From the NCBI GenBank assembly GCA_022750115.1, contig JAKIWI010000002.1, positions 4,268 to 68,267 on the forward strand: a stretch of 64,000 nucleotides of DNA. Reading direction: 5' to 3'. This document shows, piece by piece, positions 1-64,000 of the stretch; position 1 is the first letter of the stretch, and each line of letters begins with the position of its first letter. The position numbers and the translations under genes are program-made. The notes under the pieces are model-generated. The model did no database searches. It had not been told where the DNA came from and was given only the letters and a program-made list of their open reading frames with translations. The DNA is from Thermoplasmata archaeon. Lineage in GTDB: Archaea > Thermoplasmatota > Thermoplasmata > Lutacidiplasmatales > UBA184.

Positions 1-443
1 TCGCGGTGCCGGCCGATACGTCGTGGACTGGGTCTCCGGTCGACTTGGAACTGAGTTGGGGAGCTCTGCCTCCTCCGTGTCCCGGGTTCGGCGTGGCGTG
101 CCAGGGGGAGTATCCGAAGAGCTCCGTGCAGGTTTACGACTGCGGTGCGACCCCTTGTGCCAGCAATCAGACCTACCCACTTCTCGTGTCGACGAATCCC
201 GCCCCGGGCGGGAACACCGAGATCAACGCGACGCCGGGAGAGCACTACCAGGTTTGGGCGTGGGCCGGATCCCTCGCTCCGTCCAACACCACCATACGAG
301 TTCGCTCCGCGGTCGACGGGCCACTGTTCGACGGGGTGTTCGGCGCCGCGATGGTGGGGTTCGGCATCGAGGCCGCGGTCGTCGGGGCAGTCCAGTGGCG
401 ACTCGAGCGACGGAAAGTCAGAATGCTCGCGGCCTGGGTTTGA
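1..443 (+). CDS. C-terminal part of a surface-anchored hypothetical protein (truncated by window edge)
   Basis: The frame is open from the window edge to a TGA at 443; a GTG at 6 is only the first possible start seen, and the gene very probably begins upstream. The visible ~145 residues are extracellular in style: Cys pairs, NxT sequons (NQT, NTT) and a small beta-rich domain, followed by a hydrophobic stretch (GVFGAAMVGFGIEAAVVGAV) and a basic tail with several Arg, typical of a C-terminal membrane anchor. No family is recognised. It converges with the M13 peptidase gene. Confidence 0.5.
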   Translation, partial: AVPADTSWTGSPVDLELSWGALPPPCPGFGVACQGEYPKSSVQVYDCGATPCASNQTYPLLVSTNPAPGGNTEINATPGEHYQVWAWAGSLAPSNTTIRVRSAVDGPLFDGVFGAAMVGFGIEAAVVGAVQWRLERRKVRMLAAWV

Positions 444-548
444 TCCAAGTTTCCGAGGAAGTCGACCGGCTCGGTGACAGCGCTGGACACCGCCGTGAGC
501 GGTGTCGGCACCCTGGAGCGGGAGTCCGCCTCGAACGGGAAGTCCCGC

Positions 549-2588
549 CTACCACACGGTCGCTCGGTGCGCCGCGGACGGGAACGTTGGTGAACCTTCC
601 GGCACGCCGAACGCGGGTCCAAAGGCCGGGTGATTCGCAGCGGCGCCCGCCGCGCGGAAGCGACCGGGCGAGTGCGGGTCGATCGCGATCCGTCGCCGGG
701 TTTCCTCGTCGCGACTGTTCTGCCGCCAGACCTGGGCCCAGGCGAGGAAGAGGCGCTGTTCGGGGGTCAATCCGTCGATCGTTCGCCGTCGCGCCGGTTC
801 GCGCGCCAAACGTCGCTGGAGTGCCTCGAACGCGATGCTCAGGCCCCCGAGGTCGGCGATGTTCTCGCCGAGTGTGAGCTCCCCGTTGACGAAGATCCCG
901 GGGAGGGCCTCGAAGCGATTGTAGGCCTCGATCACGACGCTGGCCCGTCGGTCGAACTCTTTGGCGTCGGCCTCTGTCCACCAGTCTCGGAGGTTGCCCT
1001 CGACGTCGTACTTCCGGCCCTGGTCGTCGTACCCGTGGGTGATCTCGTGTCCGATGACGGCCCCGATCCCCCCGTAATTCACGGCATCATCCGCGGTCGC
1101 GTCGAAAAACGGCGGCTGCAGGATTCCCGCCGGGAACACGATCTCGTTCTGGGTCGGGTTGAAGTACGCATTCACGGTCGGCGGCGTCATCTCCCATTCG
1201 GTCCGGTCGACGGGACCACCCACCCGGGCGACACGGCGATTCACCTCGAAGAACAGCGCGCGTCGGACGTTGCCGAGGTAGTCGTCCAAGCGGATCTCGA
1301 CCGAGGAGTAGTCGCGGAACCGGTCCGGGTGCCCGATCTTGACCGAGAACCGCGCGAACTTCTCGAGCGCCTTCGCGCGCGTTTCGGCGGACATCCACGG
1401 GAGAGCGGCGAGCCGGTCGCGGAACACCGCCCGCAGGTCGTCGATGAGTTCGTTCGCGCGAGCGCGGGCGTCGTTGGGGAAGTACTTCTCAACGTAGATC
1501 TGTCCCAACGCTTCCCCGAGGAGCCCGTCGATCACGAGCGCGGAGCGCTTCCATCGGGGCTCCTGCGTCTGCTGGCCGCGCAACCGTCGCTCGAAGAACT
1601 CGAAGTGCTCGTTCTCGGCGGCCCGGTGGAGGAAGCGGGCGTACGCATGAAGCACGTGCCATCGAAGGTAGGTCTTCCAGTCCGCGATCGAGCGACCTGA
1701 GACCAGGGCATCGAACGCGGAGAAAAACTCCGGCTGGCCGACGACGAGGTACGCGAGGTTCGGGAGCCCTCGTGCCACGAGGTACGCGTCCCAGTGGGAC
1801 GCCGCTCCGAGCTGACCGAGCTCGGTGGGGGTGAGCCGGTTGTAGTTGCGGTCCTCGTCGCGCAGGTCCGCCCGCGGCCGGCTTGCCGTGGCGAGCGCGG
1901 TCTCCATCTCCAGGACAACCTTCGCTTGCTTGGTCGCGACGTCGTTCGCCGCTCCGAGCTGCTCCAGACTCCGCGCGATGTGCGCCGCGTACTCGGTGCG
2001 GATCGCGGCGAACTCGTCGTTCAGGTAGTACTCCCGGTCGGGCAGCGAAAGGCCGCCCTGCATGACGTAGAACGCGTAGACCGAGCTGTTTCGCTTGTCG
2101 GCGATAACGTACGATCCGAATCCGGGCTCAATGTCGAGGCGGTGAAGCTCAGCGATGGCGCGCACGACGTCGGTGGGGGTGGCGAGGGCCTTGATCGCAT
2201 CGAGTTCGGCTTGGATCGGCGAGAAGCCGAGCCGATCGATCCGCGCTTGATCCATCGCGGAGGCGAAGAACCGACCGACCTTGCCCCGCGGAGTCGCGTC
2301 GTCGTTCGACCCGACCGCCGCCGACTCCTCGAGAATTCCTCGCAGGAGGTGGAAGTTCCATTGGATGAGCTCGTCGAACGCACCCCACCGAACCTTGTCG
2401 GAGGGCACGGGATTCCGGTCGAGCCACCCTCCGGCGGCGTACCGATAGAAATCTCGCGCCGGTTCGGCGCTCCGGTCCATGTTCTCGATGGAGAACCGAG
2501 GGATCCTGGGCTCGCCGTCTGCCGGACCTCCCGCACCCGTCGGCTTTCCCGTCATGGAGCTCCCGAGTCGGCGGTCGTCTTCGGTCAT
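549..2588 (-). CDS. M13-family (neprilysin/PepO-like) zinc metallopeptidase
   Basis: Zinc endopeptidase of family M13, cleaving oligopeptides. The protein is about 679 residues, normal for the family. The zinc site is visible: HEITH near residues 512-516 and the third ligand in ENIADLGG near 573; the family block NAYFNPTQNEIVFPAG precedes the HExxH. The C-terminal block with Trp-rich WAQVWRQ and an HSPGRFR-like segment is typical. The start is placed at ATG 2588 (MTEDDRR) because GGAG lies about 12 nt upstream; a longer in-frame extension is low-complexity and unlikely. No signal peptide is seen, so a cytoplasmic peptidase acting on oligopeptides is more likely than a secreted one (inference). 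Confidence 0.93.
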   Translation of the reverse strand: MTEDDRRLGSSMTGKPTGAGGPADGEPRIPRFSIENMDRSAEPARDFYRYAAGGWLDRNPVPSDKVRWGAFDELIQWNFHLLRGILEESAAVGSNDDATPRGKVGRFFASAMDQARIDRLGFSPIQAELDAIKALATPTDVVRAIAELHRLDIEPGFGSYVIADKRNSSVYAFYVMQGGLSLPDREYYLNDEFAAIRTEYAAHIARSLEQLGAANDVATKQAKVVLEMETALATASRPRADLRDEDRNYNRLTPTELGQLGAASHWDAYLVARGLPNLAYLVVGQPEFFSAFDALVSGRSIADWKTYLRWHVLHAYARFLHRAAENEHFEFFERRLRGQQTQEPRWKRSALVIDGLLGEALGQIYVEKYFPNDARARANELIDDLRAVFRDRLAALPWMSAETRAKALEKFARFSVKIGHPDRFRDYSSVEIRLDDYLGNVRRALFFEVNRRVARVGGPVDRTEWEMTPPTVNAYFNPTQNEIVFPAGILQPPFFDATADDAVNYGGIGAVIGHEITHGYDDQGRKYDVEGNLRDWWTEADAKEFDRRASVVIEAYNRFEALPGIFVNGELTLGENIADLGGLSIAFEALQRRLAREPARRRTIDGLTPEQRLFLAWAQVWRQNSRDEETRRRIAIDPHSPGRFRAAGAAANHPAFGPAFGVPEGSPTFPSAAHRATVW

Positions 2589-2897
2589 CGGCAATCGAAC
2601 TCCTTGCCCTCCGGAGCGCGGGTCGCTTTGAGCGTTTCTCGCTTTCCGCGTTGTGTCTTCTCTGCGCTTCGAGGGTCGTTCCCGGACGGCGACATCGTTC
2701 CCGACCCCCAAGCGGCGTCCCGCTGCCGAGTGTTCGTCTCGGACCGAGTGCCACGGGAAGCGCGGCGTACCGAACCCGACAGGCCGAAGCGAACTTGTCG
2801 CAACGGCTCGCCCAGAAGCGGCCAATGGAATCGTTTATGACCCCCATCTGGGTGGGCCCCGCACCGGGAACTCCTCTCTCGAGAGGAATGCGGACCT
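2589..2897. other. divergent intergenic region, 309 bp
   Basis: Separates the M13 peptidase and the exported protein. It holds a TATA-like cgtttatgac near 2832-2841 and a purine-rich gagagg just before the downstream start. The short palindrome ctctcgagag lies immediately before that start. No credible ORF, tRNA or repeat is visible in the rest. Confidence 0.5.
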
Positions 2898-4193
2898 ATG
2901 CAGACGTATCCGTGCAACGAAATCGCCCCTTCTGAACGCTCTCTGGCAGGCAGCCTCTCCTCCACTCCGACCCGACTGGAGCCCCTGGGCCGGTCCCGCC
3001 GAATCAGCGCGACGCTCATCGCGCTCGGGGCAATCCTGGTCATCTCGCTTCTCGCGATCACCGCCGTGCCGCTCCCTGCGGCGGGCGTTGGCTCGGGCCT
3101 GAGCGGTCATTCCGCGGCGCTCTCGACTTCCGCCTTCGGAGGCTGCAACGCGGTCTATACTCCGACTCCCTCCGCGCTCCTGCAGGGGATCGCCGCCCCC
3201 GCTAAGAACGAGACTCCGGGCGGCAACATCACCGCCACGATGGAGTTCGCGGTGCTCAACTGGACCTCGGCTGACTCGAACATCACGGTGCTGTTCCCGA
3301 GCATTTTCTTCAACTTCCCCCGCGCGTCGGGCGGCAACCAGCAACTGATGCTATCCAACCGCTCGGCCCTGCTGAACTTTTCGGGCTGGTCCAGTCCGTC
3401 GTTCGGACAGACCAAGCCGTACGTGTTCCCGGCCGGTCTCCAGTTCAAGAACAACTCGAAGGCGAAGATCGACTCGATGAAGCTGGCCGTTACCGCGACC
3501 GCGGACTACGGGCAGGTCACCCTGGAGGTCCGCTGGCAGTGGGCCTACCAGCCCCACCCGAACGTCACGGCGCGCAGCCCGTGGTCGGTGCCGACGACCG
3601 CGGCGCACTGGCCCTCGTCCGTTCCCTCGATCTTCTATCCGGCCCCGTACACGACGCTGTTGAACCACACCGGTCTCAACGGCACGGTCGGCACCAACTG
3701 GACCGCGAACCTCGGCGGGGATGTGGCCGGACGAACGTTCTTCCTCGAGATGGAGGACCCGTCGGGCACCGTGCGCGCGGACCAGCTCCAGACGGCTCCG
3801 GCCAACGCGACGAATTACACGGTTCACCTGATGATGCTGAACTACAACAACTTCCTGCCGACGGGGCCCTACCTGATCCACATCCACGACGCCTGCGGCG
3901 CGATGCTGTGGAGCCGCACGGTCCACGCCGTCCTGGCCCCGACCGCGAGCCTCCGGTTCATCTACAACTGGCCGTCGGCGTGCTCGGGCAAGACCGTCAC
4001 CTTCAACGGGACCAGCTACGGCAACAACTCCGTCGGGGCGATTACGCCGTCGAACACCGCGTACAACTTCACGCTCCCCTTCTGCTCGGGCCACAAGTTC
4101 TCCACTTGGCTCACGACCGGGGCGATCCACATCTCCGGGGGCCGTTCGATGATCGTGAACTACAACGGCACGTGGACCATCTGGTACAGCTGA
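2898..4193 (+). CDS. exported hypothetical protein with N-terminal membrane segment
   Basis: A 431-residue protein of unknown function. Residues ~30-60 form a signal peptide or membrane anchor (LIALGAILVISLLAITAVPL); the rest is predicted extracellular, with many NxT/NxS sequons and aromatic residues and no recognisable catalytic motif. There is no C-terminal membrane helix. The start ATG at 2898 is preceded by gagagg about 11 nt upstream. The next gene, an exported phosphoesterase, begins 25 nt after the stop, so the two are probably co-transcribed. A substrate-binding or cell-wall role is possible but not supported by any motif. Confidence 0.75.
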   Translation: MQTYPCNEIAPSERSLAGSLSSTPTRLEPLGRSRRISATLIALGAILVISLLAITAVPLPAAGVGSGLSGHSAALSTSAFGGCNAVYTPTPSALLQGIAAPAKNETPGGNITATMEFAVLNWTSADSNITVLFPSIFFNFPRASGGNQQLMLSNRSALLNFSGWSSPSFGQTKPYVFPAGLQFKNNSKAKIDSMKLAVTATADYGQVTLEVRWQWAYQPHPNVTARSPWSVPTTAAHWPSSVPSIFYPAPYTTLLNHTGLNGTVGTNWTANLGGDVAGRTFFLEMEDPSGTVRADQLQTAPANATNYTVHLMMLNYNNFLPTGPYLIHIHDACGAMLWSRTVHAVLAPTASLRFIYNWPSACSGKTVTFNGTSYGNNSVGAITPSNTAYNFTLPFCSGHKFSTWLTTGAIHISGGRSMIVNYNGTWTIWYS

Positions 4194-4218
4194 GCGGCCG
4201 CGGAGCCTCGAGGAGCTG

Positions 4219-5319
4219 ATGCGAAACCGATCCCTCCGACTGGGCGCGACGGGCGTCGTCGCGCTGTCGGCGGTGGCGGTCGCGCTGCTGTTCCTCGTGC
4301 CGGGAGCTGTTTCGGGCTCGACTCTCGGCGGCGCCCCCATTCGAGCCGCCGGGTCGGCCTCCAACGACACGCCGTTCATCCAGCATCTCGTCGTCGTTGT
4401 CCTCGAGAACGAGGCGCTCGCCTCCGTCTACGCCCACGGTCCGTACGAGCGGTACCTGGCGGCGACCTACGGCAATGCGAGCTCGATGTTCGCCGCCTGC
4501 CACCCGTCGGCCCCCAACTACCTCGCGATGGTGGCGGGCGTCGTGAACCAGTGCGGTTCGGACACCTGGAACAACTACACCAACACCACGCTGTTCACGC
4601 GAATGGACCACGCCGGGCTGACCTGGGGCTCGTTCGCGGAGAACCTGCCCACGAAGGCCTGCTCGAACCCCGGCGGCGTGACGAGCGGCCTGTTCGCGAC
4701 GCGGCACGTGCCCGCGCTCTGGTTCCACAGCACGCTGAGCAACCAGTCCTACTGTCGGAGCCACGTCTTCGGCGCGGACGCGTTCAACGACTCGGTTCAG
4801 GCCGGCTCATTGCGGAACTTCTCGTTCTACACCCCGAACCTGTGCGACGACGGCCATACCGGCTGCGGGTCGAACACCTCGAACTCGCAGCTCACCGCGC
4901 AGGCGGATGTTTGGCTCCGCGGATGGCTCGGGCCGATGCTGAATCACACCGGGGTCTACGCCGGCGCGCGTGAGCGTGCGCTGATCGCCCACACCGCATT
5001 CCTGGTCACCTGGGACGAGGCGAGCGCCGGGACGAACTCCGGCTTCGGCCTTCCCACGATCACCGGCGGAGACAATTACAAGTGGTGCGCCCAGAACGGG
5101 GCTCCCGGCGACGCAGTCTGCGGCGGACCCGTGTACGCCGCCATCGTGAGTCCGTACTCCCTCCACCGGACGATGACCGCCAACGACTCGACCTACGGGA
5201 TCCCGCACACGGTCGAGTGGCTGTTCCACCTCGCCCCGCTCGGCAACCCGGGCGGGTACGACACCTACCACGGTTTCCCGGGGATGTCCGCGCTGTTCAA
5301 TTTCACGGCGAACACGTGA
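4219..5319 (+). CDS. exported phosphoesterase (acid phosphatase/phospholipase C-like family)
   Basis: A 366-residue protein of the phosphoesterase family that contains AcpA-type acid phosphatases and phospholipase C (PF04185-like). The N-terminus is a signal peptide (VVALSAVAVALLFLVPGAVS). The mature part opens with the family's first strand HLVVVVLENEAL, followed by HPSAPNYLAMVAG and LVTWDEASAGT, which carry the usual metal and phosphate contacts; a late His (YGIPHTVEW) fits the C-terminal site. It would hydrolyse phosphate esters outside the cell. A Shine-Dalgarno-like aggag precedes ATG 4219. It follows an exported protein gene by 25 nt. Confidence 0.85.
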   Translation: MRNRSLRLGATGVVALSAVAVALLFLVPGAVSGSTLGGAPIRAAGSASNDTPFIQHLVVVVLENEALASVYAHGPYERYLAATYGNASSMFAACHPSAPNYLAMVAGVVNQCGSDTWNNYTNTTLFTRMDHAGLTWGSFAENLPTKACSNPGGVTSGLFATRHVPALWFHSTLSNQSYCRSHVFGADAFNDSVQAGSLRNFSFYTPNLCDDGHTGCGSNTSNSQLTAQADVWLRGWLGPMLNHTGVYAGARERALIAHTAFLVTWDEASAGTNSGFGLPTITGGDNYKWCAQNGAPGDAVCGGPVYAAIVSPYSLHRTMTANDSTYGIPHTVEWLFHLAPLGNPGGYDTYHGFPGMSALFNFTANT

Positions 5320-5358
5320 TCGCTCCGACGACGTTCCGCACCGTCTACGCCAACGGAA

Positions 5359-5371
5359 ACGCTTTTTAAGC
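5359..5371 (+). promoter_or_regulatory. TATA-like element with inverted symmetry
   Basis: Sequence cgctttttaagcg has the AT core of an archaeal TATA box flanked by CGCTT/AAGCG arms. It lies about 95 nt before the nitroreductase start, which would leave an unusually long leader compared with other genes here. Confidence 0.4.
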
Positions 5372-5466
5372 GCGCGAACCCTTGCACGATTGGATGCGCC
5401 GTTCCGTCGCGGGGAAGTAAACCCCTCGGACCTCTTTTTCGCTCGAGCTTTCCGCGGACACCCGTC

Positions 5467-6000
5467 ATGGACCTCAACGAGGCGATTCGCTCCTACCGCC
5501 CTTGCCGCGCCTTCAAGCCGCAGCCGATCCCCTCGGAGAAGCTGCGGGCGGTGCTCGCGGCCGCGCGTCTCGCCCCGTCGCAGGGGAACATGCAGCCGTG
5601 GCGGTTCGTGGTCGTTCAGGACGACGAGCGAAAGCGGCTCCTCGCCCAGGCCTGCCCGAAGGGCAAACCCGTGGCGGAGGCACCCATCGTCATCGTGGCG
5701 TTCTCCGTCGAAGAGGACATCCCCGTGACCATCGGAGGCTACATGTCCGCCTACCCGCTCGATGTGGCGGTGGCGATCGGCCACCTCCAGCTCGCGGCTA
5801 CCGCGGAGGGGCTCGGCACCTCCTGGATCGTGGATTTCCACGCGGACAAGGTCCGAACGGTCCTGGGTGTTCCCGAGGGCATCCATCCGCTCGCGATCAT
5901 CCCGTTGGGGATCCCGGCCGAGAACGGTGGGACTCTGGCCCCGGCCGAGGGCCGGAAGAGCCCGGACGAGATCATCGCCTACAATCAGTTCGCGTGGTGA
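5467..6000 (+). CDS. nitroreductase-family flavoprotein
   Basis: A 177-residue FMN-dependent oxidoreductase of the nitroreductase superfamily. The N-terminal RSYRPCRAFKPQPI and the SQGNMQPWRFVVV segment are the FMN phosphate and ring-binding blocks; the middle (DVAVAIGHLQLAATAEGLG) is the family's dimer helix, and IIPLGIPAE closes the core. Such enzymes transfer hydride from NAD(P)H to flavin-accessible substrates; the physiological substrate cannot be told. Its stop overlaps the GTG start of the HAM1-type pyrophosphatase, so they form a two-gene operon. Confidence 0.9.
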   Translation: MDLNEAIRSYRPCRAFKPQPIPSEKLRAVLAAARLAPSQGNMQPWRFVVVQDDERKRLLAQACPKGKPVAEAPIVIVAFSVEEDIPVTIGGYMSAYPLDVAVAIGHLQLAATAEGLGTSWIVDFHADKVRTVLGVPEGIHPLAIIPLGIPAENGGTLAPAEGRKSPDEIIAYNQFAW

Positions 6001-6557
6001 CCGTGGACGTCACCTTCGTGACGTCGAACCCAGGGAAGGTCGCCGAGGTCCGACGGATCTTCTCCGACTTCGACATCGGGGTCCGATGGAGCCGCCGAGA
6101 ACTTCCGGAACCCCAGAGCGACCGGCTCGAGGACGTCGTTCGAGCGAAGCTTCGGGCGGCGCATCGACCCGGTCAAGCCGTCGTGGTCGAGGATTCGGGC
6201 CTGTTCGTGGACGCCCTGCGGGGATTCCCCGGCGTCTACTCGCGCTTCGCCCTCGATACGATCGGTCTGGAGGGCGTGCTCCGGGTCGCGAAGGGCCAAA
6301 TCCGGTCCGCTCGGTTCCGCGCGGTCGCGGGATTCCGGCGCGGCCGGACGGAGATCCTCACCGAGGGGGAGGTCCGAGGCGAGTTGTCCGGCCGTCCGAA
6401 GGGGACCGGCGGCTTCGGGTTCGATCCCATCTTCATCCCCGCGGGGGAGCGGGAGACGTTCGCGCAAATGAGCGCCGAAGGGAAGGATGCGCTTTCGCAC
6501 CGAGGACTTGCCATGCGATCCCTGGCGCGCCGCATCGCGGCGCTCGACGGAAAGTGA
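5997..6557 (+). CDS. non-canonical purine NTP pyrophosphatase (RdgB/HAM1)
   Basis: Hydrolyses ITP, XTP and dITP to monophosphates, cleaning the nucleotide pool. The ~186-residue length and motifs fit: TSNPGKV near residues 9-15 binds the triphosphate, VVEDSGLFVDAL carries the catalytic Asp, GFGFDPIF and ALSHRGLA form the base-recognition pocket. The GTG at 5997 overlaps the nitroreductase stop (GTGA); a second GTG at 6003 is the alternative start. Overlap suggests translational coupling. Confidence 0.93.
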   Translation: MTVDVTFVTSNPGKVAEVRRIFSDFDIGVRWSRRELPEPQSDRLEDVVRAKLRAAHRPGQAVVVEDSGLFVDALRGFPGVYSRFALDTIGLEGVLRVAKGQIRSARFRAVAGFRRGRTEILTEGEVRGELSGRPKGTGGFGFDPIFIPAGERETFAQMSAEGKDALSHRGLAMRSLARRIAALDGK

Positions 6558-6620
6558 TCGCGCTCCCGGGGAGACCCCGGGAGCGGTGGAACGGGTTCGG
6601 CCCGACGGGAACGGAGTGGT

Positions 6621-8294
6621 CTAGTCCTCGCCGAAGTCGCCGCCGCCCATGCCGCCCATGCCACCCATCCCACCCATGCCGCCGCCGGGTCCACCAGCGC
6701 CGCCGGGGGGAGAGGGCGAGCCCTTCGAGGCGATGACGTCGTCGATTCGCAAGATCATGACCGCCGCGTCCGTCGCGGACTCGATCGCCTGGCGCCCGAC
6801 ACGGATCGGCTCGATGACGAACAGCTTCGCCATGTCGTCGACCTTGCCGAGGTGCACGTTGACGCCGGACGACTTGTGGCCGCCCTTGTGCGCCTTCCGC
6901 AGCTCGATCAGGATGTCGATCGGGTCGAGACCCGCGTTCTCGGCGAGCGTCCGTGGGATCGTCTCGAGCGCCTCCGCGAAGCTCTCGAACGCGAGTTGTT
7001 CCCGGCCGCCGACACGCGCCGCCTCGTCGCGCAAGTGCATCGCGAGCTCGGTCGCCGAAGCGCCGCCGCCGACCACGGTGCGTCCGTCCTCGACGGCCAC
7101 CGCGACCACGTTCAGCGCGTCATCGAGCGAGCGCTCGATCTCATCGAGCACGTGCTCGGTTCCGCCCCGCATCAGGATGGAGACCGCCTTCGCGTTCTTG
7201 GCGCCCGTGACGAACGTCAGGGAGTCTTCCCCGATCTTCCGCTCCTCGACGAGGCCGGCCGTGCCGACGTCCTCGGGGGTGAGCTCGCTGACCTTCGAGA
7301 CGATATTCGCCCCGGTCGCCTTCGCGAGCTTCTCCATGTCGGACTTCTTGACACGGCGCACCGCGTAGATGCCTTCCTTCGCGAGGAAGTGCTGCGCGAG
7401 GTCGTCGATGCCCTTCTGGCAGAAGACGACGTTCGCGCCGCTCTTCTTGACCTGCTCGACCATCCGCTTCAGCATGTTCTCCTCCTCCTGGAGGAACGCG
7501 TTCAGCTGGGACGGTTCGTTGATCTCGATCTTGGCGTCGATCTCGGTCTTCTTGATCTCGATCGCGGCGTCGAGGAGGGCGATCTTCGGGGTCGGGACGC
7601 GGTTCGGCATCCCGGAATGGACCTTCTCTTTGTCGACGATGACACCTTCGATGAGCTCGGTGTCGGTCATCGCGCCACCCTGCTTCTTGATCAGTTGGAT
7701 GTTGTCCAAGTCGACGTAGTGACCCTTCTCGGTCTTCTCCGCGACGGCGGTGACCGCCTTGACGGCGATCTCGCCCAACTTCTCGCGGTTGTAGGAGACC
7801 GACTTCGAGGCCATCGAGGTGACGGCGATGTGAACGAGGGTCGCGTGGTCGTTGATGTCCACGGGCTCGCTGATCTTCTGCAGGACCTCGAGCGCCTTCT
7901 GGGAGGCGAGTCGGTAGCCCTGGCTGATGATGGTCGGGTGGATGTTTTGCTCGACGAGCGCCTCGGCTCGCTTGAGCAGCTCGCCCGCGAGGACCACGGC
8001 CGTCGTGGTGCCGTCGCCGGCTTCCTGGTCCTGGGTCTTGGCGACCTCGACCAGCATCTTCGCGGCGGGGTGCTCGACGTCCATCTCCTTCAGGATGGTG
8101 ACACCGTCGTTCGTGACGACGACATCGCCCATCGAGTCGACGAGCATCTTGTCGAGGCCACGGGGGCCGAGCGTGGAACGCACCGCGTCCGCGATCGCCT
8201 TCGCCGCAGCGATGTTGTTCGTGAGCGCTCCGCGTCCGCGTTCGCGCTTCGTCCCTTCCCTGAGAACCAGAATCGGCGTTTGTCCAGACATCAT
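6621..8294 (-). CDS. thermosome subunit (group II chaperonin)
   Basis: ATP-driven archaeal chaperonin subunit, 557 residues, forming double-ring cages that fold proteins. Hallmarks: [13 protein letters not shown] and GDVVVTNDG at the N-terminus, the ATP loop GDGTTTAVV, the apical helical-protrusion region in the middle, [10 protein letters not shown] in the C-terminal equatorial domain, and a Gly-Met-rich tail of GGM repeats that projects into the cavity. Start ATG at 8294; a second ATG follows immediately at 8291. A strong TATA-like element lies upstream, as expected for a highly expressed heat-responsive gene. Only one subunit gene is in this window. Confidence 0.98.
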
Positions 8295-8350
8295 GTGTTC
8301 GAATTCCTCCAGCGTTGGGCCGTCACGCCCGAGATAGTGAACTTCCGCTT

Positions 8351-8360
8351 GTATTTAATG
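8351..8360 (-). promoter_or_regulatory. TATA box of the thermosome gene
   Basis: On the minus strand this reads cattaaatac, the most AT-rich stretch between the divergently spaced genes, about 57-66 nt before the start codon. It implies a short 5' leader of roughly 30 nt. Confidence 0.65.
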
Positions 8361-8423
8361 ACTTGTGCATCCACTGAGGGAGCAGCCGAGCCCCGCGGGG
8401 GTCCGAGGGTGCGAATCGGGGGC

Positions 8424-9236
8424 TCAGCGGCCGTAGCGCCGTTGACGGTTCTGGAACGCCTGGATCGCCTTCAGAAAGTCGAGTTTCGTGAGCCCCGGCC
8501 ACAGCACATCGGCGAAGTAGAGTTCCGCGTACGCGGTCTGCCAGAGCAGGAAGTTCGAGATCCGCTCCTCTCCGCTCGTTCGGAACACGAGGTCCGGGTC
8601 GGGCAGGTCCGCGGTGTAGAGCCGGCGCGACACCATCGCCGCGTCGATCTGGTCGGGGCGGATCGTCCCCTTCGCCACCTCCTCCGCGATCGCCCGGATC
8701 GCGAGCAGGATCTCCTCGCGCCCTCCGTAGGCGATGGCGACGTTGTACTGGTATTCCTTGTAATCCCGCGTGGCCGCCTCGGCCTTGGCGATCGCCTCCT
8801 GGACGTCGGGGCGGAGGAGCTTGATGTTCCCGATGGCGCGCACCCGGATGTGGTGGCGGTGGACCCGGGGGTCCGTGACCACGTCGAGAAACGCGCCGGC
8901 GAACAGGTCCATCAGGGCGTCGAGTTCGTCCTTTGGTCGGTCGAGGTTCTCGGTCGAGAGTGCGTAGACGGTGAGAATCCGAACGCCCGCTTCGAGGCAC
9001 CAGTCGAGGAGCTGCTCGAGCTTGTCCTTTCCCCGGACGTGGCCCTCGGCGATCACCATGCCGTGGTCGGCGGCGAACCGGCGGTTGCCGTCCATGATGA
9101 TGGCGAGGTGGCGGGGGACCGCGTCGGCGTGGACCCGCTCGAGGAGCGTCCGCTCCTGCGCATCCCGTAACGCTCCCGCGACAGCGGTCGAGAGCGAGCC
9201 CCGGGAGCGCTCCGGGGGCGGCGGCAAGTCGTCCAC
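8424..9236 (-). CDS. uppS: polyprenyl diphosphate synthase (cis-prenyltransferase, UppS type)
   Basis: Condenses isopentenyl diphosphate onto an allylic primer in cis to make the long polyprenyl carrier (dolichol-type in Archaea) used for protein N-glycosylation and surface polysaccharides. At 270 residues it has the family motifs IIMDGNRRFA (catalytic Asp), the GHVRG helix, YALSTEN, and the C-terminal DLVFRTSGEERISNFLLWQ and FADVLWP. The start is GTG (VDDLPPPPE), with a TATA-like gggttaacgg 22-31 nt upstream, suggesting a leaderless mRNA. It fits the many NxT-rich surface proteins and the glycosyltransferase nearby. Confidence 0.96.
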   Translation of the reverse strand: MDDLPPPPERSRGSLSTAVAGALRDAQERTLLERVHADAVPRHLAIIMDGNRRFAADHGMVIAEGHVRGKDKLEQLLDWCLEAGVRILTVYALSTENLDRPKDELDALMDLFAGAFLDVVTDPRVHRHHIRVRAIGNIKLLRPDVQEAIAKAEAATRDYKEYQYNVAIAYGGREEILLAIRAIAEEVAKGTIRPDQIDAAMVSRRLYTADLPDPDLVFRTSGEERISNFLLWQTAYAELYFADVLWPGLTKLDFLKAIQAFQNRQRRYGR

Positions 9237-9257
9237 GGAGATTCGAGGAAGGCGAAC

Positions 9258-9267
9258 GGGTTAACGG
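9258..9267 (-). promoter_or_regulatory. TATA-like element for the prenyltransferase gene
   Basis: ccgttaaccc on the minus strand, about 22-31 nt before the GTG start, the spacing of a leaderless archaeal promoter. Confidence 0.45.
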
Positions 9268-9298
9268 TTCCGCCGTCGGCCGGCGATGTCGCGGGGAG

Positions 9299-9400
9299 CG
9301 CCCTGGTCGGGAGTTTCGGTCGTCCGCCGGAGCGGTCGACATTCGAACCCGAGTCCCAAGCTCGACAGACTTAGATCCTAGACCGCTAGACTACCAGGGC
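9299..9400 (-). tRNA. tRNA-Asp(GTC) with a 29-nt intron in the T-loop
   Basis: Read on the minus strand, the acceptor 5' arm GCCCTGG (9400-9394) pairs perfectly with CCAGGGC (9306-9300), discriminator G at 9299. The D-stem is GTCT/GGAT with G-U pairs and A14, G18G19 and A21 present. The anticodon stem is TAAGT/GCTTG around loop CTGTCGA, giving anticodon GTC at 9366-9364. The T-stem 5' arm TCGGG has no partner directly after the loop; its partner CCCGA lies 29 nt further on, so an intron (9341-9313) interrupts the T-loop after A59. The spliced tRNA is 73 nt with loop TTCGAAT. CCA is not encoded. Confidence 0.9.
9313..9341 (-). other. tRNA intron (position 59/60) with bulge-helix-bulge splice signal
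   Basis: The junctions form a textbook archaeal bulge-helix-bulge. The exon T-stem TCGGG/CCCGA is followed by a 4-bp central helix TTCG/CGAA, a 3-nt bulge AAT at the 5' site, and a 3-nt bulge ACT at the 3' site. Inside, GTCG/CGAC and CCGC/GCGG, separated by an A-A mismatch, are capped by a UCCG tetraloop. Cutting after the second nucleotide of each bulge removes 29 nt and restores a seven-base T-loop. Confidence 0.88.
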
Positions 9401-9500
9401 AGCCCCGCCGCCGCTAGCCACTTTCGTTCATGAATCTTGCGCGACGCGGTTCGGGACCCTGGTCGCCCCCGAGGGCGCCGTCGACCGGACGGAGCGAGCG

Positions 9501-12500
9501 CTAGGGCGGACTCGGTTTGCTCGGTCGCCGGCGGCGAGGCCAGAAGATGTAGACGGCGAGCACGGCCACGATCAGGAGCGCGACGACGATGAGCCCGACC
9601 GTCGTCGTCGTCAGAAAAGTTCCGGCGGCGGCAATCGGTGTCAGCGTGATCGACGCATGCGTCGTCACGTCGGAGGTCACGGTGACGGTCTTGTCGACCT
9701 CGAGGAACCCGGGAACCGAGGCATTCAGCTGATGCGGGCCCGGCTTCAGGGTGACGTTGAACCAGCCCGAGAGGGTGACCACGACGGGGTGGCCGTCGAC
9801 CGTGACCGTGGCATTCGTGGGAGAGACCGCCCCGGCGATCCAGCCGGAGCTGAGGTTGAGCGCGAGCGCGATGCGGGTCGACTCATTCGCACGGATGGTC
9901 TCCGAGGCGCTTCTCGGATCGTACTGCGGGGCGGTCGCGGCGATCGTGTGCACGCCGGGCGTCAGGTTGAGGGAGAACGATCCCGACGTCACCACGATGG
10001 GCTGTTGGTCGACGAGGACGGTCGCCCACGCGGGGGAGATCGTGCCCCCGAGGGTCCCGACGATGAGGACGAGCGAGAGGTTGGAGACGAGGCGGCCCAA
10101 GGGCACCATCGTGAGCGGCCCGGACGTCGACGGGTCGAATCCCGGAGCGGTCGCGTTCACCCAGTAGGTGCCGACCAACTCCTGGACCGAGTACGCCCCG
10201 TTGACCACCGAGACGTTGGCGCCGTTGATGGTCACGGTCGCGTTCCCGGGGAAGACCGTGCCGTTGATCCAGCCCGGTAGCGGGACGAGGGTGATCGGCA
10301 GGTACGTCGTCTGGTTGAACTGGACCGAAACGGAGTGGTTGACGTACGAAGCGTACCCGTAGAGCGTCGCGCTGAGGGTGTAGGTTCCCGGAAGCGTCGA
10401 GGATGTGAAGGATCCATTCGCGGCGACGGCGATCGGCGTGGAATTCAGCAGGACCGCGGCGCCCGTGGGTGAGACGGACCCTGCGAGGGTTCCCGGGACG
10501 GCCGGCAGCGTCAGGTTCACGTAGCTCACGTTTCCGGGCGTGACGTTCCCCACGGCCATCGCCGGCCAGTGGCCGACCGCCCACGCCTTCACCTGGTACG
10601 GGCCGGGAGTCCGGACGAGATCCACGGTCCCGAGCGGGGTCGCGGTGGAAACCCCGTCGACCTTGACCGTCGCATTCAGCGGGAGCACGTTCACGACGAG
10701 ATTGCCGGGAGCTCCCGCCGCATGGCACCTCCACCCCTGCACCGGCACGAAGCAGGCGAGCCACCGGTCGGCCCCGTGGACCGACGTGGCCAGTGTGACG
10801 TTCTCGGAGTCGACCGAACCGTACCAGGCGGCGAAGAACCAGGTGGTGCCGTTGACCAGGACTTGGGCGGGGGCGGTGAGGTTGACTGTGTCCCCCACGA
10901 GCGCATCGACCCCGACGGAGCCCGTCCCCACGCTGGTGTTGCCGGGGAACGGGACCGTGCCGTTGACGGTGATGTTCACCGGGACGTTCGAGCCCAGCGT
11001 GGCGTTGGTGAGCTCGCTCGTGTAGAACGTGATGTTGTAATTGACGCCCCACAAACACGGCGAGCAGTCCCACGCCAGCGACGATCGCGCATCGGTCCAG
11101 AGGGGTCGGGCGCCGAGCTGGTCGGCGACGATGTGCGTGTAATCGCCGATCCACCATCCCGCGCTCCCCCCGACGGCGTACGTGGGGACGGAGTCGTTGT
11201 CGCTCACCGCAAACTGGGGGTCAAACGTCGCCCCCCCGTCGTGGGATTCGGCGCCGTAAAGGCGGTAATGACCGTCCGAGAACCGTTCTCCGTACCATTC
11301 GGCGTAGACGGTGCCGTCGGGTCCAACTGCGATGTCCGGCTGGTACGACTCGAGGGTGGTGTTCGAGTTGATGGCCGTCGGATTCGACCACGTCGTCCCG
11401 TTGTCCGACGAGTAGGTCAGCGAGATGACCGGAGTCCCGATGGCGCCTCCCGAGCCGTTCTGCCAGATGGAGAACAGCCGTCCGGCGTACGGGGTTCCGG
11501 CGGAATCATCGATCCCGAGCCCGGGGAGCATGAACGCTCGGAAAGAGTCGGGCGACGGCGTCGCTCCGCTGGTCGCGGTCGCGAGGAGCTTCGGGGTGCT
11601 GAAGTGGGCGCCGTGGTCGGAGGACCGGCAGAACTCGACGCCGTTGTTGGCCCACGTGGCGTCGACGCCCCCCCACGGGTCCACGACCAGCTCAACCCCG
11701 AGGCCGCCGGTGCCGCTGGTGAGGTTCACGGGGCGGCTCCAGTTCAGGCCGTTGTCGGTCGAATTTCGGAGGGAGATCGTGCCGTTCCCGTCGTCGTTGT
11801 AGGCGACGTAGACTTCCCCGGTGTGCGGGTCGATCGCGATCCAGGGCTTGTCGATGAATCCGCCCGCGGTCGTCCCGGCCAGGCCGATGGGCGTCCCCCA
11901 GGAGTTCCCTCCGTCGGTGGAGATGGTAACGTAGAGGGCGAGCGAGGTGGTCGTCGCGGTGCAGACCTGGTCCCCGATGCTGTCGGTCAGGTCGACGTAG
12001 TAGACTGTGTTGTTGGGGCCGAACCCGATCGCGGTGTCGGCGAGGTGCAGCTGGTTGCAGGTCGCCGAGCTCGAGTTGAACCACTCCGGATTGGCGGGAA
12101 GAGTCTGGTCGACCCACGTCCTCCCGCCGTCCCAGGAAGTGAAGGCGCCGCTGACGCCGGTGTTGAAATAGCCCGTCGAGTTGAACGAGCTGAGATACTG
12201 GTAGAGGCCGCCCGCGACCAGGTTGTTGGGGTTGGTGGGGTTCTCGGCGATCATCCCCTCCCCGCTCCAATTGGCGACCAGCCAGTTGGTGGCGCTCGAC
12301 CCCGAGGGGTGCGCGCCCGGGTGCGGCAGAGCGCTGGATGGGAGCACCATCGGCCGTTGACCCCGCGTGCCGCACGTCACGGCGAGGCAGAGCGGGTGAG
12401 CGGGGGCGATCCGTGTCGGGTCGGGGGTCACCGACCTCACCGACACGGTCGGTTCCCCGTGGATGGGGTTCGGCGATGGCGCGGCGACGTGGGCGGAGAC

Positions 12501-12608
12501 AACTTGCGTCGACGGCAACACCACGATCACGAGGAGGAGAGCGACGGCGAGCCGGAGACTCGCCCGTCGCACGGGGCGTGAGCTCGCGCACGCAACGCCC
12601 CGTCGCAT
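9501..12608 (-). CDS. giant membrane-anchored surface protein with BNR/sialidase-like repeats and PEGA-like domains
   Basis: A 1035-residue surface protein. Residues ~17-40 are a signal peptide. The N-terminal half (~100-560) has about six Asp-box motifs (TSWDGGRTW, STDGGNSWG, STDNGLNWS, SSDNGTTWS, SHDGGATF) of the BNR/sialidase propeller type. The C-terminal half (~610-985) carries about five PEGA/carboxypeptidase-regulatory-like repeats with the pattern G(x)VSPTNATV..DG..PV. A single C-terminal helix (~993-1020) and a tail of basic residues anchor it. Sequons are abundant. No catalytic sialidase Arg triad was identified, so binding or adhesion is as likely as hydrolysis. Confidence 0.88.
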   Translation of the reverse strand: MRRGVACASSRPVRRASLRLAVALLLVIVVLPSTQVVSAHVAAPSPNPIHGEPTVSVRSVTPDPTRIAPAHPLCLAVTCGTRGQRPMVLPSSALPHPGAHPSGSSATNWLVANWSGEGMIAENPTNPNNLVAGGLYQYLSSFNSTGYFNTGVSGAFTSWDGGRTWVDQTLPANPEWFNSSSATCNQLHLADTAIGFGPNNTVYYVDLTDSIGDQVCTATTTSLALYVTISTDGGNSWGTPIGLAGTTAGGFIDKPWIAIDPHTGEVYVAYNDDGNGTISLRNSTDNGLNWSRPVNLTSGTGGLGVELVVDPWGGVDATWANNGVEFCRSSDHGAHFSTPKLLATATSGATPSPDSFRAFMLPGLGIDDSAGTPYAGRLFSIWQNGSGGAIGTPVISLTYSSDNGTTWSNPTAINSNTTLESYQPDIAVGPDGTVYAEWYGERFSDGHYRLYGAESHDGGATFDPQFAVSDNDSVPTYAVGGSAGWWIGDYTHIVADQLGARPLWTDARSSLAWDCSPCLWGVNYNITFYTSELTNATLGSNVPVNITVNGTVPFPGNTSVGTGSVGVDALVGDTVNLTAPAQVLVNGTTWFFAAWYGSVDSENVTLATSVHGADRWLACFVPVQGWRCHAAGAPGNLVVNVLPLNATVKVDGVSTATPLGTVDLVRTPGPYQVKAWAVGHWPAMAVGNVTPGNVSYVNLTLPAVPGTLAGSVSPTGAAVLLNSTPIAVAANGSFTSSTLPGTYTLSATLYGYASYVNHSVSVQFNQTTYLPITLVPLPGWINGTVFPGNATVTINGANVSVVNGAYSVQELVGTYWVNATAPGFDPSTSGPLTMVPLGRLVSNLSLVLIVGTLGGTISPAWATVLVDQQPIVVTSGSFSLNLTPGVHTIAATAPQYDPRSASETIRANESTRIALALNLSSGWIAGAVSPTNATVTVDGHPVVVTLSGWFNVTLKPGPHQLNASVPGFLEVDKTVTVTSDVTTHASITLTPIAAAGTFLTTTTVGLIVVALLIVAVLAVYIFWPRRRRPSKPSPP

Positions 12609-12627
12609 CGGCGGCTTGAGACCCAGT

Positions 12628-12637
12628 CGTCTTAAGG
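12628..12637 (-). promoter_or_regulatory. TATA-like element for the BNR/PEGA surface protein
   Basis: ccttaagacg on the minus strand, 20-29 nt before ATG 12608. The spacing suggests a leaderless transcript. Confidence 0.45.
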
Positions 12638-12853
12638 CAATTCCGGCGGGAAGAAGCGTCTCGGGCGGTACCGGTCCGGTCCAGCGAACGCGACGAAAAC
12701 GCCGCGGCGGAGCAGGTCCGCGAGGGCGCGAGTAGGTCGACGGGGAGCCCGCCGATTCTGCGTCGGGAGTGCAGCGGCTAACGACCCGCCGGCCCTGTAG
12801 AACCGGCTCATTATCTACCGGAAGGCGGCGTGCCCGTCCTCCCGGAGCGAACG

Positions 12854-13006
12854 ATGACCGCTGTGCAAGCTTGGGCCGTCACCGTCGTGCTGGCCCTCGG
12901 CATCGTGGTGGTGTTTTTCTTCCTCGGGTGGAACGTGGCCTCCGCCATCGGCTCGGCCCTCCACGGCGTCGAGCGGTTCCTCGGGCGGCCGCTCGCGCTC
13001 CTCTGA
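12854..13006 (+). CDS. small single-span membrane protein (50 aa)
   Basis: A 50-residue ORF starting MTAVQAWAVTVVLALG, with one long hydrophobic helix (residues ~5-33, very rich in Val, Leu and Phe) followed by an amphipathic basic tail ending RFLGRPLALL. Start ATG 12854 has cggagcga just upstream. The gene lies 51 nt before a glycosyltransferase start on the same strand, so it may be co-transcribed. The function is unknown. The coding potential rests on the clean hydrophobic profile and location only. Confidence 0.55.
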   Translation: MTAVQAWAVTVVLALGIVVVFFFLGWNVASAIGSALHGVERFLGRPLALL

Positions 13007-13057
13007 GCTCGCTCGCCCGTCGCGGATCCCTCCCGCCAAGGTCATGGCCCCAATGCC

Positions 13058-14014
13058 GTGGCGAGCTTCGTGGCTACGGCCGCCCCCACCGTATCGTTCA
13101 CGGCGACCAACCTGAACACCTTCGACCGATTGCCGGGCTCCCTCGAGAGCATCCGGGCGCTCGGCGCGGCGGTCGGCGGGTCCTACGAGGTCGTCGTCGC
13201 CGACGGTCCGAGCGACGATGGCGCAACCGAGTGGCTCGCCCGGGAAGCGTCGCGGGATCCCAAGCTCCACGTCGTTTCGATTCCGGAGCGCAACCGCGGC
13301 CGGGGTCGGCGCGAGGCGTTCGAGGCGAGCACCGGTCGAACGGTCATCCCGTTCGACACGAGCCTCGCGTACGACGCGGCCTATGGCCCGATCTTGTCGC
13401 GCTTCCTCGCGCTCCAAAGTCCGAAAATGTTGTTCAGCGAGATATGCGCCCTCTCGCGGAACAGCGTCGAGGCCGTCGGAGGGTGGCGCGACCTCATCGG
13501 CGGCGAGGATGTGGACCTCTACGCGCGCGTGATCGCCCGCTTCGGAGTCCTCGCCTACCCGACCGGTCACGCTGCGAGTCAGTCGGCGAAGCTCGGCTCC
13601 TACGCCCGCCAGATGCGCTACGTGCGCGGGGGCCGCCTTGCCCGGTTCCGCCGCATCTATGCGGTGCAGCGGGACCAGATCATCGGAAGCCACGCGAGCG
13701 TCTCCGACCTCCTCGCGTTCAACCGCTCCCGACCGGCCTCGCGCCGCGTGGCCCTCGCCGGATTCTTCGCGCTCACCGCGCTCGGAGCCAAGCTTTCGCC
13801 GATCGGGCCTGCCGAGCTGGGTCGGAACAACTACGTGATCGTGCGCGAGGGACTCTTCCAAAGCCTTCTCTCCGAGGAATGGAGGTCCGTCGCTCCGCAG
13901 GGGCCACCGCCCCGGCTGCCCCTGACGGCGGACGAGACCGACTTTCTCTCCCAGCGCTCCTCAGTCTTTCGGAACCGACGCGATGCGCTCGCGCCGTATC
14001 TGACCCAGAAGTAG
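13058..14014 (+). CDS. family 2-like glycosyltransferase
   Basis: A 318-residue protein with a GT-A fold start: TFTATNLNTFDRLPGSLESI, then YEVVVADGPSDDGATEWL (nucleotide-sugar binding, ADGPSDD) and RGRGRREAFEASTG, typical of GT2 enzymes. The later GGWRDLIGGEDVDLYARV matches the acceptor-site ED motif. Residues ~225-250 are hydrophobic and could associate with the membrane. GTG 13058 is the chosen start; two nearby ATGs are out of frame. It may transfer sugars to polyprenyl carriers or surface glycans (inference). Confidence 0.85.
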   Translation: MASFVATAAPTVSFTATNLNTFDRLPGSLESIRALGAAVGGSYEVVVADGPSDDGATEWLAREASRDPKLHVVSIPERNRGRGRREAFEASTGRTVIPFDTSLAYDAAYGPILSRFLALQSPKMLFSEICALSRNSVEAVGGWRDLIGGEDVDLYARVIARFGVLAYPTGHAASQSAKLGSYARQMRYVRGGRLARFRRIYAVQRDQIIGSHASVSDLLAFNRSRPASRRVALAGFFALTALGAKLSPIGPAELGRNNYVIVREGLFQSLLSEEWRSVAPQGPPPRLPLTADETDFLSQRSSVFRNRRDALAPYLTQK

Positions 14015-14020
14015 CCGACG

Positions 14021-15016
14021 CTACTCGGGCCGAGCGATGCGCGAGAGCCGCGCGGCGAGTTCGCGGGGCCGCAGAACCCCGTCGGGCGTGACGAATGCCG
14101 TGACGAACTTCGCGGGGGTAACGTCAAAGGCAGGATTCCGGGCGCGCGACGCCAACGGTGCGGTGCGCCGGCCTCCGAACTCGAGCACTTCGTTCGGATC
14201 GCGTTCCTCCACCGGGATCGCGCTCCCATCCGGGCGCGCCCCGTCGAACGTTGACCACGGCGCCGCGACGTAGAACGGGACGCCGTTCTCGCGGGCGACG
14301 ACCGCCTTCTCGTAGGTCCCGATCTTGTTCGCGAAATCCCCGTTCCGGGCGATGCGGTCCGCGCCGACGATCACGGCGTCGACGGCGCCGGTCCGCAGGA
14401 AGTATCCGGCCGCGTTGTCGGCGATGACCGCGTGCCGGATATGCTCGCGAGCGAGCTCCCAGGCGGTGAGCCGCGAACCCTGGAGGAGCGGGCGGGTTTC
14501 GTCGACGTAGACGAACAGTTTGGCGCCACGGTCCCGCGCCACCCGGAGCGGCGCCAGCGCCGTGCCCCACTCGACCGTCGCGAGCGCGCCCGCGTTGCAG
14601 TGAGTCAGCACGTTGGGGCGTCGCTGGAACAGACTCGCCCCAGCTTCCCCGATCTTCCGGCATTCCTCGACGATTTTTTCCCGGTAGGCGTGGGCAGCGG
14701 CGAGGGGGTCGTCTCCGTTGGACCAGGCGGCGCGGACCGTCTCGATCCCCACGAACAGATCGTAGGCCGTCGGTCGCGTAGATCGGAGGAGCTTCGCCGT
14801 CTTCTCTGGCGTCGAACGCGGTTGGGCCGCGGCGAGCGCCATCCCATAGGCGGCCGCCACGCCGATCGCGGGAGCACCCCGCACCTGCATCGTGCGGATT
14901 GCGTTCGCAACCGCGGCGACCGTCCGGAGCCGGAGGATCTTCTCGCGACCCGGAAGAAGACGCTGGTCCAGCAGCGCGAGGCGCCCCTCGTCCCACCAGA
15001 GCGCCCGTACCCGCAT
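14021..15016 (-). CDS. mtnA: S-methyl-5-thioribose-1-phosphate isomerase-type protein (MtnA/aIF2B-like family)
   Basis: Isomerises 5-methylthioribose-1-phosphate to the ribulose form in methionine salvage. The 331-residue protein from ATG 15016 has VRGAPAIGVAAAYG (46-58), LTHCNAGALAT with catalytic Cys140, TRPLLQGSRLTAWEL, and GADRIARNGDFANKIGTY with catalytic Asp220. The same fold includes ribose-1,5-bisphosphate isomerase of the archaeal AMP pathway; the THCNAG context favours MtnA, though this is not decisive. The start is 7 nt from the stop of the phosphofructokinase gene, so it is the last gene of a tight operon. Confidence 0.9.
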   Translation of the reverse strand: MRVRALWWDEGRLALLDQRLLPGREKILRLRTVAAVANAIRTMQVRGAPAIGVAAAYGMALAAAQPRSTPEKTAKLLRSTRPTAYDLFVGIETVRAAWSNGDDPLAAAHAYREKIVEECRKIGEAGASLFQRRPNVLTHCNAGALATVEWGTALAPLRVARDRGAKLFVYVDETRPLLQGSRLTAWELAREHIRHAVIADNAAGYFLRTGAVDAVIVGADRIARNGDFANKIGTYEKAVVARENGVPFYVAAPWSTFDGARPDGSAIPVEERDPNEVLEFGGRRTAPLASRARNPAFDVTPAKFVTAFVTPDGVLRPRELAARLSRIARPE

Positions 15017-15023
15017 TCCGAGC

Positions 15024-16046
15024 CTACGCGTCGAAGGTATGGAGGAGGTCGATCCAATCCGGACCGACCTTCTTGTTCTCGCGGAGCGCCTCGTCGAACG
15101 GAACCCCGATGACCTCGGCCCCGCGCAACACCGCGACCTCACCGGAACGACCCGCGAGGAGGAGGTCGACGGCCTTCGCCCCCATTCGGGTCGCGAGGAT
15201 CCGGTCGAACAAGGTGGGAGCGCCGCCGCGCTGAATGTGCCCGATGACGGCGCTGCGACTTTCGACCCCGGTCACGGTCTCGATCCGCTTCGCCACCTCC
15301 GCTCCGACCTCGCGCTCCTTGAGGAGTTCGTGGCCGAACTGATCCCCCGAGCCGGCGTTGCCCTTGCGGGGACCGAGATCGATCCCCTCGGAAACGACGA
15401 CGAGCGCGAACCCTTTGCGGGCCACCGCGGCGCGGACGTGGTCCATCAACCGCGGCTCATCGTAGGGCTCCTCCGGCAGCAGCGTGAAATCGGCGCCGCC
15501 GGCGAGTCCAGTCGCGAGCGCCACCCAGCCGGCGTGCCGCCCCATCACCTCGAGCACGACCGCTCGGTGGTGACTGCCGGCGGTGTCGCGAAGTCGCTCG
15601 AGCGCGTCGAGCGCGACCGAGGAAGCCGAATCGAAGCCGAACGTCCAATCGGTCCCCGCGACGTCGTTGTCCATCGTCTTCGGGACGCCGACGACCTTCC
15701 GTCCCCGGCGAGCGAGCTCCCGTCCCGCCGTCAACGTGTCGTCGCCCCCGATGGTCACGAGCGCGTCGACGTGATGTCGGTCGAGCGTCGCGAGGACCTT
15801 CTCCGCGTCCTCGGGCGTCTTGAACGGATTCGTCCGCGAGCTTCCCAGGACGGTCCCGCCGCGGAGCACGATGTCGGCCACGTCCGCGGGGGCGAGCGGG
15901 CGGGAAAGGTCGTCGCGGACGCCCTTCCAGCCGTCGAGGAACCCCACCACCTCGTGCCCGTTCTGGGCCGCCCGGTAGACGACGGCCCGGATCGCGGCGT
16001 TGAGTCCGGGGCAGTCCCCACCCCCGGTGAGGACGCCGATTCTCAC
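15024..16046 (-). CDS. phosphofructokinase, with sequence signature of the PPi-dependent type
   Basis: Phosphorylates fructose-6-phosphate. The 340-residue protein has GVLTGGGDCPGLNA (5-18), VTIGGDDTLTAG (98-108), VPKTMDNDVAGTD (121-133) with catalytic Asp126, and MGRHAGW. Two positions tell phosphate donor in this family: Asp103 (GGDD rather than GGDG) and Lys123 (PKT rather than PGT) are those of pyrophosphate-dependent enzymes. That is established for the PFKA family; its application here is inference. PPi-dependent enzymes also work in gluconeogenesis. The GTG start overlaps the stop of the upstream peptidase gene by 4 nt. Confidence 0.93.
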   Translation of the reverse strand: MRIGVLTGGGDCPGLNAAIRAVVYRAAQNGHEVVGFLDGWKGVRDDLSRPLAPADVADIVLRGGTVLGSSRTNPFKTPEDAEKVLATLDRHHVDALVTIGGDDTLTAGRELARRGRKVVGVPKTMDNDVAGTDWTFGFDSASSVALDALERLRDTAGSHHRAVVLEVMGRHAGWVALATGLAGGADFTLLPEEPYDEPRLMDHVRAAVARKGFALVVVSEGIDLGPRKGNAGSGDQFGHELLKEREVGAEVAKRIETVTGVESRSAVIGHIQRGGAPTLFDRILATRMGAKAVDLLLAGRSGEVAVLRGAEVIGVPFDEALRENKKVGPDWIDLLHTFDA

Positions 16047-17152
16047 GCCGATACCTCGAGGTATTCGCGGGGCGCCTTGGTGAGGAACCGGTAGCCGGTG
16101 TCGGTGACGACGATGTCGTCCTCAATCCGGACCCCGCCCTTCCCCGGCAGGTAGATCCCTGGCTCGACGGTGATGGTCATGCCAGTGCGCAGTGGCTCTT
16201 CGACGAGATGGTTCATCCCGAACCCGTCGTGGACCGCGAGCCCGATGGAGTGGCCGAGTCCGTGCGTGAACCGCCCCTTCCAGGGGGAGTTGTCGATGAC
16301 CTTCTGCGCCGCCATGTGGACGTCCTTCGCGATCGCACCGTCCCGGATGACGGCCAGCGCGGCCTCTTGCGCGGCGAAGACCGTGTCGTGGACCCGCTTC
16401 ATCTCCTCGTCGCGGGGACCGAAATGGAAGGATCGAGTGATGTCGGACGCGTAGCGGCGGTACATCGCACCGAAGTCGCAGACGATGGACATGCCGGGCT
16501 CGAGCTTCCGCCCGCCGGGCGAAAAGTGCGGCTCGGCCCCGTCGGGTCCGAACCCGGCGATCGTGGCGAAGCTGCGGCCCGACGCGCCCTCGCGGTTCAT
16601 CGCGTACTCGATCTCGGCCGCGAGCTCGAGCTCCGTGATGCCGGTCTTGAGCATGGAGGGGATCTTCTTCGCGACGACGGAGCCGATGTGCGCGGCTCGC
16701 TCGATCTTCTCGATCTCGCTCGCGTCTTTCACCATGCGCGCCTTGCGGATCGCGCCGCTCGCGTCCATCCAGCGCGCCTTCGGGAACGCCTTCTCGAGCT
16801 GGAGGAACGCCTCATGGGTGAGCTCGCGGTAGTTGAGCGCGACGGACTTGGGGTCCGGGAGGATCTTCTGGAGGATCCGCTCGCGGTCGGCGTTGTCCTT
16901 CATCACGTGGACGGTGACCGACTTGTCCAGCTTCGCGGCCTGGACGGCGCTCTCCTCTTCGAGGGCGGACGACAGGACGTCGAGGCGACCATCCGGGTGG
17001 GCGACGGCGACGGACCCCTCGAACAGCCCCGACGGGACGTCGAACAGGTAGAAGAAACTCTGATCGAGATGCGGGTCGGTCGAGTTCGCCACGACGAGGG
17101 CGTCGGGCTGCGGGTCGAGCTGCTCGAGGACGGTGAGGACGCGGGCCTTCAT
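16043..17152 (-). CDS. M24-family Xaa-Pro peptidase (PepQ/PepP-like)
   Basis: Cytoplasmic metallopeptidase releasing residues next to proline. It has 369 residues: an N-terminal creatinase-like domain and the pita-bread catalytic domain. All five metal ligands are visible: Asp in IVCDFGA and in ASDITRS, His in THGLGHSIGL, Glu in ITVEPGIY and in VRIEDDIV. The second half is strongly conserved. It starts 25 nt after the gcvPB stop and overlaps the phosphofructokinase start (GTGA), so it belongs to the same transcription unit. Aminopeptidase versus dipeptidase specificity cannot be decided by reading. Confidence 0.93.
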   Translation of the reverse strand: MKARVLTVLEQLDPQPDALVVANSTDPHLDQSFFYLFDVPSGLFEGSVAVAHPDGRLDVLSSALEEESAVQAAKLDKSVTVHVMKDNADRERILQKILPDPKSVALNYRELTHEAFLQLEKAFPKARWMDASGAIRKARMVKDASEIEKIERAAHIGSVVAKKIPSMLKTGITELELAAEIEYAMNREGASGRSFATIAGFGPDGAEPHFSPGGRKLEPGMSIVCDFGAMYRRYASDITRSFHFGPRDEEMKRVHDTVFAAQEAALAVIRDGAIAKDVHMAAQKVIDNSPWKGRFTHGLGHSIGLAVHDGFGMNHLVEEPLRTGMTITVEPGIYLPGKGGVRIEDDIVVTDTGYRFLTKAPREYLEVSA

Positions 17153-17177
17153 CCGCCGCAGCGAGGAGCGGCCCGGC

Positions 17178-18641
17178 TCAAGACGATTTGGATAGCGGAG
17201 CGAGATCCTTCCGAGAGAGGCGGAGCTCGCGCGCGGCGAGGACCTCGTCGACCCGCCGTACGGACGTCGCGGTCGGGGCCGCGTGGAGGTTCTCGGGGGT
17301 GTCGGTGACGGCGCGCTCGAACGCGGCCGCGAAGCCGTCGAGCTCGCGGCGGCTCTCGGTCTCGGGAAACTCGATCATCAGCGCCTCGTCGACGAGCGAC
17401 GGGAAGTAGATCGTCGGGGCGTGGTAGCCCTCGTCGAGCAGTCGCTTCGCCAGGTCGAGCGTCCGCACGCCCTTCGCCTTCAGAGGGGCGCCCGAGAGCA
17501 GGAACTCGTGCTTGACGAGCTCGCGGAATGGCCGGGGCAGGAATTTTCCGAGCTTCTTCGCGAGGTAGTTCGCGTTCAGCACCGAGCGGCGGCTGATGTG
17601 ACGGAGCCCCTCCTCGCCGTGCGCGAGCAAGAACACGTAGGCGCGCAGGTCGAGGCCGAAGTTGCCGTAGCCGGTCTTGATCTTCCCAATGGAGTGCGGG
17701 CGCTCGTAGTCGAGACGGTACGATCGTCCGCGCTTGACGACCCGCGGCACCGGGAGGTACGGTCCGAGCGTCTCCGTGGCCGCCAGGACCCCGGCGCCCG
17801 GCCCGCCGCCCCCGTGGGGCGTGGCGAACGTTTTGTGAAGGTTCAGGTGCGCGACATCGAACCCCATGCGGCCGGGGTTCGTGACCCCCAGGATCGCGTT
17901 GAGATTCGCCCCATCGTAGTAGAGCATCGCCCCGGCCCCGTGTACCGCCTCGGCGAGCTCGGTGATCTCGGACTCGAACAGCCCCGCGGTGTTCGGATTC
18001 GTGAGCATGAACGCGGCGGTCTTCTCCGAGAGCGCGGCACGCAACGCCGCGAGGTCAACGCATCCGTTGACGCTCGGGATCTCTCGCGTGGTGAACCCGG
18101 CCATCTGCGCGGACGCGGGGTTCGTTCCGTGGGCCGTGTCGGGGAGCAGGACCTCGGTGCGCTTCTCGAGCTCCCCGCGGTCGCGGAAGTAGGCTCGGAT
18201 CATCAGCAGCGCCGCGTACTCGCCATGCGCGCCGGCGGCCGGCTGGAGGGAAATCTCGGGGAGGCCCGTGATCTTCCCGAGCGCGTTCTCGAGCCGCCAA
18301 AGGATCTCGAGCGCGCCCTGGACGGTCTCGACGGGCTGGTACGGATGGAGGGCGGCCGCGCCGTCCCGCCGGGCGAGCTGCTCGGAGACCTTCGGGTTGT
18401 ACTTCATCGTGCACGACCCGAGCGGGTAGGCGTTCGTGTCGATGCCGAAATTCATCTGAGAAAGTCGGGTGTAATGCCGGACGACCTCGAGCTCGCTGAG
18501 CTCGGGCCACTCGACGGCTCGCGCGCGTCGGAATCGCTGCGGAATCCCGGGAATCTCCGGCACGGCCCCCGTCGTCAGCTCGGCCGGGCGGGAGAGCTCC
18601 CAGATCGGAGGCTCGTCATACCGGGCTTGTCGGAAGGTCAT
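17178..18641 (-). CDS. gcvPB: glycine dehydrogenase (decarboxylating) subunit 2
   Basis: C-terminal half of the split P-protein of the glycine cleavage system. The 487-residue protein has the PLP-binding Lys in NLHKTFATPHGGGGPG, the glycine-rich loop just after it, and PLGSCTMKYNPKVSE near the N-terminus. Together with GcvPA it decarboxylates glycine and passes aminomethyl to lipoyl-GcvH. GcvH, GcvT and the L-protein are not in this window. Its ATG overlaps the gcvPA stop by 4 nt. Confidence 0.97.
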   Translation of the reverse strand: MTFRQARYDEPPIWELSRPAELTTGAVPEIPGIPQRFRRARAVEWPELSELEVVRHYTRLSQMNFGIDTNAYPLGSCTMKYNPKVSEQLARRDGAAALHPYQPVETVQGALEILWRLENALGKITGLPEISLQPAAGAHGEYAALLMIRAYFRDRGELEKRTEVLLPDTAHGTNPASAQMAGFTTREIPSVNGCVDLAALRAALSEKTAAFMLTNPNTAGLFESEITELAEAVHGAGAMLYYDGANLNAILGVTNPGRMGFDVAHLNLHKTFATPHGGGGPGAGVLAATETLGPYLPVPRVVKRGRSYRLDYERPHSIGKIKTGYGNFGLDLRAYVFLLAHGEEGLRHISRRSVLNANYLAKKLGKFLPRPFRELVKHEFLLSGAPLKAKGVRTLDLAKRLLDEGYHAPTIYFPSLVDEALMIEFPETESRRELDGFAAAFERAVTDTPENLHAAPTATSVRRVDEVLAARELRLSRKDLAPLSKSS

Positions 18642-20023
18642 GCCGCCCCCGGAACGTGGGCGAGGGCGGTGCGCGCTGCCTTCGCGTACTTCGCGATCTC
18701 CTTGTCGCCCACGAACTCGGTCGCCGCCGTGAGGACCAGCTCGTTGCCCGGCGAGGCGGCGGGCGTTCTCGGGTCCGCGAGCGGGTGGCCGCCGAGGACC
18801 TTGCGTCGGCGCAGGCGGTCGAGGAATCCCGTCGCCGTCCCCCGGGTCACCTCGAGCGTGAACTCATGGAGGTACGGAGCGTCGAACCGGGGCGCCCGGA
18901 GTCCATCGATGCCCGAGAGGGCGTTCGCGAGCGTACGCGCCCGCTCGGAGAGCGACCGCTCGAGGTCGGCGAGTCCCCGAGGACCGACCGTCGAGGCGTA
19001 GACGACGAACGCGAGGGCCAGCAACGACTGGTTGGTGCAGATGTTGGAGGTCGCGCGCGAGCGACGGATGTGCTGCTCGCGCGTCTGCAGCGTGAGGGTG
19101 AACGCGGGCCGGCCCTCGGCGTCCTTCGTTGCGCCGACGATCCGCCCGGGAGAGAACCGAAGGTGATCCCGCCGGCAGGCGAAGAGTCCGAGGAGCGGAC
19201 CTCCGAACGAGGGCGATGCGCCGAATCCTTGACCCTCCCCCACGACCACATCCGCGCCCCAATCCCCCGGGGGGGAGAGCACGGAGAGAGCCAGCGGGTC
19301 GGCGACGACGACGTACGGCACGGCTCCGATCAGCGACTTCATGTCGAGGAGGCCCTCGTCGACGTGTCCGAAACCGTTCGGGACGTCGGCGAGCACGCCG
19401 AAGACGTCGCCGCGGGCGACCTCGGCCTTCAGATGTTCGAGGTCGAGCCGACCGGTCTTCGGGTCGAACCGAATCTCGTCAATGCGGACTCCCGTCCCCA
19501 TGGCATAGTTGGCGAGGACGCTCTTCTCCTCCCACGGGAGGCTCGCCGGAACGAGGAATCGCTTCCCCTCGTGGATTCGGCGGGCGAGGAGCATCGCCTC
19601 TCCCGCGGCGGTCGCCCCGTCGTAGAGCGAAGCGTTGGCGACATCCATGCCGCTGAGTTCGACCCAGAGACTCTGGAACTCGAAGAGCGCCTGCAGCATG
19701 CCCTGGCTCGCTTCGGGTTGGTACGGCGTGTAGGACGTGTAGAACTCGCTCCGCAGCAGGATCGCATCGACCGCGGCGGGGACGAATCTCGGGGCGATGC
19801 GGCCCCCCAGGAACGTCGCGAAGCCTGTGTAGGGGCGGTTGCGCGAGAGGATCTTGTCGACGGTCCGGACCAGGTCGAGCTCGTCGTGGGCGGGGCCGAC
19901 CCCCATCCGGCCGAGCCGCACCTTCCGCGGGATGTCCGAGAACAGCTGGTCGGACTCGGCGAGTCCGGCCTCGGCGAGGAGAGCGGACTCGGTCGCCGGG
20001 TCGTCCGGGATCCAGCGAGGCAT
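18638..20023 (-). CDS. gcvPA: glycine dehydrogenase (decarboxylating) subunit 1
   Basis: N-terminal half of the split P-protein, 461 residues from ATG 20023 (MPRWIPDDPATE), the usual place for this subunit to begin. Blocks include YTPYQPEASQGMLQALFEFQ, DVANASLYDGATA and SNICTNQSLLALA. The open frame continues far upstream, but that part is low-complexity and includes an imperfect direct repeat, so the shorter start is preferred. First gene of the run gcvPA-gcvPB-pepQ-pfk-mtnA. Confidence 0.96.
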   Translation of the reverse strand: MPRWIPDDPATESALLAEAGLAESDQLFSDIPRKVRLGRMGVGPAHDELDLVRTVDKILSRNRPYTGFATFLGGRIAPRFVPAAVDAILLRSEFYTSYTPYQPEASQGMLQALFEFQSLWVELSGMDVANASLYDGATAAGEAMLLARRIHEGKRFLVPASLPWEEKSVLANYAMGTGVRIDEIRFDPKTGRLDLEHLKAEVARGDVFGVLADVPNGFGHVDEGLLDMKSLIGAVPYVVVADPLALSVLSPPGDWGADVVVGEGQGFGASPSFGGPLLGLFACRRDHLRFSPGRIVGATKDAEGRPAFTLTLQTREQHIRRSRATSNICTNQSLLALAFVVYASTVGPRGLADLERSLSERARTLANALSGIDGLRAPRFDAPYLHEFTLEVTRGTATGFLDRLRRRKVLGGHPLADPRTPAASPGNELVLTAATEFVGDKEIAKYAKAARTALAHVPGAA

Positions 20024-20165
20024 GTTGTCGTCCCCGAGGGACGCGCGAGTCGGGTCGCCCAGAAAAGGGCTTGCTTCCCGGGCGCTATCGCCGGCGCCGC
20101 CATCTGACGGAACCGTCATTACCGCCGGTCCGACGAGGCTCCGAGGGGCCTTGGCCACGCAACGC

Positions 20166-20246
20166 AAGCCATCGAGGGGCCGGGAAGATCGCGGGGCCAC
20201 GCCCGCTCCGCCGAAGCCATCGAAGGGCCGGGAAGACCGCGGCGCC
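20166..20246. repeat. imperfect 33-bp direct repeat with 48-bp period
   Basis: Two copies beginning aagccatcga (20166-20198 and 20214-20246) differ at 3 of 33 positions. The period is 48 bp, exactly 16 codons. They lie between the divergent gcvPA and Nog1-like genes. In the plus frame that leads into the Nog1-like gene, the copies would encode KPSRGREDRGA and KPSKGREDRGA. Confidence 0.75.
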
Positions 20247-20267
20247 GCCGGCAATGCGCGGCCGGGA

Positions 20268-21245
20268 ATGCCCCCCTCCTCCTCGATTCTCGACGCGGCG
20301 TTCCGCAAGGCGTTCAAGGCGGTGCCCCACGGCACGGGCCGCATCGACCGAGCCCGCCGTCGGGCCTCCCTGAAAGTCATCCGCTCGGGCGCGATCGTGA
20401 TCCGCCATCTCCGCGGCGCCGACAAGCGGTTCGCGAAACCCGGGCTCACGGAGTTCGAGGAGACACTCGTCGAGAACAGGTTCGGACGGGGGACGCTCGA
20501 TCGCTCTCGGGTCCGCGTCCAGCGGGCCATCGAGCGGATCCGGGGGATGTCGATCGAGGAGCAGCGCGCGCTCCGCCGGGCGTCGAGCACCGAGGCGTTC
20601 GGGACTCTCGTGAAGCGATTCTACGGGCGGCTCGCGAGCTTCGTGCGGGAGGTCGACCCCGACCTCATGAACCTCGACGAGATCGGACGGTTCCTGAAGT
20701 CGCGACCGCAGCTCGACCCGGGCACGCCGACGGTCGTGATCGCCGGATTCCCCAACGTCGGAAAGTCCTCGCTCGTCGCCCGACTCTCGACCGCGAACCC
20801 GAAGGTGGCGGAGTACCCATTCACCACGCTCGCCATCGAGGTCGGCCACGCCGACCTGGGGTTTGACCGGTTGCAGATCCTGGACACGCCGGGCGTGCTC
20901 GACCGCACCTCGCACCACTCCGACGCCGAGATCGAGGCGGAGGCCGCCGTCGAAGGGGCCGCCACGATGGTGGTCTTCCTCATCGACCCCTCCGAGAGCT
21001 GCGGGTATCCGATCGCCGACCAGGAGCGGTTGCTCGCGCGTTGGCGCGAAGAATTGCCGAACGTGCCGTTCATCGTCGTCGCGACGAAGTCCGACCTCGT
21101 GAAAGAGCCGAGCGAGCGGTTGCGCGTCTCGGCGAAGACGGGGGAGGGCATCGGAGAACTTCGCGCCGAGATCGCGAAAGCCCTCGCGTCGAGCCGACCC
21201 GAACCCGGCCAAAGCGGCGCGACGCCCCACGTCCGCGATATCTAG
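20268..21245 (+). CDS. Nog1-type GTP-binding protein
   Basis: An archaeal Nog1-like GTPase of the OBG superfamily, linked in the family to large-subunit ribosome assembly. 325 residues from ATG 20268. An N-terminal helical domain (1-150) precedes the G domain: G1 GFPNVGKSS (160-168), G2 region YPFTTLAIEVG, G3 DTPG, G4 TKSD and a SAKTG-like G5. The frame stays open upstream through the 48-bp repeats, so a basic, repeated N-terminal extension cannot be excluded. It is followed 44 nt later by a Rieske protein gene. Confidence 0.9.
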   Translation: MPPSSSILDAAFRKAFKAVPHGTGRIDRARRRASLKVIRSGAIVIRHLRGADKRFAKPGLTEFEETLVENRFGRGTLDRSRVRVQRAIERIRGMSIEEQRALRRASSTEAFGTLVKRFYGRLASFVREVDPDLMNLDEIGRFLKSRPQLDPGTPTVVIAGFPNVGKSSLVARLSTANPKVAEYPFTTLAIEVGHADLGFDRLQILDTPGVLDRTSHHSDAEIEAEAAVEGAATMVVFLIDPSESCGYPIADQERLLARWREELPNVPFIVVATKSDLVKEPSERLRVSAKTGEGIGELRAEIAKALASSRPEPGQSGATPHVRDI

Positions 21246-21289
21246 ATCCTTCGTGGGCGGCTAAGTATCGGGAGGACGTGCCGCCGTCG

Positions 21290-21625
21290 ATGACGTGGAA
21301 GTCCACCGGGGTCGCCGAGGCGACCCTTCCGCCCGGGTCGAAGCGCGAGGTCATGATCGAAGGGGCGACCATCCTGATTGTGCGGCTCGGCCCGCTCATC
21401 CACGCCGTCGATGGGATCTGCACCCACGAAGGCGGACTGCTCGCGGACGGGACGCTCGAGGACGAGAAGATCATCTGCCCGGTCCACGGCGCGACGTTCG
21501 ACACCGTGAGTGGCGCGGTCGTCACCGACCCGGACGGCGTCACGCCGCCCGGGGGCGTCGCGAAACCGCTCCACCGGTACGCGACGAAGGTCCAGTCGGG
21601 AACGATCTGGGTCGACGTCGACTGA
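21290..21625 (+). CDS. Rieske [2Fe-2S] ferredoxin-like protein
   Basis: A 111-residue soluble Rieske domain protein. The cluster ligands are Cys44 and His46 (CTHEGG) and Cys63 and His66 (CPVHGA), with the usual 17-residue spacing. It has the compact size of BphF/NirD-type electron carriers rather than a membrane bc1 subunit, since no membrane helix is present. ATG 21290 is chosen; GTG 21278 is an alternative, with ggagg at 21271-21275 lying between optimal spacings for the two. Its redox partner is unknown. Confidence 0.92.
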   Translation: MTWKSTGVAEATLPPGSKREVMIEGATILIVRLGPLIHAVDGICTHEGGLLADGTLEDEKIICPVHGATFDTVSGAVVTDPDGVTPPGGVAKPLHRYATKVQSGTIWVDVD

Positions 21626-21634
21626 GCCGCCGGC

Positions 21635-22867
21635 TCAGAGGGTCATCTTCTCGCCGTTCTGCGGCATCAGGACCTGAACGGTCCCTTCGAGCGACGCCGC
21701 GAGCTTCGCGCGGTCGTCCCCGTGCATCAGGACGACGGTCTTCGCGCGCGTCGCCTCGACGAGCTTCACGAGGTCGGAGTGTCCGGCGTGCGCGGAGAAA
21801 TCGAACTTCTCGATGTCGCAGGCCGGGCGGACCACGACTTCGTCGATCGTGAGCGTCCCGTCGTCGAGGAGTTGGCGACCGTTCGAGCCGGCGACCTGGT
21901 AGCCCGTGAGGAAGATCGAGCTGTTCGCGTCGCGGTGGAGTTCGCGGATGTAGTGGAGGACCGGTCCGCCATCGAGCATCCCGCCGGTGGTGACGACCAC
22001 GTCGGCTTCGCGGAGAACATGGCGCCGCGCCCCGGCGTGCTCGACGATGTGGACACCCTCCATCGCCTGGCGGAACTTCCGTGCGTCCGCGAGGTATTCC
22101 GGCGCGCCGGCGTAGATGTGGTTGACGTTGCGCGCCATCCCATCGAGGTAGACCTCGAATCCGGAATGGGCGAGCGACATCAGGACTTCCTGGGCCCGGC
22201 CGACGGCGAACGCGGGGACGATCGCCTTGCCGCCCCGCTCGACGGTCTCGGCGACACGGTCGCGGAATTTCCGTTCGGTGACCTTTCGGTCCGGATGCTC
22301 GCGCCCCGCGTAGGTCGACTCGAGGACGAGGATGTCGCACTCGAGGGGCTGGGCCGGGCCGACGAGGTGGGTGCCAATAGTCTGAACATCGCCGGAGAAC
22401 AGGACATCCTTCTCCCCGCGGTACCGGTACATCGTCGCGCCGGGAATGTGGCCGGCGGGAGTCAGCTCGACCTCGATACCCTTTTTCCGGTAGGTGCCCC
22501 GCCGGTCGATGGCCTTGAATCGCGAGTGGAGCGAGCGGATGTCCTCGGGATCGTACGGCGGGAGGTAGCCCTCCAAGCGCGCGATCTTCAGGGTGTCCTT
22601 CGCGAGGAGGTCGGTCACGGCGATCGACACGGGTGTCGCGACGATGTCCGCCTGCGGGAGGCGGGACAGGATCGGCATCATCCCCGAATGGTCGAGGTGG
22701 GCGTGCGAAAGGAACGCGGCGTCCATGTGCGTCGGAGCGGGGCGCGGATACGACGGCGGGTCGGTCGGCGTTAGGCCATAGTCGAACAGCAGGGTACGAC
22801 CCTGGTCGCGGACGACGAGGCCGAGCGAACCGACCTCCGAAGCGCCGCCGAGGAATTGGAGTTCCAT
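21635..22867 (-). CDS. beta-CASP metallo-beta-lactamase nuclease (archaeal CPSF/YSH1-like)
   Basis: A 410-residue RNA-processing nuclease of the CPSF-73/RNase J group. It has the metallo-beta-lactamase zinc motif HAHLDHSG, further ligands in TPAGHIPGA and LFSGDVQT, and beta-CASP motifs near GKAIVPAFAVGRAQE, VTTGGML and SAHAGHSD. There is no N-terminal KH extension, so it resembles the shorter archaeal paralogue rather than aCPSF1. A TATA-like element 24-33 nt upstream indicates a leaderless transcript, divergent from the IMPase gene. Confidence 0.93.
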   Translation of the reverse strand: MELQFLGGASEVGSLGLVVRDQGRTLLFDYGLTPTDPPSYPRPAPTHMDAAFLSHAHLDHSGMMPILSRLPQADIVATPVSIAVTDLLAKDTLKIARLEGYLPPYDPEDIRSLHSRFKAIDRRGTYRKKGIEVELTPAGHIPGATMYRYRGEKDVLFSGDVQTIGTHLVGPAQPLECDILVLESTYAGREHPDRKVTERKFRDRVAETVERGGKAIVPAFAVGRAQEVLMSLAHSGFEVYLDGMARNVNHIYAGAPEYLADARKFRQAMEGVHIVEHAGARRHVLREADVVVTTGGMLDGGPVLHYIRELHRDANSSIFLTGYQVAGSNGRQLLDDGTLTIDEVVVRPACDIEKFDFSAHAGHSDLVKLVEATRAKTVVLMHGDDRAKLAASLEGTVQVLMPQNGEKMTL

Positions 22868-22890
22868 GCGGCGCGCGCACCCAAGGAGTC

Positions 22891-22939
22891 CGATTTAACG
22901 GTTGGCGGGAGCCACGACGGTCCGAGGAACCTAATACGG
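22891..22939. promoter_or_regulatory. divergent promoter pair
   Basis: cgttaaatcg on the minus strand (22891-22900) serves the beta-CASP nuclease. cctaatacgg on the plus strand (22930-22939) serves the IMPase gene. Each lies about 21-33 nt before its start codon, so both messages are probably leaderless. Confidence 0.5.
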
Positions 22940-22959
22940 ACGGGCCGGGTCGCCGCGTC

Positions 22960-23772
22960 GTGTCCCCCGACCGGTCGGCCGACCTCGAGGTGCTGATCCG
23001 GGTCGCCCAGTCCGTCCAGGTGTCGTTCCGGAGGTCGTCGGGTTCCCCCCACCGGGCCGACGTCGTCGCGATGGGCGCGGACGGAACCCCGACCGAGGAG
23101 GTCGACCGGGAAGCCGAGGCCCAGATTCTCGCGTCTCTGGACCGGGAAGGGGTCGATTGGGATCTCCTCAGCGAGGAGGCGGGTCTGGTCCGACGCGGAG
23201 GCGGCGCGACGCTCGTCGTCGACCCGATCGATGGCAGCCACAACGCGCTCCGCGGACTCCCCTACGCGACCGTCAGCCTCGCGCTGGGGCGGGAGAACCT
23301 CGGCGGGATCGACCTGGGGGTCGTCCGCGACCTCTACCGGGGAACGACCTACTGGGCCGTCCGCGGCGGCGGCGCGTTCCGAGACGGACGCCAACTGAAG
23401 ACCCGGAAATGGGTGCCGAAGGCGGAACTCGTGTTCCTCAACCTCGGTCGACATGCGACCGAGCGGGTGGTGCGGCTCGCGGCGAAGGCGCGCCGCGTGC
23501 GCTCGCTCGGCTGCGCGTCGCTCGAGATGCTCGCGGTGGCGGAAGGAGCGGCGGACGCCTATCTGTTCGAGAACGACACGCCGGGCCGCAACCTCCGCGT
23601 GACCGACATCGCCGCGTCGTACCGGATCCTGCTCGAGGCTGGCGGGGACGCGTCGGACCTGGGAGGACAGCCGTTGTCCACGCTTCCCCTCGGGCTCGCC
23701 CAACGATCGAGCGTTCTTGCGTGGGCGGATCCGGAGTTCGTCGCGAGCGCCCGCAAGGACGGCAGTTTGTGA
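22960..23772 (+). CDS. inositol-monophosphatase-like sugar phosphatase (IMPase/FBPase superfamily)
   Basis: A Mg-dependent phosphatase of about 270 residues. Metal-binding acids are seen in LLSEEAG and VVDPIDGSHNALRG, and the C-terminal acid in RVTDIAAS. Archaeal members often act on both inositol-1-phosphate and fructose-1,6-bisphosphate. GTG 22960 is used. Its stop overlaps the GTG of the NAD kinase gene (GTGA). IMPase and NAD kinase sit together or fused in several archaea, supporting a functional link. Confidence 0.9.
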   Translation: MSPDRSADLEVLIRVAQSVQVSFRRSSGSPHRADVVAMGADGTPTEEVDREAEAQILASLDREGVDWDLLSEEAGLVRRGGGATLVVDPIDGSHNALRGLPYATVSLALGRENLGGIDLGVVRDLYRGTTYWAVRGGGAFRDGRQLKTRKWVPKAELVFLNLGRHATERVVRLAAKARRVRSLGCASLEMLAVAEGAADAYLFENDTPGRNLRVTDIAASYRILLEAGGDASDLGGQPLSTLPLGLAQRSSVLAWADPEFVASARKDGSL

Positions 23773-24653
23773 AGCTCGGCATCACGGCGAACCCGAACAA
23801 GCCGTGGGCGCTCGCGCTCGTCCGTCGGACCGTCGAGCTGGTGGCGGGGCGGGCGGACGTCGTCCTCGCGGAGGAGACTGCCGCAAAGCTCTCGCTGGAT
23901 GCGGCGCGCGCGCCGCTCGACCGATTGGAGGCCGATGTCCTCGTCGCGATCGGCGGCGATGGGACGTTCCTCACGGCGCTGCAGCGCTCCCGTCTCCCCA
24001 TTCTCCCCGTGAATGCCGGCACCGTCGGCTTCCTCGCCGAGGTCGATGGCGACGACGAGGGGGCGTTCGCCGGGGCGGTGGAGCGGCTCCTCACGGGCCG
24101 GTACTTCGTCGAGGCCCGCATGAAGCTCGCGAGCGCCGTGCGGGGCAAGCCGCTGCCCGACGCCACGAACGAGATCGTGGTGCACACGAGTCAGGTCGCG
24201 AAGATGCGACTCTTCGAGGTGTCGGTCGACGGTGCACCGGTCGGCCGGCTCCACGCCGACGGCGTGATCGTCGCGACCCCCACCGGCTCCACCTCCTACG
24301 CCATGTCCGCGTTCGGGCCGATCCTCGACCCGGCAATCGAGGGGATCGTGGTGACCGCCCTCGCGCCGTTCCGGGCCCCCCAGCGCGCGATCGTGATCGA
24401 CCCGCTCCGGTCGCTGGGCGTCCGGCTCCTCACGCCCGCGAAGGACGGAGTGGTCGTTATCGACGGTCAGCACGAAGCGCCGCTGCCGGGGGGCGAGCAG
24501 GTCCTCGCCTACCGGTCGCCGCGACCGGCGGAGTTCGTCCGGTTCGGCTCGGGGTTCTTCCGGCGACTTCACGGCAAGCGGATCCTCCCGTGGACGGAGG
24601 ACGCGGTCGAAGGAGACCCAAGGGACGATGCCGATCTTCCGGCCCACCCGTAG
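23769..24653 (+). CDS. nadK: NAD kinase
   Basis: Phosphorylates NAD to NADP. 294 residues with the diacylglycerol-kinase-like GGDGT motif (62-66), the NE dipeptide in DATNEIVV and TPTGSTSYAMSAFGP for nucleotide binding. The GTG start overlaps the IMPase stop by 4 nt, and the JAMM gene start lies inside its 3' end, so the three genes are translationally linked. Confidence 0.95.
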   Translation: MKLGITANPNKPWALALVRRTVELVAGRADVVLAEETAAKLSLDAARAPLDRLEADVLVAIGGDGTFLTALQRSRLPILPVNAGTVGFLAEVDGDDEGAFAGAVERLLTGRYFVEARMKLASAVRGKPLPDATNEIVVHTSQVAKMRLFEVSVDGAPVGRLHADGVIVATPTGSTSYAMSAFGPILDPAIEGIVVTALAPFRAPQRAIVIDPLRSLGVRLLTPAKDGVVVIDGQHEAPLPGGEQVLAYRSPRPAEFVRFGSGFFRRLHGKRILPWTEDAVEGDPRDDADLPAHP

Positions 24654-25158
24654 GCGGACCGCCGGCGGCCCCCGCATCGGGAGCGCCCCGACCGCCATCA
24701 CCCGGCGGTGCCTCGACTCGGCGCTCGCCTGCGGAGCATCGGCGTTGCCGAACGAGTTCGGCGGGGTGCTGCGCGCGGACGAGCCGGGTCTCATCACCGA
24801 CCTGCTCCTGGTCCCCGGGACGACGGCCGGGCGCCGCCACGCGAACTTCATGCTCTACATGCTCCCCGTCGACCTTGGGGTCGCGGGAACGGTCCACAGC
24901 CACCCGTCGGGCGCCCTCCACCCATCGGAGGCCGACCTCAACCTGTTCCGGCACTGGGGGCGTCGGCACGTGATCATCGGAGCGCCCTTCGGTCCCGGGC
25001 AGTGGCGCGCCTACGATGGGAACGGGAACGAGACGCCGCTCGATGTAGTCGGACCGCCCGCTTCCCGCGACGACCGAGTGGCGACCGGAACGTACCGACC
25101 GAGAGTGTTGCACGCGTCGGGAAGCGTCCCGCTGCCGAACGTCCCGGACGTCGAGTAG
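24628..25158 (+). CDS. JAMM/MPN+ domain metalloprotein
   Basis: A 176-residue protein with a complete JAMM zinc motif: Glu43 (PNEFGG), then His90, His92, Pro93, Ser100 and Asp103, exactly fitting HxHPx6Sx2D. Archaeal JAMM proteins cleave isopeptide bonds to ubiquitin-like SAMPs, and some release sulfur-carrier tails. It overlaps the NAD kinase gene by 26 nt, hence shares its message. The N-terminus is basic and the tail disordered. No SAMP gene is visible here, so the substrate is unknown. Confidence 0.88.
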   Translation: MPIFRPTRRRTAGGPRIGSAPTAITRRCLDSALACGASALPNEFGGVLRADEPGLITDLLLVPGTTAGRRHANFMLYMLPVDLGVAGTVHSHPSGALHPSEADLNLFRHWGRRHVIIGAPFGPGQWRAYDGNGNETPLDVVGPPASRDDRVATGTYRPRVLHASGSVPLPNVPDVE

Positions 25159-25165
25159 GGTCGAT

Positions 25166-26758
25166 CTAGTCGCGCATCGGGATCGTCGGCATCGGCAGCC
25201 GGTCCGGGTACCGCATCGGATCTTCGAGCCGGTGCGGCGGGTGCGTCGGCTCGCTCCAGAGGCCGTTCATCCGGCTGAGCGTCTCGAGGAACCCGATGAA
25301 ACCGCGGAACGTCGCGCGGTAGGCCGTGGTGTGGCGGCCCTCCCAGTCGAAGAAGTCACGGAGCAACGACTTCGATTGCCGGAGGCCGTGCGTGAGCGCG
25401 CGGCGGAACAGCTCCTGCTGCACGTCGCTCATCCGGTCACGGCGGAACCAGTCCTTGTTCTTCAGGTGCCCGAGCGGCACGAAGAACATCGGCACGAGGA
25501 TCGCCTTGAAGTCCCACAGATTGTCGATGAGCTCGATCGTCCGCAGGACGTCGTCCTCCGTCTCTTGCGGGAGGCCGACGATGAACGTGCAGGCGGGGTA
25601 GACCTTGTTGTCGTTCATCAGGCCCGCCGCCTGGACGACGAGCTCCGGCCACTGCGACGCCTTGAACGGGGCGACCTTGCCGGGCATCGCCGCGGTGATC
25701 ATCCGAGGGCTGCCGGTCTCCACGCCGACCTCGACGCCCCACCAGTCCTGCTTCTCGTCGAGCAGGATCTCGCCGCATTGGCTCAGGAGTTTCGGCTTGG
25801 TCATCAGCGAGGCGATCGCGACGTGGCTCCAGCCGACCTGGTCGTAGTGCTTCTTCGCGAGCTTGAGGAGCGGGAGGAGCTTGTCCTCGCGGGGCATCAC
25901 GTTCGGGCTGCCGTAGAAGTAGACATCATCGGAGTGAAGGAGGCCTTTCTTGATGCCGATCTTAGCGTTGACCTTGAGCTCCGCTTCGATCTTCTCGAGC
26001 GGGTACCACCGGGTGGGCCGGGTCGTGACGGAGCAGAACGAACAACCCCGGCAGCAGCCGCGGCCGATCTCGACGAGCCCGTTGACGCTCGGGTAGCGGA
26101 TGGTCGAGATCTGCTCGACCTTCGGGGCCTCCTTTGCGGACAGGACGACGTGGGGCGGGAGGAACTCGTCCGCCAGCGCTTTGCGGACCAGCTCAGGGAC
26201 GTAGACGTCCGCCTCGCCCTCCACGACCGAGTCGATGCCGCCGATCGAGGCGACGAACTCGCCGATCCACGGCAGTTTCATCTGGGTCGCGGGGGACAGC
26301 TGCCAGGCGCACGGACCGCCGGCGATGAGCCGCATCCCCTGCTTGCGGGCCTCGAGGACGGCGGGCTGGCTGAGCATCCGCTTGAAGTTCACGCAGTTGA
26401 GCGGCTCCTTCCCCATGACGCCGCCGAACGTCGAGCTCGGCGGGTTGAGTCCGAAGTAGTCGTGCCCCGAGACGAGGAGGACTTTCGCTTTCCCCGGCAT
26501 GTAGCGGTCCAGGTAGCTGGGATGGACGATCCGAGCATCGAACCCGGCGTCCATGAGGGACGCCTCGACCTTGCGCATCCCATACGGGGCCTGCTTGGGG
26601 TACCCGTTCGCGTCGACCTCCATCGTGGGGTAGAACAGGCGCTGGTAGACCGCCTCCGGGAAGATGTAGGCGGGAGTCGTGGTGCCGAACCCGAGGAACT
26701 CCTTCCCGTGATGATTGCTCATCAGGGTCCAGTCGCACGTCAGCACGACCTCGGGCAT
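25166..26758 (-). CDS. radical SAM protein with N-terminal B12-binding-like domain
   Basis: About 530 residues. The first ~200 form a Rossmann-like domain resembling the cobalamin-binding part of B12-dependent radical SAM proteins, without an obvious DxHxxG motif. The radical SAM cluster ligands are Cys235, Cys239 and Cys242 (CCRGCSFC), followed by a TIM-barrel core (GVEVGVETGSPRM, FIVGLPQETEDD) and a C-terminal helical part. It resembles uncharacterised archaeal radical SAM families known from Thermoplasma. Start ATG 26758 is chosen because ggtgg lies upstream, the same context as the next gene. The substrate is unknown. Confidence 0.88.
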   Translation of the reverse strand: MPEVVLTCDWTLMSNHHGKEFLGFGTTTPAYIFPEAVYQRLFYPTMEVDANGYPKQAPYGMRKVEASLMDAGFDARIVHPSYLDRYMPGKAKVLLVSGHDYFGLNPPSSTFGGVMGKEPLNCVNFKRMLSQPAVLEARKQGMRLIAGGPCAWQLSPATQMKLPWIGEFVASIGGIDSVVEGEADVYVPELVRKALADEFLPPHVVLSAKEAPKVEQISTIRYPSVNGLVEIGRGCCRGCSFCSVTTRPTRWYPLEKIEAELKVNAKIGIKKGLLHSDDVYFYGSPNVMPREDKLLPLLKLAKKHYDQVGWSHVAIASLMTKPKLLSQCGEILLDEKQDWWGVEVGVETGSPRMITAAMPGKVAPFKASQWPELVVQAAGLMNDNKVYPACTFIVGLPQETEDDVLRTIELIDNLWDFKAILVPMFFVPLGHLKNKDWFRRDRMSDVQQELFRRALTHGLRQSKSLLRDFFDWEGRHTTAYRATFRGFIGFLETLSRMNGLWSEPTHPPHRLEDPMRYPDRLPMPTIPMRD

Positions 26759-26956
26759 CGATTCCACCCCCACACCACGCGGCGCGGCTCAGGACGCGCG
26801 ACGGTGCCCCGGTTCTTAGTAGTTGCGTTTCGCGCGGCGCCGTCGACGAAGGCCTCCCGAGGATCGGTGCTTTCCCCCGTGTCCCGGGCCCCTAGGTTCG
26901 ACCTCGGGGGGCCCGTCGGCGGCCCACCGAGGTTGCCGCAAGTCTCGCGCCGACGG

Positions 26957-28981
26957 TTACCGCAGGAGCCAGGTGTCGTCCAACTGGTTCCTCCCCGCGT
27001 CCGTCCCTCCGAACAGGACGATGGCGCCGAGGCCGGGATCGTAAACCATCCCTCCACCGCTCCTCGCCGCGGGCGAGGGAACAAAGTGGCGCTGCTTCCA
27101 ACTCGAGCCGTTCCAGGCCCACGTGTCGCGGAGCGGGGTGCCGGGCGAACTCGCACCTCCAAACAGATAGCAGACGGAGCGGTTCGGGTCACACGCGATC
27201 CGAGCGGCGGCCCGCGCGGGCGGCGTCGCGCCACTCGGCGCGGCCGAGGTCCAGTTGCCCCCATGGAACGTCCACGTGTCGTTCAGGTACACCCCGTTTC
27301 CGGCGTCGCCGCCGAAGAGGAGCACGACATTTCCCACCGCGTCGTAGCTCATCGCGCTCAGGCTGCGGGCGGACGGAGACGAGCCCGACGGCGACAACTG
27401 GGTCCATGCGCCTTTGGAGAACGCCCAGGTGTCCGCGAAATGATTTGGGTAACTGTAGCCCCCGAACAGGACGACGTAGCCGTCCGCCGCGTCGTAGGTC
27501 ATCATTCCCCCGTAGCGAGCGCCCGGGGATGTGGCCGGGGCGACCGCGGTCCAAACTCCGCCGCGGTACGTCCACGTGTCCCCCGAAGGCCCGACCGAGG
27601 TGAGCCCCCCGAACAGGACGACCTCCTGGTCCTTGGCGTCGTACGCCATCATGGTGGCTCCGCGGGGCGACGGCGCCGCGCTCGTCGGGATCTCCTGCCA
27701 TCCGGCCGAGCCGTACGCCCAGGTCGAATTCGAGATCTCGCCGGCCGAGCGGTACCCGCCGAAGAACAGCGCGTACCCGTCCCGCGCATCGTAGGCGGTC
27801 CCCGCCCCCGACCCGCCCGCCGGATCGACGACGCGAGTCCAACCGTGCAAACCCAGCTCCCACGTGTCGCGGAAGTGGCTCGGGTACTGATAGCCGCCGA
27901 ACAGGACGCTCGCGCCGATGGCCGCGTCGTACGTCATCGCATCGCCGTAGCGGGCCGGAGGGGTCTTGGGCGAGGAGACGCGCGTCCAGCTTCCGTGGGC
28001 GAAGGCCCAGGTGTCGCCACTCCCGCCGGAGCCGGGGGTGCCCCCGAATACGACGACCCGCCCTCCCGCCGCATCGAACGCCGCACCGGCGCTCCAGCGC
28101 GCCGTCGGGGAGGGCCCGCCCGGAACGAGGGCCGTCCACGTGCCGTTCGCGAACCGCCAGGTGTCGCCGAGGGCGCCGGTCGCCCCGTCCCCGCCGAACA
28201 TCAGGAGTCCGTGTTGCCCCGGGTCGTTCACCAACACCATCGACGATCGAGCCGAAGGGGCCGATGCGAGCGAAAGCCGCGCCCAATGGCCGGCAGCGAA
28301 GGTCCAGGTGTCGTTGAGGAGGGTCCCGTTCGGTCCCGAGCCGCCGAACAGAACGACCGTTCCCGTCGAGGAGTCGTAGGCGAGGCCCAGCCCGACACGG
28401 GGCGAGGGCGCGGGGCTCGTGACAACCTGGCTCCACATCCCCGAAGCGTACGTCCAGGTGTCGTTGAGACGGGTGCCCGAACTGGCCGCGCCGCCGAAGA
28501 GGACGGTCTGCCCCCGGACGACGTCGAAGGCGAGCCCGTAGGCCGCCCGGGCGGACGGGGCACCGTTCGTCGCCACGGAGCTCCAGTTCGCGCCATCGAA
28601 CAACCAGGTGTCGTTCAGGTAGACCCCGGCCCCCGCATCTCCGCCGAAGGCGAGGATGTGCCCGGTCCCAGACGGGTCGTAGGCGAGGTGCAGGAGGCTC
28701 CGGGGGGTGGGGGACGCGGGGGTAACGTCGGACCAGCGCGCTGGGGGGGGAGCGGCCGGTACCAGGCCCGTCCCAATCACCGCGGAGGGGAGTTTCGAAG
28801 TCATCATCGAGTGTGCCAGCGGGCCGGGTACCGCCATCGTCACGGCCGTGGGTACGACGAGAAGGGCGACCACGACCGCGCTCGAAAACGCGGCGCGGTG
28901 GAGCCAGCGCGCCGATCGCTCGGCCACCGCTCGCGCAAGGGGGCCCCGTGCCGGATTGCGGGTCGTTCCGGATTCGGGCAT
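26957..28981 (-). CDS. exported Kelch-repeat protein with 12 blades
   Basis: A 674-residue exported protein. A hydrophobic segment (~33-52, AAFSSAVVVALLVVPTAVTM) is the signal or anchor. The rest is 12 Kelch repeats, each with an FGG strand and a (N)DTW strand followed by xxW, enough for two six-bladed propellers. Many blades place an NDT sequon at the same spot. No C-terminal membrane helix is seen, unlike its two neighbours. Likely binds carbohydrate or protein at the cell surface (inference). The paralogues begin on the opposite strand at 29516 and 32027. Confidence 0.9.
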   Translation of the reverse strand: MPESGTTRNPARGPLARAVAERSARWLHRAAFSSAVVVALLVVPTAVTMAVPGPLAHSMMTSKLPSAVIGTGLVPAAPPPARWSDVTPASPTPRSLLHLAYDPSGTGHILAFGGDAGAGVYLNDTWLFDGANWSSVATNGAPSARAAYGLAFDVVRGQTVLFGGAASSGTRLNDTWTYASGMWSQVVTSPAPSPRVGLGLAYDSSTGTVVLFGGSGPNGTLLNDTWTFAAGHWARLSLASAPSARSSMVLVNDPGQHGLLMFGGDGATGALGDTWRFANGTWTALVPGGPSPTARWSAGAAFDAAGGRVVVFGGTPGSGGSGDTWAFAHGSWTRVSSPKTPPARYGDAMTYDAAIGASVLFGGYQYPSHFRDTWELGLHGWTRVVDPAGGSGAGTAYDARDGYALFFGGYRSAGEISNSTWAYGSAGWQEIPTSAAPSPRGATMMAYDAKDQEVVLFGGLTSVGPSGDTWTYRGGVWTAVAPATSPGARYGGMMTYDAADGYVVLFGGYSYPNHFADTWAFSKGAWTQLSPSGSSPSARSLSAMSYDAVGNVVLLFGGDAGNGVYLNDTWTFHGGNWTSAAPSGATPPARAAARIACDPNRSVCYLFGGASSPGTPLRDTWAWNGSSWKQRHFVPSPAARSGGGMVYDPGLGAIVLFGGTDAGRNQLDDTWLLR

Positions 28982-29019
28982 CGATTCCACCCTCGCGCCC
29001 GCAGGCGGAGGACGCGCAG

Positions 29020-29029
29020 ACGCATGCGT
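29020..29029. promoter_or_regulatory. 10-bp palindrome upstream of the 12-blade Kelch gene
   Basis: acgcatgcgt is a perfect palindrome 39-48 nt before ATG 28981. It shares CGCA/TGCG half-sites with the longer palindrome before the third Kelch gene. A candidate operator only. Confidence 0.3.
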
Positions 29030-29079
29030 TCCCCCTTCAAGGACGTTGAGGATACGGTCTTCCGCCGCGCGAACGTTCG

Positions 29080-29358
29080 TCAGCCCGGGTCGGCTTCATC
29101 GTCGTCGCGCGGGCCCGTGCCATCGACATCGTCCGACGGCTCGTCCGTGTACTCCAGCGCTTCCGGTTCGCGAAACGCCGGGTCCCGCTGGACGAGGTGG
29201 ATTCGGACACATTCGCGATGCGCCGGTTGGCCGTTCCACGCGCTCGTTTCTTCGGGAGCCCCGAGCGGTTCCTTGCAGAGCGTACAAATCTCCGGAGGCG
29301 CAGCGATCCAACTGATGCGCCGGGGCGGGGCGGACGTGGGGGGCATCCATCGCGACAT
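29080..29358 (-). CDS. small zinc-finger-like protein
   Basis: About 92 residues with CTLC and, some 20 residues on, HREC: a CxxC...HxxC treble-clef or zinc-ribbon-like site. The C-terminal ~35 residues are strongly acidic and Pro/Asp-rich (EPSDDVDGTGPRDDD). Start ATG 29358 has ggggtgg upstream; ATG 29346 is an alternative. It lies between two divergent Kelch genes. No function is recognised; a protein- or nucleic-acid-binding adaptor is possible. Confidence 0.55.
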   Translation of the reverse strand: MSRWMPPTSAPPRRISWIAAPPEICTLCKEPLGAPEETSAWNGQPAHRECVRIHLVQRDPAFREPEALEYTDEPSDDVDGTGPRDDDEADPG

Positions 29359-29515
29359 TCGGGCCACCCCGCAAGTAGATTTCGGGCGACCCGAGCCCGC
29401 GAGAGACATGGGTTGGCCCGCCACCGACAGCACCGGCCACCGCGCTCGGCTCCTTTCGAAAAAACGTGGAAAGGCTGAAAGCCCGGAAGCGTTTGCGGGG
29501 CCCTCCGTGGGTTCG

Positions 29516-31945
29516 ATGCGGAGAGAATGGTCTCACCTCGCCCGCGGGAACGTCGTACCGCTCCTCGGCACCGTACTCCTCGTCACCGTACTTCTGGGCG
29601 CGAATGCGTCGGCAATCCCGTCCCGGCCGACGGGGATTCCGGGCGCGGGAACCGCGGTCCGCGCCGCTCTCGGAGTCGCTCCGCCGGGCTGGGTGACGCT
29701 GCCGGTCTCGGGGTCTCTCCCGCCGACGCGAGTGGCTCCGGCCATGGCGTACGACGCTGTCCTGAACGAATCGATCCTGTTCGGCGGCCATCTCGTGGGT
29801 CAGTCGAACGACTACAACGATACCTGGGCGCTCCGGGGGGAGACCTGGACGAACCTGGGCGCGAGCCTCCCGCTGTCGCCCCCGGGACGTTCCGGCGCCA
29901 AGATGGTCTGGGACGCGGCGGACAGCGAGATCGTGTTGTTCGGCGGGTACAACTCGAGCACCGGAGCGTTCTACAACGACACTTGGATCTTCGCTGCCGG
30001 ACACTGGAGCCAGGACGTCGTCGCCATCGCGCCCCCGCCTCGGAACTGGGAGGCGTTCGGCTGGGACAGCCAGGCCAGCTCGGCGGTCATGTACGGAGGA
30101 GCGAACAGCACGTCGGCGCTGAATGATACCTGGCTGTTCGTCGGCGGAACCTGGACCCGCGGGAACCCCGCGACGGTGCCGGGGCCGCTTGCATATGCGG
30201 CGGCGGCCGACGACCCGGCCGATCACGGGTTCGTCATGTTCGGAGGATCGCCCTCGCCCTCGTCCTCGAGCCCGGTCAACACGACCTGGGTGTACTCGTC
30301 TTCCAACTGGCTCCTCGTCCGAGGCCCAGCTCCCGGTGCCCGAACGAGCGGGGACATCGCGTGGGATCCAGCGCGCAGCGCGGACCTCTTGGCGGGCGGG
30401 TACAACGGCAGCACGTCCACCTACGACGGCGACACCTGGGAGCTCAATGCGTCGGGCTGGTCCCAACTCGTCCCGTCGATTGCCTTCCCCGCCCGAGGCG
30501 CATCGGGCGGCGCGTACGACGCCGCCTCGGCCCGCGTGGAATTCTTCGGCGGGGCAACCGCGGGCTCGGACCTGGACACGACCCAGGCGTTCGACGAATT
30601 GCAGGCTCGAATCACCGACAACGCGTCCTCCGGGATGTCGCCGCTGAAGGTGCAGTTCGGATCGATCGAGACGGCCGGCGTTCCGAATTACACCTACAGC
30701 TGGTCGTTCGCGGACGGCTCTTTCTCCTCGGCGGCCGCGCCGTCGCACACCTTCACCACGCAGGGGACGTACGACGTCCGAGTGAACGTGACCGATGCGG
30801 GCGGCATCGTGGCGGGCGCGAACACGACCGTCCGCGCCTCGGCTGCGCTCCTATCGGCGAGCGTTTCGGCGACCCCGGCGACGGGGACGGCTCCACTCCG
30901 CGTGACCCTGCACGACTCCGTCGCCGGCGGCGCCGCGCCCTACAACGTGACCTGGTCGTTCGGAGACGGCTCCACGGGGTACGGCGTGTGGGCGAACCAC
31001 ACCTTCGTCTCTTCCGGAACGTATGTCGTGAACGCCACGGCGCGCGACTCCGCCTCGGGCCTGAAGGTCTCCTCCACCACCGTCACGGTCTCCGCGGCCG
31101 CCGTCCCATTCACCGCCTCGATCTCGTTGAGCCCCGTGTCGGGGTTCGCTCCGCTGAACGTATCCCTGCGGGCCTCGACGAGCGGGGGCGTCGGGGCGGA
31201 CGTCGCCACCTGGGCCTTCGGCGACGGCGCCACTGGGACCGGGCTCGCGGCCACGCACTTGTACAGCGCGGCGGGGAACTACACGGTCGCCTTGACGGTC
31301 CGCGACTCGGCGGGTCACACCGCATATGCGAACCAAACCATCGAGGTCCATGCGAGCACGCCGGTAACCGAGTGCGTCGGGTCGGGCTGCCTCTCGCCCC
31401 TCGACTCGCTGGGCATCATCGTCGGGATCGCGATCCTCGCGGGCGCCGTAATCGTGCTCGCGTGGCGCCGACGCTCGCCCCGAGACGGCCCGCCAACCCC
31501 GCCGTCAGCCCAGCCCGCCGACCACGCTCCCGCGCATTTCGGTCCCGGGGCCGTCCCGGGGCCTGCCGGTCTGCCTGCCTCGCTCGCCGGGGCCGAGATC
31601 GCGAGCGAGCCCTTGGCCGGCAGCGCGGGGAGTCCCGACACCGCGGAGTCCGACGCCGCAGGAGCGACGCTCTCGAACCAGATTCTGGTTCACCTGCTCC
31701 GCCAAGGGCGCAGTGACCCTGGCGCCCCCAACCTCCCTGGGCTGACCCAGGACGGGATCGCGGGGGGCCTGGGACGACCCCAAGCGTCGTTCGTTCGTTC
31801 CCTGCAGCGGCTCGAAAAGTCGGGGTACGTGGTGAGCCGGACCGACCACGTTTCGGGTCGCGCTCGGCGGGTCAAAGTCTACGAGCTGACCCCCCGCGGG
31901 GAATCGGCCGCTCGGCGATTGTTCGGCGAATTCGCGGGCCGCTAA
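29516..31945 (+). CDS. Kelch-PKD-transmembrane-winged helix protein, putative membrane-spanning one-component regulator
   Basis: An 809-residue protein joining surface and DNA-binding modules. In order: signal peptide (~10-35); six Kelch repeats (~75-355); three PKD domains (~361-441, 442-525, 526-612) with the SFxDG/FGDG cores; a single membrane helix (~630-650, GIIVGIAILAGAVIVLAW) followed by RRR; a Pro/Ala-rich linker; and a C-terminal winged helix (~717-809) with LTQDGIAGGLGRPQASFVR as helix-turn-helix and RVKVYELTPRGE as wing. The RRR stop-transfer places the winged helix in the cytoplasm. Ligand and targets are unknown. Start ATG 29516; the frame is open far upstream, but only as a shadow of minus-strand genes. 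Confidence 0.87.
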   Translation: MRREWSHLARGNVVPLLGTVLLVTVLLGANASAIPSRPTGIPGAGTAVRAALGVAPPGWVTLPVSGSLPPTRVAPAMAYDAVLNESILFGGHLVGQSNDYNDTWALRGETWTNLGASLPLSPPGRSGAKMVWDAADSEIVLFGGYNSSTGAFYNDTWIFAAGHWSQDVVAIAPPPRNWEAFGWDSQASSAVMYGGANSTSALNDTWLFVGGTWTRGNPATVPGPLAYAAAADDPADHGFVMFGGSPSPSSSSPVNTTWVYSSSNWLLVRGPAPGARTSGDIAWDPARSADLLAGGYNGSTSTYDGDTWELNASGWSQLVPSIAFPARGASGGAYDAASARVEFFGGATAGSDLDTTQAFDELQARITDNASSGMSPLKVQFGSIETAGVPNYTYSWSFADGSFSSAAAPSHTFTTQGTYDVRVNVTDAGGIVAGANTTVRASAALLSASVSATPATGTAPLRVTLHDSVAGGAAPYNVTWSFGDGSTGYGVWANHTFVSSGTYVVNATARDSASGLKVSSTTVTVSAAAVPFTASISLSPVSGFAPLNVSLRASTSGGVGADVATWAFGDGATGTGLAATHLYSAAGNYTVALTVRDSAGHTAYANQTIEVHASTPVTECVGSGCLSPLDSLGIIVGIAILAGAVIVLAWRRRSPRDGPPTPPSAQPADHAPAHFGPGAVPGPAGLPASLAGAEIASEPLAGSAGSPDTAESDAAGATLSNQILVHLLRQGRSDPGAPNLPGLTQDGIAGGLGRPQASFVRSLQRLEKSGYVVSRTDHVSGRARRVKVYELTPRGESAARRLFGEFAGR

Positions 31946-31964
31946 CCGTCGTATGCGGGCCCCC

Positions 31965-31978
31965 CTCGCATATGCGAG
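31965..31978. promoter_or_regulatory. 14-bp perfect palindrome, candidate operator
   Basis: ctcgcatatgcgag lies between the Kelch-winged helix gene and the next Kelch gene, 18 nt upstream of that gene's TATA-like element. A partial half-site, tatgcgggc, lies just before it. The position is right for a regulator contact site; perfect 14-mers of this kind are not rare by chance in DNA of this composition. Confidence 0.4.
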
Positions 31979-31996
31979 CATGGGTGCGCCAAAGGT

Positions 31997-32006
31997 CCTT
32001 TTATCC
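31997..32006 (+). promoter_or_regulatory. TATA-like element of the third Kelch gene
   Basis: ccttttatcc, 21-30 nt before ATG 32027, the layout of a leaderless archaeal promoter. Confidence 0.6.
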
Positions 32007-32026
32007 TCCCGACAGCCCAAGCTCCG

Positions 32027-33862
32027 ATGTCGCCCGCTCCCTCGGAACTGCGCCCGATTCGAGAGTCGCCGATCCGCCTGACGAACGTCGCGACAATCGC
32101 CGCCGTCGTCGCGGTCGCCCTCCTGCTGCAGGTCTCACCGAACCTCCTCGGGATCCCGGAGGGAGGCCCGGCCGTCGCCGGCGCGGGTGCGGCCCGTGCC
32201 GTTCGAGGCGAGGTGGAGTCCGCGGTGTCGTCGCTCGCTCACGGGGCCGGCCCCGCCGCCGGTCACGCCGTCTCCTGCGCGGCCACCGGGGCGGCCGCGC
32301 GCTGCGGCGCGTCGAACGTCTCGGGCTGGACCAACCTCACGGCCGGTCTCCAAGCCTCGCCGTCCTGTCGCGGTGACGCGGGGATGGTCTACGACCCGGC
32401 GATCCAGAAAGTCGTGCTGTTCGGCGGCTGGGGATACTGCGGCTGGTACCAGGTCGAGCTGCTCAATGACACCTGGACGTTTGGGAACGGGACCTGGACG
32501 AACATCACGACCTCCGTCGGAGTCGCACCCCCGGCCCGCTGGGACGGGGGCATGGCCTGGGACGCCGCGGACCAGGAGATCGTCCTGTTCGGCGGTTGGA
32601 CGCTCAATGGTACGATGCTCAACGACACCTGGACCTACTCGTCGGGGGCCTGGACGCAGGTCCCGACGACCCTCGCGCCCTCGACCCGGCATGGTCCGGG
32701 GTTCGCGTACGACTCCACCGACCACGAGGTCGTCCTCTTCGGCGGAAGCCCGTGGATGGGCTCCGGCACATTCCTGAATGACACCTGGACGTTCCGCGCG
32801 GGCACCTGGAACTCGGTCTCGGGGGCCGGCGGGGTCGCGCCGTCGCCGCGCCGCATGCCGATGATGGCCGACGACCCCGCCGCTGGCGGCGCCGTGCTGT
32901 TCGGGGGCGTCGACCCGGGCTTCGGCGCGTTCTCCGACACCTGGCTGTTCCACAACGGCACCTGGAGCCGCCTCGTGCCGACGGCCTCGCCGCCCGCGCG
33001 GTTCGACTCCTCGCTCTCGTACGACCCGAACATCGGCGGTCTCCTCCTCTTCGGGGGTTGCTTCTCCCAGGGGTGCATCGTCCACGAGAACGACACCTGG
33101 GCGTTCGCGAACGGGACGTGGACGAACGTCTCCGCGCAACTGCCCGCAGGCCCATCGCCGCGGGGCGCGGCGGGGTTCACCTACGACCCGCTCGCCCACG
33201 CGCAGCTGTTGTTCGGCGGCTCGGACGGCGGTCATCACAACGACACCTGGCTTCTCGGCGCGGCGGGATTGGTCCTGTCGAATGGGTCGGGCCATTCGAC
33301 CCCAAACGGCTCCGGCGGGCTCGGGGTCGTCCTGAACCTCACACCGTGGAACGGAACCGCTCCGCTCGCGGTCCAGTTCACGGCCCACGTCGTGCCCGCG
33401 AACATCTCGGTCCGCGCCACCTGGTCATTCGGCGACGGCGGGAACGGCACGGGACTCGCGATGAATCACACCTACACGACGGCGGGATCCTTTCTCGCGG
33501 CCGTCACGGTGACGGAGGCGAACGGCAGTTCGGCCACCGCGTCGGCCACCATCCTGGTGACGCCCGCCGTCTCGGGCGGCGGGGGCGGCTCCTCCGGTGG
33601 CGGTACCTCGAGCGGTGGCGGCAACCGGGCCGGCGCGAACAACTCGAGCGGGAGCTCGGGCAAGGGAAGCGGCACGCTGGCCCCTCCGGCGCCTCCCGCG
33701 GGCGACGGGGCTCGGACGGCGGGAGGGAGCGCGAGCCTCGCGCTCGCCGGTCCGCCGGGTCTCGTGCCGGCGCTCTGGCTCACCGTGATTACCCTCGGGG
33801 TCGCCGTGGGCGCGCTCGGGACGAACACGTTCCTCCAGTGGCGCGACCGGCGGCGGGGCTGA
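32027..33862 (+). CDS. membrane-anchored Kelch-PKD surface protein
   Basis: A 611-residue surface protein. N-terminal membrane segment ~22-44 (VATIAAVVAVALLLQV), six Kelch repeats (~95-415) with NDTW sequons in most blades, one PKD domain (~430-510, TWSFGDGGNGTG), a Gly/Ser linker (~515-545) and a C-terminal helix (~577-602) ending in basic residues. It resembles the upstream gene without the cytoplasmic winged helix. The start is ATG 32027, next to a TATA element. Confidence 0.88.
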   Translation: MSPAPSELRPIRESPIRLTNVATIAAVVAVALLLQVSPNLLGIPEGGPAVAGAGAARAVRGEVESAVSSLAHGAGPAAGHAVSCAATGAAARCGASNVSGWTNLTAGLQASPSCRGDAGMVYDPAIQKVVLFGGWGYCGWYQVELLNDTWTFGNGTWTNITTSVGVAPPARWDGGMAWDAADQEIVLFGGWTLNGTMLNDTWTYSSGAWTQVPTTLAPSTRHGPGFAYDSTDHEVVLFGGSPWMGSGTFLNDTWTFRAGTWNSVSGAGGVAPSPRRMPMMADDPAAGGAVLFGGVDPGFGAFSDTWLFHNGTWSRLVPTASPPARFDSSLSYDPNIGGLLLFGGCFSQGCIVHENDTWAFANGTWTNVSAQLPAGPSPRGAAGFTYDPLAHAQLLFGGSDGGHHNDTWLLGAAGLVLSNGSGHSTPNGSGGLGVVLNLTPWNGTAPLAVQFTAHVVPANISVRATWSFGDGGNGTGLAMNHTYTTAGSFLAAVTVTEANGSSATASATILVTPAVSGGGGGSSGGGTSSGGGNRAGANNSSGSSGKGSGTLAPPAPPAGDGARTAGGSASLALAGPPGLVPALWLTVITLGVAVGALGTNTFLQWRDRRRG

Positions 33863-33953
33863 GCCCGGACGTCGCCCGGGGCGCGGGCGACTCCGCCCGC
33901 GCCCATCGCCCGCGCGCCGACGCCCTTAACGTCGGGCGTCGTGTCTCGGACCC

Positions 33954-34541
33954 GTGGACGCGCTGGCGGAGATTCGCAAGCGGCGTCTCTCGCTCGGGAT
34001 CCCCCTCGGCGAGCTCGCGCGCGCGGTAGGCCGGAGCGACGCGACCCTCAGTCGCATCGAGCGCGGCCAGATCCGGCCATCGTACGAGCTCGTCCAGCAG
34101 ATCGATTCCTACCTCGCGGCGCACGAGGGTGTCGCGGCCCCCCACCTGCGGGCGCGCGACGTCGTGGTCGCGAGTTTGGTGACCGTGGAGGGCGGCGCGA
34201 CGCTCGCCGACGCCGCGCAAACGATGGAAAAGGGGGGCTTCTCTCAGCTTCCGGTCTCCGACGCCGGTCGAGTGACCGGCTCCGTCTCGGAGACAGGTTT
34301 GCTCCGGGCGCTCGCCCGGTCGAACGGCCAGCGCCTGCGGGTGCGCGAGGTCCAGGAGGGCTCCTACCCGCAGGTCGATATCGAGTGTCCCGCCGACGTT
34401 CTCGCCGGCCTGTTGACCCGGTACCCGGCGGTACTCGTTTCCGAGCGGGGCGCGTTGGTGGGGATCGTGACGAAAACCGACCTCATCCGCGGCCTCCGCG
34501 GGACCCCCCTTCGACGAGTCGGGGCGTCGCGCGGCGGTTAG
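33954..34541 (+). CDS. HTH (XRE-type) regulator with tandem CBS domains
   Basis: 195 residues. The first ~60 form a Cro/CI-type helix-turn-helix (LGIPLGELARAVGRSDATLSRIERG). Residues ~68-185 form a CBS pair (LVTVEGGATLADAAQTM; LVGIVTKTDLIRGL), which in this family senses adenine nucleotides or similar ligands. This layout is widespread in Archaea. GTG 33954 has a TATA-like cgcccttaac about 24-33 nt upstream, so the mRNA is probably leaderless. Its 3' end overlaps the convergent S58 peptidase gene by 59 bp. Confidence 0.9.
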   Translation: MDALAEIRKRRLSLGIPLGELARAVGRSDATLSRIERGQIRPSYELVQQIDSYLAAHEGVAAPHLRARDVVVASLVTVEGGATLADAAQTMEKGGFSQLPVSDAGRVTGSVSETGLLRALARSNGQRLRVREVQEGSYPQVDIECPADVLAGLLTRYPAVLVSERGALVGIVTKTDLIRGLRGTPLRRVGASRGG

Positions 34542-35481
34542 CGGCTCGGCCGGCGGCCACGATCGCCCGGACCGTCGCGCGTTCCGCCAGAACTCCGAGC
34601 CGATCGGCGGTTTCCCCCGTGCGCCGTTCGTGAGCCACGTGGGCCGAGTCGCCCGCCACCGAGGTCACGAACACCGCATCCCCGTCGGTTGCCGTGTGCG
34701 ACGGGACCACGGCCCGCGAAAGACCGGTGTGCGCGAACGCGGCGACGCGCTGGAGGACCGGTCGGGACACCGCAACATCCGTGACGAGCGCGACCAGCGT
34801 CGTTCCCGGGGAAGCCGTGGGTCCCGCCACGTCGGGGGGTACGAGCCGGCCCGCGGTGTCGCGAGCCCCCGCGATCCAGCGGCCCCGGTCCGGGTCTCGG
34901 ACCGCTCCCACGGCGTTCACCGCGGCCAGGGCGGCGATGGTGCCGAGGTCCGGATCGGTCACGAGCTCGAGCGCGATCGCGCCCGGTTGCGAACGGCCGG
35001 GACCGAGATACTTCCCGATGCGCGCGCCGGCCCCGGCCCCGATCGCGTCCGCGGACACCCCGAGTGGGCCCGCACCTCGGGCGGCCTCGAGACCGAGCGA
35101 TCGGTAGTCCGGCGGCGCCCTCGCTTCGCTCGGCAAGTCGAACAAGATCGCTCCCGAGACCGGCGCGACCCGGTTGGGGTTCCCGAACACCGCCTGGCCG
35201 CCCCCATCGCGGAGAATCTGGTCGCGCACGCCCGCCGCGGCGTCGAGGCCGAACAGGCTTCCGCCCGAGAAGAAGATCGCCCAGCGACGACCGAACGTGG
35301 CGTCGAGCGCGAGCGAAGCGGTGTCGTACGTTCCCGAGGCGCCGCCTCGGACGTCCACGACGGTCGGGGCCGCCAGCCCGAACAGCAGGACCGAGACGCC
35401 GCTGAGGCCATCGGCCGTCGTCGCGTGGCCGACCCGGACCGAGGAAAGTCCCTGCCGCCGGGGGGCGATCCGCGGGGGCAT
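34483..35481 (-). CDS. S58-family (DmpA-like) peptidase
   Basis: 332 residues of the P1/S58 self-processing N-terminal-nucleophile family, which includes D-aminopeptidase DmpA and beta-aminopeptidases. The N-terminus has VRVGHATTADGLSGVSVLLF, the middle FFSGGSLFGLDAAAGV, and a SPGTTLVALVTDVAV segment where the autocleavage Gly-Thr/Ser and nucleophile lie. In DmpA the nucleophile is Ser; here Thr is present, as in some homologues. Thus a cytoplasmic aminopeptidase is likely, substrate unknown. The 3' end overlaps the convergent HTH-CBS gene. Confidence 0.87.
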   Translation of the reverse strand: MPPRIAPRRQGLSSVRVGHATTADGLSGVSVLLFGLAAPTVVDVRGGASGTYDTASLALDATFGRRWAIFFSGGSLFGLDAAAGVRDQILRDGGGQAVFGNPNRVAPVSGAILFDLPSEARAPPDYRSLGLEAARGAGPLGVSADAIGAGAGARIGKYLGPGRSQPGAIALELVTDPDLGTIAALAAVNAVGAVRDPDRGRWIAGARDTAGRLVPPDVAGPTASPGTTLVALVTDVAVSRPVLQRVAAFAHTGLSRAVVPSHTATDGDAVFVTSVAGDSAHVAHERRTGETADRLGVLAERATVRAIVAAGRAANRRATPRLVEGGSRGGRG

Positions 35482-35563
35482 GACCTGCCACGGCGACGGA
35501 CCATTAGAGCGCGAGCACCGCTCCTCCGCGAACGCTTATGGACCGTCCCGGTTCCGGGCGACG

Positions 35564-36157
35564 ATGGCACGCCGAACTCATCCCGCCCCTCCCGCCCCGA
35601 CGGTCGTGGAAGAGCCGCCGAAGGGGTTCCGGATCAACCGCGAGATCGCCGTCGGTCGCCACCCGCTCCTCGAGGTGTTTCCGGGCCTCGACAAGCTCGG
35701 GACCGCCTCGCGCCACGAGCCCAACGCGGCCAAACGACGCCAGCTGCACGAGGAGACCTGTGTCGAGGTCGTCGACGAGGATATGTGGATGTACGTCGCC
35801 CCATTCGAGATCCCCAAGTCGTTCCGGCGGCGCTGGGAGCCGGTCGTCTCCCCGGAATCCGACTGCATCGTCGTCGGGCAGAGTCACTTGCGGGAGAGCC
35901 CGGCGCTCATCCTTTTCCTCGACATCTTCCACGAGCTGCGGCACGTTCAGCAGCGAAAGGCCGGCCAGGAACTGTGGCCGGAGAAGCTCTCGTACGTCGA
36001 GCGACCGACTGAGATCGACGCCTACCAGTTCGTGGTGGACGAGGCGCGCCGGTTCGGCGTCAGCGATGTGACGTTGCGCGATTATCTCAAGGTCGAATGG
36101 ATCGACGACGCCGAGCTCGGTCAGCTCTACGAAGCCGTCGGTGTGCCGGTGAAGTAA
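35564..36157 (+). CDS. putative zinc metallopeptidase (HExxH protein), uncharacterised
   Basis: 197 residues from ATG 35564, with a TATA-like cgcttatgga about 22-31 nt upstream. The core motif is HELRH (123-127) inside a hydrophobic helix (LILFLDIFHELRHVQQ), followed by ERPTEIDAYQF where Glu150 or Asp152 could be the third zinc ligand, as in gluzincins. There is no signal peptide. The N-terminal 20 residues are Pro-rich. I do not recognise the family. The motif makes a soluble peptidase plausible but not proven. Confidence 0.75.
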   Translation: MARRTHPAPPAPTVVEEPPKGFRINREIAVGRHPLLEVFPGLDKLGTASRHEPNAAKRRQLHEETCVEVVDEDMWMYVAPFEIPKSFRRRWEPVVSPESDCIVVGQSHLRESPALILFLDIFHELRHVQQRKAGQELWPEKLSYVERPTEIDAYQFVVDEARRFGVSDVTLRDYLKVEWIDDAELGQLYEAVGVPVK

Positions 36158-36254
36158 GCCCGGACGCCGGTGGGGCGCTGCGGTTGCGCGCGAGTCTTTA
36201 AGCGACGCTCGGGAGTGATTTTGGTCCGGCCTATCGCGGCCGGGGCTTCCGACC

Positions 36255-37646
36255 GTGGACATCAAGGCCCGCGCGTCGGTCCGTCCGTCGAGCAACGACC
36301 TCTGGTTCCTCGCCTACCTTCCGCTCGCGGTCACCGACGGGATTGCCACACCCCTGATCCCCCTCCTCGCGCTCGAGCACTTCGGCGCCTCGGCGTTCGT
36401 TGTGACGATCATCATCGCAGCGAGCGCGATGAGCCAGGTTCCGTTCACGATCCTGTGGGGGAACCTATCGGACCGCGTCCCGCATCGGAAGTACTTCCTC
36501 GTCGGGTCGTTCCTCGCGACCGGCGTTTCGATCATCGCGATCGCGCTCGCGCACGACCTGATCTCGTACTTCTGGCTCAACGTCGTCGAAGGTCTCGCCT
36601 CGGCCGCCAGCGCGCCGATTGGCACGATGCTCCTTCTGGAGACCCGCCACAAGCGCTGGTGGCCGCAGGACATCGGATTCTTCGGCCTCATTTCGGGGAT
36701 CGGCACAACGGTCGGCCTCGGGATCGGGTTCGTCTGGTTGTTCGTGATCGGACGGAACGTCCAGATCATTTCGGTGATGACGGCGCTCCTGATCCTCGCA
36801 GGATCGCTCGCGATCCTTTCCGCGGTCATCGCGATCGCGTGGATCGAGGAGCCCGGCACCCGGGTCGAGCGACGCAGCGTCGCGGAGCTGATCAACCTGC
36901 ACCGGGGCGTGCTCGAGCGCGTCCGCCACTACCGCAACCGCGTCCTGAACATCATCGAGCTGACGCGGGCAGCGCCCGAGCCTCTCCCGCGCCGCGAGTG
37001 GGTGTTCCTCGCCGCGCTGGGCGTGATGACGGTCGGCTTCGACGTGTTCTACGGTCCGTTCCCGGTCTTCCTTGCGGAGTCGCTCTCCCTGGGGAACGCG
37101 AGCATCTTTATCGTGTACTTCGCCGCGAGCGCCGCGTCCACGGCACTTTTCTTCCACTCGGGGAAGGTCGTGGAATGGGCGTCGCCGAAACTCGTCTTCC
37201 TCGAGTCGCTCGGGGGACGCGCGGTCCTGATGGGATTGTTTCTCTGGGGGCCAATCTACCTCGCGCTCGGCGTCGGGAGCCCGCTGCTCGTCGGCTGGGT
37301 CTCGCTCCTCAACGCGCTGCTCGGGGTGACGTGGGCGTTCATCAGCACGGCGAGCACGATGTTCCTCATCCGGCTCGTCGGACGGACCGCCCGGGGCCGC
37401 GCGCTCGGCCTCTACAACGCGATCGCCGGAGCCGGCGGCCTGTTCGGGACGCTGCTCGGCGGCTACCTGTTCGTGACCTACGGCTGGCACTTCGCCTACA
37501 CGATCGGCGGGATCGCCGTTGTCCTCGGCATGGCGATCCTCGTGCCGATCCCGTACCACATGTTCACGCTCCCGAAGGGAAGCGCGCGCCATCGGCGACG
37601 GTGGCGCTCGGTCCGCGCGCTGTTGCCCCGCCCGCCCCGGCCGTAG
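36255..37646 (+). CDS. MFS transporter
   Basis: 463 residues with about 12 hydrophobic segments. The MFS A motif between helices 2 and 3 reads GNLSDRVPHRKYF. A soluble loop (~215-250) with RVRHYRNRVLN separates the two six-helix halves, and the C-terminal half has the ARGRALGLYNAIAGAGGLFG repeat of the motif. The end is basic. The substrate cannot be inferred; drug/sugar-type exporters have this plan. GTG 36255 is the start. Transcribed separately from its neighbours. Confidence 0.9.
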   Translation: MDIKARASVRPSSNDLWFLAYLPLAVTDGIATPLIPLLALEHFGASAFVVTIIIAASAMSQVPFTILWGNLSDRVPHRKYFLVGSFLATGVSIIAIALAHDLISYFWLNVVEGLASAASAPIGTMLLLETRHKRWWPQDIGFFGLISGIGTTVGLGIGFVWLFVIGRNVQIISVMTALLILAGSLAILSAVIAIAWIEEPGTRVERRSVAELINLHRGVLERVRHYRNRVLNIIELTRAAPEPLPRREWVFLAALGVMTVGFDVFYGPFPVFLAESLSLGNASIFIVYFAASAASTALFFHSGKVVEWASPKLVFLESLGGRAVLMGLFLWGPIYLALGVGSPLLVGWVSLLNALLGVTWAFISTASTMFLIRLVGRTARGRALGLYNAIAGAGGLFGTLLGGYLFVTYGWHFAYTIGGIAVVLGMAILVPIPYHMFTLPKGSARHRRRWRSVRALLPRPPRP

Positions 37647-37662
37647 TCGGGGTCGCCCTGGC

Positions 37663-38139
37663 CTACCGGAACATCTCCCAGACGAGCGTCCGGATCAGGT
37701 AGCCGAGCGCGAGGTTCGCGAAGAACCCCTCGAGGTCGGCCGGACTGTCGCGGAGCACGCAGGATCGGAACCCGAGTTCGCCGGAGGCGACGACCGTCCC
37801 CTCGCGGAGGATCGCGAACCGTCCCGTCAGCTTCTCGTGGATCTCGTACGGCACGCCGCCGTACTCGAACGTCATCGGCCCGAACACGGACGACTTCGTC
37901 CGCCATTTCTGCTCGCCGACCTGGACGAGGATCTCGTCCTTCTTCGGGAAGTACGTCACCGTCGAGTAGACCGTCACCGGCTCCGAGGCCCGGAACGTCT
38001 CGTAGGTCGTCGAGAACAACGAGACGATCTTCCTTGCAAGCGCCCCCTCCGCGGAGGCGACCGGCTTCGCGGTCCAAGCTTCGCCCGAGACCTCGAGCTC
38101 GACGACGTTGCGAAGGACGCGGGCGGTGGCCCGAATCAT
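37663..38139 (-). CDS. conserved-looking hypothetical protein
   Basis: 158 residues with alternating hydrophobic pattern and no signal peptide, membrane helix or catalytic motif. The AT-rich element shared with the TruD gene sits upstream, so it is very likely expressed. I do not recognise the family. Convergent with the MFS gene (16 bp apart). Confidence 0.65.
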   Translation of the reverse strand: MIRATARVLRNVVELEVSGEAWTAKPVASAEGALARKIVSLFSTTYETFRASEPVTVYSTVTYFPKKDEILVQVGEQKWRTKSSVFGPMTFEYGGVPYEIHEKLTGRFAILREGTVVASGELGFRSCVLRDSPADLEGFFANLALGYLIRTLVWEMFR

Positions 38140-38170
38140 CCTAGGGGTACCGAGGAGAAGCCATGGGCTA

Positions 38171-38180
38171 TCAATTTATG
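38171..38180. promoter_or_regulatory. shared bidirectional TATA-like element
   Basis: tcaatttatg on the plus strand and cataaattga on the minus strand. It is 21-30 nt before the TruD GTG and 32-41 nt before the minus-strand hypothetical's ATG; no other AT-rich box exists between them. Confidence 0.5.
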
Positions 38181-38200
38181 GCGCGGCTTGTCGACGAGGT

Positions 38201-39511
38201 GTGCCGAGTCGGTGGCGTCCGCCGGACTCCGAGCGCGCCATCGGCCTCGGATTCTATGCGACGACGACCCCGCCGTTGACCGGCACGATCAAAGCGGACG
38301 CCGACGACTTCCGCGTCGACGAGATCTCGTCGTACCCCGTGCCCGCCGATGGGGGACCCTTCACCGTGCTGCGGGTTCGCAGCCGCAACTGGGAGCAGCA
38401 CGAGCTCGCCGCTCAGCTCGAGGCTCGCCTGGGGCTTCCGCCCCACGCGATGAGCTGGGCCGGAACGAAGGATCGCCGCGCCGTGGCGGAACGGCTGCTG
38501 TCCTATCGGGGCGCTCCCCCCAGCACGATGCCGGAGATTCCCGGTGTCGAGGTCCTCGAGGCCTACGCCGCTCGCGACGGACTCTCTCTAGGTCACCACT
38601 ACGGGAACTCGTTCTTGATCCGCGTAACCGGGCTGGCCGCCGCCGAGGACGCGCCCGCCAAGATTCGGACCGCGGTGGGTGAGCTGCACCAGGTCGGCGT
38701 CGTCCCGAACTTCTTCGGACCGCAGCGGTTCGGCGAGGTCCGGCCGGTGACGCACCTGGTCGGGCAGGCGCTGGTGGCCGGCGACACGGCCGGTGCGGTG
38801 GAGCTCTACCTGACGGCGCTGCCGGAGTTCTCCGACCCAGCGGGCCGGGCCGCCCGGCTCGCGTTTGCGGAGACCCACAATGTGACGAGAGCGCTCTCGG
38901 AATTCCCGCGCGCCTACCGTTTCGAGCGGCAGATCCTCGAGAGACTCGCTCGGGGCGCGTCGCCCGCTTCGGCCTTGAGGGCGCTTTCGCGTGAACTGAG
39001 GCTCTTGTTCGTGCATGCCCTCCAGTCGTGGATGTTCAATCTCTGGCTCACGGACCGGGTGGCGACGGGTCGGTCGCTCACCGTCCCCGAGCCGGGCGAC
39101 ACCCTCCTGCGGGTGGCCCGGGACGGAACGACTCCCTCCCGCGACCCGGTCGCGGTCGCCGTCGGGAACCTCCCGGAGTGCGAAGAGACGGTCCGCAAGG
39201 GACGGGCCCGATTGGCCGGGCCGTTGATCGGCTACTCCACCGCCCGCCCCCCCGGCCGCACGGGGGAGCTCGTCGAACGGGTCCTCGCGCAAACGGGTGT
39301 GAACCCGGACGGGTTCCGGATGCCCACGTTCCCCGAGCTCGCCAGCGCCGGAGCGTGGCGACCCGCGACCCTCGCGACGCCGCCAATCTCGGTCCGCGAC
39401 TCCGCAGACTCCGTCGTGGTGGGCTTCGCGCTCCCCAAGGGAAGCTACGCGACGGTCGTCCTGCGCGAGCTCCTGAAACCCGGCGCGATCCCCGAACCCG
39501 TCGGGGCGTGA
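38201..39511 (+). CDS. truD: tRNA pseudouridine synthase D
   Basis: Converts U13 of tRNA to pseudouridine. 436 residues, normal for archaeal TruD. The catalytic Asp91 lies in AGTKDRRA. The family blocks GHHYGNSFLIRV and VPNFFGPQRFGEVRPVTH precede the TRUD insertion domain, and LLFVHALQSWMFN follows it. GTG 38201 is used because the TATA-like box lies 21-30 nt upstream; the open frame continues further but without family similarity. Confidence 0.95.
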   Translation: MPSRWRPPDSERAIGLGFYATTTPPLTGTIKADADDFRVDEISSYPVPADGGPFTVLRVRSRNWEQHELAAQLEARLGLPPHAMSWAGTKDRRAVAERLLSYRGAPPSTMPEIPGVEVLEAYAARDGLSLGHHYGNSFLIRVTGLAAAEDAPAKIRTAVGELHQVGVVPNFFGPQRFGEVRPVTHLVGQALVAGDTAGAVELYLTALPEFSDPAGRAARLAFAETHNVTRALSEFPRAYRFERQILERLARGASPASALRALSRELRLLFVHALQSWMFNLWLTDRVATGRSLTVPEPGDTLLRVARDGTTPSRDPVAVAVGNLPECEETVRKGRARLAGPLIGYSTARPPGRTGELVERVLAQTGVNPDGFRMPTFPELASAGAWRPATLATPPISVRDSADSVVVGFALPKGSYATVVLRELLKPGAIPEPVGA

Positions 39512-39582
39512 TGGGTTTCGCCACCCCTCGAAGCGACGATTCTAATACTCGACGCCCGGCTCGTCCGCCGGAGCACGAAGGG

Positions 39583-40506
39583 ATGGCGGTGGAGTCGCCC
39601 AAGGCGTGGACGGTACCGACCGAATCCGTCGGCTCGGATCCGTTCGCCACGACCCGGGCGGAGGACCGGGTGCCCGACCGAATCCCGACGGGCGTCGCAG
39701 ACTTCGACTACCTGTCCGGCGGTCTCCCCGTGGGCTCGGTGGTCCTCTTGGCCGGGGAGGCCGGCGCGGGCCACGTCGAGTTCGCTTTGACCTCCGCGGT
39801 CCACCTGATGCTCTACTACGACGATCCGTCGCTGCACCAGTTCTTCCTCGGGAACGCGCGGGGCCCGTTCGTCTATCCGCGCGGCGTTTCCTACGTGAGC
39901 CTGACCCGCTCCGAAGAGCACGTGATGCGCGAGATCGCCGGCTCGTTCGACCAGAGCTATCACGACGGCCTGGCGCGCCACCTCTCCTTCCACGACCTGT
40001 CCCCGTCGTACTTCGCCGACTCGGTCGTGCCCCCCACTTGGGCGTCGGTCGGAGGCGGCCTCCTCGCCTCGGGTCCCGCGTCCCGGTCGCCGCCCGGACC
40101 GCTCGCGGCCCTCGCCGATGCGATCGAGGCCGACGGCGCCTCCAACCTCGTGATCCTCGATTCCCTCACCGACCTCCTGGTCCGCCGCTCGGTCGACTCG
40201 GAGTCGGTCCTCACCCTCGTCAAGGGTCTCCGACGCCGGGCGAAAGCATGGGGCGGCGTCGTCTACCTGCTCCTGACGCGAGGCGTCGCCTCCACCGCGA
40301 CCGAGCAGGCGCTCTACGACTCCGTGGACGGGGTCCTGAACTTCAGCTGGACGTCGAGCCCGCACTCTTCCCACCGCCAGCGCACGATGCTCGTCGAGCG
40401 ATTCATGCCGGTCCTGGCCCGGATCCCGCACGAGCAACAGAGCCGCTTCGTGATCCGCGTCAGCGCGATCAACGGGTTGGTGACCACGCAGTATGAGCGA
40501 GTCTGA
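39583..40506 (+). CDS. KaiC/RAD55-like ATPase-fold protein with degenerate Walker A
   Basis: 307 residues of RecA/KaiC fold. PTGVADFDYLSGGLPVGSV is the KaiC N-terminal block, but the P-loop reads GEAGAGHV (58-65): His64 replaces the Lys and Val65 the Ser/Thr. The Walker B-like strand NLVILDSLTDLLV is kept. It therefore probably binds a partner rather than hydrolysing ATP. ATG 39583 has gaaggg before it. The stop overlaps the intact KaiC-like gene by 14 nt, suggesting a catalytic/pseudo-catalytic pair. Confidence 0.85.
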   Translation: MAVESPKAWTVPTESVGSDPFATTRAEDRVPDRIPTGVADFDYLSGGLPVGSVVLLAGEAGAGHVEFALTSAVHLMLYYDDPSLHQFFLGNARGPFVYPRGVSYVSLTRSEEHVMREIAGSFDQSYHDGLARHLSFHDLSPSYFADSVVPPTWASVGGGLLASGPASRSPPGPLAALADAIEADGASNLVILDSLTDLLVRRSVDSESVLTLVKGLRRRAKAWGGVVYLLLTRGVASTATEQALYDSVDGVLNFSWTSSPHSSHRQRTMLVERFMPVLARIPHEQQSRFVIRVSAINGLVTTQYERV

Positions 40507-41215
40507 GACCGCCCGCGTCACCACCGGCATCGCCGGACTCGACGAGATGCTCGGCGGGGGACTCCCCGCCGGTCACGTCGTGCTCGTCACCGGGCTCCCC
40601 GGGACGGGGAAGACCTGCTTCGGCCTCCAGTTCCTGTTCGCGGGCGCCGCGCGCGGGGAGAAAGGGATCTACCTCTCCCTCGAGGAGGACGAGCCCGCCC
40701 TGCTCGCGAGCGCGCGGGAGTTCGGCTGGCCGGTCGACGCGGCGATCCACGCCGGGACCGTGAAGGTCATGCGTCTCGACCCCAAGCAGACGCACCAGAA
40801 CCTCCTGAGGATTCAGAGCGACCTCGGCAAGGAGCTCAAACAGATGGGAGCGAAGCGGATCGTCGTCGACTCCGTCAGTTTGCTCAACATGCTGAGCGAC
40901 GACGAACCGGCGCGACGCAACACGCTGTTCGGTCTCGCCGCCGCGTGTCGGGAGGCGGGCGCGACCACGGTCCTGACCGCCGAGGCGGACCCGATCCATC
41001 CGGCCGTGACGCGCGACGGACTTTCGGAGTACATCGCCGACGGCGTCGTGCTGCTCGGGTACTCGTCGGCCGAGGACGGCCATCGGATCGGCCTCTCGCT
41101 CCGCATCCTCAAGATGCGCCGCACGGCCCACGCGCGGACCGTTCAGCCCTACCAGATCGGCGCCGGCGGGATCACCGTCGACTCCAAGGCCGTCGATTTC
41201 GGTCGCGGCCGATAG
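40493..41215 (+). CDS. KaiC/RAD55-family ATPase
   Basis: 240 residues, single KaiC domain. Walker A is GLPGTGKT (34-41); Glu residues in LSLEEDEP and Walker B RIVVDSVSLLNML are present, and ARTVQPYQIGAGGITVD forms the end of the core. Such archaeal single-domain KaiC proteins are implicated in signalling and in controlling motility, recombination or gas vesicles; the specific role is open. Starts inside the end of the degenerate paralogue; DNA polymerase IV follows 50 nt later. Confidence 0.92.
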   Translation: MSESETARVTTGIAGLDEMLGGGLPAGHVVLVTGLPGTGKTCFGLQFLFAGAARGEKGIYLSLEEDEPALLASAREFGWPVDAAIHAGTVKVMRLDPKQTHQNLLRIQSDLGKELKQMGAKRIVVDSVSLLNMLSDDEPARRNTLFGLAAACREAGATTVLTAEADPIHPAVTRDGLSEYIADGVVLLGYSSAEDGHRIGLSLRILKMRRTAHARTVQPYQIGAGGITVDSKAVDFGRGR

Positions 41216-41265
41216 GGAAACCGCCAAACTCGCGTCGACCCTCCCCACCCTCCGGGAGGTCGCCG

Positions 41266-42360
41266 ATGCGCTGGACCGTGTACCTCGACATCGACGCCTA
41301 CTACGTCTCCTGCGAGCTGCGCGACCGTCCCGAGCTCGAGGGACGAGCGGTCATCGTGGGTCCGAATCCCGCCCTCGGGGCGACGCGCGGCGTCGTCCTC
41401 TCCGCGAGCTACGAGGCTCGGACGTTCGGGATCCGGAGCGCGATGCCCGCCTCGGAGGCCGCTCGCCGATGTCCGGAAGCGATCTGGCTCGCTCCGGACT
41501 TCGCGAAGTACGGCCGCATCGCGGAGGAGCTCCGCGCCCGTCTCGGGTCGAAGTTTTCGGACGTCGTACCGTTCAGCATCGACGAGGTGGCGGTCGCCGT
41601 CGAGGCGCCGGATGCCGATGCGGTCGGTCGCGTGGCCCTGGAGGTCCAGGCCGACATCCGCGATGCCCTGCGGCTGCCCGCTTCGATCGGTGTCGCGTCC
41701 TCCCGGACGGTCGCGAAGGTCGCCAGCGACCGCGCGAAACCCGGCGGGGTCGTCGTCGTGCGGCCCGAGTCCGTCGCGACGTTCCTCGCGCCGCTTTCGG
41801 TCCGTGCGATCCCCGGAGTAGGTCCGAAGACCGAAGCGCGTCTCGCCGCGTTCGGCGTCGTGACGATCGCCGACCTCGCGAAGGGGCTCCCGCTCCCCGC
41901 TCGTCGGGAGTTCGGCGACCACGGCCGGTTCCTGGTGCGACTCGCGCGCGGCGAGCCGATCATCGAATCGAGCGACGACCTCGGACCGCGGTCCCGCTCC
42001 TCGGACCAGACGTTCTCGACCGACGTCTCCGACCTCCGAGAGGTCCAGATCGCCCTCGACCGGCTCGCCCACGAGCTCGCGGAGAGCCTCCTGAGAGAGC
42101 GGTTGCGGTTCCAGACGGTGGCCGTCGGCCTCCGATGGGAGGACTTCACCCGCACGACCCGGAGCCGGACGTTGCCCGTCATGACCGAGGGTGGCGAACG
42201 GCTCGCTTCGGTGGCCCTCCGGTTGCTCGACGAGTTGTGGACCGACGAGTCGGAGGGTCGGCATCGGCGCGTGCGGACGGTCTCCGTCCACACGGAGCGG
42301 TTTCACGCCGCCAAGGACCGGCAGACGAAGCTCGATGGGTTCGTGCCGTCCACTTCCTGA
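41266..42360 (+). CDS. dinB: DNA polymerase IV (Y-family)
   Basis: Error-prone translesion polymerase, 364 residues. Catalytic acids: Asp8 and Asp10 region in YLDIDAYYVSCE, and Asp106-Glu107 in PFSIDEVAV. The helix-hairpin-helix GVGPKTEARLAAFG and little-finger domain are present. The C-terminus ends with QTKLDGFV (Q353-L356-F359), a PCNA-interacting (PIP) box. A Shine-Dalgarno ggagg lies 6 nt upstream of ATG 41266. It could be co-transcribed with the KaiC-like pair. Confidence 0.95.
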   Translation: MRWTVYLDIDAYYVSCELRDRPELEGRAVIVGPNPALGATRGVVLSASYEARTFGIRSAMPASEAARRCPEAIWLAPDFAKYGRIAEELRARLGSKFSDVVPFSIDEVAVAVEAPDADAVGRVALEVQADIRDALRLPASIGVASSRTVAKVASDRAKPGGVVVVRPESVATFLAPLSVRAIPGVGPKTEARLAAFGVVTIADLAKGLPLPARREFGDHGRFLVRLARGEPIIESSDDLGPRSRSSDQTFSTDVSDLREVQIALDRLAHELAESLLRERLRFQTVAVGLRWEDFTRTTRSRTLPVMTEGGERLASVALRLLDELWTDESEGRHRRVRTVSVHTERFHAAKDRQTKLDGFVPSTS

Positions 42361-42520
42361 CGAATCGCGGTCCACCGAGTTGCGTGCGGAGCGTCCTGCG
42401 AGAGTGGCTCGGCGCCTCCCAGAGGGCGGTCTCGGACGGCGACCCTCACGTCCGTCGACCTGAGTTCGCCGGCGGCCGGACGAGTTAAGTAACGAGCCCC
42501 GGCTGGCGACGAGAGGGCGA

Positions 42521-43408
42521 GTGTCCGGGCTGGTCGTCGTCACCGCGGCCGGGTTCGGCTCGCTGCTCGCGCTCCTGCTCCTGCTCGCGGTTGCCTTCGC
42601 CGCCGGGGCCGTGGGAGCCGCGCTCGGAACGGGGGGCGGGCTGTTCCTCGTGCCCGCTCTCGTCCTGCTGTTCGACGTCGACATCCATCTCGCGGTCGCG
42701 GCGAGCCTCATCAGCGTCATCGCAACCTCCTCCGCGTCAGCGTCGTTCGGCGTCGAGTCGGGGCTGACGAACGTCCGTCTCGCGATGTTTCTCGAGACGG
42801 GGACCGCGATCGGCGGACTTGCGGGGGCGATCATCGCGGTCACCGTCCTGGCCGCGCGCTCGAACGTACTCGCGTTCGTCTTCGTGCCGGTCGTTCTGCT
42901 GGCGGCGCTGCTGATGGCGTCGTCTCGGGACCGGGACATCGACCCCGACCCACCGCCCGACGCGTTGGCCCGAAGGCTCCGGCTCGAGGGCGAGTACATT
43001 GGCCCCGCGACCGGCATCCACCGCTCGTACCGGGTGACCCACACGCGCCTCGGTCTCGTCTTCGCCGGCCTCGCCGGGATCGCGTCGGGGTTGCTGGGCA
43101 TCGGCGGGGGGATCTTCAAGGTCCCGGCGATGAACGGGGCCATGAACGTCCCGCTTCGCGTCGCGGCCGCGACCTCCACGTTCATGATCGGCGTGACCGC
43201 CGCCGCAGGGGCGCTCGTCTACCTGTTCGCGGGGGACGTCGTGCTCGCGCTCGTGGCCCCGGTCGTTCTCGCGGTGTTCGTCGGGACGATCGTCGGTCGT
43301 CGGTACGGCCACACGGCTCCCATTTCCCGCCTGAAGCTCCTCTTCATCGCCGTCTTGGTGGTCTCGGCCTTCCTCATGGTCGCCCGCGGCGTGGGGGTGC
43401 TAGCGTGA
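42521..43408 (+). CDS. TauE/SafE-family membrane exporter
   Basis: 295 residues with about eight hydrophobic helices in two repeats. The first repeat has AALGTGGGLFLVPALVLLF, the second LLGIGGGIFKVPAMN, the family's paired glycine-rich signature. TauE/SafE proteins move sulfur-containing anions such as sulfite or sulfoacetate. GTG 42521 is the start. Its stop overlaps the DUF1634 gene by 4 nt, a common pairing. Confidence 0.93.
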   Translation: MSGLVVVTAAGFGSLLALLLLLAVAFAAGAVGAALGTGGGLFLVPALVLLFDVDIHLAVAASLISVIATSSASASFGVESGLTNVRLAMFLETGTAIGGLAGAIIAVTVLAARSNVLAFVFVPVVLLAALLMASSRDRDIDPDPPPDALARRLRLEGEYIGPATGIHRSYRVTHTRLGLVFAGLAGIASGLLGIGGGIFKVPAMNGAMNVPLRVAAATSTFMIGVTAAAGALVYLFAGDVVLALVAPVVLAVFVGTIVGRRYGHTAPISRLKLLFIAVLVVSAFLMVARGVGVLA

Positions 43409-43785
43409 GCGAGTTGGCGACGTCGGTCGCGCGAGATTCTCCCACGATGCGCAACTCCTTCGTCCGCGAACTCCGGGCCGGGGTCGCGGTGTCCGGAGCA
43501 CTGCTTCTTCTCGGACTGCTCGCCGTTGCGTGGCACGGGTCGGCGGGCATCGCGGGCGTGTCGGGCGTTCCCCCGCTCTCCCAGTTCGGGACCGATCTCC
43601 TCGCCGGCCAGGCATGGACGTTCCTCTGGCTCGGGGTCGCGGTATTGGCCCTGACGCCGGTCGTGCGGGTCGCGTTCGCGCTCGCCCAGTTCGCCCAGGT
43701 CAAAGACCGAGACTACGTCGGCCTCACCGCGTTCGTGCTCGCCGTCCTCGGCGTCAGCCTGCTCGTCGGAGTGACGGCCGCGTGA
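43405..43785 (+). CDS. DUF1634 family membrane protein
   Basis: 126 residues with three hydrophobic segments (~30-45, ~68-90, ~105-124). DUF1634 proteins usually lie directly beside TauE/SafE exporters, as here with a 4-nt overlap, so it may be a partner subunit. Its stop overlaps the GTG of the phosphodiesterase gene. Conserved ARG-type residues are not decisive. Confidence 0.85.
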   Translation: MSELATSVARDSPTMRNSFVRELRAGVAVSGALLLLGLLAVAWHGSAGIAGVSGVPPLSQFGTDLLAGQAWTFLWLGVAVLALTPVVRVAFALAQFAQVKDRDYVGLTAFVLAVLGVSLLVGVTAA

Positions 43786-45113
43786 CGCGCCCGGCGTTCG
43801 CGCCGCCCGAGGACCCGGCCGCCCGGCGGGTGTGGTCCGTCGATGCGTCGACCGGGCTCCCCAAGCCCCGCTACGATGGGCGGTCGATCGTGAATCTCGC
43901 GGTCAGCGTTCAGCAGAGCATCGGCCGGGCCAGCAAGGGGAGCGATTCCCCGCTCGCCCTCCCGCTCACCGAGGACCTCGATCCGTTCCACGGACGTCGG
44001 GCCCGGGGCACCGTCGTCGTGGTGTTGGTCGACGCGCTGGGTTGGACCGGATTCCGGCATTGGTGCGAGGGAGCGGGGGAGGCCGGCCGCGTGTGGGGCC
44101 AGAACGCTTCGCCCATCACCACCGTGTTCCCTTCGACGACGACGGCCGCCCTCGTCTCGCTGTCCACCGGCGTCCCCCCCGGCCGCCACGGGGTCGTCGG
44201 GTATCGCCAGTACCTCCCCCGATACGGGGTCGTCGGAGACATGCTGAACATGACCCCGGTCGGGGTCGGAAGCCGCGACTCCTTGATCGGTCCCGGCTGG
44301 CGGCCGTCGGACATCACCGGCGCACCGACGTTGTTCCGGCGCGGCCTGAATGCCACGGTGCTGTCGCGCGACATTTTCGAGGGGACGGGGTTCACGCGAC
44401 TCCTCTACGATGGCGCGGAGTTCGTGGGGTACGCGACCGCGGTCCACCTCGTCCAGCAGTTGGTCGCGATCCTCAAGCGGCCCCGCCCGCCGCCGGCGGT
44501 GTTCGTCTACTGGCCGGACCTCGACACGATCCAGCACCTCGCCGGGACCGACCCGCGCTGGTTCGACATGGAGCTCGACCGACTGGTGCACTTGATCGAG
44601 AGAACGGCGGCGGAGCTCCCCCGCAACCTCGTGGAACGGATCACGGTCGCGGTGACCGGCGACCACGGCCAGGTCCTCGCCGACCCCGCGCTGACCGTTG
44701 CGGTCGATGAGGAACCGTCGCTGGTGCAAGAGATGGTCCGCCCGCTCGCGGGGGATCGGCGCGCGGGGTTCTTCGCGGCGCGCCCGGGTCGACAAGCCGC
44801 GCTTCGCAAGGCGCTCGTTCGCCGGCTGCTCCCGAAGACCCCCGTGCTCGACCGTCAGGCCATCCTCGACGCGGGCCTCTTCGGCCCGCCGCCGTTCCAC
44901 CCCGAGATCGACGAACGGATCGGCGACGTGATCGCCCTTCCCCGGAGCCCCCAGTGCCTGACGTACCGGGTCCCGGGCGCGGCGCTCCCGAAACGGTTCC
45001 TCATCGGCGCGCACGGGGGATTGGAGGCGGACGAGCTGATCGTTCCGCTCATCCAGGGCTCGCTCGCCGAGCTCGGCTCGGTCCGGTCTCGCCTGACGCC
45101 CTCGAAAGCCTAA
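43782..45113 (+). CDS. type I phosphodiesterase/nucleotide pyrophosphatase-like protein (alkaline phosphatase superfamily)
   Basis: 443 residues. Two-metal alkaline phosphatase fold: VVLVDALGW (first Asp), the nucleophile Thr in SPITTVFPSTTTAAL, YWPDLDTIQHLAGTD (Asp and His), VTGDHGQV (Asp-His) and FLIGAHGGL (last His). There is no signal peptide, so it is probably cytoplasmic. Substrate could be nucleotide sugars, phosphodiesters or phosphonates. GTG 43782 overlaps the DUF1634 stop. Confidence 0.88.
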   Translation: MTRPAFAPPEDPAARRVWSVDASTGLPKPRYDGRSIVNLAVSVQQSIGRASKGSDSPLALPLTEDLDPFHGRRARGTVVVVLVDALGWTGFRHWCEGAGEAGRVWGQNASPITTVFPSTTTAALVSLSTGVPPGRHGVVGYRQYLPRYGVVGDMLNMTPVGVGSRDSLIGPGWRPSDITGAPTLFRRGLNATVLSRDIFEGTGFTRLLYDGAEFVGYATAVHLVQQLVAILKRPRPPPAVFVYWPDLDTIQHLAGTDPRWFDMELDRLVHLIERTAAELPRNLVERITVAVTGDHGQVLADPALTVAVDEEPSLVQEMVRPLAGDRRAGFFAARPGRQAALRKALVRRLLPKTPVLDRQAILDAGLFGPPPFHPEIDERIGDVIALPRSPQCLTYRVPGAALPKRFLIGAHGGLEADELIVPLIQGSLAELGSVRSRLTPSKA

Positions 45114-45117
45114 TTCC
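45108..45117 (+). promoter_or_regulatory. TATA-like element for the aIF5B gene
   Basis: gcctaattcc, 22-31 nt before GTG 45139 and overlapping the stop codon of the upstream phosphodiesterase gene, so initiation factor expression can be independent of the upstream operon. Confidence 0.45.
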
Positions 45118-45138
45118 ACACACGCCGTCGGGCGACTC

Positions 45139-46905
45139 GTGACCGACGGGCTCCGCCCTCCCATCGTCTCGCTGCTCGGTCACGTCGACCACGGCAAGAC
45201 GACGCTGCTCGACCGCATCGCCGGGTCGATCCGCGCCCAGCGGGAGGCCGGTGGGATCACTCAGCACATCGGCGCGCTGATGGTCCCGTTCGCCACCGTG
45301 CAGGCGCTGAGCCACGGGATCGTCTCGACGGAGGGATTCCAGATCCCCGGCCTGCTGTTCATCGACACCCCCGGCCATCGCTCGTTCGAGACCATGCGAC
45401 GCCGCGGCGGGGCTCTCGCGGACCTCGCCGTGCTGGTGGTGGACATCAAGGAGGGGTTCAAGCCCCAGACGCGCGAGTCGGTCCAGATCCTTCGCCACGA
45501 GAAGACCCCGTTCGTGGTCGCCCTCACGAAGATCGACCTCGTGCCGGGCTGGCGGAAACCGTCGGGCCCGGTCGCCCTCGCCGACCAGATCAGCCGCTCC
45601 GGACCGGAGTACGTCCGCGCCCTCGACGAGCGGATCTACTCGGTCGCGGAACAGCTCGACCAGGTCGGGTTCTCGGCCGACCGGTACGACCGCGTGAGCG
45701 ATTTCGCTCGGAACGTGGGTCTCGTCCCCGTCTCGGCCAAGACCGGGGTCGGGGTGGCCGAGCTCCTCGCCCTCCTCGTCGGACTTTCGCAACGATTCCT
45801 GAAGACGGAGCTCAAGATCAGTACGGGCGGCGGCGAAGCGACGATCCTCGAGCGCAGCGACCAGAAGGGGATCGGCCCGGTCGGGAACGTCATCGTCTAC
45901 CGGGGCCGCTTGAAGGTCGGCGACGAGGTCATCGCCAACGGCCGGCGCGAACCGTTCGCGACGCGGATCCGGGGGATCTACCGGCCCGCTCCCCCGAAGC
46001 GGGGCGCGGCGGGCAAGACCATCCGGCTCGAGTCCCTCACGGAGGTGGAGGCCGCGGCCGGCGTGTACATCTCCGCGCCGGGGATCGAGGACGCGATGCC
46101 GGGGGGCCTGCTCAAGGTCGTCCGCGATGCGGCCGACCGCGAGACGGTCATCCTCGCGCTCCAGTCGGAAAGTCATCCCGTCGCGGACCTCGCCGAGAGC
46201 GGCGTCGCGATCGCGGCCGACACCCTCGGCGGGCTCGAGGCCCTGGCCTTCGAGTGCCGCACCGAGAAGATCCCGATCCACGAGGCGGAGGTCGGCCCGA
46301 TCGCGCAGACGACCGTCGTCAAGGAGGCCGATGTCGAGGACGTCTCGCACCGCGCCGTGCTCGCGTTCCAAGTTCCCGTTTCCGACGAGGCCCTCGACGC
46401 GGCGAAGCTGGCCGACGTGCGGATCTTCCGCGGCGACGTGATGTACCGGATCCTCGAGGAGTACCTCGCCTGGCGGACCGAGCGCCTCTCGGCGCTGGAC
46501 GCCCAGCGACGGGTCGATACCGTCCATCCGGCGAAGCTCCAGATCCTCCCCGGGTTCATCTTCCGCGCGTCGAAGCCCGCGATCGTCGGCGTGAAGGTGC
46601 TCTCGGGGACCTTGCGACCGGGGGTGCGACTGATGAACCGGAAGGGCGAGGAGGTCGGCCTCCTGAAGTCGCTCCAGAAGGAGGGCGACTCGGTCCAGAG
46701 CGCGGAGGAGGGGACCGAGCTCGCCGCCTCGATCGACGGCGCCGTTGTGCACCGGACGATCGAGGAGGGGGACACCCTCTACGTCCAGTTCAACGAAGGG
46801 GCGGCCCGGGCGCTGCGCGCGGCGAACCTCACCGCGACCGAGAAGGCGGTCCTGGACGAAGTGGTCCGGATCCGCCGTCAGAGCTCCCCGTTCTGGGGCC
46901 AGTGA
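45139..46905 (+). CDS. infB: translation initiation factor aIF5B (IF-2 like)
   Basis: Promotes ribosomal subunit joining. 588 residues, typical for archaeal aIF5B. G1 GHVDHGKTTLLD, G2 GGITQHIGA, G3 DTPGHRSFETMR, G4 ALTKIDLV; a domain II barrel, then domains III and IV (FRASKPAIVGVKVLSG). No intein interrupts the G domain. GTG 45139. The 3' end overlaps the convergent membrane protein gene by 77 bp. Confidence 0.96.
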   Translation: MTDGLRPPIVSLLGHVDHGKTTLLDRIAGSIRAQREAGGITQHIGALMVPFATVQALSHGIVSTEGFQIPGLLFIDTPGHRSFETMRRRGGALADLAVLVVDIKEGFKPQTRESVQILRHEKTPFVVALTKIDLVPGWRKPSGPVALADQISRSGPEYVRALDERIYSVAEQLDQVGFSADRYDRVSDFARNVGLVPVSAKTGVGVAELLALLVGLSQRFLKTELKISTGGGEATILERSDQKGIGPVGNVIVYRGRLKVGDEVIANGRREPFATRIRGIYRPAPPKRGAAGKTIRLESLTEVEAAAGVYISAPGIEDAMPGGLLKVVRDAADRETVILALQSESHPVADLAESGVAIAADTLGGLEALAFECRTEKIPIHEAEVGPIAQTTVVKEADVEDVSHRAVLAFQVPVSDEALDAAKLADVRIFRGDVMYRILEEYLAWRTERLSALDAQRRVDTVHPAKLQILPGFIFRASKPAIVGVKVLSGTLRPGVRLMNRKGEEVGLLKSLQKEGDSVQSAEEGTELAASIDGAVVHRTIEEGDTLYVQFNEGAARALRAANLTATEKAVLDEVVRIRRQSSPFWGQ

Positions 46906-47491
46906 GCCCGGCGACCTCGTTCGCGTCGTCGGCCGACCGGGACACGATCGGCGGCGCGGCGCGGAAGTCGCCGCGCAGGAACAATCCGAGGAAGAGCCCG
47001 ATCCCGCCCACGACGGCCAGGATCCCGCTCGCGACCTCCGCCGTGATCTGCGCGAGCGTGGCGGGCGGGCTCACCTGCCATGATACGAGCGCCGTGGCGC
47101 TCACGTTCGCATACACATGGGCCGGGGTCGTCCACGCCAGTGCGTAGTTCGAGTCCAGCTTTCCGGACCAGTGGAGGGAACCGGAGGAGTTCAATGGCCA
47201 CGCCGCGAGCACCGGACCCGAACAGCTTGCGGCGCCGCCGGAGCACGTCGCGGCGTTGAGGGCGACGGAGATCCGCGCCGTGGACGTCCAACTGACCGTG
47301 AGCGAGCCCATGGCGTTGGAAGCTCCCGCGAACGGGAACACGCCGACCGACTCGGGCAGCGTGGCGTGACTCACCAATTGGGCCGAGGATTGCTGCTGAA
47401 TGCTCGGAGGGGGTAGGAGCAGGATCGCCACCAGCGCCCCGCCCCCGACGAGGAGGAACGACGTGCCGAGGACGACCAGCCACGGGCGCAT
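46829..47491 (-). CDS. two-span membrane protein of unknown function
   Basis: 220 residues. An N-terminal helix (~5-28, LVVLGTSFLLVGGGALVAILLL) and a second helix (~146-168, GILAVVGGIGLFLGLFL) frame an extracellular loop with NxS/NxT sequons and a Cys pair (CSGGAASC). The tail is cytoplasmic and Gly/Pro-rich. A TATA-like element lies 23-33 nt upstream. The coding 3' end runs through the last 77 bp of infB, an unusual convergent overlap. A shorter stop is not available, so it is likely real. Confidence 0.72.
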   Translation of the reverse strand: MRPWLVVLGTSFLLVGGGALVAILLLPPPSIQQQSSAQLVSHATLPESVGVFPFAGASNAMGSLTVSWTSTARISVALNAATCSGGAASCSGPVLAAWPLNSSGSLHWSGKLDSNYALAWTTPAHVYANVSATALVSWQVSPPATLAQITAEVASGILAVVGGIGLFLGLFLRGDFRAAPPIVSRSADDANEVAGLTGPRTGSSDGGSGPLRPGPPSRSR

Positions 47492-47513
47492 CGCTCGTCT
47501 AGGCCGGGACGAG

Positions 47514-47524
47514 TCGAAATAGCA
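47514..47524 (-). promoter_or_regulatory. TATA-like element of the two-span membrane protein gene
   Basis: Reads atgctatttcg on the minus strand, 23-33 nt before ATG 47491. Confidence 0.45.
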
Positions 47525-47577
47525 TTCGCACGGTGGGACGAGGGAACGTCCCTCGAGCGGAAAGAAGGACCATGACC

Positions 47578-47587
47578 CTCAAATAGC
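47578..47587 (+). promoter_or_regulatory. TATA-like element of the TFB gene
   Basis: ctcaaatagc, 24-33 nt before GTG 47611, consistent with a leaderless message. Confidence 0.5.
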
Positions 47588-47610
47588 CCGCCCCGTGTCC
47601 ATGTTAGACT

Positions 47611-48558
47611 GTGACAGGGTCCGGGGACCTCCCCAGTGACGAGGCGGCCGACGGCGCCGCCTGCCCGATGTGCGGGGCGCGTCACCGTGTGATGGACGCC
47701 GCCCTCGTCGAGGAGCACTGCGGCGAGTGCGGGTTGGTGTTCGACGGCAAGGCCCTGATCGCCCAACCGCCGCGCCGATCCGAGGAGGCCAGCTCCGATG
47801 GGTCCGGCCGTGGCATCGGGCCGTTCGTCGCCCCCGGGGGCAGCCGCCGCGCCCTCGGATCCGTCCTGACGGGTTCTCGAGATGGGCAGGGCCGGCCGCT
47901 CGGTTGGCACCGCCGCTACGAGTTCCAGCATCTCAACCGGGTTTCCCGCCGCCAGACGTCTCGAGCGATCGAAGGACCGCTCGACCGGTCGGAGGCACGG
48001 ACCGAGATCGCCCAATCCGGGGGCCGCCTCGGCTTACCAGTCGTCGTGATCCAGGAGGCGGAGCGGACGTTCCGGGAGGCCAAGGTTCGTGGCCTGTTCC
48101 GGGGCCGAAGCCTTCCCTCCAGCGTCGGGGCGACGCTCTACGCGGCCTGCCGACGCTACTCGATCCCACGGACTCTCGGCGAGGTCTCCAAGGCCGTGGG
48201 CGCCCGTCGGTCCGAGGTCGGCCGCGCGTTCAAGGTCGTCCAGCGGGGCGGAGTCGCTCCGGTGCAAGCGGTCAGCTCGCGCGCGTTCCTCGCTCGGTAC
48301 GCCGAAGAGCTCGCGCTTTCGGCCCAGGTCCGTCAGACGGTGGAAGAGATGCTGGAGGTCGCCCACGAGGACCCCGAACTGTCGGGCTTGTCCCCCCACG
48401 GCCTCGTGGCCGCACTGATCTACCTCGCCGCGGAGCGGAATGGCGAGCGACGTTCGCGGGCCCAGGTCGCCCACGTGAGCGCCGTCACCGAAGTGACGCT
48501 CCGCTCCACCAGTCGCCTCGTCGAGCGGCTGATGCACCGTACGGAAACGGTTCCGTAG
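47611..48558 (+). CDS. divergent transcription initiation factor TFB
   Basis: 315 residues. Zinc ribbon with Cys18, Cys21, Cys37 and Cys40. Two cyclin-like repeats follow (~115-215 and ~220-310): RSLPSSVGATLYAACRRYSIPRTLGEV is the clear first-repeat block and GLSPHGLVAALIYLA the second. The region after the ribbon lacks the usual GPEWR B-reader; it is Gly/Ser-rich instead. It recruits RNA polymerase with TBP, and the altered N-terminus suggests a specialised paralogue. Start GTG 47611. Confidence 0.9.
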   Translation: MTGSGDLPSDEAADGAACPMCGARHRVMDAALVEEHCGECGLVFDGKALIAQPPRRSEEASSDGSGRGIGPFVAPGGSRRALGSVLTGSRDGQGRPLGWHRRYEFQHLNRVSRRQTSRAIEGPLDRSEARTEIAQSGGRLGLPVVVIQEAERTFREAKVRGLFRGRSLPSSVGATLYAACRRYSIPRTLGEVSKAVGARRSEVGRAFKVVQRGGVAPVQAVSSRAFLARYAEELALSAQVRQTVEEMLEVAHEDPELSGLSPHGLVAALIYLAAERNGERRSRAQVAHVSAVTEVTLRSTSRLVERLMHRTETVP

Positions 48559-48607
48559 CGGATCCCTTGGGACGCACGGCGGCGCCCAGGGGCTGCGCGG
48601 TCCGGCG

Positions 48608-48832
48608 CTACTTGAGGAGATAGTAGCCGGCGGCCTTCTCGCGGACCTTGCGGCGAGCGAACCCCTTCGTCTGGAGTTCCTGGAGCGCGTTGAGCACCAT
48701 GTTCTTCGGGAGTTTCGAGGTCTGGGTGACGCGCTCGGCGGTCGTCATCTTCTCCTCGCTCGTCATGCCCATGTCGCGGAGCGCCTTGTAGACCTTCACG
48801 GCGTTCGGCGACACCTCGTCCTCGATCCCCAT
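48608..48832 (-). CDS. small winged-helix transcriptional regulator
   Basis: 74 residues, a single winged helix: a first helix (SPNAVKVYKALRDMG), helix-turn-helix TAERVTQTSKLPKNMVLNALQEL and the wing KGFARRKVREKAAGYYLLK. It is the size of stand-alone archaeal DNA-binding proteins. It lies 79 nt downstream of the RNA helicase on the same strand, so it may be co-transcribed or have its own weak TATA (cttatctc near 48865). Confidence 0.78.
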   Translation of the reverse strand: MGIEDEVSPNAVKVYKALRDMGMTSEEKMTTAERVTQTSKLPKNMVLNALQELQTKGFARRKVREKAAGYYLLK

Positions 48833-48911
48833 CGATGCGTCCCGGCCGGGGGACGAGTTCGGGGAGATAAGACCCGCCGCCCGACCGAGGGAGAGCCAAC
48901 GATCGACGGGC

Positions 48912-50255
48912 TCACCAAGTCGCGCGGCGCTCTCGCCGGGGTTCCTGGGTGGGCCGTCCGCTGCCGCGGCGCGGGGGTCCGCGGCCCCGCCCACCGCCGG
49001 AGCGGCCCCTCGCGGGACCCTCCCGACGGCCGCGGCCGCCGCCTCCGCCCCCACGGTACTGCCCCGCGTCTCGCGCGGGACGGTCGGGGGGAGGTCGGTC
49101 GTAATCGAACCCTGGGATCTTGGCGCGGCGGATCGGAACACCCAGACGCTGCTCGATCCGGTGAAGGTCATCCTCTTCCTCGCGTCCGACCAGGCTGAAG
49201 GCGTCACCGAGGCGCTGCGCCCGGGCGGTGCGGCCGACCCGGTGGATGTAGACGTCGGGCTCGGTGGGAATGTCGTAGTTCACGACGTGGCTGACTCCTT
49301 CGACGTCGATCCCTCGGGCCGCGATGTCGGTCGCGACGAGGACCCGGTGGTGGCCGGTGCGGAATCCGTGGAGCGCCTTGACGCGCTGGGCCTGGCTGCG
49401 GTCGCCGTGGATGACCGTCGCGTCGACGCGGCGCAGTTCGAGCTGGCGCATCAGTCGGTCGGCGCGGTGCTTGGTCCGCGTGAAGACGAGCACGCTCGTC
49501 ATCGTCTCGTCGGCGAGCAGCTCGATCAAGAGGTCGGTCTTGAGGTGGGACGGGACCGGGAGGGCGAGGTGGGATACGCCGACCGCGGCCGCGGCGGTCG
49601 GGTCGACTTGGACCGTCTTCGGCTCGTGGAGGAAGTCCTTCGCGAGTCGGACGACCTCGGGGGGCATCGTCGCGCTGAACAGCATCGTCTGGCGGCGGCG
49701 GGGCAGTCGCTCGAGGATCCGGCGCACGTCGGGCAGGAACCCCATGTCGAGCATTCGGTCGCCTTCGTCGAGGACCAGGATCTCCAAGGAATCGAAGCGG
49801 ACGTAGCCGCGCGACATGTGGTCGAGCAGTCGCCCGGGTGTGGCGACGATGATCTCGGCGCCGCCCCGCAGGGCGCGCTCTTGGTCGCCCATCCCAACGC
49901 CACCGTAGACCGCCGCTCCTTTCAGGCGGGTGTGGCGGCCGAGCTTGTCGAGGAACTCCTTCGCCTGCAGAGCGAGTTCGCGGGTCGGCGTCAGCACGAG
50001 GGCCAGGATGCGGCCGTTGGGACGGTCGAGGAGTCGCTCGAGGATCGGCAGGAGGAAGGCGGCGGTCTTTCCGGTCCCCGTCTGGGCGGTCCCGATGAGG
50101 TCGCGTCCGAGGACGGCGTCGGGGATCGTTCGGCTCTGGATCGGCGTCGGCTCGGTGTAGCCGAGCTCGCGCACCCCGGCGCGGATCGTGGGGTGGAGCG
50201 GCAACTCCTCGAAGGAGGAGGCCGTCGCGGGAGGCTCGGTCGGTGGGGCTGTCAT
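48912..50255 (-). CDS. DEAD-box family RNA helicase with Gly/Arg-rich tail
   Basis: 447 residues. Q motif (GYTEPTPIQ), motif I AQTGTGKT (57-64), motif Ia PTRELA, motif II DEGD (163-166; Gly in place of Ala), motif III SAT, motif VI HRVGRTAR. Residues ~400-447 form an Arg-Gly-rich RNA-binding tail with (R)GGGGGGRG repeats. Start ATG 50255 with TATA-like box 24-33 nt upstream. Probably unwinds RNA at low temperature or in ribosome maturation (inference). Confidence 0.93.
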   Translation of the reverse strand: MTAPPTEPPATASSFEELPLHPTIRAGVRELGYTEPTPIQSRTIPDAVLGRDLIGTAQTGTGKTAAFLLPILERLLDRPNGRILALVLTPTRELALQAKEFLDKLGRHTRLKGAAVYGGVGMGDQERALRGGAEIIVATPGRLLDHMSRGYVRFDSLEILVLDEGDRMLDMGFLPDVRRILERLPRRRQTMLFSATMPPEVVRLAKDFLHEPKTVQVDPTAAAAVGVSHLALPVPSHLKTDLLIELLADETMTSVLVFTRTKHRADRLMRQLELRRVDATVIHGDRSQAQRVKALHGFRTGHHRVLVATDIAARGIDVEGVSHVVNYDIPTEPDVYIHRVGRTARAQRLGDAFSLVGREEEDDLHRIEQRLGVPIRRAKIPGFDYDRPPPDRPARDAGQYRGGGGGGRGRREGPARGRSGGGRGRGPPRRGSGRPTQEPRRERRATW

Positions 50256-50278
50256 TCGGCTCCGACACTTTCGGGGGG

Positions 50279-50288
50279 GATTAACCGT
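50279..50288 (-). promoter_or_regulatory. TATA-like element of the helicase gene
   Basis: acggttaatc on the minus strand, 24-33 nt before ATG 50255. Confidence 0.5.
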
Positions 50289-50390
50289 TCCCACCTGCGC
50301 GTCGTGTCGCGACTTAGCCTGCCCCGAAGGTCGCCCGGAGCGGTGTGTCGCCGAAAGGATCCGGGAGTCCACCGGGTCGGTCCGCCCGGG

Positions 50391-51464
50391 TCAGAACCGG
50401 CGCCCGGTCGTCGGCCGGTCGAGCCACTCGGCGTCGGTGGCGCGGATGCCGTTCCAGACGTCCGCGGCGTCGAGTGGGCCGTCTCGGCCGTCGAGTCGCT
50501 GGAGCACGCTCCCTCGCGAGAGCGCCGTCGCGGCAGTTCGGATCAGGTCCGCTTGGGCCGCGGACTCGAGCGGTCCCGCCGGAGCCGCCTCGGCGAGGAC
50601 CGCGTCGAGGAGGTCATCGCGCTCGACCAGGTAGTGGAGGTAGCCCCGCAGGACTCGATCGCCCGGGCTCGACACGGCCGGCGGTGCGTCCGGCGGCGGA
50701 ACGACCGCCAGCGTACGGGGCTCCTCGCCTCGCTCCGAGAGCGCGAGGAGCATCCATCCGCCGGGATGCGAGGCGAAGGCGAGGCGCCCGTGGCTCGGAG
50801 AGAACGTCACCGGGAGCTCCGCCATGGACTCGGCCGCGTCGGGCGGCTCCTCCGGCGGAAAATCGGCGGCCTCCGGCCAAGGGAGGGAATCGTGCAGGGC
50901 CCTGCGCAATTCCTGGAGCGAATCCTCCCCGCGCTTCGGCCGGAATCTCACCCGGTGGCGCTCGAGCTCCCGGACCGACCCTGAACGAAGCCACTCTCGG
51001 CGCGCCGCCTCGATCTCCCCCGCGAGCCCCACCGACGGCGCCGATTTCGGTGGACCGTCCGCCCATCGCAGGATTCCGGACGGCTCGATCCCCGGGCACG
51101 AGAACACGAGCGTCGCCTGCGCGCGGTCGCTGACGTGCACCGTCACGGGAAACTCCGCACAGGGGGCGGGGCGGGCGGTGTGGGCGCCGCAGCGCAGGTC
51201 GTGGAGGAGGGAGCACGCTCCGCCGTTCGGACGGTGGTCGAGGAACGACCAGCCCCCCTCTCCGTCGACGATCGGGAGCATCGGCTCGATCTGGAGCAGC
51301 CGCGTCCGCTCCTCGGAGGTCACGGCGGGGCTTGCGAAGCAGCAGAGCCCGCAGCCCGGTCGACACTGGAACCGGAACCCGCCGAGGAGGGAGGTGTCCA
51401 GCGGCGGTAGCTCCACCCGGCGCTCCGACGGGTCAGCCGCGCCGGGACGGTCTCGGGGTCGCAT
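50391..51464 (-). CDS. YkgJ-type cysteine-cluster protein
   Basis: 357 residues. The N-terminal third holds the CxxxCxxCC motif (Cys34, Cys38, Cys41, Cys42) and later CSLL, RCGAH and PCAEFP, the zinc/iron-binding pattern of YkgJ/UPF0153 proteins. The remaining two thirds are family-specific, with Pro/Ala-rich and helical parts. Function in the family is unproven; metal binding or protein methylation/repair roles have been proposed. Its start overlaps the preceding HELAE protein gene by 32 nt. Confidence 0.8.
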   Translation of the reverse strand: MRPRDRPGAADPSERRVELPPLDTSLLGGFRFQCRPGCGLCCFASPAVTSEERTRLLQIEPMLPIVDGEGGWSFLDHRPNGGACSLLHDLRCGAHTARPAPCAEFPVTVHVSDRAQATLVFSCPGIEPSGILRWADGPPKSAPSVGLAGEIEAARREWLRSGSVRELERHRVRFRPKRGEDSLQELRRALHDSLPWPEAADFPPEEPPDAAESMAELPVTFSPSHGRLAFASHPGGWMLLALSERGEEPRTLAVVPPPDAPPAVSSPGDRVLRGYLHYLVERDDLLDAVLAEAAPAGPLESAAQADLIRTAATALSRGSVLQRLDGRDGPLDAADVWNGIRATDAEWLDRPTTGRRF

Positions 51465-52368
51465 CCGGCGGCGGGGCGTAGGCGCAGGCCGATGCGGGGG
51501 CGGGGCACTGATTCGCGGCGGCGGGCTGAACGATCGCGTTCAGAAATAACCCGTACGGGAACGGCGGAGGGAACGCCGTCGTGGCGCCGAGGAACGCCCC
51601 CGCCTGGTCGAAGTACGACCGGATCGGGGTTTGACAGTTCGGGCCGCACGGGTCGCAAACCTCGGGGTTCGCGAGGTTCGCGCTCGGGTCGACCGCGAGC
51701 TCGGCGAGCTCGTGGCTCAGCGCAAGGGCGTAGAGGTCCGCCGGGTCGGAGACCGTCAGTCCCGTCCCCATCACGTTCACGAAGGCGTACGGGACCGCGG
51801 CGAGGCCGTGGTAGCCGAGCACACCGCGCCCCGGGTCGGCGTCCGTGTTCAACGGGCCGGGAGGGTTCAGGATGACGATCGCGGTCGTGGCCCCGTCGAG
51901 ATGCTGGGCGGCGACGACCGCGTTGACCCACTGCTGGACGGTCGCATCGTTGTAGACCCCTTTCGGGAGGGAGACGGGGACCTCGACCGTCGACGCCGTC
52001 ACGGACATCGTATTCGGTCCGTACTGGGCGGCGTAGCGGGTGATCTGGGCGACCGCGCCCCCGGCGAACTGGAGCGCGACGCCGAGGTCGGACGGCGAGA
52101 GGGCGAAACTGCGCGAGCCGACGGTGACGTTCAGTCGAAGGAACACCAGGGATCCGTTGAAGAGCGGAGCGACGGCCTTCGTGCCGGCGCTGGGAACGCC
52201 GGCGGGACCGAAGGCATCGCGAAGGACGAAGCGCAGGGACGGGTCGCTCCCCTCCAGGATCGAGCCGAACCCCTCCAGCGGCTCGACTGCGGGGACGATG
52301 TCGGGCCGGGTCCTCTGCAGGTGGTGGGCGACCTTGAGCGATCGCGTGGAACAGCTGCGGTCCGTCAT
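51433..52368 (-). CDS. uncharacterised protein with HExxE motif
   Basis: 311 residues with a soluble hydrophobic core and no signal peptide. The segment ALSHELAELAVDP (HELAE, 219-223) resembles the HExxE zinc-binding motif of some peptidases and is followed by a Cys cluster (CDPCGPNC). The C-terminus has another Cys pair. It overlaps the YkgJ-type gene. I do not recognise the family; whether it is a metallopeptidase is uncertain. Confidence 0.68.
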   Translation of the reverse strand: MTDRSCSTRSLKVAHHLQRTRPDIVPAVEPLEGFGSILEGSDPSLRFVLRDAFGPAGVPSAGTKAVAPLFNGSLVFLRLNVTVGSRSFALSPSDLGVALQFAGGAVAQITRYAAQYGPNTMSVTASTVEVPVSLPKGVYNDATVQQWVNAVVAAQHLDGATTAIVILNPPGPLNTDADPGRGVLGYHGLAAVPYAFVNVMGTGLTVSDPADLYALALSHELAELAVDPSANLANPEVCDPCGPNCQTPIRSYFDQAGAFLGATTAFPPPFPYGLFLNAIVQPAAANQCPAPASACAYAPPPDATPRPSRRG

Positions 52369-52446
52369 CCCCGACCTCCTTCTCGAATCCGAATCCGCAC
52401 CTTCGGGAACCGGAGCGTGGACCCGCGGGCGCCCAGTACTCCGAGC

Positions 52447-52794
52447 CTAGACGCGGTGCCGGCAGTGCTGCTGGATCCGGTCGGACAGCGCGGGGAACTG
52501 CCAGGGCCTGCCGAACTTCTCGAGTTCCGTGTGCCCGGACTTGTTGGACCAGTAGAACCAGTCGTCGCAGACGCCCTCGGACCGCTCGACGACCATCCCC
52601 GAGCTGCCGACCTGTCCGCTGCGGGCGAGGTGGTTGAGCGCGCGTTGGGTCTCGACGAGGATGTCCTCGCCCATGTGCTTCAGTCCAACCTTGTCGTAGA
52701 GCTCGTGGACGCACCACGGTTGCTCCGGGTGCGCGTTCAGGAACGCTTCGAGGTCGGTCATCAGCGGCGCGAGAGAGTCCGTGTCGTCCGCCAT
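52447..52794 (-). CDS. small winged-helix-like hypothetical protein
   Basis: 115 residues, MADDTDSLAP start at ATG 52794. Predicted helices 1-60 and a basic strand pair (LVETQRALNHLARSGQVG) suggest a winged helix. The C-terminal part is aromatic and His/Arg-rich. It lies 22 nt downstream of the MFS gene on the same strand, so it is probably a regulator of the ChrB-MFS set. No family is recognised. Confidence 0.65.
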   Translation of the reverse strand: MADDTDSLAPLMTDLEAFLNAHPEQPWCVHELYDKVGLKHMGEDILVETQRALNHLARSGQVGSSGMVVERSEGVCDDWFYWSNKSGHTELEKFGRPWQFPALSDRIQQHCRHRV

Positions 52795-52816
52795 GGGTCG
52801 CTGGAGCGGGGTCGGC

Positions 52817-54142
52817 CTACTTGAACGCTCTGGCGCTCGGGGGGCCCTCGGTCTCTGGCACGGGCGGCCCGCGCTCCTCCGGCGGGCGGAGGTGGCGGAA
52901 CCGCGCGTAGACGGCGGCATCGTAGGCGATCTTGAGGCCACCGGCGATCGCGAACGGGGCGCCGACCCAAGGTCCCCCCGCCGCGAGGAAGGCGCCCGCC
53001 ACCGGGGCGCCGAACGCCTGCGCGCTCCGGGCCGCGGTCGTGTACCCGGCCGCGGCGGCGCCATCCTCGGCGGGGACGACCGCTTGCGTGTAGGACTGAC
53101 GTGTCGGGACATCCATCTGCGAGAGGGAAGCCCGCGCAACCCACAGGGATGCCGCGACGAGGAACGACGGAGCGACGACCACGAGGATCAGGAAGACGTT
53201 GGAGGGAATATGGCTGAACACCATCGTATTCACCAGCCCGATGCGCCGGGCGATCGGCGCGGCCAGCACGAGGGATAGTCCGGCGGCGAGGTTGCTGAGA
53301 AAGAACACGACCCCGAGGGTGTCGATCGTGGGGTGAAACCGCGTCAGGAAGTAGTAGGCGACGAGGCCGTTGACGATGAGGCCCCCGGCGAACGCATCCA
53401 CGCCGAACAGGGCCGAGAGCGAGTAGACGATCGACCGCCCCGCGGGGGAGAGCGGGTTGGGACGCTCGGACCTCGCCCGCCGGTCGACGTCGTCCGAAAG
53501 GCCCCGGTAGAGCGGGATCAGTCCGACTCCGAGGAGCCCGTAGAACAGCAACGTCGCGTCGTGCGGACCGGCGGGGAGCCAAGCGGGCGTCGGGCCGGCC
53601 ACCGAGTTGAGCGGGCCCGCGACAAGAGCGCCCAGCGCCACCCCGACGTACCCGAGCAGGTTGTAGAGGGCGAACGTCCCCGTCCGCGACCGGGCCTCGG
53701 TCGTTCCCGCCAGCGCGGCTTGTTCGAGGGCTCCGAGCGGGCTCACGTCCGCCCCGCCCGCGACGATGCCCCCGAGCAGGAGGGCGGCGAGCAGGATCGC
53801 CGGATTCGCGATGTCGACCCAAAGGAGCGCCCCCCCGAACCCGAGGGCGATGGCCGAGAGGACGAACACCGAGCGGCGCCGCCAGCTCCGCTCGATCCGG
53901 GGAACCGCGATCGCCCACGCCGCCGCGCCCCCCAGGGCCGCACCGAGGGTCAGGCCGATGTCGAACGACGAGTAGCCGACCTGGGCGAGGTCGAGCGCGA
54001 TGACGATCGAAAGGGCGCCGGCGCCGAACCCGCGCGCCGCCCGCGTTGCCATCAAGAGGACGCGGTCGTGGAACTGAGCTGATCGAGCGAGTGGCGACGA
54101 CGCAGACGGAGGGAGCGACCCCTCGGACCGATTCACGGACAT
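52817..54142 (-). CDS. MFS transporter (ChrB-associated)
   Basis: 441 residues with 12 hydrophobic helices, a large central loop (~190-215, DDVDRRARSERPNP) and a late cytoplasmic tail. A charged GFGAG/RIERSWRRR loop is the motif A equivalent. It sits between ChrB-like and winged-helix genes, 55 nt after chrB. Export of a toxic anion is possible, but it is not of the ChrA fold. Confidence 0.87.
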   Translation of the reverse strand: MSVNRSEGSLPPSASSPLARSAQFHDRVLLMATRAARGFGAGALSIVIALDLAQVGYSSFDIGLTLGAALGGAAAWAIAVPRIERSWRRRSVFVLSAIALGFGGALLWVDIANPAILLAALLLGGIVAGGADVSPLGALEQAALAGTTEARSRTGTFALYNLLGYVGVALGALVAGPLNSVAGPTPAWLPAGPHDATLLFYGLLGVGLIPLYRGLSDDVDRRARSERPNPLSPAGRSIVYSLSALFGVDAFAGGLIVNGLVAYYFLTRFHPTIDTLGVVFFLSNLAAGLSLVLAAPIARRIGLVNTMVFSHIPSNVFLILVVVAPSFLVAASLWVARASLSQMDVPTRQSYTQAVVPAEDGAAAAGYTTAARSAQAFGAPVAGAFLAAGGPWVGAPFAIAGGLKIAYDAAVYARFRHLRPPEERGPPVPETEGPPSARAFK

Positions 54143-54197
54143 CGGGCGATTCGCGCTCCATTCGGCTCGAGAATGGGTGCGCCGGTTGGGAACGGCG

Positions 54198-54671
54198 CTA
54201 CGCCTTCCGACCGGGTTCCGTGGAAGCCGGCCGGCCGTCCTTCCGTCGCTGCGCGCAGTAGGCGTAGAGCGCGTCGTAGAGCGGGAACTGCAGGCGCTGG
54301 TTCTCGAAGTCGTCCTTCGCGATCGCTCGAAAGCCCGTCGCGGCGGCAACCAGGCCCGCCGCTTCGACCGCCTGTCCGGACCCTCCGTCGGCGACTCGGA
54401 CGATCTTGGCCAGCTCGAGCAGCGCGGGGTCCCGAAGTTGGTACTTCCGGATGAACGCGTCGAAGCTCACGTGTTCGGCTCCGTCGACGGTGGAGTGGTG
54501 CAGCTCCGCCCCGGGGGTATCAAACGGAGTCGCTCCCTCCGACTTCGCTACCTCCATCACTCGCTCGTTCGGCACATACAGGAACTCCGCGGAGGGGTCG
54601 ATGAAACGGCGGATCAGCCACGGGCATGCGATCCGGTCCACCATCGCTCGTTCTCGAGTCACCCACTTCAT
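54198..54671 (-). CDS. ChrB-like protein (chromate resistance ChrB C-terminal domain)
   Basis: 157 residues matching the ChrB C-terminal family: WVTRERAMVDRIACPWLIRR, FIDPSAEFLYVPNERV, SFDAFIRKYQ. In bacteria ChrB regulates or aids chromate efflux by ChrA. Here no ChrA is adjacent; an MFS carrier follows instead. Therefore the role could be different from chromate resistance. Starts at ATG 54671. Confidence 0.88.
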   Translation of the reverse strand: MKWVTRERAMVDRIACPWLIRRFIDPSAEFLYVPNERVMEVAKSEGATPFDTPGAELHHSTVDGAEHVSFDAFIRKYQLRDPALLELAKIVRVADGGSGQAVEAAGLVAAATGFRAIAKDDFENQRLQFPLYDALYAYCAQRRKDGRPASTEPGRKA

Positions 54672-54779
54672 CGACGGGCCCTCGGGAACCGCAGCTCGAG
54701 CGAACAGATGAGCGCGCGAGCGTGGCCGACCGAACTTCCCGAGGGGGAGGAGGCCGGCGGGTCGCAGTGCGGGACGCCG

Positions 54780-55466
54780 TTACCGAACCGGAACCGGCTC
54801 GTAACTGGCCGCCAACGTGCGATGCTCCAGGACGAGGAGGGCTTGGTCGAGGGCGATGACGTCGACGTACTGGGGGCCGATGAACCCGCCCGTCGGATGC
54901 ACGATGGAGTCGTTGACGAGGCCGAGGAGGACGGACTGGCTCAGGTTCGAGAAGTGCGCCACCCGGGGGATCTGAACGAGGGCTGCCTCGGGTGTGATGT
55001 CCGGGTCGAGCCCGCTCTGGGACTGCGAGACCAGCTCGAGGGGGACCGTGACGTTGGTGAGGCCGTACTCCGCGATGTACGCTTTCGTTTCGTTCAAGAG
55101 GGCCGGGTCGACCGGGCCGTACGGGACCTCGGAGGCGTTCCCGCTATAGGGCTGATAGTCGATCCCCGAAGGCCGAAGCCAAAACAGCGCGGGGTCGGTG
55201 ATGTTCTGGCCCAGGGTGATGTTCCCTCCGCTGGCCGTCGCCGGGGTCAGGTAGTGGGCGGCTTCCGTGAAGACGAACGGGTAGGCGAGGCCCGTCAGCA
55301 ACGTCAGCAGGACGACCGATGCGACGAGCGATCGGGCGCTGGGCCATCGGAACGGAGGGTCCGGCGCGAGCCCCGTGCCCACGGGCTCGACGCCACCACG
55401 GAGGTCCGGGGAGAGTTCCCGCGGCTCGCGCGGGGGCCGGCGGTGCCCGACGGTCCGGCCGCTCAT
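54780..55466 (-). CDS. kdpC: potassium-transporting ATPase subunit C
   Basis: 228 residues. One membrane helix (~48-70, LVASVVLLTLLTGLAYPFVF), an extracellular domain with NxT sequons, and the conserved SQSGLDPDITPEAA. KdpC stabilises the KdpA-KdpB complex. The start overlaps kdpB's stop by 4 nt. The 45-residue N-terminal tail is longer than in most KdpC proteins. Confidence 0.95.
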   Translation of the reverse strand: MSGRTVGHRRPPREPRELSPDLRGGVEPVGTGLAPDPPFRWPSARSLVASVVLLTLLTGLAYPFVFTEAAHYLTPATASGGNITLGQNITDPALFWLRPSGIDYQPYSGNASEVPYGPVDPALLNETKAYIAEYGLTNVTVPLELVSQSQSGLDPDITPEAALVQIPRVAHFSNLSQSVLLGLVNDSIVHPTGGFIGPQYVDVIALDQALLVLEHRTLAASYEPVPVR

Positions 55467-57544
55467 GGCGACCCCAGGCCGAGCCAGACGAGCAGGATGT
55501 AGAGGAGTTTGATCCCGATGAACGCGCTCACGAGGCCGCCGAGCCCGTAGAGGAGAAGGTTGCGGCGCAGCAGGTCGACCGCGGCCATCGGCCGGAACGA
55601 CGCACCGACGAGGGCGAGCGGGATCAGCATCGGGATCATCAACGCGTTGAACAGGAGGGTGGCGAGCACGGCCGTCTGCGGATTGCCGAGCTGCAGGACG
55701 TTCAGGAACACGAGCGTCGGGATCCCGATGAAGATCGCCGGGATCACGGCGAAATACTTCGCCACGTCGTTCGTGATCGAGAACGTCGTCAGCGCGCCTC
55801 GCGTGATCAGAAGCTGTTTGCCGATCGAGATCACGTCGATGATCTTGGTCGGGTCGCTATCGAGGTCGACCATGTTGCCCGCCTCCTTCGCGGCGGAGGT
55901 GCCGCTGTTCATGGCGAACCCGACGTCGGCGCGGGCGAGGGCGGGGGCGTCGTTCGTCCCGTCGCCGGTCATCGCCACGAGGCGCCCGTGGCTCTTCTCG
56001 ATCGCGACGAGGCGCAGCTTGGTCTCGGGTTTCGCCTCGGCGACGAACTCGTCGACGTTGCTCTCCCGGGCGATCGAGAGGGCGGTCAAGCGGTTGTCCC
56101 CGGTGCACATGATCGTGCGGATCCCCATCGTCTTCAGTTCCTGGAGCCGCTGGCCGATGCCGGGTTTGACGACGTCCTTCAGGATGACGAGCCCCATGAC
56201 CTGATTCTGGCGGGCGAGCGCGAGCGGCGTCATCCCCTTCAGGCTCGCCGCGTCGGCCGTCTTGCGGAGCTCCTCCGGGAAGCCGCCGGCGAGGGCCGAG
56301 ACGGCCGAAATCGACCCCTTCATCATCTCGGTCCCGTCCGGCAGCACGAGTCCGGACATCCGGCGGGCCGTCGAGAACGGGAGGATCTTGCACTCGTTCA
56401 CGTTCAGCTTCGGCGACCGCGTTCCCCGCAGCGTGGCGAGCCGGGCGATCGACCGACCTTCCGGCGTCTCGTCGAACAGCGAGGCGAGGAGCCCCGTCAG
56501 CTGGGCGGTCTCCGCGTCCACGCCCGGCGCGGCGACGAACTGGACCGCGAGGCGATTCCCGACCGTGATGGTGCCGGTCTTGTCGAGAATGAGGACGTCG
56601 AGGTCGCCCGCGGCCTCGATGGCCTTGCCGGACTTGCAGACGACGTTCGCCTTCGCGACCCGGGTGACCCCCGAGATCCCGACGGCCGACAGGAGCCCTC
56701 CGATCGTCGTCGGAACCAGACACACGAGCATGGCCACCAGGGTGGCCAGGTCGAGGGTTCCGATCCCCGTGTAGCCGAGCAGGTAGGCGAGCGTGACGAT
56801 GACGACCAGGAGTGCGAGCGTGAGCGCGTTGAGGACGAGCGTCAGCGCGATCTCGTTCGGGCTCTTGTCGCGGCTCGTCGCCTCCACGAGCTGGATCATC
56901 CGGTCGAGGAAGCTGGTCCCGGGTTCCGCCGTGATGCGGAGCTCGAGCGATCCGTCGAGGACCTTGCTGCCGCCGAGGACGCTCGTGCGGTCCCCCCCGC
57001 TCTCGCGGACGACCGCCGCCGACTCCCCCGTCATCATCGACTCGTCGATGAGGGCCCCCCCCTTCGCGACGTCCCCGTCGAGGGGGATCGTCTCCGCGGC
57101 GCGGACCTCGACCAGGTCGCCGCGATGCAGCTGGGTGGCCGCGACCCAGCGCCGCTTGCCGTCGGGAAGGATCTGGCGGGCGCGGAGCCCCGAGCGGACC
57201 TCCCGGAGACTGTCGGCCTGGGCCTTCGCCTGCGCCTCGGCGATCGCTTCGGCGAGGTTCGCGAACCAGACGGTCGCGAGCAGGATCAGCGTGACGTCAA
57301 TGTAGTAGGCCCGGTGGAAGCCGTGCCGGACGATGTCGGGGAAGATCGGCGGGTAGAGCGCGACGGCCGCGGTGAACATCGTGAAGATGTAGACGATGAA
57401 GATCACCGGGTTGCGGACCTGCTGGCGCGGGTCGAACTTCGCGATCGACCGGGTGAGGACGAGGCCGATGCGGGTGTGGCTCTCGCGCCGCACACTGACC
57501 GTCGCCCCGATGGCGTGCGGACGGGACACGGTGGCCCCGCTCAC
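55463..57544 (-). CDS. kdpB: potassium-transporting ATPase subunit B (P-type ATPase)
   Basis: About 693 residues. Catalytic ATPase: TGES in the A domain (MTGESAAV), phosphorylated Asp in DKTGT, GDGTNDAPAL hinge and about seven membrane helices. GTG 57544 overlaps the kdpA stop (GTGA); GTG 57529 (VSRPHAIGA) is an alternative. It powers K+ uptake with KdpA. The open frame continues upstream as a shadow of kdpA. Confidence 0.97.
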   Translation of the reverse strand: MSGATVSRPHAIGATVSVRRESHTRIGLVLTRSIAKFDPRQQVRNPVIFIVYIFTMFTAAVALYPPIFPDIVRHGFHRAYYIDVTLILLATVWFANLAEAIAEAQAKAQADSLREVRSGLRARQILPDGKRRWVAATQLHRGDLVEVRAAETIPLDGDVAKGGALIDESMMTGESAAVVRESGGDRTSVLGGSKVLDGSLELRITAEPGTSFLDRMIQLVEATSRDKSPNEIALTLVLNALTLALLVVIVTLAYLLGYTGIGTLDLATLVAMLVCLVPTTIGGLLSAVGISGVTRVAKANVVCKSGKAIEAAGDLDVLILDKTGTITVGNRLAVQFVAAPGVDAETAQLTGLLASLFDETPEGRSIARLATLRGTRSPKLNVNECKILPFSTARRMSGLVLPDGTEMMKGSISAVSALAGGFPEELRKTADAASLKGMTPLALARQNQVMGLVILKDVVKPGIGQRLQELKTMGIRTIMCTGDNRLTALSIARESNVDEFVAEAKPETKLRLVAIEKSHGRLVAMTGDGTNDAPALARADVGFAMNSGTSAAKEAGNMVDLDSDPTKIIDVISIGKQLLITRGALTTFSITNDVAKYFAVIPAIFIGIPTLVFLNVLQLGNPQTAVLATLLFNALMIPMLIPLALVGASFRPMAAVDLLRRNLLLYGLGGLVSAFIGIKLLYILLVWLGLGSP

Positions 57545-59226
57545 GGCCAGTTGACCCCCTGGGCCCACGGGCCCATGGCGAGGACCGGGAAGAACAGGAG
57601 TCCCGTGACGATGACGACGAACCCCACGAGGAACAGGGTGAACGTGACCGACGAGGTCCGTAGCGTGCCCGTGCTCGGGGGGATGGCCGGCTGGCGGGCG
57701 AGCGCGCCGCCGATCGCGAGCATCGCGACCATCGGCACGTAGCGGCCGAGCAGCATCACGAGCCCTCCGGCGACGTTGAAGTACTGCGTGTTGTCGTTGA
57801 TCGGACCCATCCCGCTCCCGTTGTTCGCCGACTCGCTCGTGAACTCGTAGAGCGCGATGGTGAACGCGTGCGACCCCGGCCCGGCCGCGACCTGTTCCAG
57901 GCCCCCGGCGACGGCGATCGCGAGGGGAACGAGGATCAGCAGAGGGTGGGACAACAGCGTGACGATCGCCCACTTGATCTGGTCTGGTCCGATCTTCTTC
58001 CCGAGGTACTCGGGGGTGCGCCCCACCATGAGGCCGCCGACGAAGATGGCGAGCAGGGCGTTGATGAGGAGCATCCCGAAGCCCGTGCCTTCCCCGCCGG
58101 GAGCGCACTGCAGGAACATTCCCCACAGCAGCACGGACTGGGCGCCCGGCGTCAGCGAGCCGAGCGACATCGACGTCGCACCAACGTTGCCGTAGACGCT
58201 GATCCCCTGGAACAGCACGGATTCGGAGATCGTGAACCGGGACTCGGCGCCCACTAGGTAGCCGTGCGACTGGGAGACGTTCAGTCCGGAGACGTAGGGG
58301 TTGGACGCCTCGAAGTAGAACAGAAGGAGCAGGGCGACGACGAAGAGTACGATGATCGCCCCGAGGTAGGGGTACGCCTCGTTCGGCCGGCGCACCATGC
58401 GCCCGAACATGAACGGCGGCGCGAACGTGAGCAGCATCATCATCACGATCTCGATCATGTTCGTGAACGCGGTCGGGTTCTGGAGCGGATGGCCGGCGTT
58501 GGCGGCGAAGTAGCCGCCACCGTTCGTCCCAATCATTTCGATCGAGTCCCAAGATGCGACGGGACCCGTCGGGATCAACTGGAACCCGCCGCCGAGCAGC
58601 GCGTTGTGCGCGCTCTGCGCGAGGGTCTCCGGCACTCCCGCGAAGAGCAGGACGAGGGCGCCGATCGCGGCGAGCGGGACGAGGAGGCGCGTGAGCGTCC
58701 GGACGATGTCGGACCAGAAGTTGCCGACCATTCCGTCCTTGCGGACGAAGCCGCGGATGAACGCGACGAGGACCGCGATCCCACTCGCGGCCGAGAGGAA
58801 CATGAGCGTCTGAAGGCCGAGCAGGGCGCTGAACAGCGAGGCCTGCGTCTCGGGGGCGTAGTGCTGGTAGTCCGTATTCGTCGTGAACGCGCTCGCGGTG
58901 TGGAACGCGAGGTCCCACGTCATCCCCGGAACGTGCCAGAAGTTGAGCGGCAGCTGGCCCTGGTAGAACAGGACGAGAAACACGAAGACGAGCGCAAGGG
59001 CGTTCGTCAGCACCAGGCAGCCAGCGTACTCCTTCCACCCCATCGGCCGGCGCGGGTCGACGCCGAGGATCCGGTAGATCGCCCGGTCGATCGGGTCGAA
59101 GACGGGGTCGACGACCGTTGGGCGGCCCTGGAACAGCCGGGACATGTACATCCCGAGCCAGCGGGCGAGCAGCAGCCCGAGCCCCAGAGTGAACAGCACG
59201 TCGGCGAGTGTGCTAGAGGCGAGCAT
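57541..59226 (-). CDS. kdpA: potassium-transporting ATPase subunit A
   Basis: 561 residues, ten-helix K+-binding subunit with four pore loops: TNTDYQHYAPE, GTNGGGYFAANA, YGNVGATSMS and SESANNGSG. No kdpF was found upstream. A 17-bp inverted repeat lies just before the start. No KdpD/KdpE genes are in the window, so regulation must be by another means. Confidence 0.97.
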   Translation of the reverse strand: MLASSTLADVLFTLGLGLLLARWLGMYMSRLFQGRPTVVDPVFDPIDRAIYRILGVDPRRPMGWKEYAGCLVLTNALALVFVFLVLFYQGQLPLNFWHVPGMTWDLAFHTASAFTTNTDYQHYAPETQASLFSALLGLQTLMFLSAASGIAVLVAFIRGFVRKDGMVGNFWSDIVRTLTRLLVPLAAIGALVLLFAGVPETLAQSAHNALLGGGFQLIPTGPVASWDSIEMIGTNGGGYFAANAGHPLQNPTAFTNMIEIVMMMLLTFAPPFMFGRMVRRPNEAYPYLGAIIVLFVVALLLLFYFEASNPYVSGLNVSQSHGYLVGAESRFTISESVLFQGISVYGNVGATSMSLGSLTPGAQSVLLWGMFLQCAPGGEGTGFGMLLINALLAIFVGGLMVGRTPEYLGKKIGPDQIKWAIVTLLSHPLLILVPLAIAVAGGLEQVAAGPGSHAFTIALYEFTSESANNGSGMGPINDNTQYFNVAGGLVMLLGRYVPMVAMLAIGGALARQPAIPPSTGTLRTSSVTFTLFLVGFVVIVTGLLFFPVLAMGPWAQGVNWP

Positions 59227-59244
59227 CGAAGCGGACTCCGCTGG

Positions 59245-59261
59245 CCGCGCCTAGGGCGCGG
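59245..59261. promoter_or_regulatory. inverted repeat before kdpA
   Basis: ccgcgcc-tag-ggcgcgg: perfect 7-bp arms with a 3-nt spacer, 19 nt upstream of the kdpA start. It could be a regulator site or a hairpin in the 5' leader. A TATA-like ggtttatcag (minus strand, near 59401-59410) further upstream would put it inside the transcript. Confidence 0.4.
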
Positions 59262-59513
59262 TCCCGAAGGGCCGGCGAGCCGCCGAGGAATCGAACGCGC
59301 CCCCGACCGAGGCGCGGGTCCAGACCGAACGAATTCGGGTCCGCAGGGCAGGGCAGCCTCCGGTCGTAACGCCTCGGGCGGGCGGACCCGGAATGCCGCT
59401 GATAAACCCATCGTTCGACGGCGCGTCCCGAGCTAGCATGGCGTCGCCCCGGGCCGTAGCCTCGTCGCGAGCGCGAGGGGCAACCTCCACCGTTCATCGC
59501 CGCCCGGAATCCC

Positions 59514-59753
59514 ATGTACCATAATGCCATGGTAATATTCGTGGCGGAATTCGAGGCGACGGTGCGCCGGGTAGGCGATTCGATCGGGATCATCATCCCG
59601 CACCGGATCGTCGAGCAGGTCCAGGCGCGGCCGGGTCAAACAGTCCGAATCGTCATCCCGGGCAAAGTGGACTGGTCCAAGATCTGGGGGCGACTCCCCA
59701 CCGAGGACTCGACCGGTGAGATGATTCGAACGGCGCGCTCCGAACGCGACTGA
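59514..59753 (+). CDS. SpoVT/AbrB-type antitoxin-like protein
   Basis: Up to 79 residues. FEATVRRVGDSIGIIIPHRIVEQVQARPGQTV is not quoted in full here: the key parts are VRRVGDSIGIIIP and a PGQTV turn, the swapped-hairpin fold of AbrB/VapB antitoxins. The true start may be ATG 59529 or GTG 59541, since the palindrome 59517-59534 overlaps the first codons. Its stop overlaps the PIN gene (TGATG), so it is the antitoxin of a VapBC pair. Confidence 0.8.
   Translation: MYHNAMVIFVAEFEATVRRVGDSIGIIIPHRIVEQVQARPGQTVRIVIPGKVDWSKIWGRLPTEDSTGEMIRTARSERD
59517..59534. promoter_or_regulatory. inverted repeat at the vapB-like start
   Basis: taccat-aatgcc-atggta: perfect 6-bp arms around a 6-nt spacer, lying over the putative start and promoter of the antitoxin gene. 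A natural autoregulatory operator for an AbrB-type protein. Confidence 0.5.
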
Positions 59754-60301
59754 TGTACTTTCTGGATAGCCACGCCATCCTCGAAATGGCGAAAGGGAAT
59801 CCGCGGTACCATCGGTTTCGATCCGAGCCGTCCGTGACGTCCCGGGCCCATCTCCTGGAGGTGTACTACATTCTCACACACCAGGGGCACGGGCCGCTCG
59901 CCGAGGCCTGCCTCGCATCGCTCGGCCCGCAGGCCACGGACCTTCCCCTCGACTCGATCCCGCAGGTCGCACGCTTCCGCCGGGGCCAGACGGGCGTCAC
60001 GGGCCACCGATTGTCCTACGCCGACGCCTTCGGGTACGTCTATGCGCGCGAGAACGGCGACACCCTGCTCACCGGAGCGCACGAGTTCGAGGGTAGCCGG
60101 ACCTCTGCTTCGTTCGGTGATCCCGACGGACCGGGCTCAGCACCAGCTCCCCGGAGGCTCCGATCGAGGACGCCTTGGAACGGTGGGGGTCGTGGAGGTC
60201 CCGAAGCGGGGACAGGGGTGCGCGACCGGAATCAATCTCGTGCGCGCGGCGGTTCGGAAAGCGGAAGGTTCGCGGGGATCGCGGCGGAAGAGTCGCCCTA
60301 G
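59753..60301 (+). CDS. PIN-domain toxin-like protein (VapC type)
   Basis: 182 residues. PIN domain ~1-114 with acids Asp5 (YFLDSHAIL), Glu36 (HLLEVYY) and Asp91 (SYADAFGYVYA); at the usual fourth acid the sequence is LTGAHEF, with Ala109. A typical VapC ends soon after; here ~65 more Gly/Arg/Pro-rich residues follow, unlike any PIN tail, so a frameshift or decay at the 3' end is possible. It starts one base within the antitoxin stop. Likely an RNase toxin. Confidence 0.75.
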   Translation: MYFLDSHAILEMAKGNPRYHRFRSEPSVTSRAHLLEVYYILTHQGHGPLAEACLASLGPQATDLPLDSIPQVARFRRGQTGVTGHRLSYADAFGYVYARENGDTLLTGAHEFEGSRTSASFGDPDGPGSAPAPRRLRSRTPWNGGGRGGPEAGTGVRDRNQSRARGGSESGRFAGIAAEESP

Positions 60302-60717
60302 GCCTTCGCGCGCATCCGGTTCCCTTTCGGATTGTGCTCGACGTCGGCCATCCCGAGCTTTTCCATCACCGGGGGAACGTAGTTCCCGAAGCGGCCCCGG
60401 AGTCCCTTTTTCAGACCGTACCAGCCGCCGACGGGGTTCTTCGGGGATCTCGCCCAGCTCTCCACGGAACCCTCCGGGGCCGGCTTCTGTTCGTCGGCGT
60501 TCCCGAGCGGGACCCAGTCGCCGCGCCGCCGGAGCTCCGCGGAGAGGTCGTCGAGGCACCGAAGATGGTAGCGGAGCTCCGTCTTGCCGACCTGGACCAC
60601 GAGCGCGGGCGGGTCGAGCGCCGCGTCTCGAAACGCCACGAACTCCGACTGGAGGCTGGGGGTTTTCAGGGTCCAAGGGTGCGCGCGCGTACCATCGGCT
60701 TTCGGGTCGCTTGCCAT
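60298..60717 (-). CDS. uncharacterised small basic protein
   Basis: 139 residues from ATG 60717 (MASDPKADGT). Features: TLKTPSLQSEFVAFRDAAL, then VVQVGKTELRYHLRCLDDL, and a basic C-terminus (NPKGNRMRAKA). No membrane helix or catalytic motif is seen. I do not recognise the family; an RNA- or DNA-related role is possible given the charge. It is convergent with the PIN gene, the two ends overlapping by 4 bp. Confidence 0.62.
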   Translation of the reverse strand: MASDPKADGTRAHPWTLKTPSLQSEFVAFRDAALDPPALVVQVGKTELRYHLRCLDDLSAELRRRGDWVPLGNADEQKPAPEGSVESWARSPKNPVGGWYGLKKGLRGRFGNYVPPVMEKLGMADVEHNPKGNRMRAKA

Positions 60718-60915
60718 CGATGCTCTTCGTCCCGGTCCCGGCGACCGGGCGGACCGCCCCGTCCTCGCCGAGTGACCAGTTCCCGCCCAGGCTTGGGCCG
60801 CAATAGACCTTCCGCCCGCTCTTCTGGCAAGTCGGTTGAGAACGGACGGAAGAGGGACAGCCTCCGCCACCCAAATCCCGGGCGGGCCGACCGCACCTGG
60901 CCCAGGCCAGCGTCG

Positions 60916-61872
60916 CTAGGCGTCCGCCCGAGCCAGTGTGTCGAGCGCCTCCCGGTCGAGCGAGAGGCGGGTTCCTTCCAAGAGTTGCTCGAGCTGCATC
61001 GGCGACGTCGCGCTCGCGATCGGGGCCGTGACAGAGGGTCGGGCCAGGATCCAGGCGATCGCGACCGCCGTCCGGGGTGCCCCGAGCCGGCGCGCGACGT
61101 CGTCGAGGGCCTCCAGGATCTTCTGACCATGCGCATCGAGGCGGGAGATTCCTCTCGCCCCCCGGGCGCTCTTGGTGGCATCCGCCGCGGTGCGGTACTT
61201 TCCGGAGAGGAAGCCCGACGCGAGTGCGGAGTAGGTCAGGACGCCGAGGCCGTTCGACACGCAGACGCGTTCGACGTCTCCCTCGAACTCCTTGCGGTCG
61301 AGCAGGTTGTATCGAGGTTGAAGTGACTCAAAGCGGTCGAACCCCTGGTCCGAGCTCACCCGAAGGGCCTCCTCGAGGCGGAGGGCCGAGTAGTTCGAAG
61401 CGCCGAACGCCCGGATCCTACCTTCGGAGCGAAGGCCGCTGAACGCCCGCAGCGTCCCCTCGAGCGGGGTCGCCGGGTCGTCGACGTGAGCCTGGTAGAG
61501 GTCGATCCGGTCGGTTTGCAGCCGGCGCAGGGAGCCCTCGATGGACGCGCGAATACGGTCCGGCGACAGGCCCTTGCGCCCGTCGGAGGTCTCCATCCCG
61601 ACCTTCGTCGCCAGGATCACCTCGTCACGTCGGCCTCCAGCGCGGAGCCAGCGCCCGATCATCTCCTCGGACTCTCCCCCCTTGTGCCCGGGAACCCAAA
61701 CCGAGTACGTGTCGGCCGTGTCGATCAGGTTGAACCCAGCATCGACGAAGGCGTCCAACAACGGAAACGCCACCCGGTCGTCGACGGTCCATCCGAACAC
61801 GTTGCCCCCGAGCGCGAGAGGGGCGACGGAGAGCTCAGAGCGTCCCAGGCGGCGGCGGGATGGCTTGGTCAT
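60916..61872 (-). CDS. aldo-keto reductase
   Basis: 318 residues, TIM-barrel NADPH oxidoreductase. Tetrad Asp51, Tyr56, Lys90 and His129 (FNLIDTADTYS, ATKVG, LYQAHVDD). The later APIASATSPMQLEQ is the NADP-binding block. It resembles the YajO/Tas-type group with KEFEGDVERV and a SALASGFLSGKY segment. The substrate is unknown. Confidence 0.93.
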   Translation of the reverse strand: MTKPSRRRLGRSELSVAPLALGGNVFGWTVDDRVAFPLLDAFVDAGFNLIDTADTYSVWVPGHKGGESEEMIGRWLRAGGRRDEVILATKVGMETSDGRKGLSPDRIRASIEGSLRRLQTDRIDLYQAHVDDPATPLEGTLRAFSGLRSEGRIRAFGASNYSALRLEEALRVSSDQGFDRFESLQPRYNLLDRKEFEGDVERVCVSNGLGVLTYSALASGFLSGKYRTAADATKSARGARGISRLDAHGQKILEALDDVARRLGAPRTAVAIAWILARPSVTAPIASATSPMQLEQLLEGTRLSLDREALDTLARADA

Positions 61873-62027
61873 CGTATCGACCGGGGGAGAATCGCGACCC
61901 GAGCTTCATCCTTCCTCAGGACCGCAGCTGGGCGGGAGGTACCATCTGTCCGGTGCCCTTTGGGCGGCCTGCCGTCGCCAATCCGCCCGGTCCCGCGAAG
62001 GGACGTCCGACCGAGTCGGCGCGGGAG

Positions 62028-62037
62028 TCTATTAGTA
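62028..62037 (+). promoter_or_regulatory. TATA-like element of the YVTN protein gene
   Basis: tctattagta, 25-34 nt before ATG 62062. Confidence 0.5.
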
Positions 62038-62061
62038 ACGAACCTCGGTGGCGAGTCCGTC

Positions 62062-64000
62062 ATGGCGGGAGGTCGGCCACGATCCCGGGCGGGGTCGCGC
62101 TTCATGAATCGCAGCTCGTTCTGGACCGTCCTCCTCGTCGTCGCGGTCACTTCCGCACTCCTCATCCTGCCCACCGCCGCGGGCGAGTGGGCGACCGGGC
62201 GTGCCCCGTCTCCGACGGGACTGGGGAGAGCTTCGTTCGCACCCACGCCCCCCGCTGAGATTCTTGCCGCCTCGGACGCTCAGGCCCCCGCGAGCGCTCG
62301 TCCGGCGTCCGGAATCGGCAGCGTCCTATCGACCCTCGACCTGGCCACGAACCAGTTGCTGCCGGGCACCACCGCCCCCGGTCTTCAGGACGGTCCGACC
62401 ACCGGCGTCCTCGATAATCAGAACGGACGGATCTACGTCCGGGGCGACGTGGGGACGGACATCTCGGTCGTCCAGGTGTCGACCCACCGCGACATCGCCG
62501 ACATTCCGGTGCCCTACTCCCAGCAGGTCTACTTCCAGGTACCCTCGATCGCGGTCGACACCGCGAACGGCTACCTCTACACCGCAAACGTGAACGCGGG
62601 AAACGTCAGCATCATCGACGCGCGGACCAACCAGGTGACGGGCTCCATCTCGACGGGAGGGAGCCCGTACGGTATCCTGTTCGACCCGGCGAACGGCGAA
62701 CTTTACGTCTCGAACTACGGCGGCAACAACGTCACGGTCATCAACGGCGCGACGAACCATACCGTCGCGAACGTCCGCGCCGGCACGTCCCCGGGGGCGA
62801 TGGCGCTTGATTTGGCCCAGCACGAGCTGTTCGTCGCGAACTACTTCTCCGCCAACGTCACCATCCTCAACACCTCCTCCGATTCCGCTGTTGGAACGGT
62901 GGCGGTGGGGACGAACCCGATCGCGGTCGTGGTCAACACCGTCAGCGGCCTGGTCGACGTCGTCAACGTCAACGGCGCCTCGGGAAGTGTCACCACCATC
63001 AACCCCGTCTCCCACACCGTCGGCGCCACCATCCCCGTCGGTTCGGTCCCCGAGGCGGCCGCGCTCGATCCGGTTCTCAACCGCCTCTACGTACCGAACG
63101 GGGCGTCCAACAACGTGTCCGTCGTCGACGACGCCAACGGCACCGTCGACGCCACGATCGCGATCGGCCACGGCGCGGGGCCGAACTCGATCGTCTTCGA
63201 CCCGACGAGCGGCGACCTCTACGTAGCCTGCTCCGGGTCGCAGAACATCACCGTGATCAACCCGGCCACCAACCGGTCGGTCGCGAACCTTTCGACCGGG
63301 ACGCTCCTGCCCTCCTCCGCTGTCCTCGACACCTCGGCGAACGAGATCTTCGTCCTCGACGGCCAGACGACCACGACCGAGGCGAACATCACCGTCGTCA
63401 GCGGGGCGACCAACCGTGCGATCGCCTCCGTGGCGCTCGAAGCGTACCCCACCGGGGTCGTCTACAACCCATCCGACCGCCAGATCTACGTCGCGAACGG
63501 CGGGGGCAACGACACCTACTGGCTCAACGCGTCGACCCAACTCCTGGCCGGGACTGCCTCGGTCGGTCCGTGGCCGGACGTACTCGAGAACCCTCTCGTG
63601 TTCGACACGCTGAACCACGACCTCTACGTCCTCAATCCGTACGACTCCAGCGTGCTCGTCGTCGGAGCGGCCCGCACGCTGCTGGCCACCATCCCCGCGG
63701 GACTCACCCCGGTCGCGATCGCCTTCGACGCGACGAACGGCTACATCTACGTCGCGAACAACTACGATGGCAACGTCACGGTCATCAACGGCGCGACGAA
63801 CCACGTGGTCGGTTCGCTGCTCGTCAAGATGTACGAATCGCTCGACGCCCTGGTCGTCGACCCGGTGACCAACGAGCTGTACGTGGCCGACGGCAGCGGC
63901 AACAACGTCACCGTGTTCGGCGCGACGAACTTCACGAAGCTCGCGACGATCCCGGTGGGGAACTCGCCCCGCGCGATGGTCTACGACTCGCTCAACGGCA
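62062..64000 (+). CDS. YVTN beta-propeller surface protein (N-terminal part; truncated by window edge)
   Basis: The frame is open from ATG 62062 to the window end (over 640 residues). A basic start (MAGGRPRSRAGSRF) and a hydrophobic helix (VLLVVAVTSALLILP) form the signal. About a dozen ~42-residue YVTN-type repeats follow, each with (L)YV(x)N and NVTVI(N)GATN(H) segments, giving a seven-bladed propeller or more. NxT sequons are frequent. A second ATG at 62104 is in frame. These proteins occur in archaeal S-layers and adhesins. Confidence 0.88.
   Translation, partial: MAGGRPRSRAGSRFMNRSSFWTVLLVVAVTSALLILPTAAGEWATGRAPSPTGLGRASFAPTPPAEILAASDAQAPASARPASGIGSVLSTLDLATNQLLPGTTAPGLQDGPTTGVLDNQNGRIYVRGDVGTDISVVQVSTHRDIADIPVPYSQQVYFQVPSIAVDTANGYLYTANVNAGNVSIIDARTNQVTGSISTGGSPYGILFDPANGELYVSNYGGNNVTVINGATNHTVANVRAGTSPGAMALDLAQHELFVANYFSANVTILNTSSDSAVGTVAVGTNPIAVVVNTVSGLVDVVNVNGASGSVTTINPVSHTVGATIPVGSVPEAAALDPVLNRLYVPNGASNNVSVVDDANGTVDATIAIGHGAGPNSIVFDPTSGDLYVACSGSQNITVINPATNRSVANLSTGTLLPSSAVLDTSANEIFVLDGQTTTTEANITVVSGATNRAIASVALEAYPTGVVYNPSDRQIYVANGGGNDTYWLNASTQLLAGTASVGPWPDVLENPLVFDTLNHDLYVLNPYDSSVLVVGAARTLLATIPAGLTPVAIAFDATNGYIYVANNYDGNVTVINGATNHVVGSLLVKMYESLDALVVDPVTNELYVADGSGNNVTVFGATNFTKLATIPVGNSPRAMVYDSLNG

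Follow-up and report, generated by a model that had tools for sequence, protein, structure and literature searches.

Transmembrane transcription regulators (TTRs) carry a DNA-binding domain and at least one transmembrane (TM) region in the same chain and are predicted to act from the membrane. According to the main text of their census, which covers bacteria and archaea, single-pass proteins are the commonest type (PMC10269533). The 64,000-nucleotide stretch of DNA analyzed here (the window, to which all positions refer) encodes a single-pass protein of this layout, with a DNA-binding domain predicted from Pfam, profile, and fold and a TM region in the same chain; by the definition in the census main text, the putative regulator is a TTR and hence of a known kind (PMC10269533). 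It differs from the proteins described there in the C-terminal position of its MarR/PadR-type domain, in its large Kelch/PKD ectodomain, and in its local operator candidate, and the main text of the census contains no Thermoplasma-type names and mentions neither Kelch nor PKD (PMC10269533).

ToxR/ToxS, TcpP/TcpH, and VtrA/VtrC are co-component systems, in which a tethered winged-helix regulator is paired with a membrane partner encoded by an adjacent, often overlapping gene (PMC9214523). The two-gene form of the family described below follows the same logic. In the ToxR/ToxS-type systems, the HTH domain is N-terminal and the partner adds a periplasmic domain, lipocalin-like in VtrC (PMC9214523), whereas the regulators described here have a C-terminal winged helix, their partner, a large Kelch/PKD surface protein with a conserved cytoplasmic tail, is encoded upstream, and a fused version occurs as well. 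Instead of the N-terminal winged helix that precedes the TM region in ToxR- and CadC-like proteins, we find a C-terminal, MarR/PadR-like domain, and we found no sign of homology between the two-gene form and the co-component systems.

Among archaea, ArnR and ArnR1 of Sulfolobus acidocaldarius are membrane-bound one-component regulators of cell-surface structures (PMC6396743). They resemble the window's regulator in being archaeal and membrane bound and in their link to surface structures, but they act at archaellum and pilus promoters rather than on an adjacent Kelch gene (PMC6396743). PadR and MarR/SlyA share with it the fold, the long C-terminal helix, and the positions of the recognition helix and the wing; they are soluble, however, whereas the domain found here ends a membrane protein and its Pfam scores lie below the cut-offs. 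ArnR and ArnR1 differ from the window's regulator in domain order and DNA-binding family as well. In the open-licence literature on Kelch/PKD and winged-helix proteins in archaea, we came across neither the Kelch/PKD-TM-winged-helix combination nor the cassette, and the family is apparently undescribed. The novelty lies in the ectodomain, in the placement of a MarR/PadR-like domain at the C terminus, in a partner whose cytoplasmic tail is conserved, and in the operator match. The initial annotation knew of membrane-tethered regulators, though of no described family with this domain order; tethered regulators as such have been described, in archaea too (PMC6396743 and, in its main text, PMC10269533).

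Architecture and topology of the putative regulator

The regulator gene is a single forward-strand frame without interruption from the ATG at 29516 to the stop at 31945 (809 codons plus stop), and the order of its domains, all on the same strand, follows from the ORF, Pfam, and an AlphaFold model of the 809-residue product. A signal peptide (29516..29611; RR...VVPLLGTVLLVTVLLGANASA), recognized in the sequence and modeled as a helix at residues 17 to 28, is followed by six Kelch repeats (29687..30604) that form one propeller according to Pfam, the repeat positions, the model, and Foldseek. The repeats start at residues 72, 125, 176, 225, 276, and 327 and score above the Pfam cut-off (E 6e-22; 78.5 bits against 50), as do the three PKD domains (30602..31351; residues 363-442, 447-526, and 533-612), which match PKD_4 in three stretches (E 8e-36; 122 bits against 27) and also appear in the model. 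A single TM helix (residues 631-650) with an RRR stop-transfer (651-653) occupies 31406..31474, placed by its position and by the model. Beyond it come a Pro/Ala-rich disordered cytoplasmic linker of about 62 residues (31475..31660; model pLDDT below 50 at 643-716) and a MarR/PadR-type winged helix (31661..31942), assigned from Pfam, profile, and models. The full-length AlphaFold model shows a beta-propeller at residues 59-360, PKD-like sandwiches, a TM helix at 632-650, disorder at 651-717, and a winged helix at 719-808. Foldseek likens the propeller to the solved Kelch domains of KLHDC2, NS1-BP, and LZTR1 (target TM-score about 0.7-0.82). With its domains above cut-off, a signal peptide, a TM anchor, and N-glycosylation sequons, the protein has the features of a Kelch/PKD surface protein.

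All available signs in the sequence place the segment that follows the TM helix in the cytoplasm. The regulator has 19 N-glycosylation sequons in its ectodomain and 0 in the cytoplasmic segment, and K+R residues make up 3.7% of the chain before the TM helix and 11.9% after it. The same split is seen across 38 family proteins, with 253 sequons outside against 7 inside and 2.6% K+R against 13.2%. R651 and R652 are invariant in the orthologues.

The winged helix falls short of the Pfam gathering cut-off of 27 bits for both PadR (PF03551; E 6.5e-5, 23.3 bits) and MarR_2 (PF12802; E 0.007, 17 bits), and its PDB profile matches are to PadR Rv3488 (1.2e-6) and SlyA (1.9e-5). Modeled alone, it reaches a pLDDT of 94.9, resembles MarR/PadR structures, and displays two helices, the recognition helix (domain residues 42-55), a two-strand wing, and a long C-terminal helix. 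The recognition helix (approximately 31781-31822), which contains RPQASF, and the wing (approximately 31829-31888) correspond to the elements that touch DNA in MarR/PadR complexes. T744, Q745, Q756, R765, H778, R784, and R785 are invariant among the orthologues.

The Kelch-PKD-TM-winged-helix architecture of ORF 29516-31945 is thereby confirmed. The initial annotation had read six Kelch repeats, three PKD domains, one membrane helix with RRR, and a winged helix in one chain, and the ORF, Pfam, and AlphaFold agree with it throughout, the model reproducing propeller, PKD domains, TM helix, and winged helix. Its winged-helix prediction withstood the sequence-profile and fold comparisons, and its placing of the C-terminal segment inside the cell is borne out by the sequon split and the rise in K+R.

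Forms of the family and their partner genes

The source genome (2.1 Mb, 27 contigs) was surveyed by pattern and profile searches for all genome-wide counts, and all the genomes compared appear to be MAGs. A scan of named genomes with a 4-row profile yielded six loci. The same domain order is present in G088, G048, G060, G380, and G041, with a 5'-truncated copy at a contig end in G076. All six genomes belong to the source's family, Ca. Lutacidiplasmatales, and G380 (isolate AcS4-93, JAKIWD010000018.1) is of the same genus as the source. AcS4-93 is listed in Ca. Lutacidiplasmatales, acid-soil Thermoplasmatota with no cultured representative reported (Sheridan et al., PMC9287336). Since the architecture recurs in six further genomes of the family, it is the product of neither chance nor misassembly.

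The TM-linker-winged-helix module is more widespread than the fused protein, with 7 copies in the source genome and presence in 68 of 101 family genomes; in about 66 sampled loci, it occurs with PKD domains or without an ectodomain. We distinguish a fused form B (Kelch6-PKD-TM-winged helix; 7 loci, including the source and the truncated copy in G076), a form A with a signal peptide, one or two PKD domains, a TM helix, and the winged helix (33 loci), a form C with a short N-terminal TM helix, linker, and winged helix (33 loci), and a form D comprising AAA/TPR-type proteins with the same winged helix and no TM helix (10 loci). The AAA/TPR-looking proteins (L047, L057, L059, L060, and others) carry the winged helix at either the N or the C terminus and are likely a STAND-type regulator group sharing the DNA-binding domain. 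A winged-helix tree, built from only 98 columns and with many forks open, separates nearly all of A and C from B and most of D with strong support. It nests the form B protein of G041 (L082) within form A, and the fused domain order therefore probably arose at least twice. The winged helix itself is phylum-wide (159 of 293 genomes), and we rejected the idea of a phylum-wide membrane module: of the winged helices at 16 loci sampled from outside the family, most are N-terminal and most belong to proteins without a TM helix, and none is encoded beside a Kelch/PKD gene.

The single-chain form is a minority, the usual arrangement being two genes, one for a surface protein (S) and one for a TM-winged-helix protein (R). 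The unusual single chain that the initial annotation had singled out is real, but it does not stand alone: a lineage-wide family includes it as one of several forms. Loci were chosen by winged-helix similarity, with neighbors playing no part in the choice, and were scored where enough sequence was available. A Kelch/PKD gene lies directly upstream on the same strand in 29/31 loci of form A and 24/32 of form C, so that in 53 of 63 scorable loci regulator and membrane partner are adjacent in an apparent operon, as in co-component systems. None of the 10 soluble form D genes has such a neighbor (Fisher p 3e-7 against A/C).

The upstream S proteins end in a TM helix and a short cytoplasmic tail with the consensus RREGExLVREL, and a profile of this tail, built from 23 sequences of the S kind, matches 44 of 54 upstream partners. 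In the source genome, which encodes dozens of PKD/Kelch proteins, only five tail matches fall below 1e-5, all in S genes beside regulators; one of these genes (C5:260016) lies outside the training set of the profile.

The fused form is arranged differently, its neighbor lying downstream with a promoter candidate of its own. A Kelch gene directly follows the fused regulator in 7/7 loci, only one of six form B loci has a Kelch/PKD gene upstream, and the downstream Kelch genes with a visible C terminus lack the tail motif. Because Kelch genes are abundant and clustered in the source genome, this downstream linkage is weaker evidence than the upstream linkage of S. The same wiring seems to have been achieved in two ways, one fused and one split.

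In the window, the likely target of the regulator is the Kelch-PKD-TM gene directly downstream (32027..33862, forward strand; Pfam), whose product ends ...FLQWRDRRRG. Of the set compared, this product best matches the regulator's Kelch domain (34% over 409 aa), and the two Kelch domains are related. At other loci, the best match is not consistently the partner from the same locus, and the proposal that Kelch domains of a locus evolve together found no consistent support. Directly upstream, on the reverse strand, a divergent gene (26957..28990; Pfam) encodes a Kelch protein with no winged helix and with 12 repeats, which probably form two propellers; it is possibly a member of the same surface cluster. 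Farther out, we noted by Pfam a radical SAM protein of 535 aa (25166-26773, reverse strand) and, just past the Kelch-PKD gene, an HTH-CBS domain regulator (33954-34541, forward strand; HTH_31 and two CBS).

Operator candidates and their co-variation with the winged helix

Between the regulator stop (31945) and the start of the downstream Kelch gene (32027) lies a 12-bp perfect palindrome, TCGCATATGCGA (31966..31977), about 25-27 bp upstream of a TATA-box candidate, TTTTATCCT (31999..32007, forward strand). The latter, found in a consensus scan with an in-frame start, precedes the downstream ATG by 28 nt. We regard the palindrome as an operator candidate. It has no other exact copy in the 2.1-Mb genome, and its core CGCATATGC occurs at three sites genome-wide, the intergenic one and two inside the regulator gene, which were located by pattern search (GCATATGCG at 30191..30199 and CGCATATGCG at 31321..31330). 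Both in-gene copies read as the codons GCA TAT GCG (Ala-Tyr-Ala), and they may reflect looping, a roadblock, or coincidence. The region of the regulator gene's own promoter (29400-29515) contains no such operator. That TCGCATATGCGA is a common palindrome of a GC-rich genome was considered and rejected, since all three CGCATATGC sites are at the regulator gene and the relatives' loci contain 7 CATATG sites in 458 kb. By our estimate, at this GC content the presence of a 12-bp palindrome within an 81-bp gap carries no significance of its own; the weight of the operator assignment lies on its recurrence in other species and on co-variation. The element was first spotted by eye and tested afterwards.

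Operator-like elements are found in the promoter adjoining most cassettes. In L051 (G080) and L052 (G048), GCATATGC, which the window's locus shares, stands at the corresponding place before the neighboring Kelch-PKD gene and is followed, at the same spacing, by CAT-N3-TGCG. The regulators of these two loci have RPQSAF in the helix where the window's has RPQASF; the winged helices are 43-49% identical, and the ectodomains differ. Between the regulator and the Kelch gene, L048 and L054 have GCAT-CT-ATGC, and L049, L050, and L145 have CCGTACGG-type palindromes; the element of L082 is GTGTATACAC. In forms A and C, the element precedes S, as does CGAATATATCCGG in four related cassettes, the perfect copy of which is unique in the source genome. 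Repeated GGCGTATCTCCG-like elements stand before the TATA box in L090, L120, L130, L131, L080, and L126, whose linked regulators share a Q-N/S-x-L-T/S-NVL recognition helix, and on sequence grounds they are a second clear class of putative operators. L081 and L116 have the common QNALTNVL helix, but the called promoter lacks a matching GGCGTATC element, through either a promoter miscall or a real exception.

Promoters were called by a simple, heuristic TATA rule in 30 of 57 loci. Across 29 loci with a called promoter, the more identical two winged helices were, the more alike were the 55-bp stretches preceding the TATA box (Mantel r 0.52, p 2e-4). Because shared ancestry inflates Mantel tests in general, two control windows from the same loci were used, and these gave r 0.10 (p 0.055) and r 0.06 (p 0.15). 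The correlation persisted in a set thinned to winged helices less than 70% identical (n=22; r 0.39, p 2e-4). Along the winged helix, the partial correlation is highest at the recognition helix (0.38) and second highest at the wing (0.29), and the contribution of the recognition helix given the rest of the domain has a permutation p of 3e-4. This co-variation is the strongest evidence that the linked regulator would read the linked operator.

A probable membrane-tethered regulator and its alternatives

We consider it probable that the protein is tethered in the membrane and regulates the neighboring surface gene locally through its predicted DNA binding. Its Kelch-PKD ectodomain would face outward, and its ligand might be a polymer, a neighboring cell, or a surface protein of the Kelch type resembling its own target. 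The MarR/PadR-like winged helix would be held inside by the single TM helix and the flexible linker of about 62 residues, and there it may bind, presumably as a dimer, the short palindrome just upstream of the adjacent Kelch gene's TATA box. The bound regulator would then control that gene locally. Archaeal activators usually bind upstream of the BRE/TATA region, where the form B site is found, and for this reason activation is somewhat more likely than repression. A membrane-tethered, surface-facing regulator, as first annotated, is the best-supported reading; that the ectodomain senses by binding is something we infer.

In the two-gene form, S (Kelch/PKD-TM with a short tail) and R (TM-linker-winged helix, with two PKD domains or none) would be two distinct proteins, apparently encoded in a single operon. 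R would act on the operator preceding S and may contact S directly. For the cassettes as a whole, we see about an even chance that they make up an expanded signaling system from outside to DNA, that the tail of a Kelch/PKD sensor couples within the membrane to a tethered regulator, that each cassette has a private operator which its regulator's recognition helix reads, and that the single-chain version evolved at least twice.

Within the tethered reading, the regulator may serve homeostatic feedback, its ectodomain sensing the amount or assembly of the neighboring Kelch surface protein and adjusting the corresponding gene. We hold this only tentatively: the regulator's Kelch domain is kin to that of its downstream target, and R of the two-gene form probably targets S, which is itself the sensor, but the inconsistent Kelch matches of the other loci speak against it. 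Regulated proteolysis, in which the ectodomain controls cleavage near the TM helix and the freed winged helix of this membrane-stored factor diffuses to the operator, strikes us as unlikely. The single TM helix, the long disordered linker, and the small stable C-terminal domain would suit it, and no sequence feature requires DNA binding from the membrane, but a non-systematic look saw neither a protease gene nor a conserved cleavage motif linked to the cassettes. The adjacency of the targets suits binding near the site of synthesis, although it does not decide the matter.

It is still less probable that a different, soluble regulator reads the operator and that the winged helix, through contacts with protein or nonspecific DNA, ties the chromosome to the membrane. 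The family does include soluble AAA/TPR proteins with this winged helix, and the linkage and operator evidence is correlative; against this stand the uniqueness of the operator site in the genome and the way in which operator sequences track the recognition helix of the linked regulator. The least credible reading by far is that a chance fusion gave a structural surface protein a winged helix without function. The architecture is patchy in the family, with probably at least two origins (L082 being nested among the PKD forms), but seven winged-helix residues between T744 and R785 are invariant in the orthologues, the module has been recruited repeatedly, and the operator co-varies with the winged helix.

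How archaea transfer surface contact to the chromosome is largely an open question. The tethered regulators described here would offer a minimal case, in which a sensor, a membrane helix, and a DNA-binding domain come with a candidate target and a candidate operator, in both split and fused versions. They also provide a functional lead for some of the numerous Kelch/PKD proteins on the surface of soil archaea that have not been cultured. Finally, the dozens of regulator-operator pairs may constitute a natural recognition-helix-to-operator code, testable in vitro without culturing.
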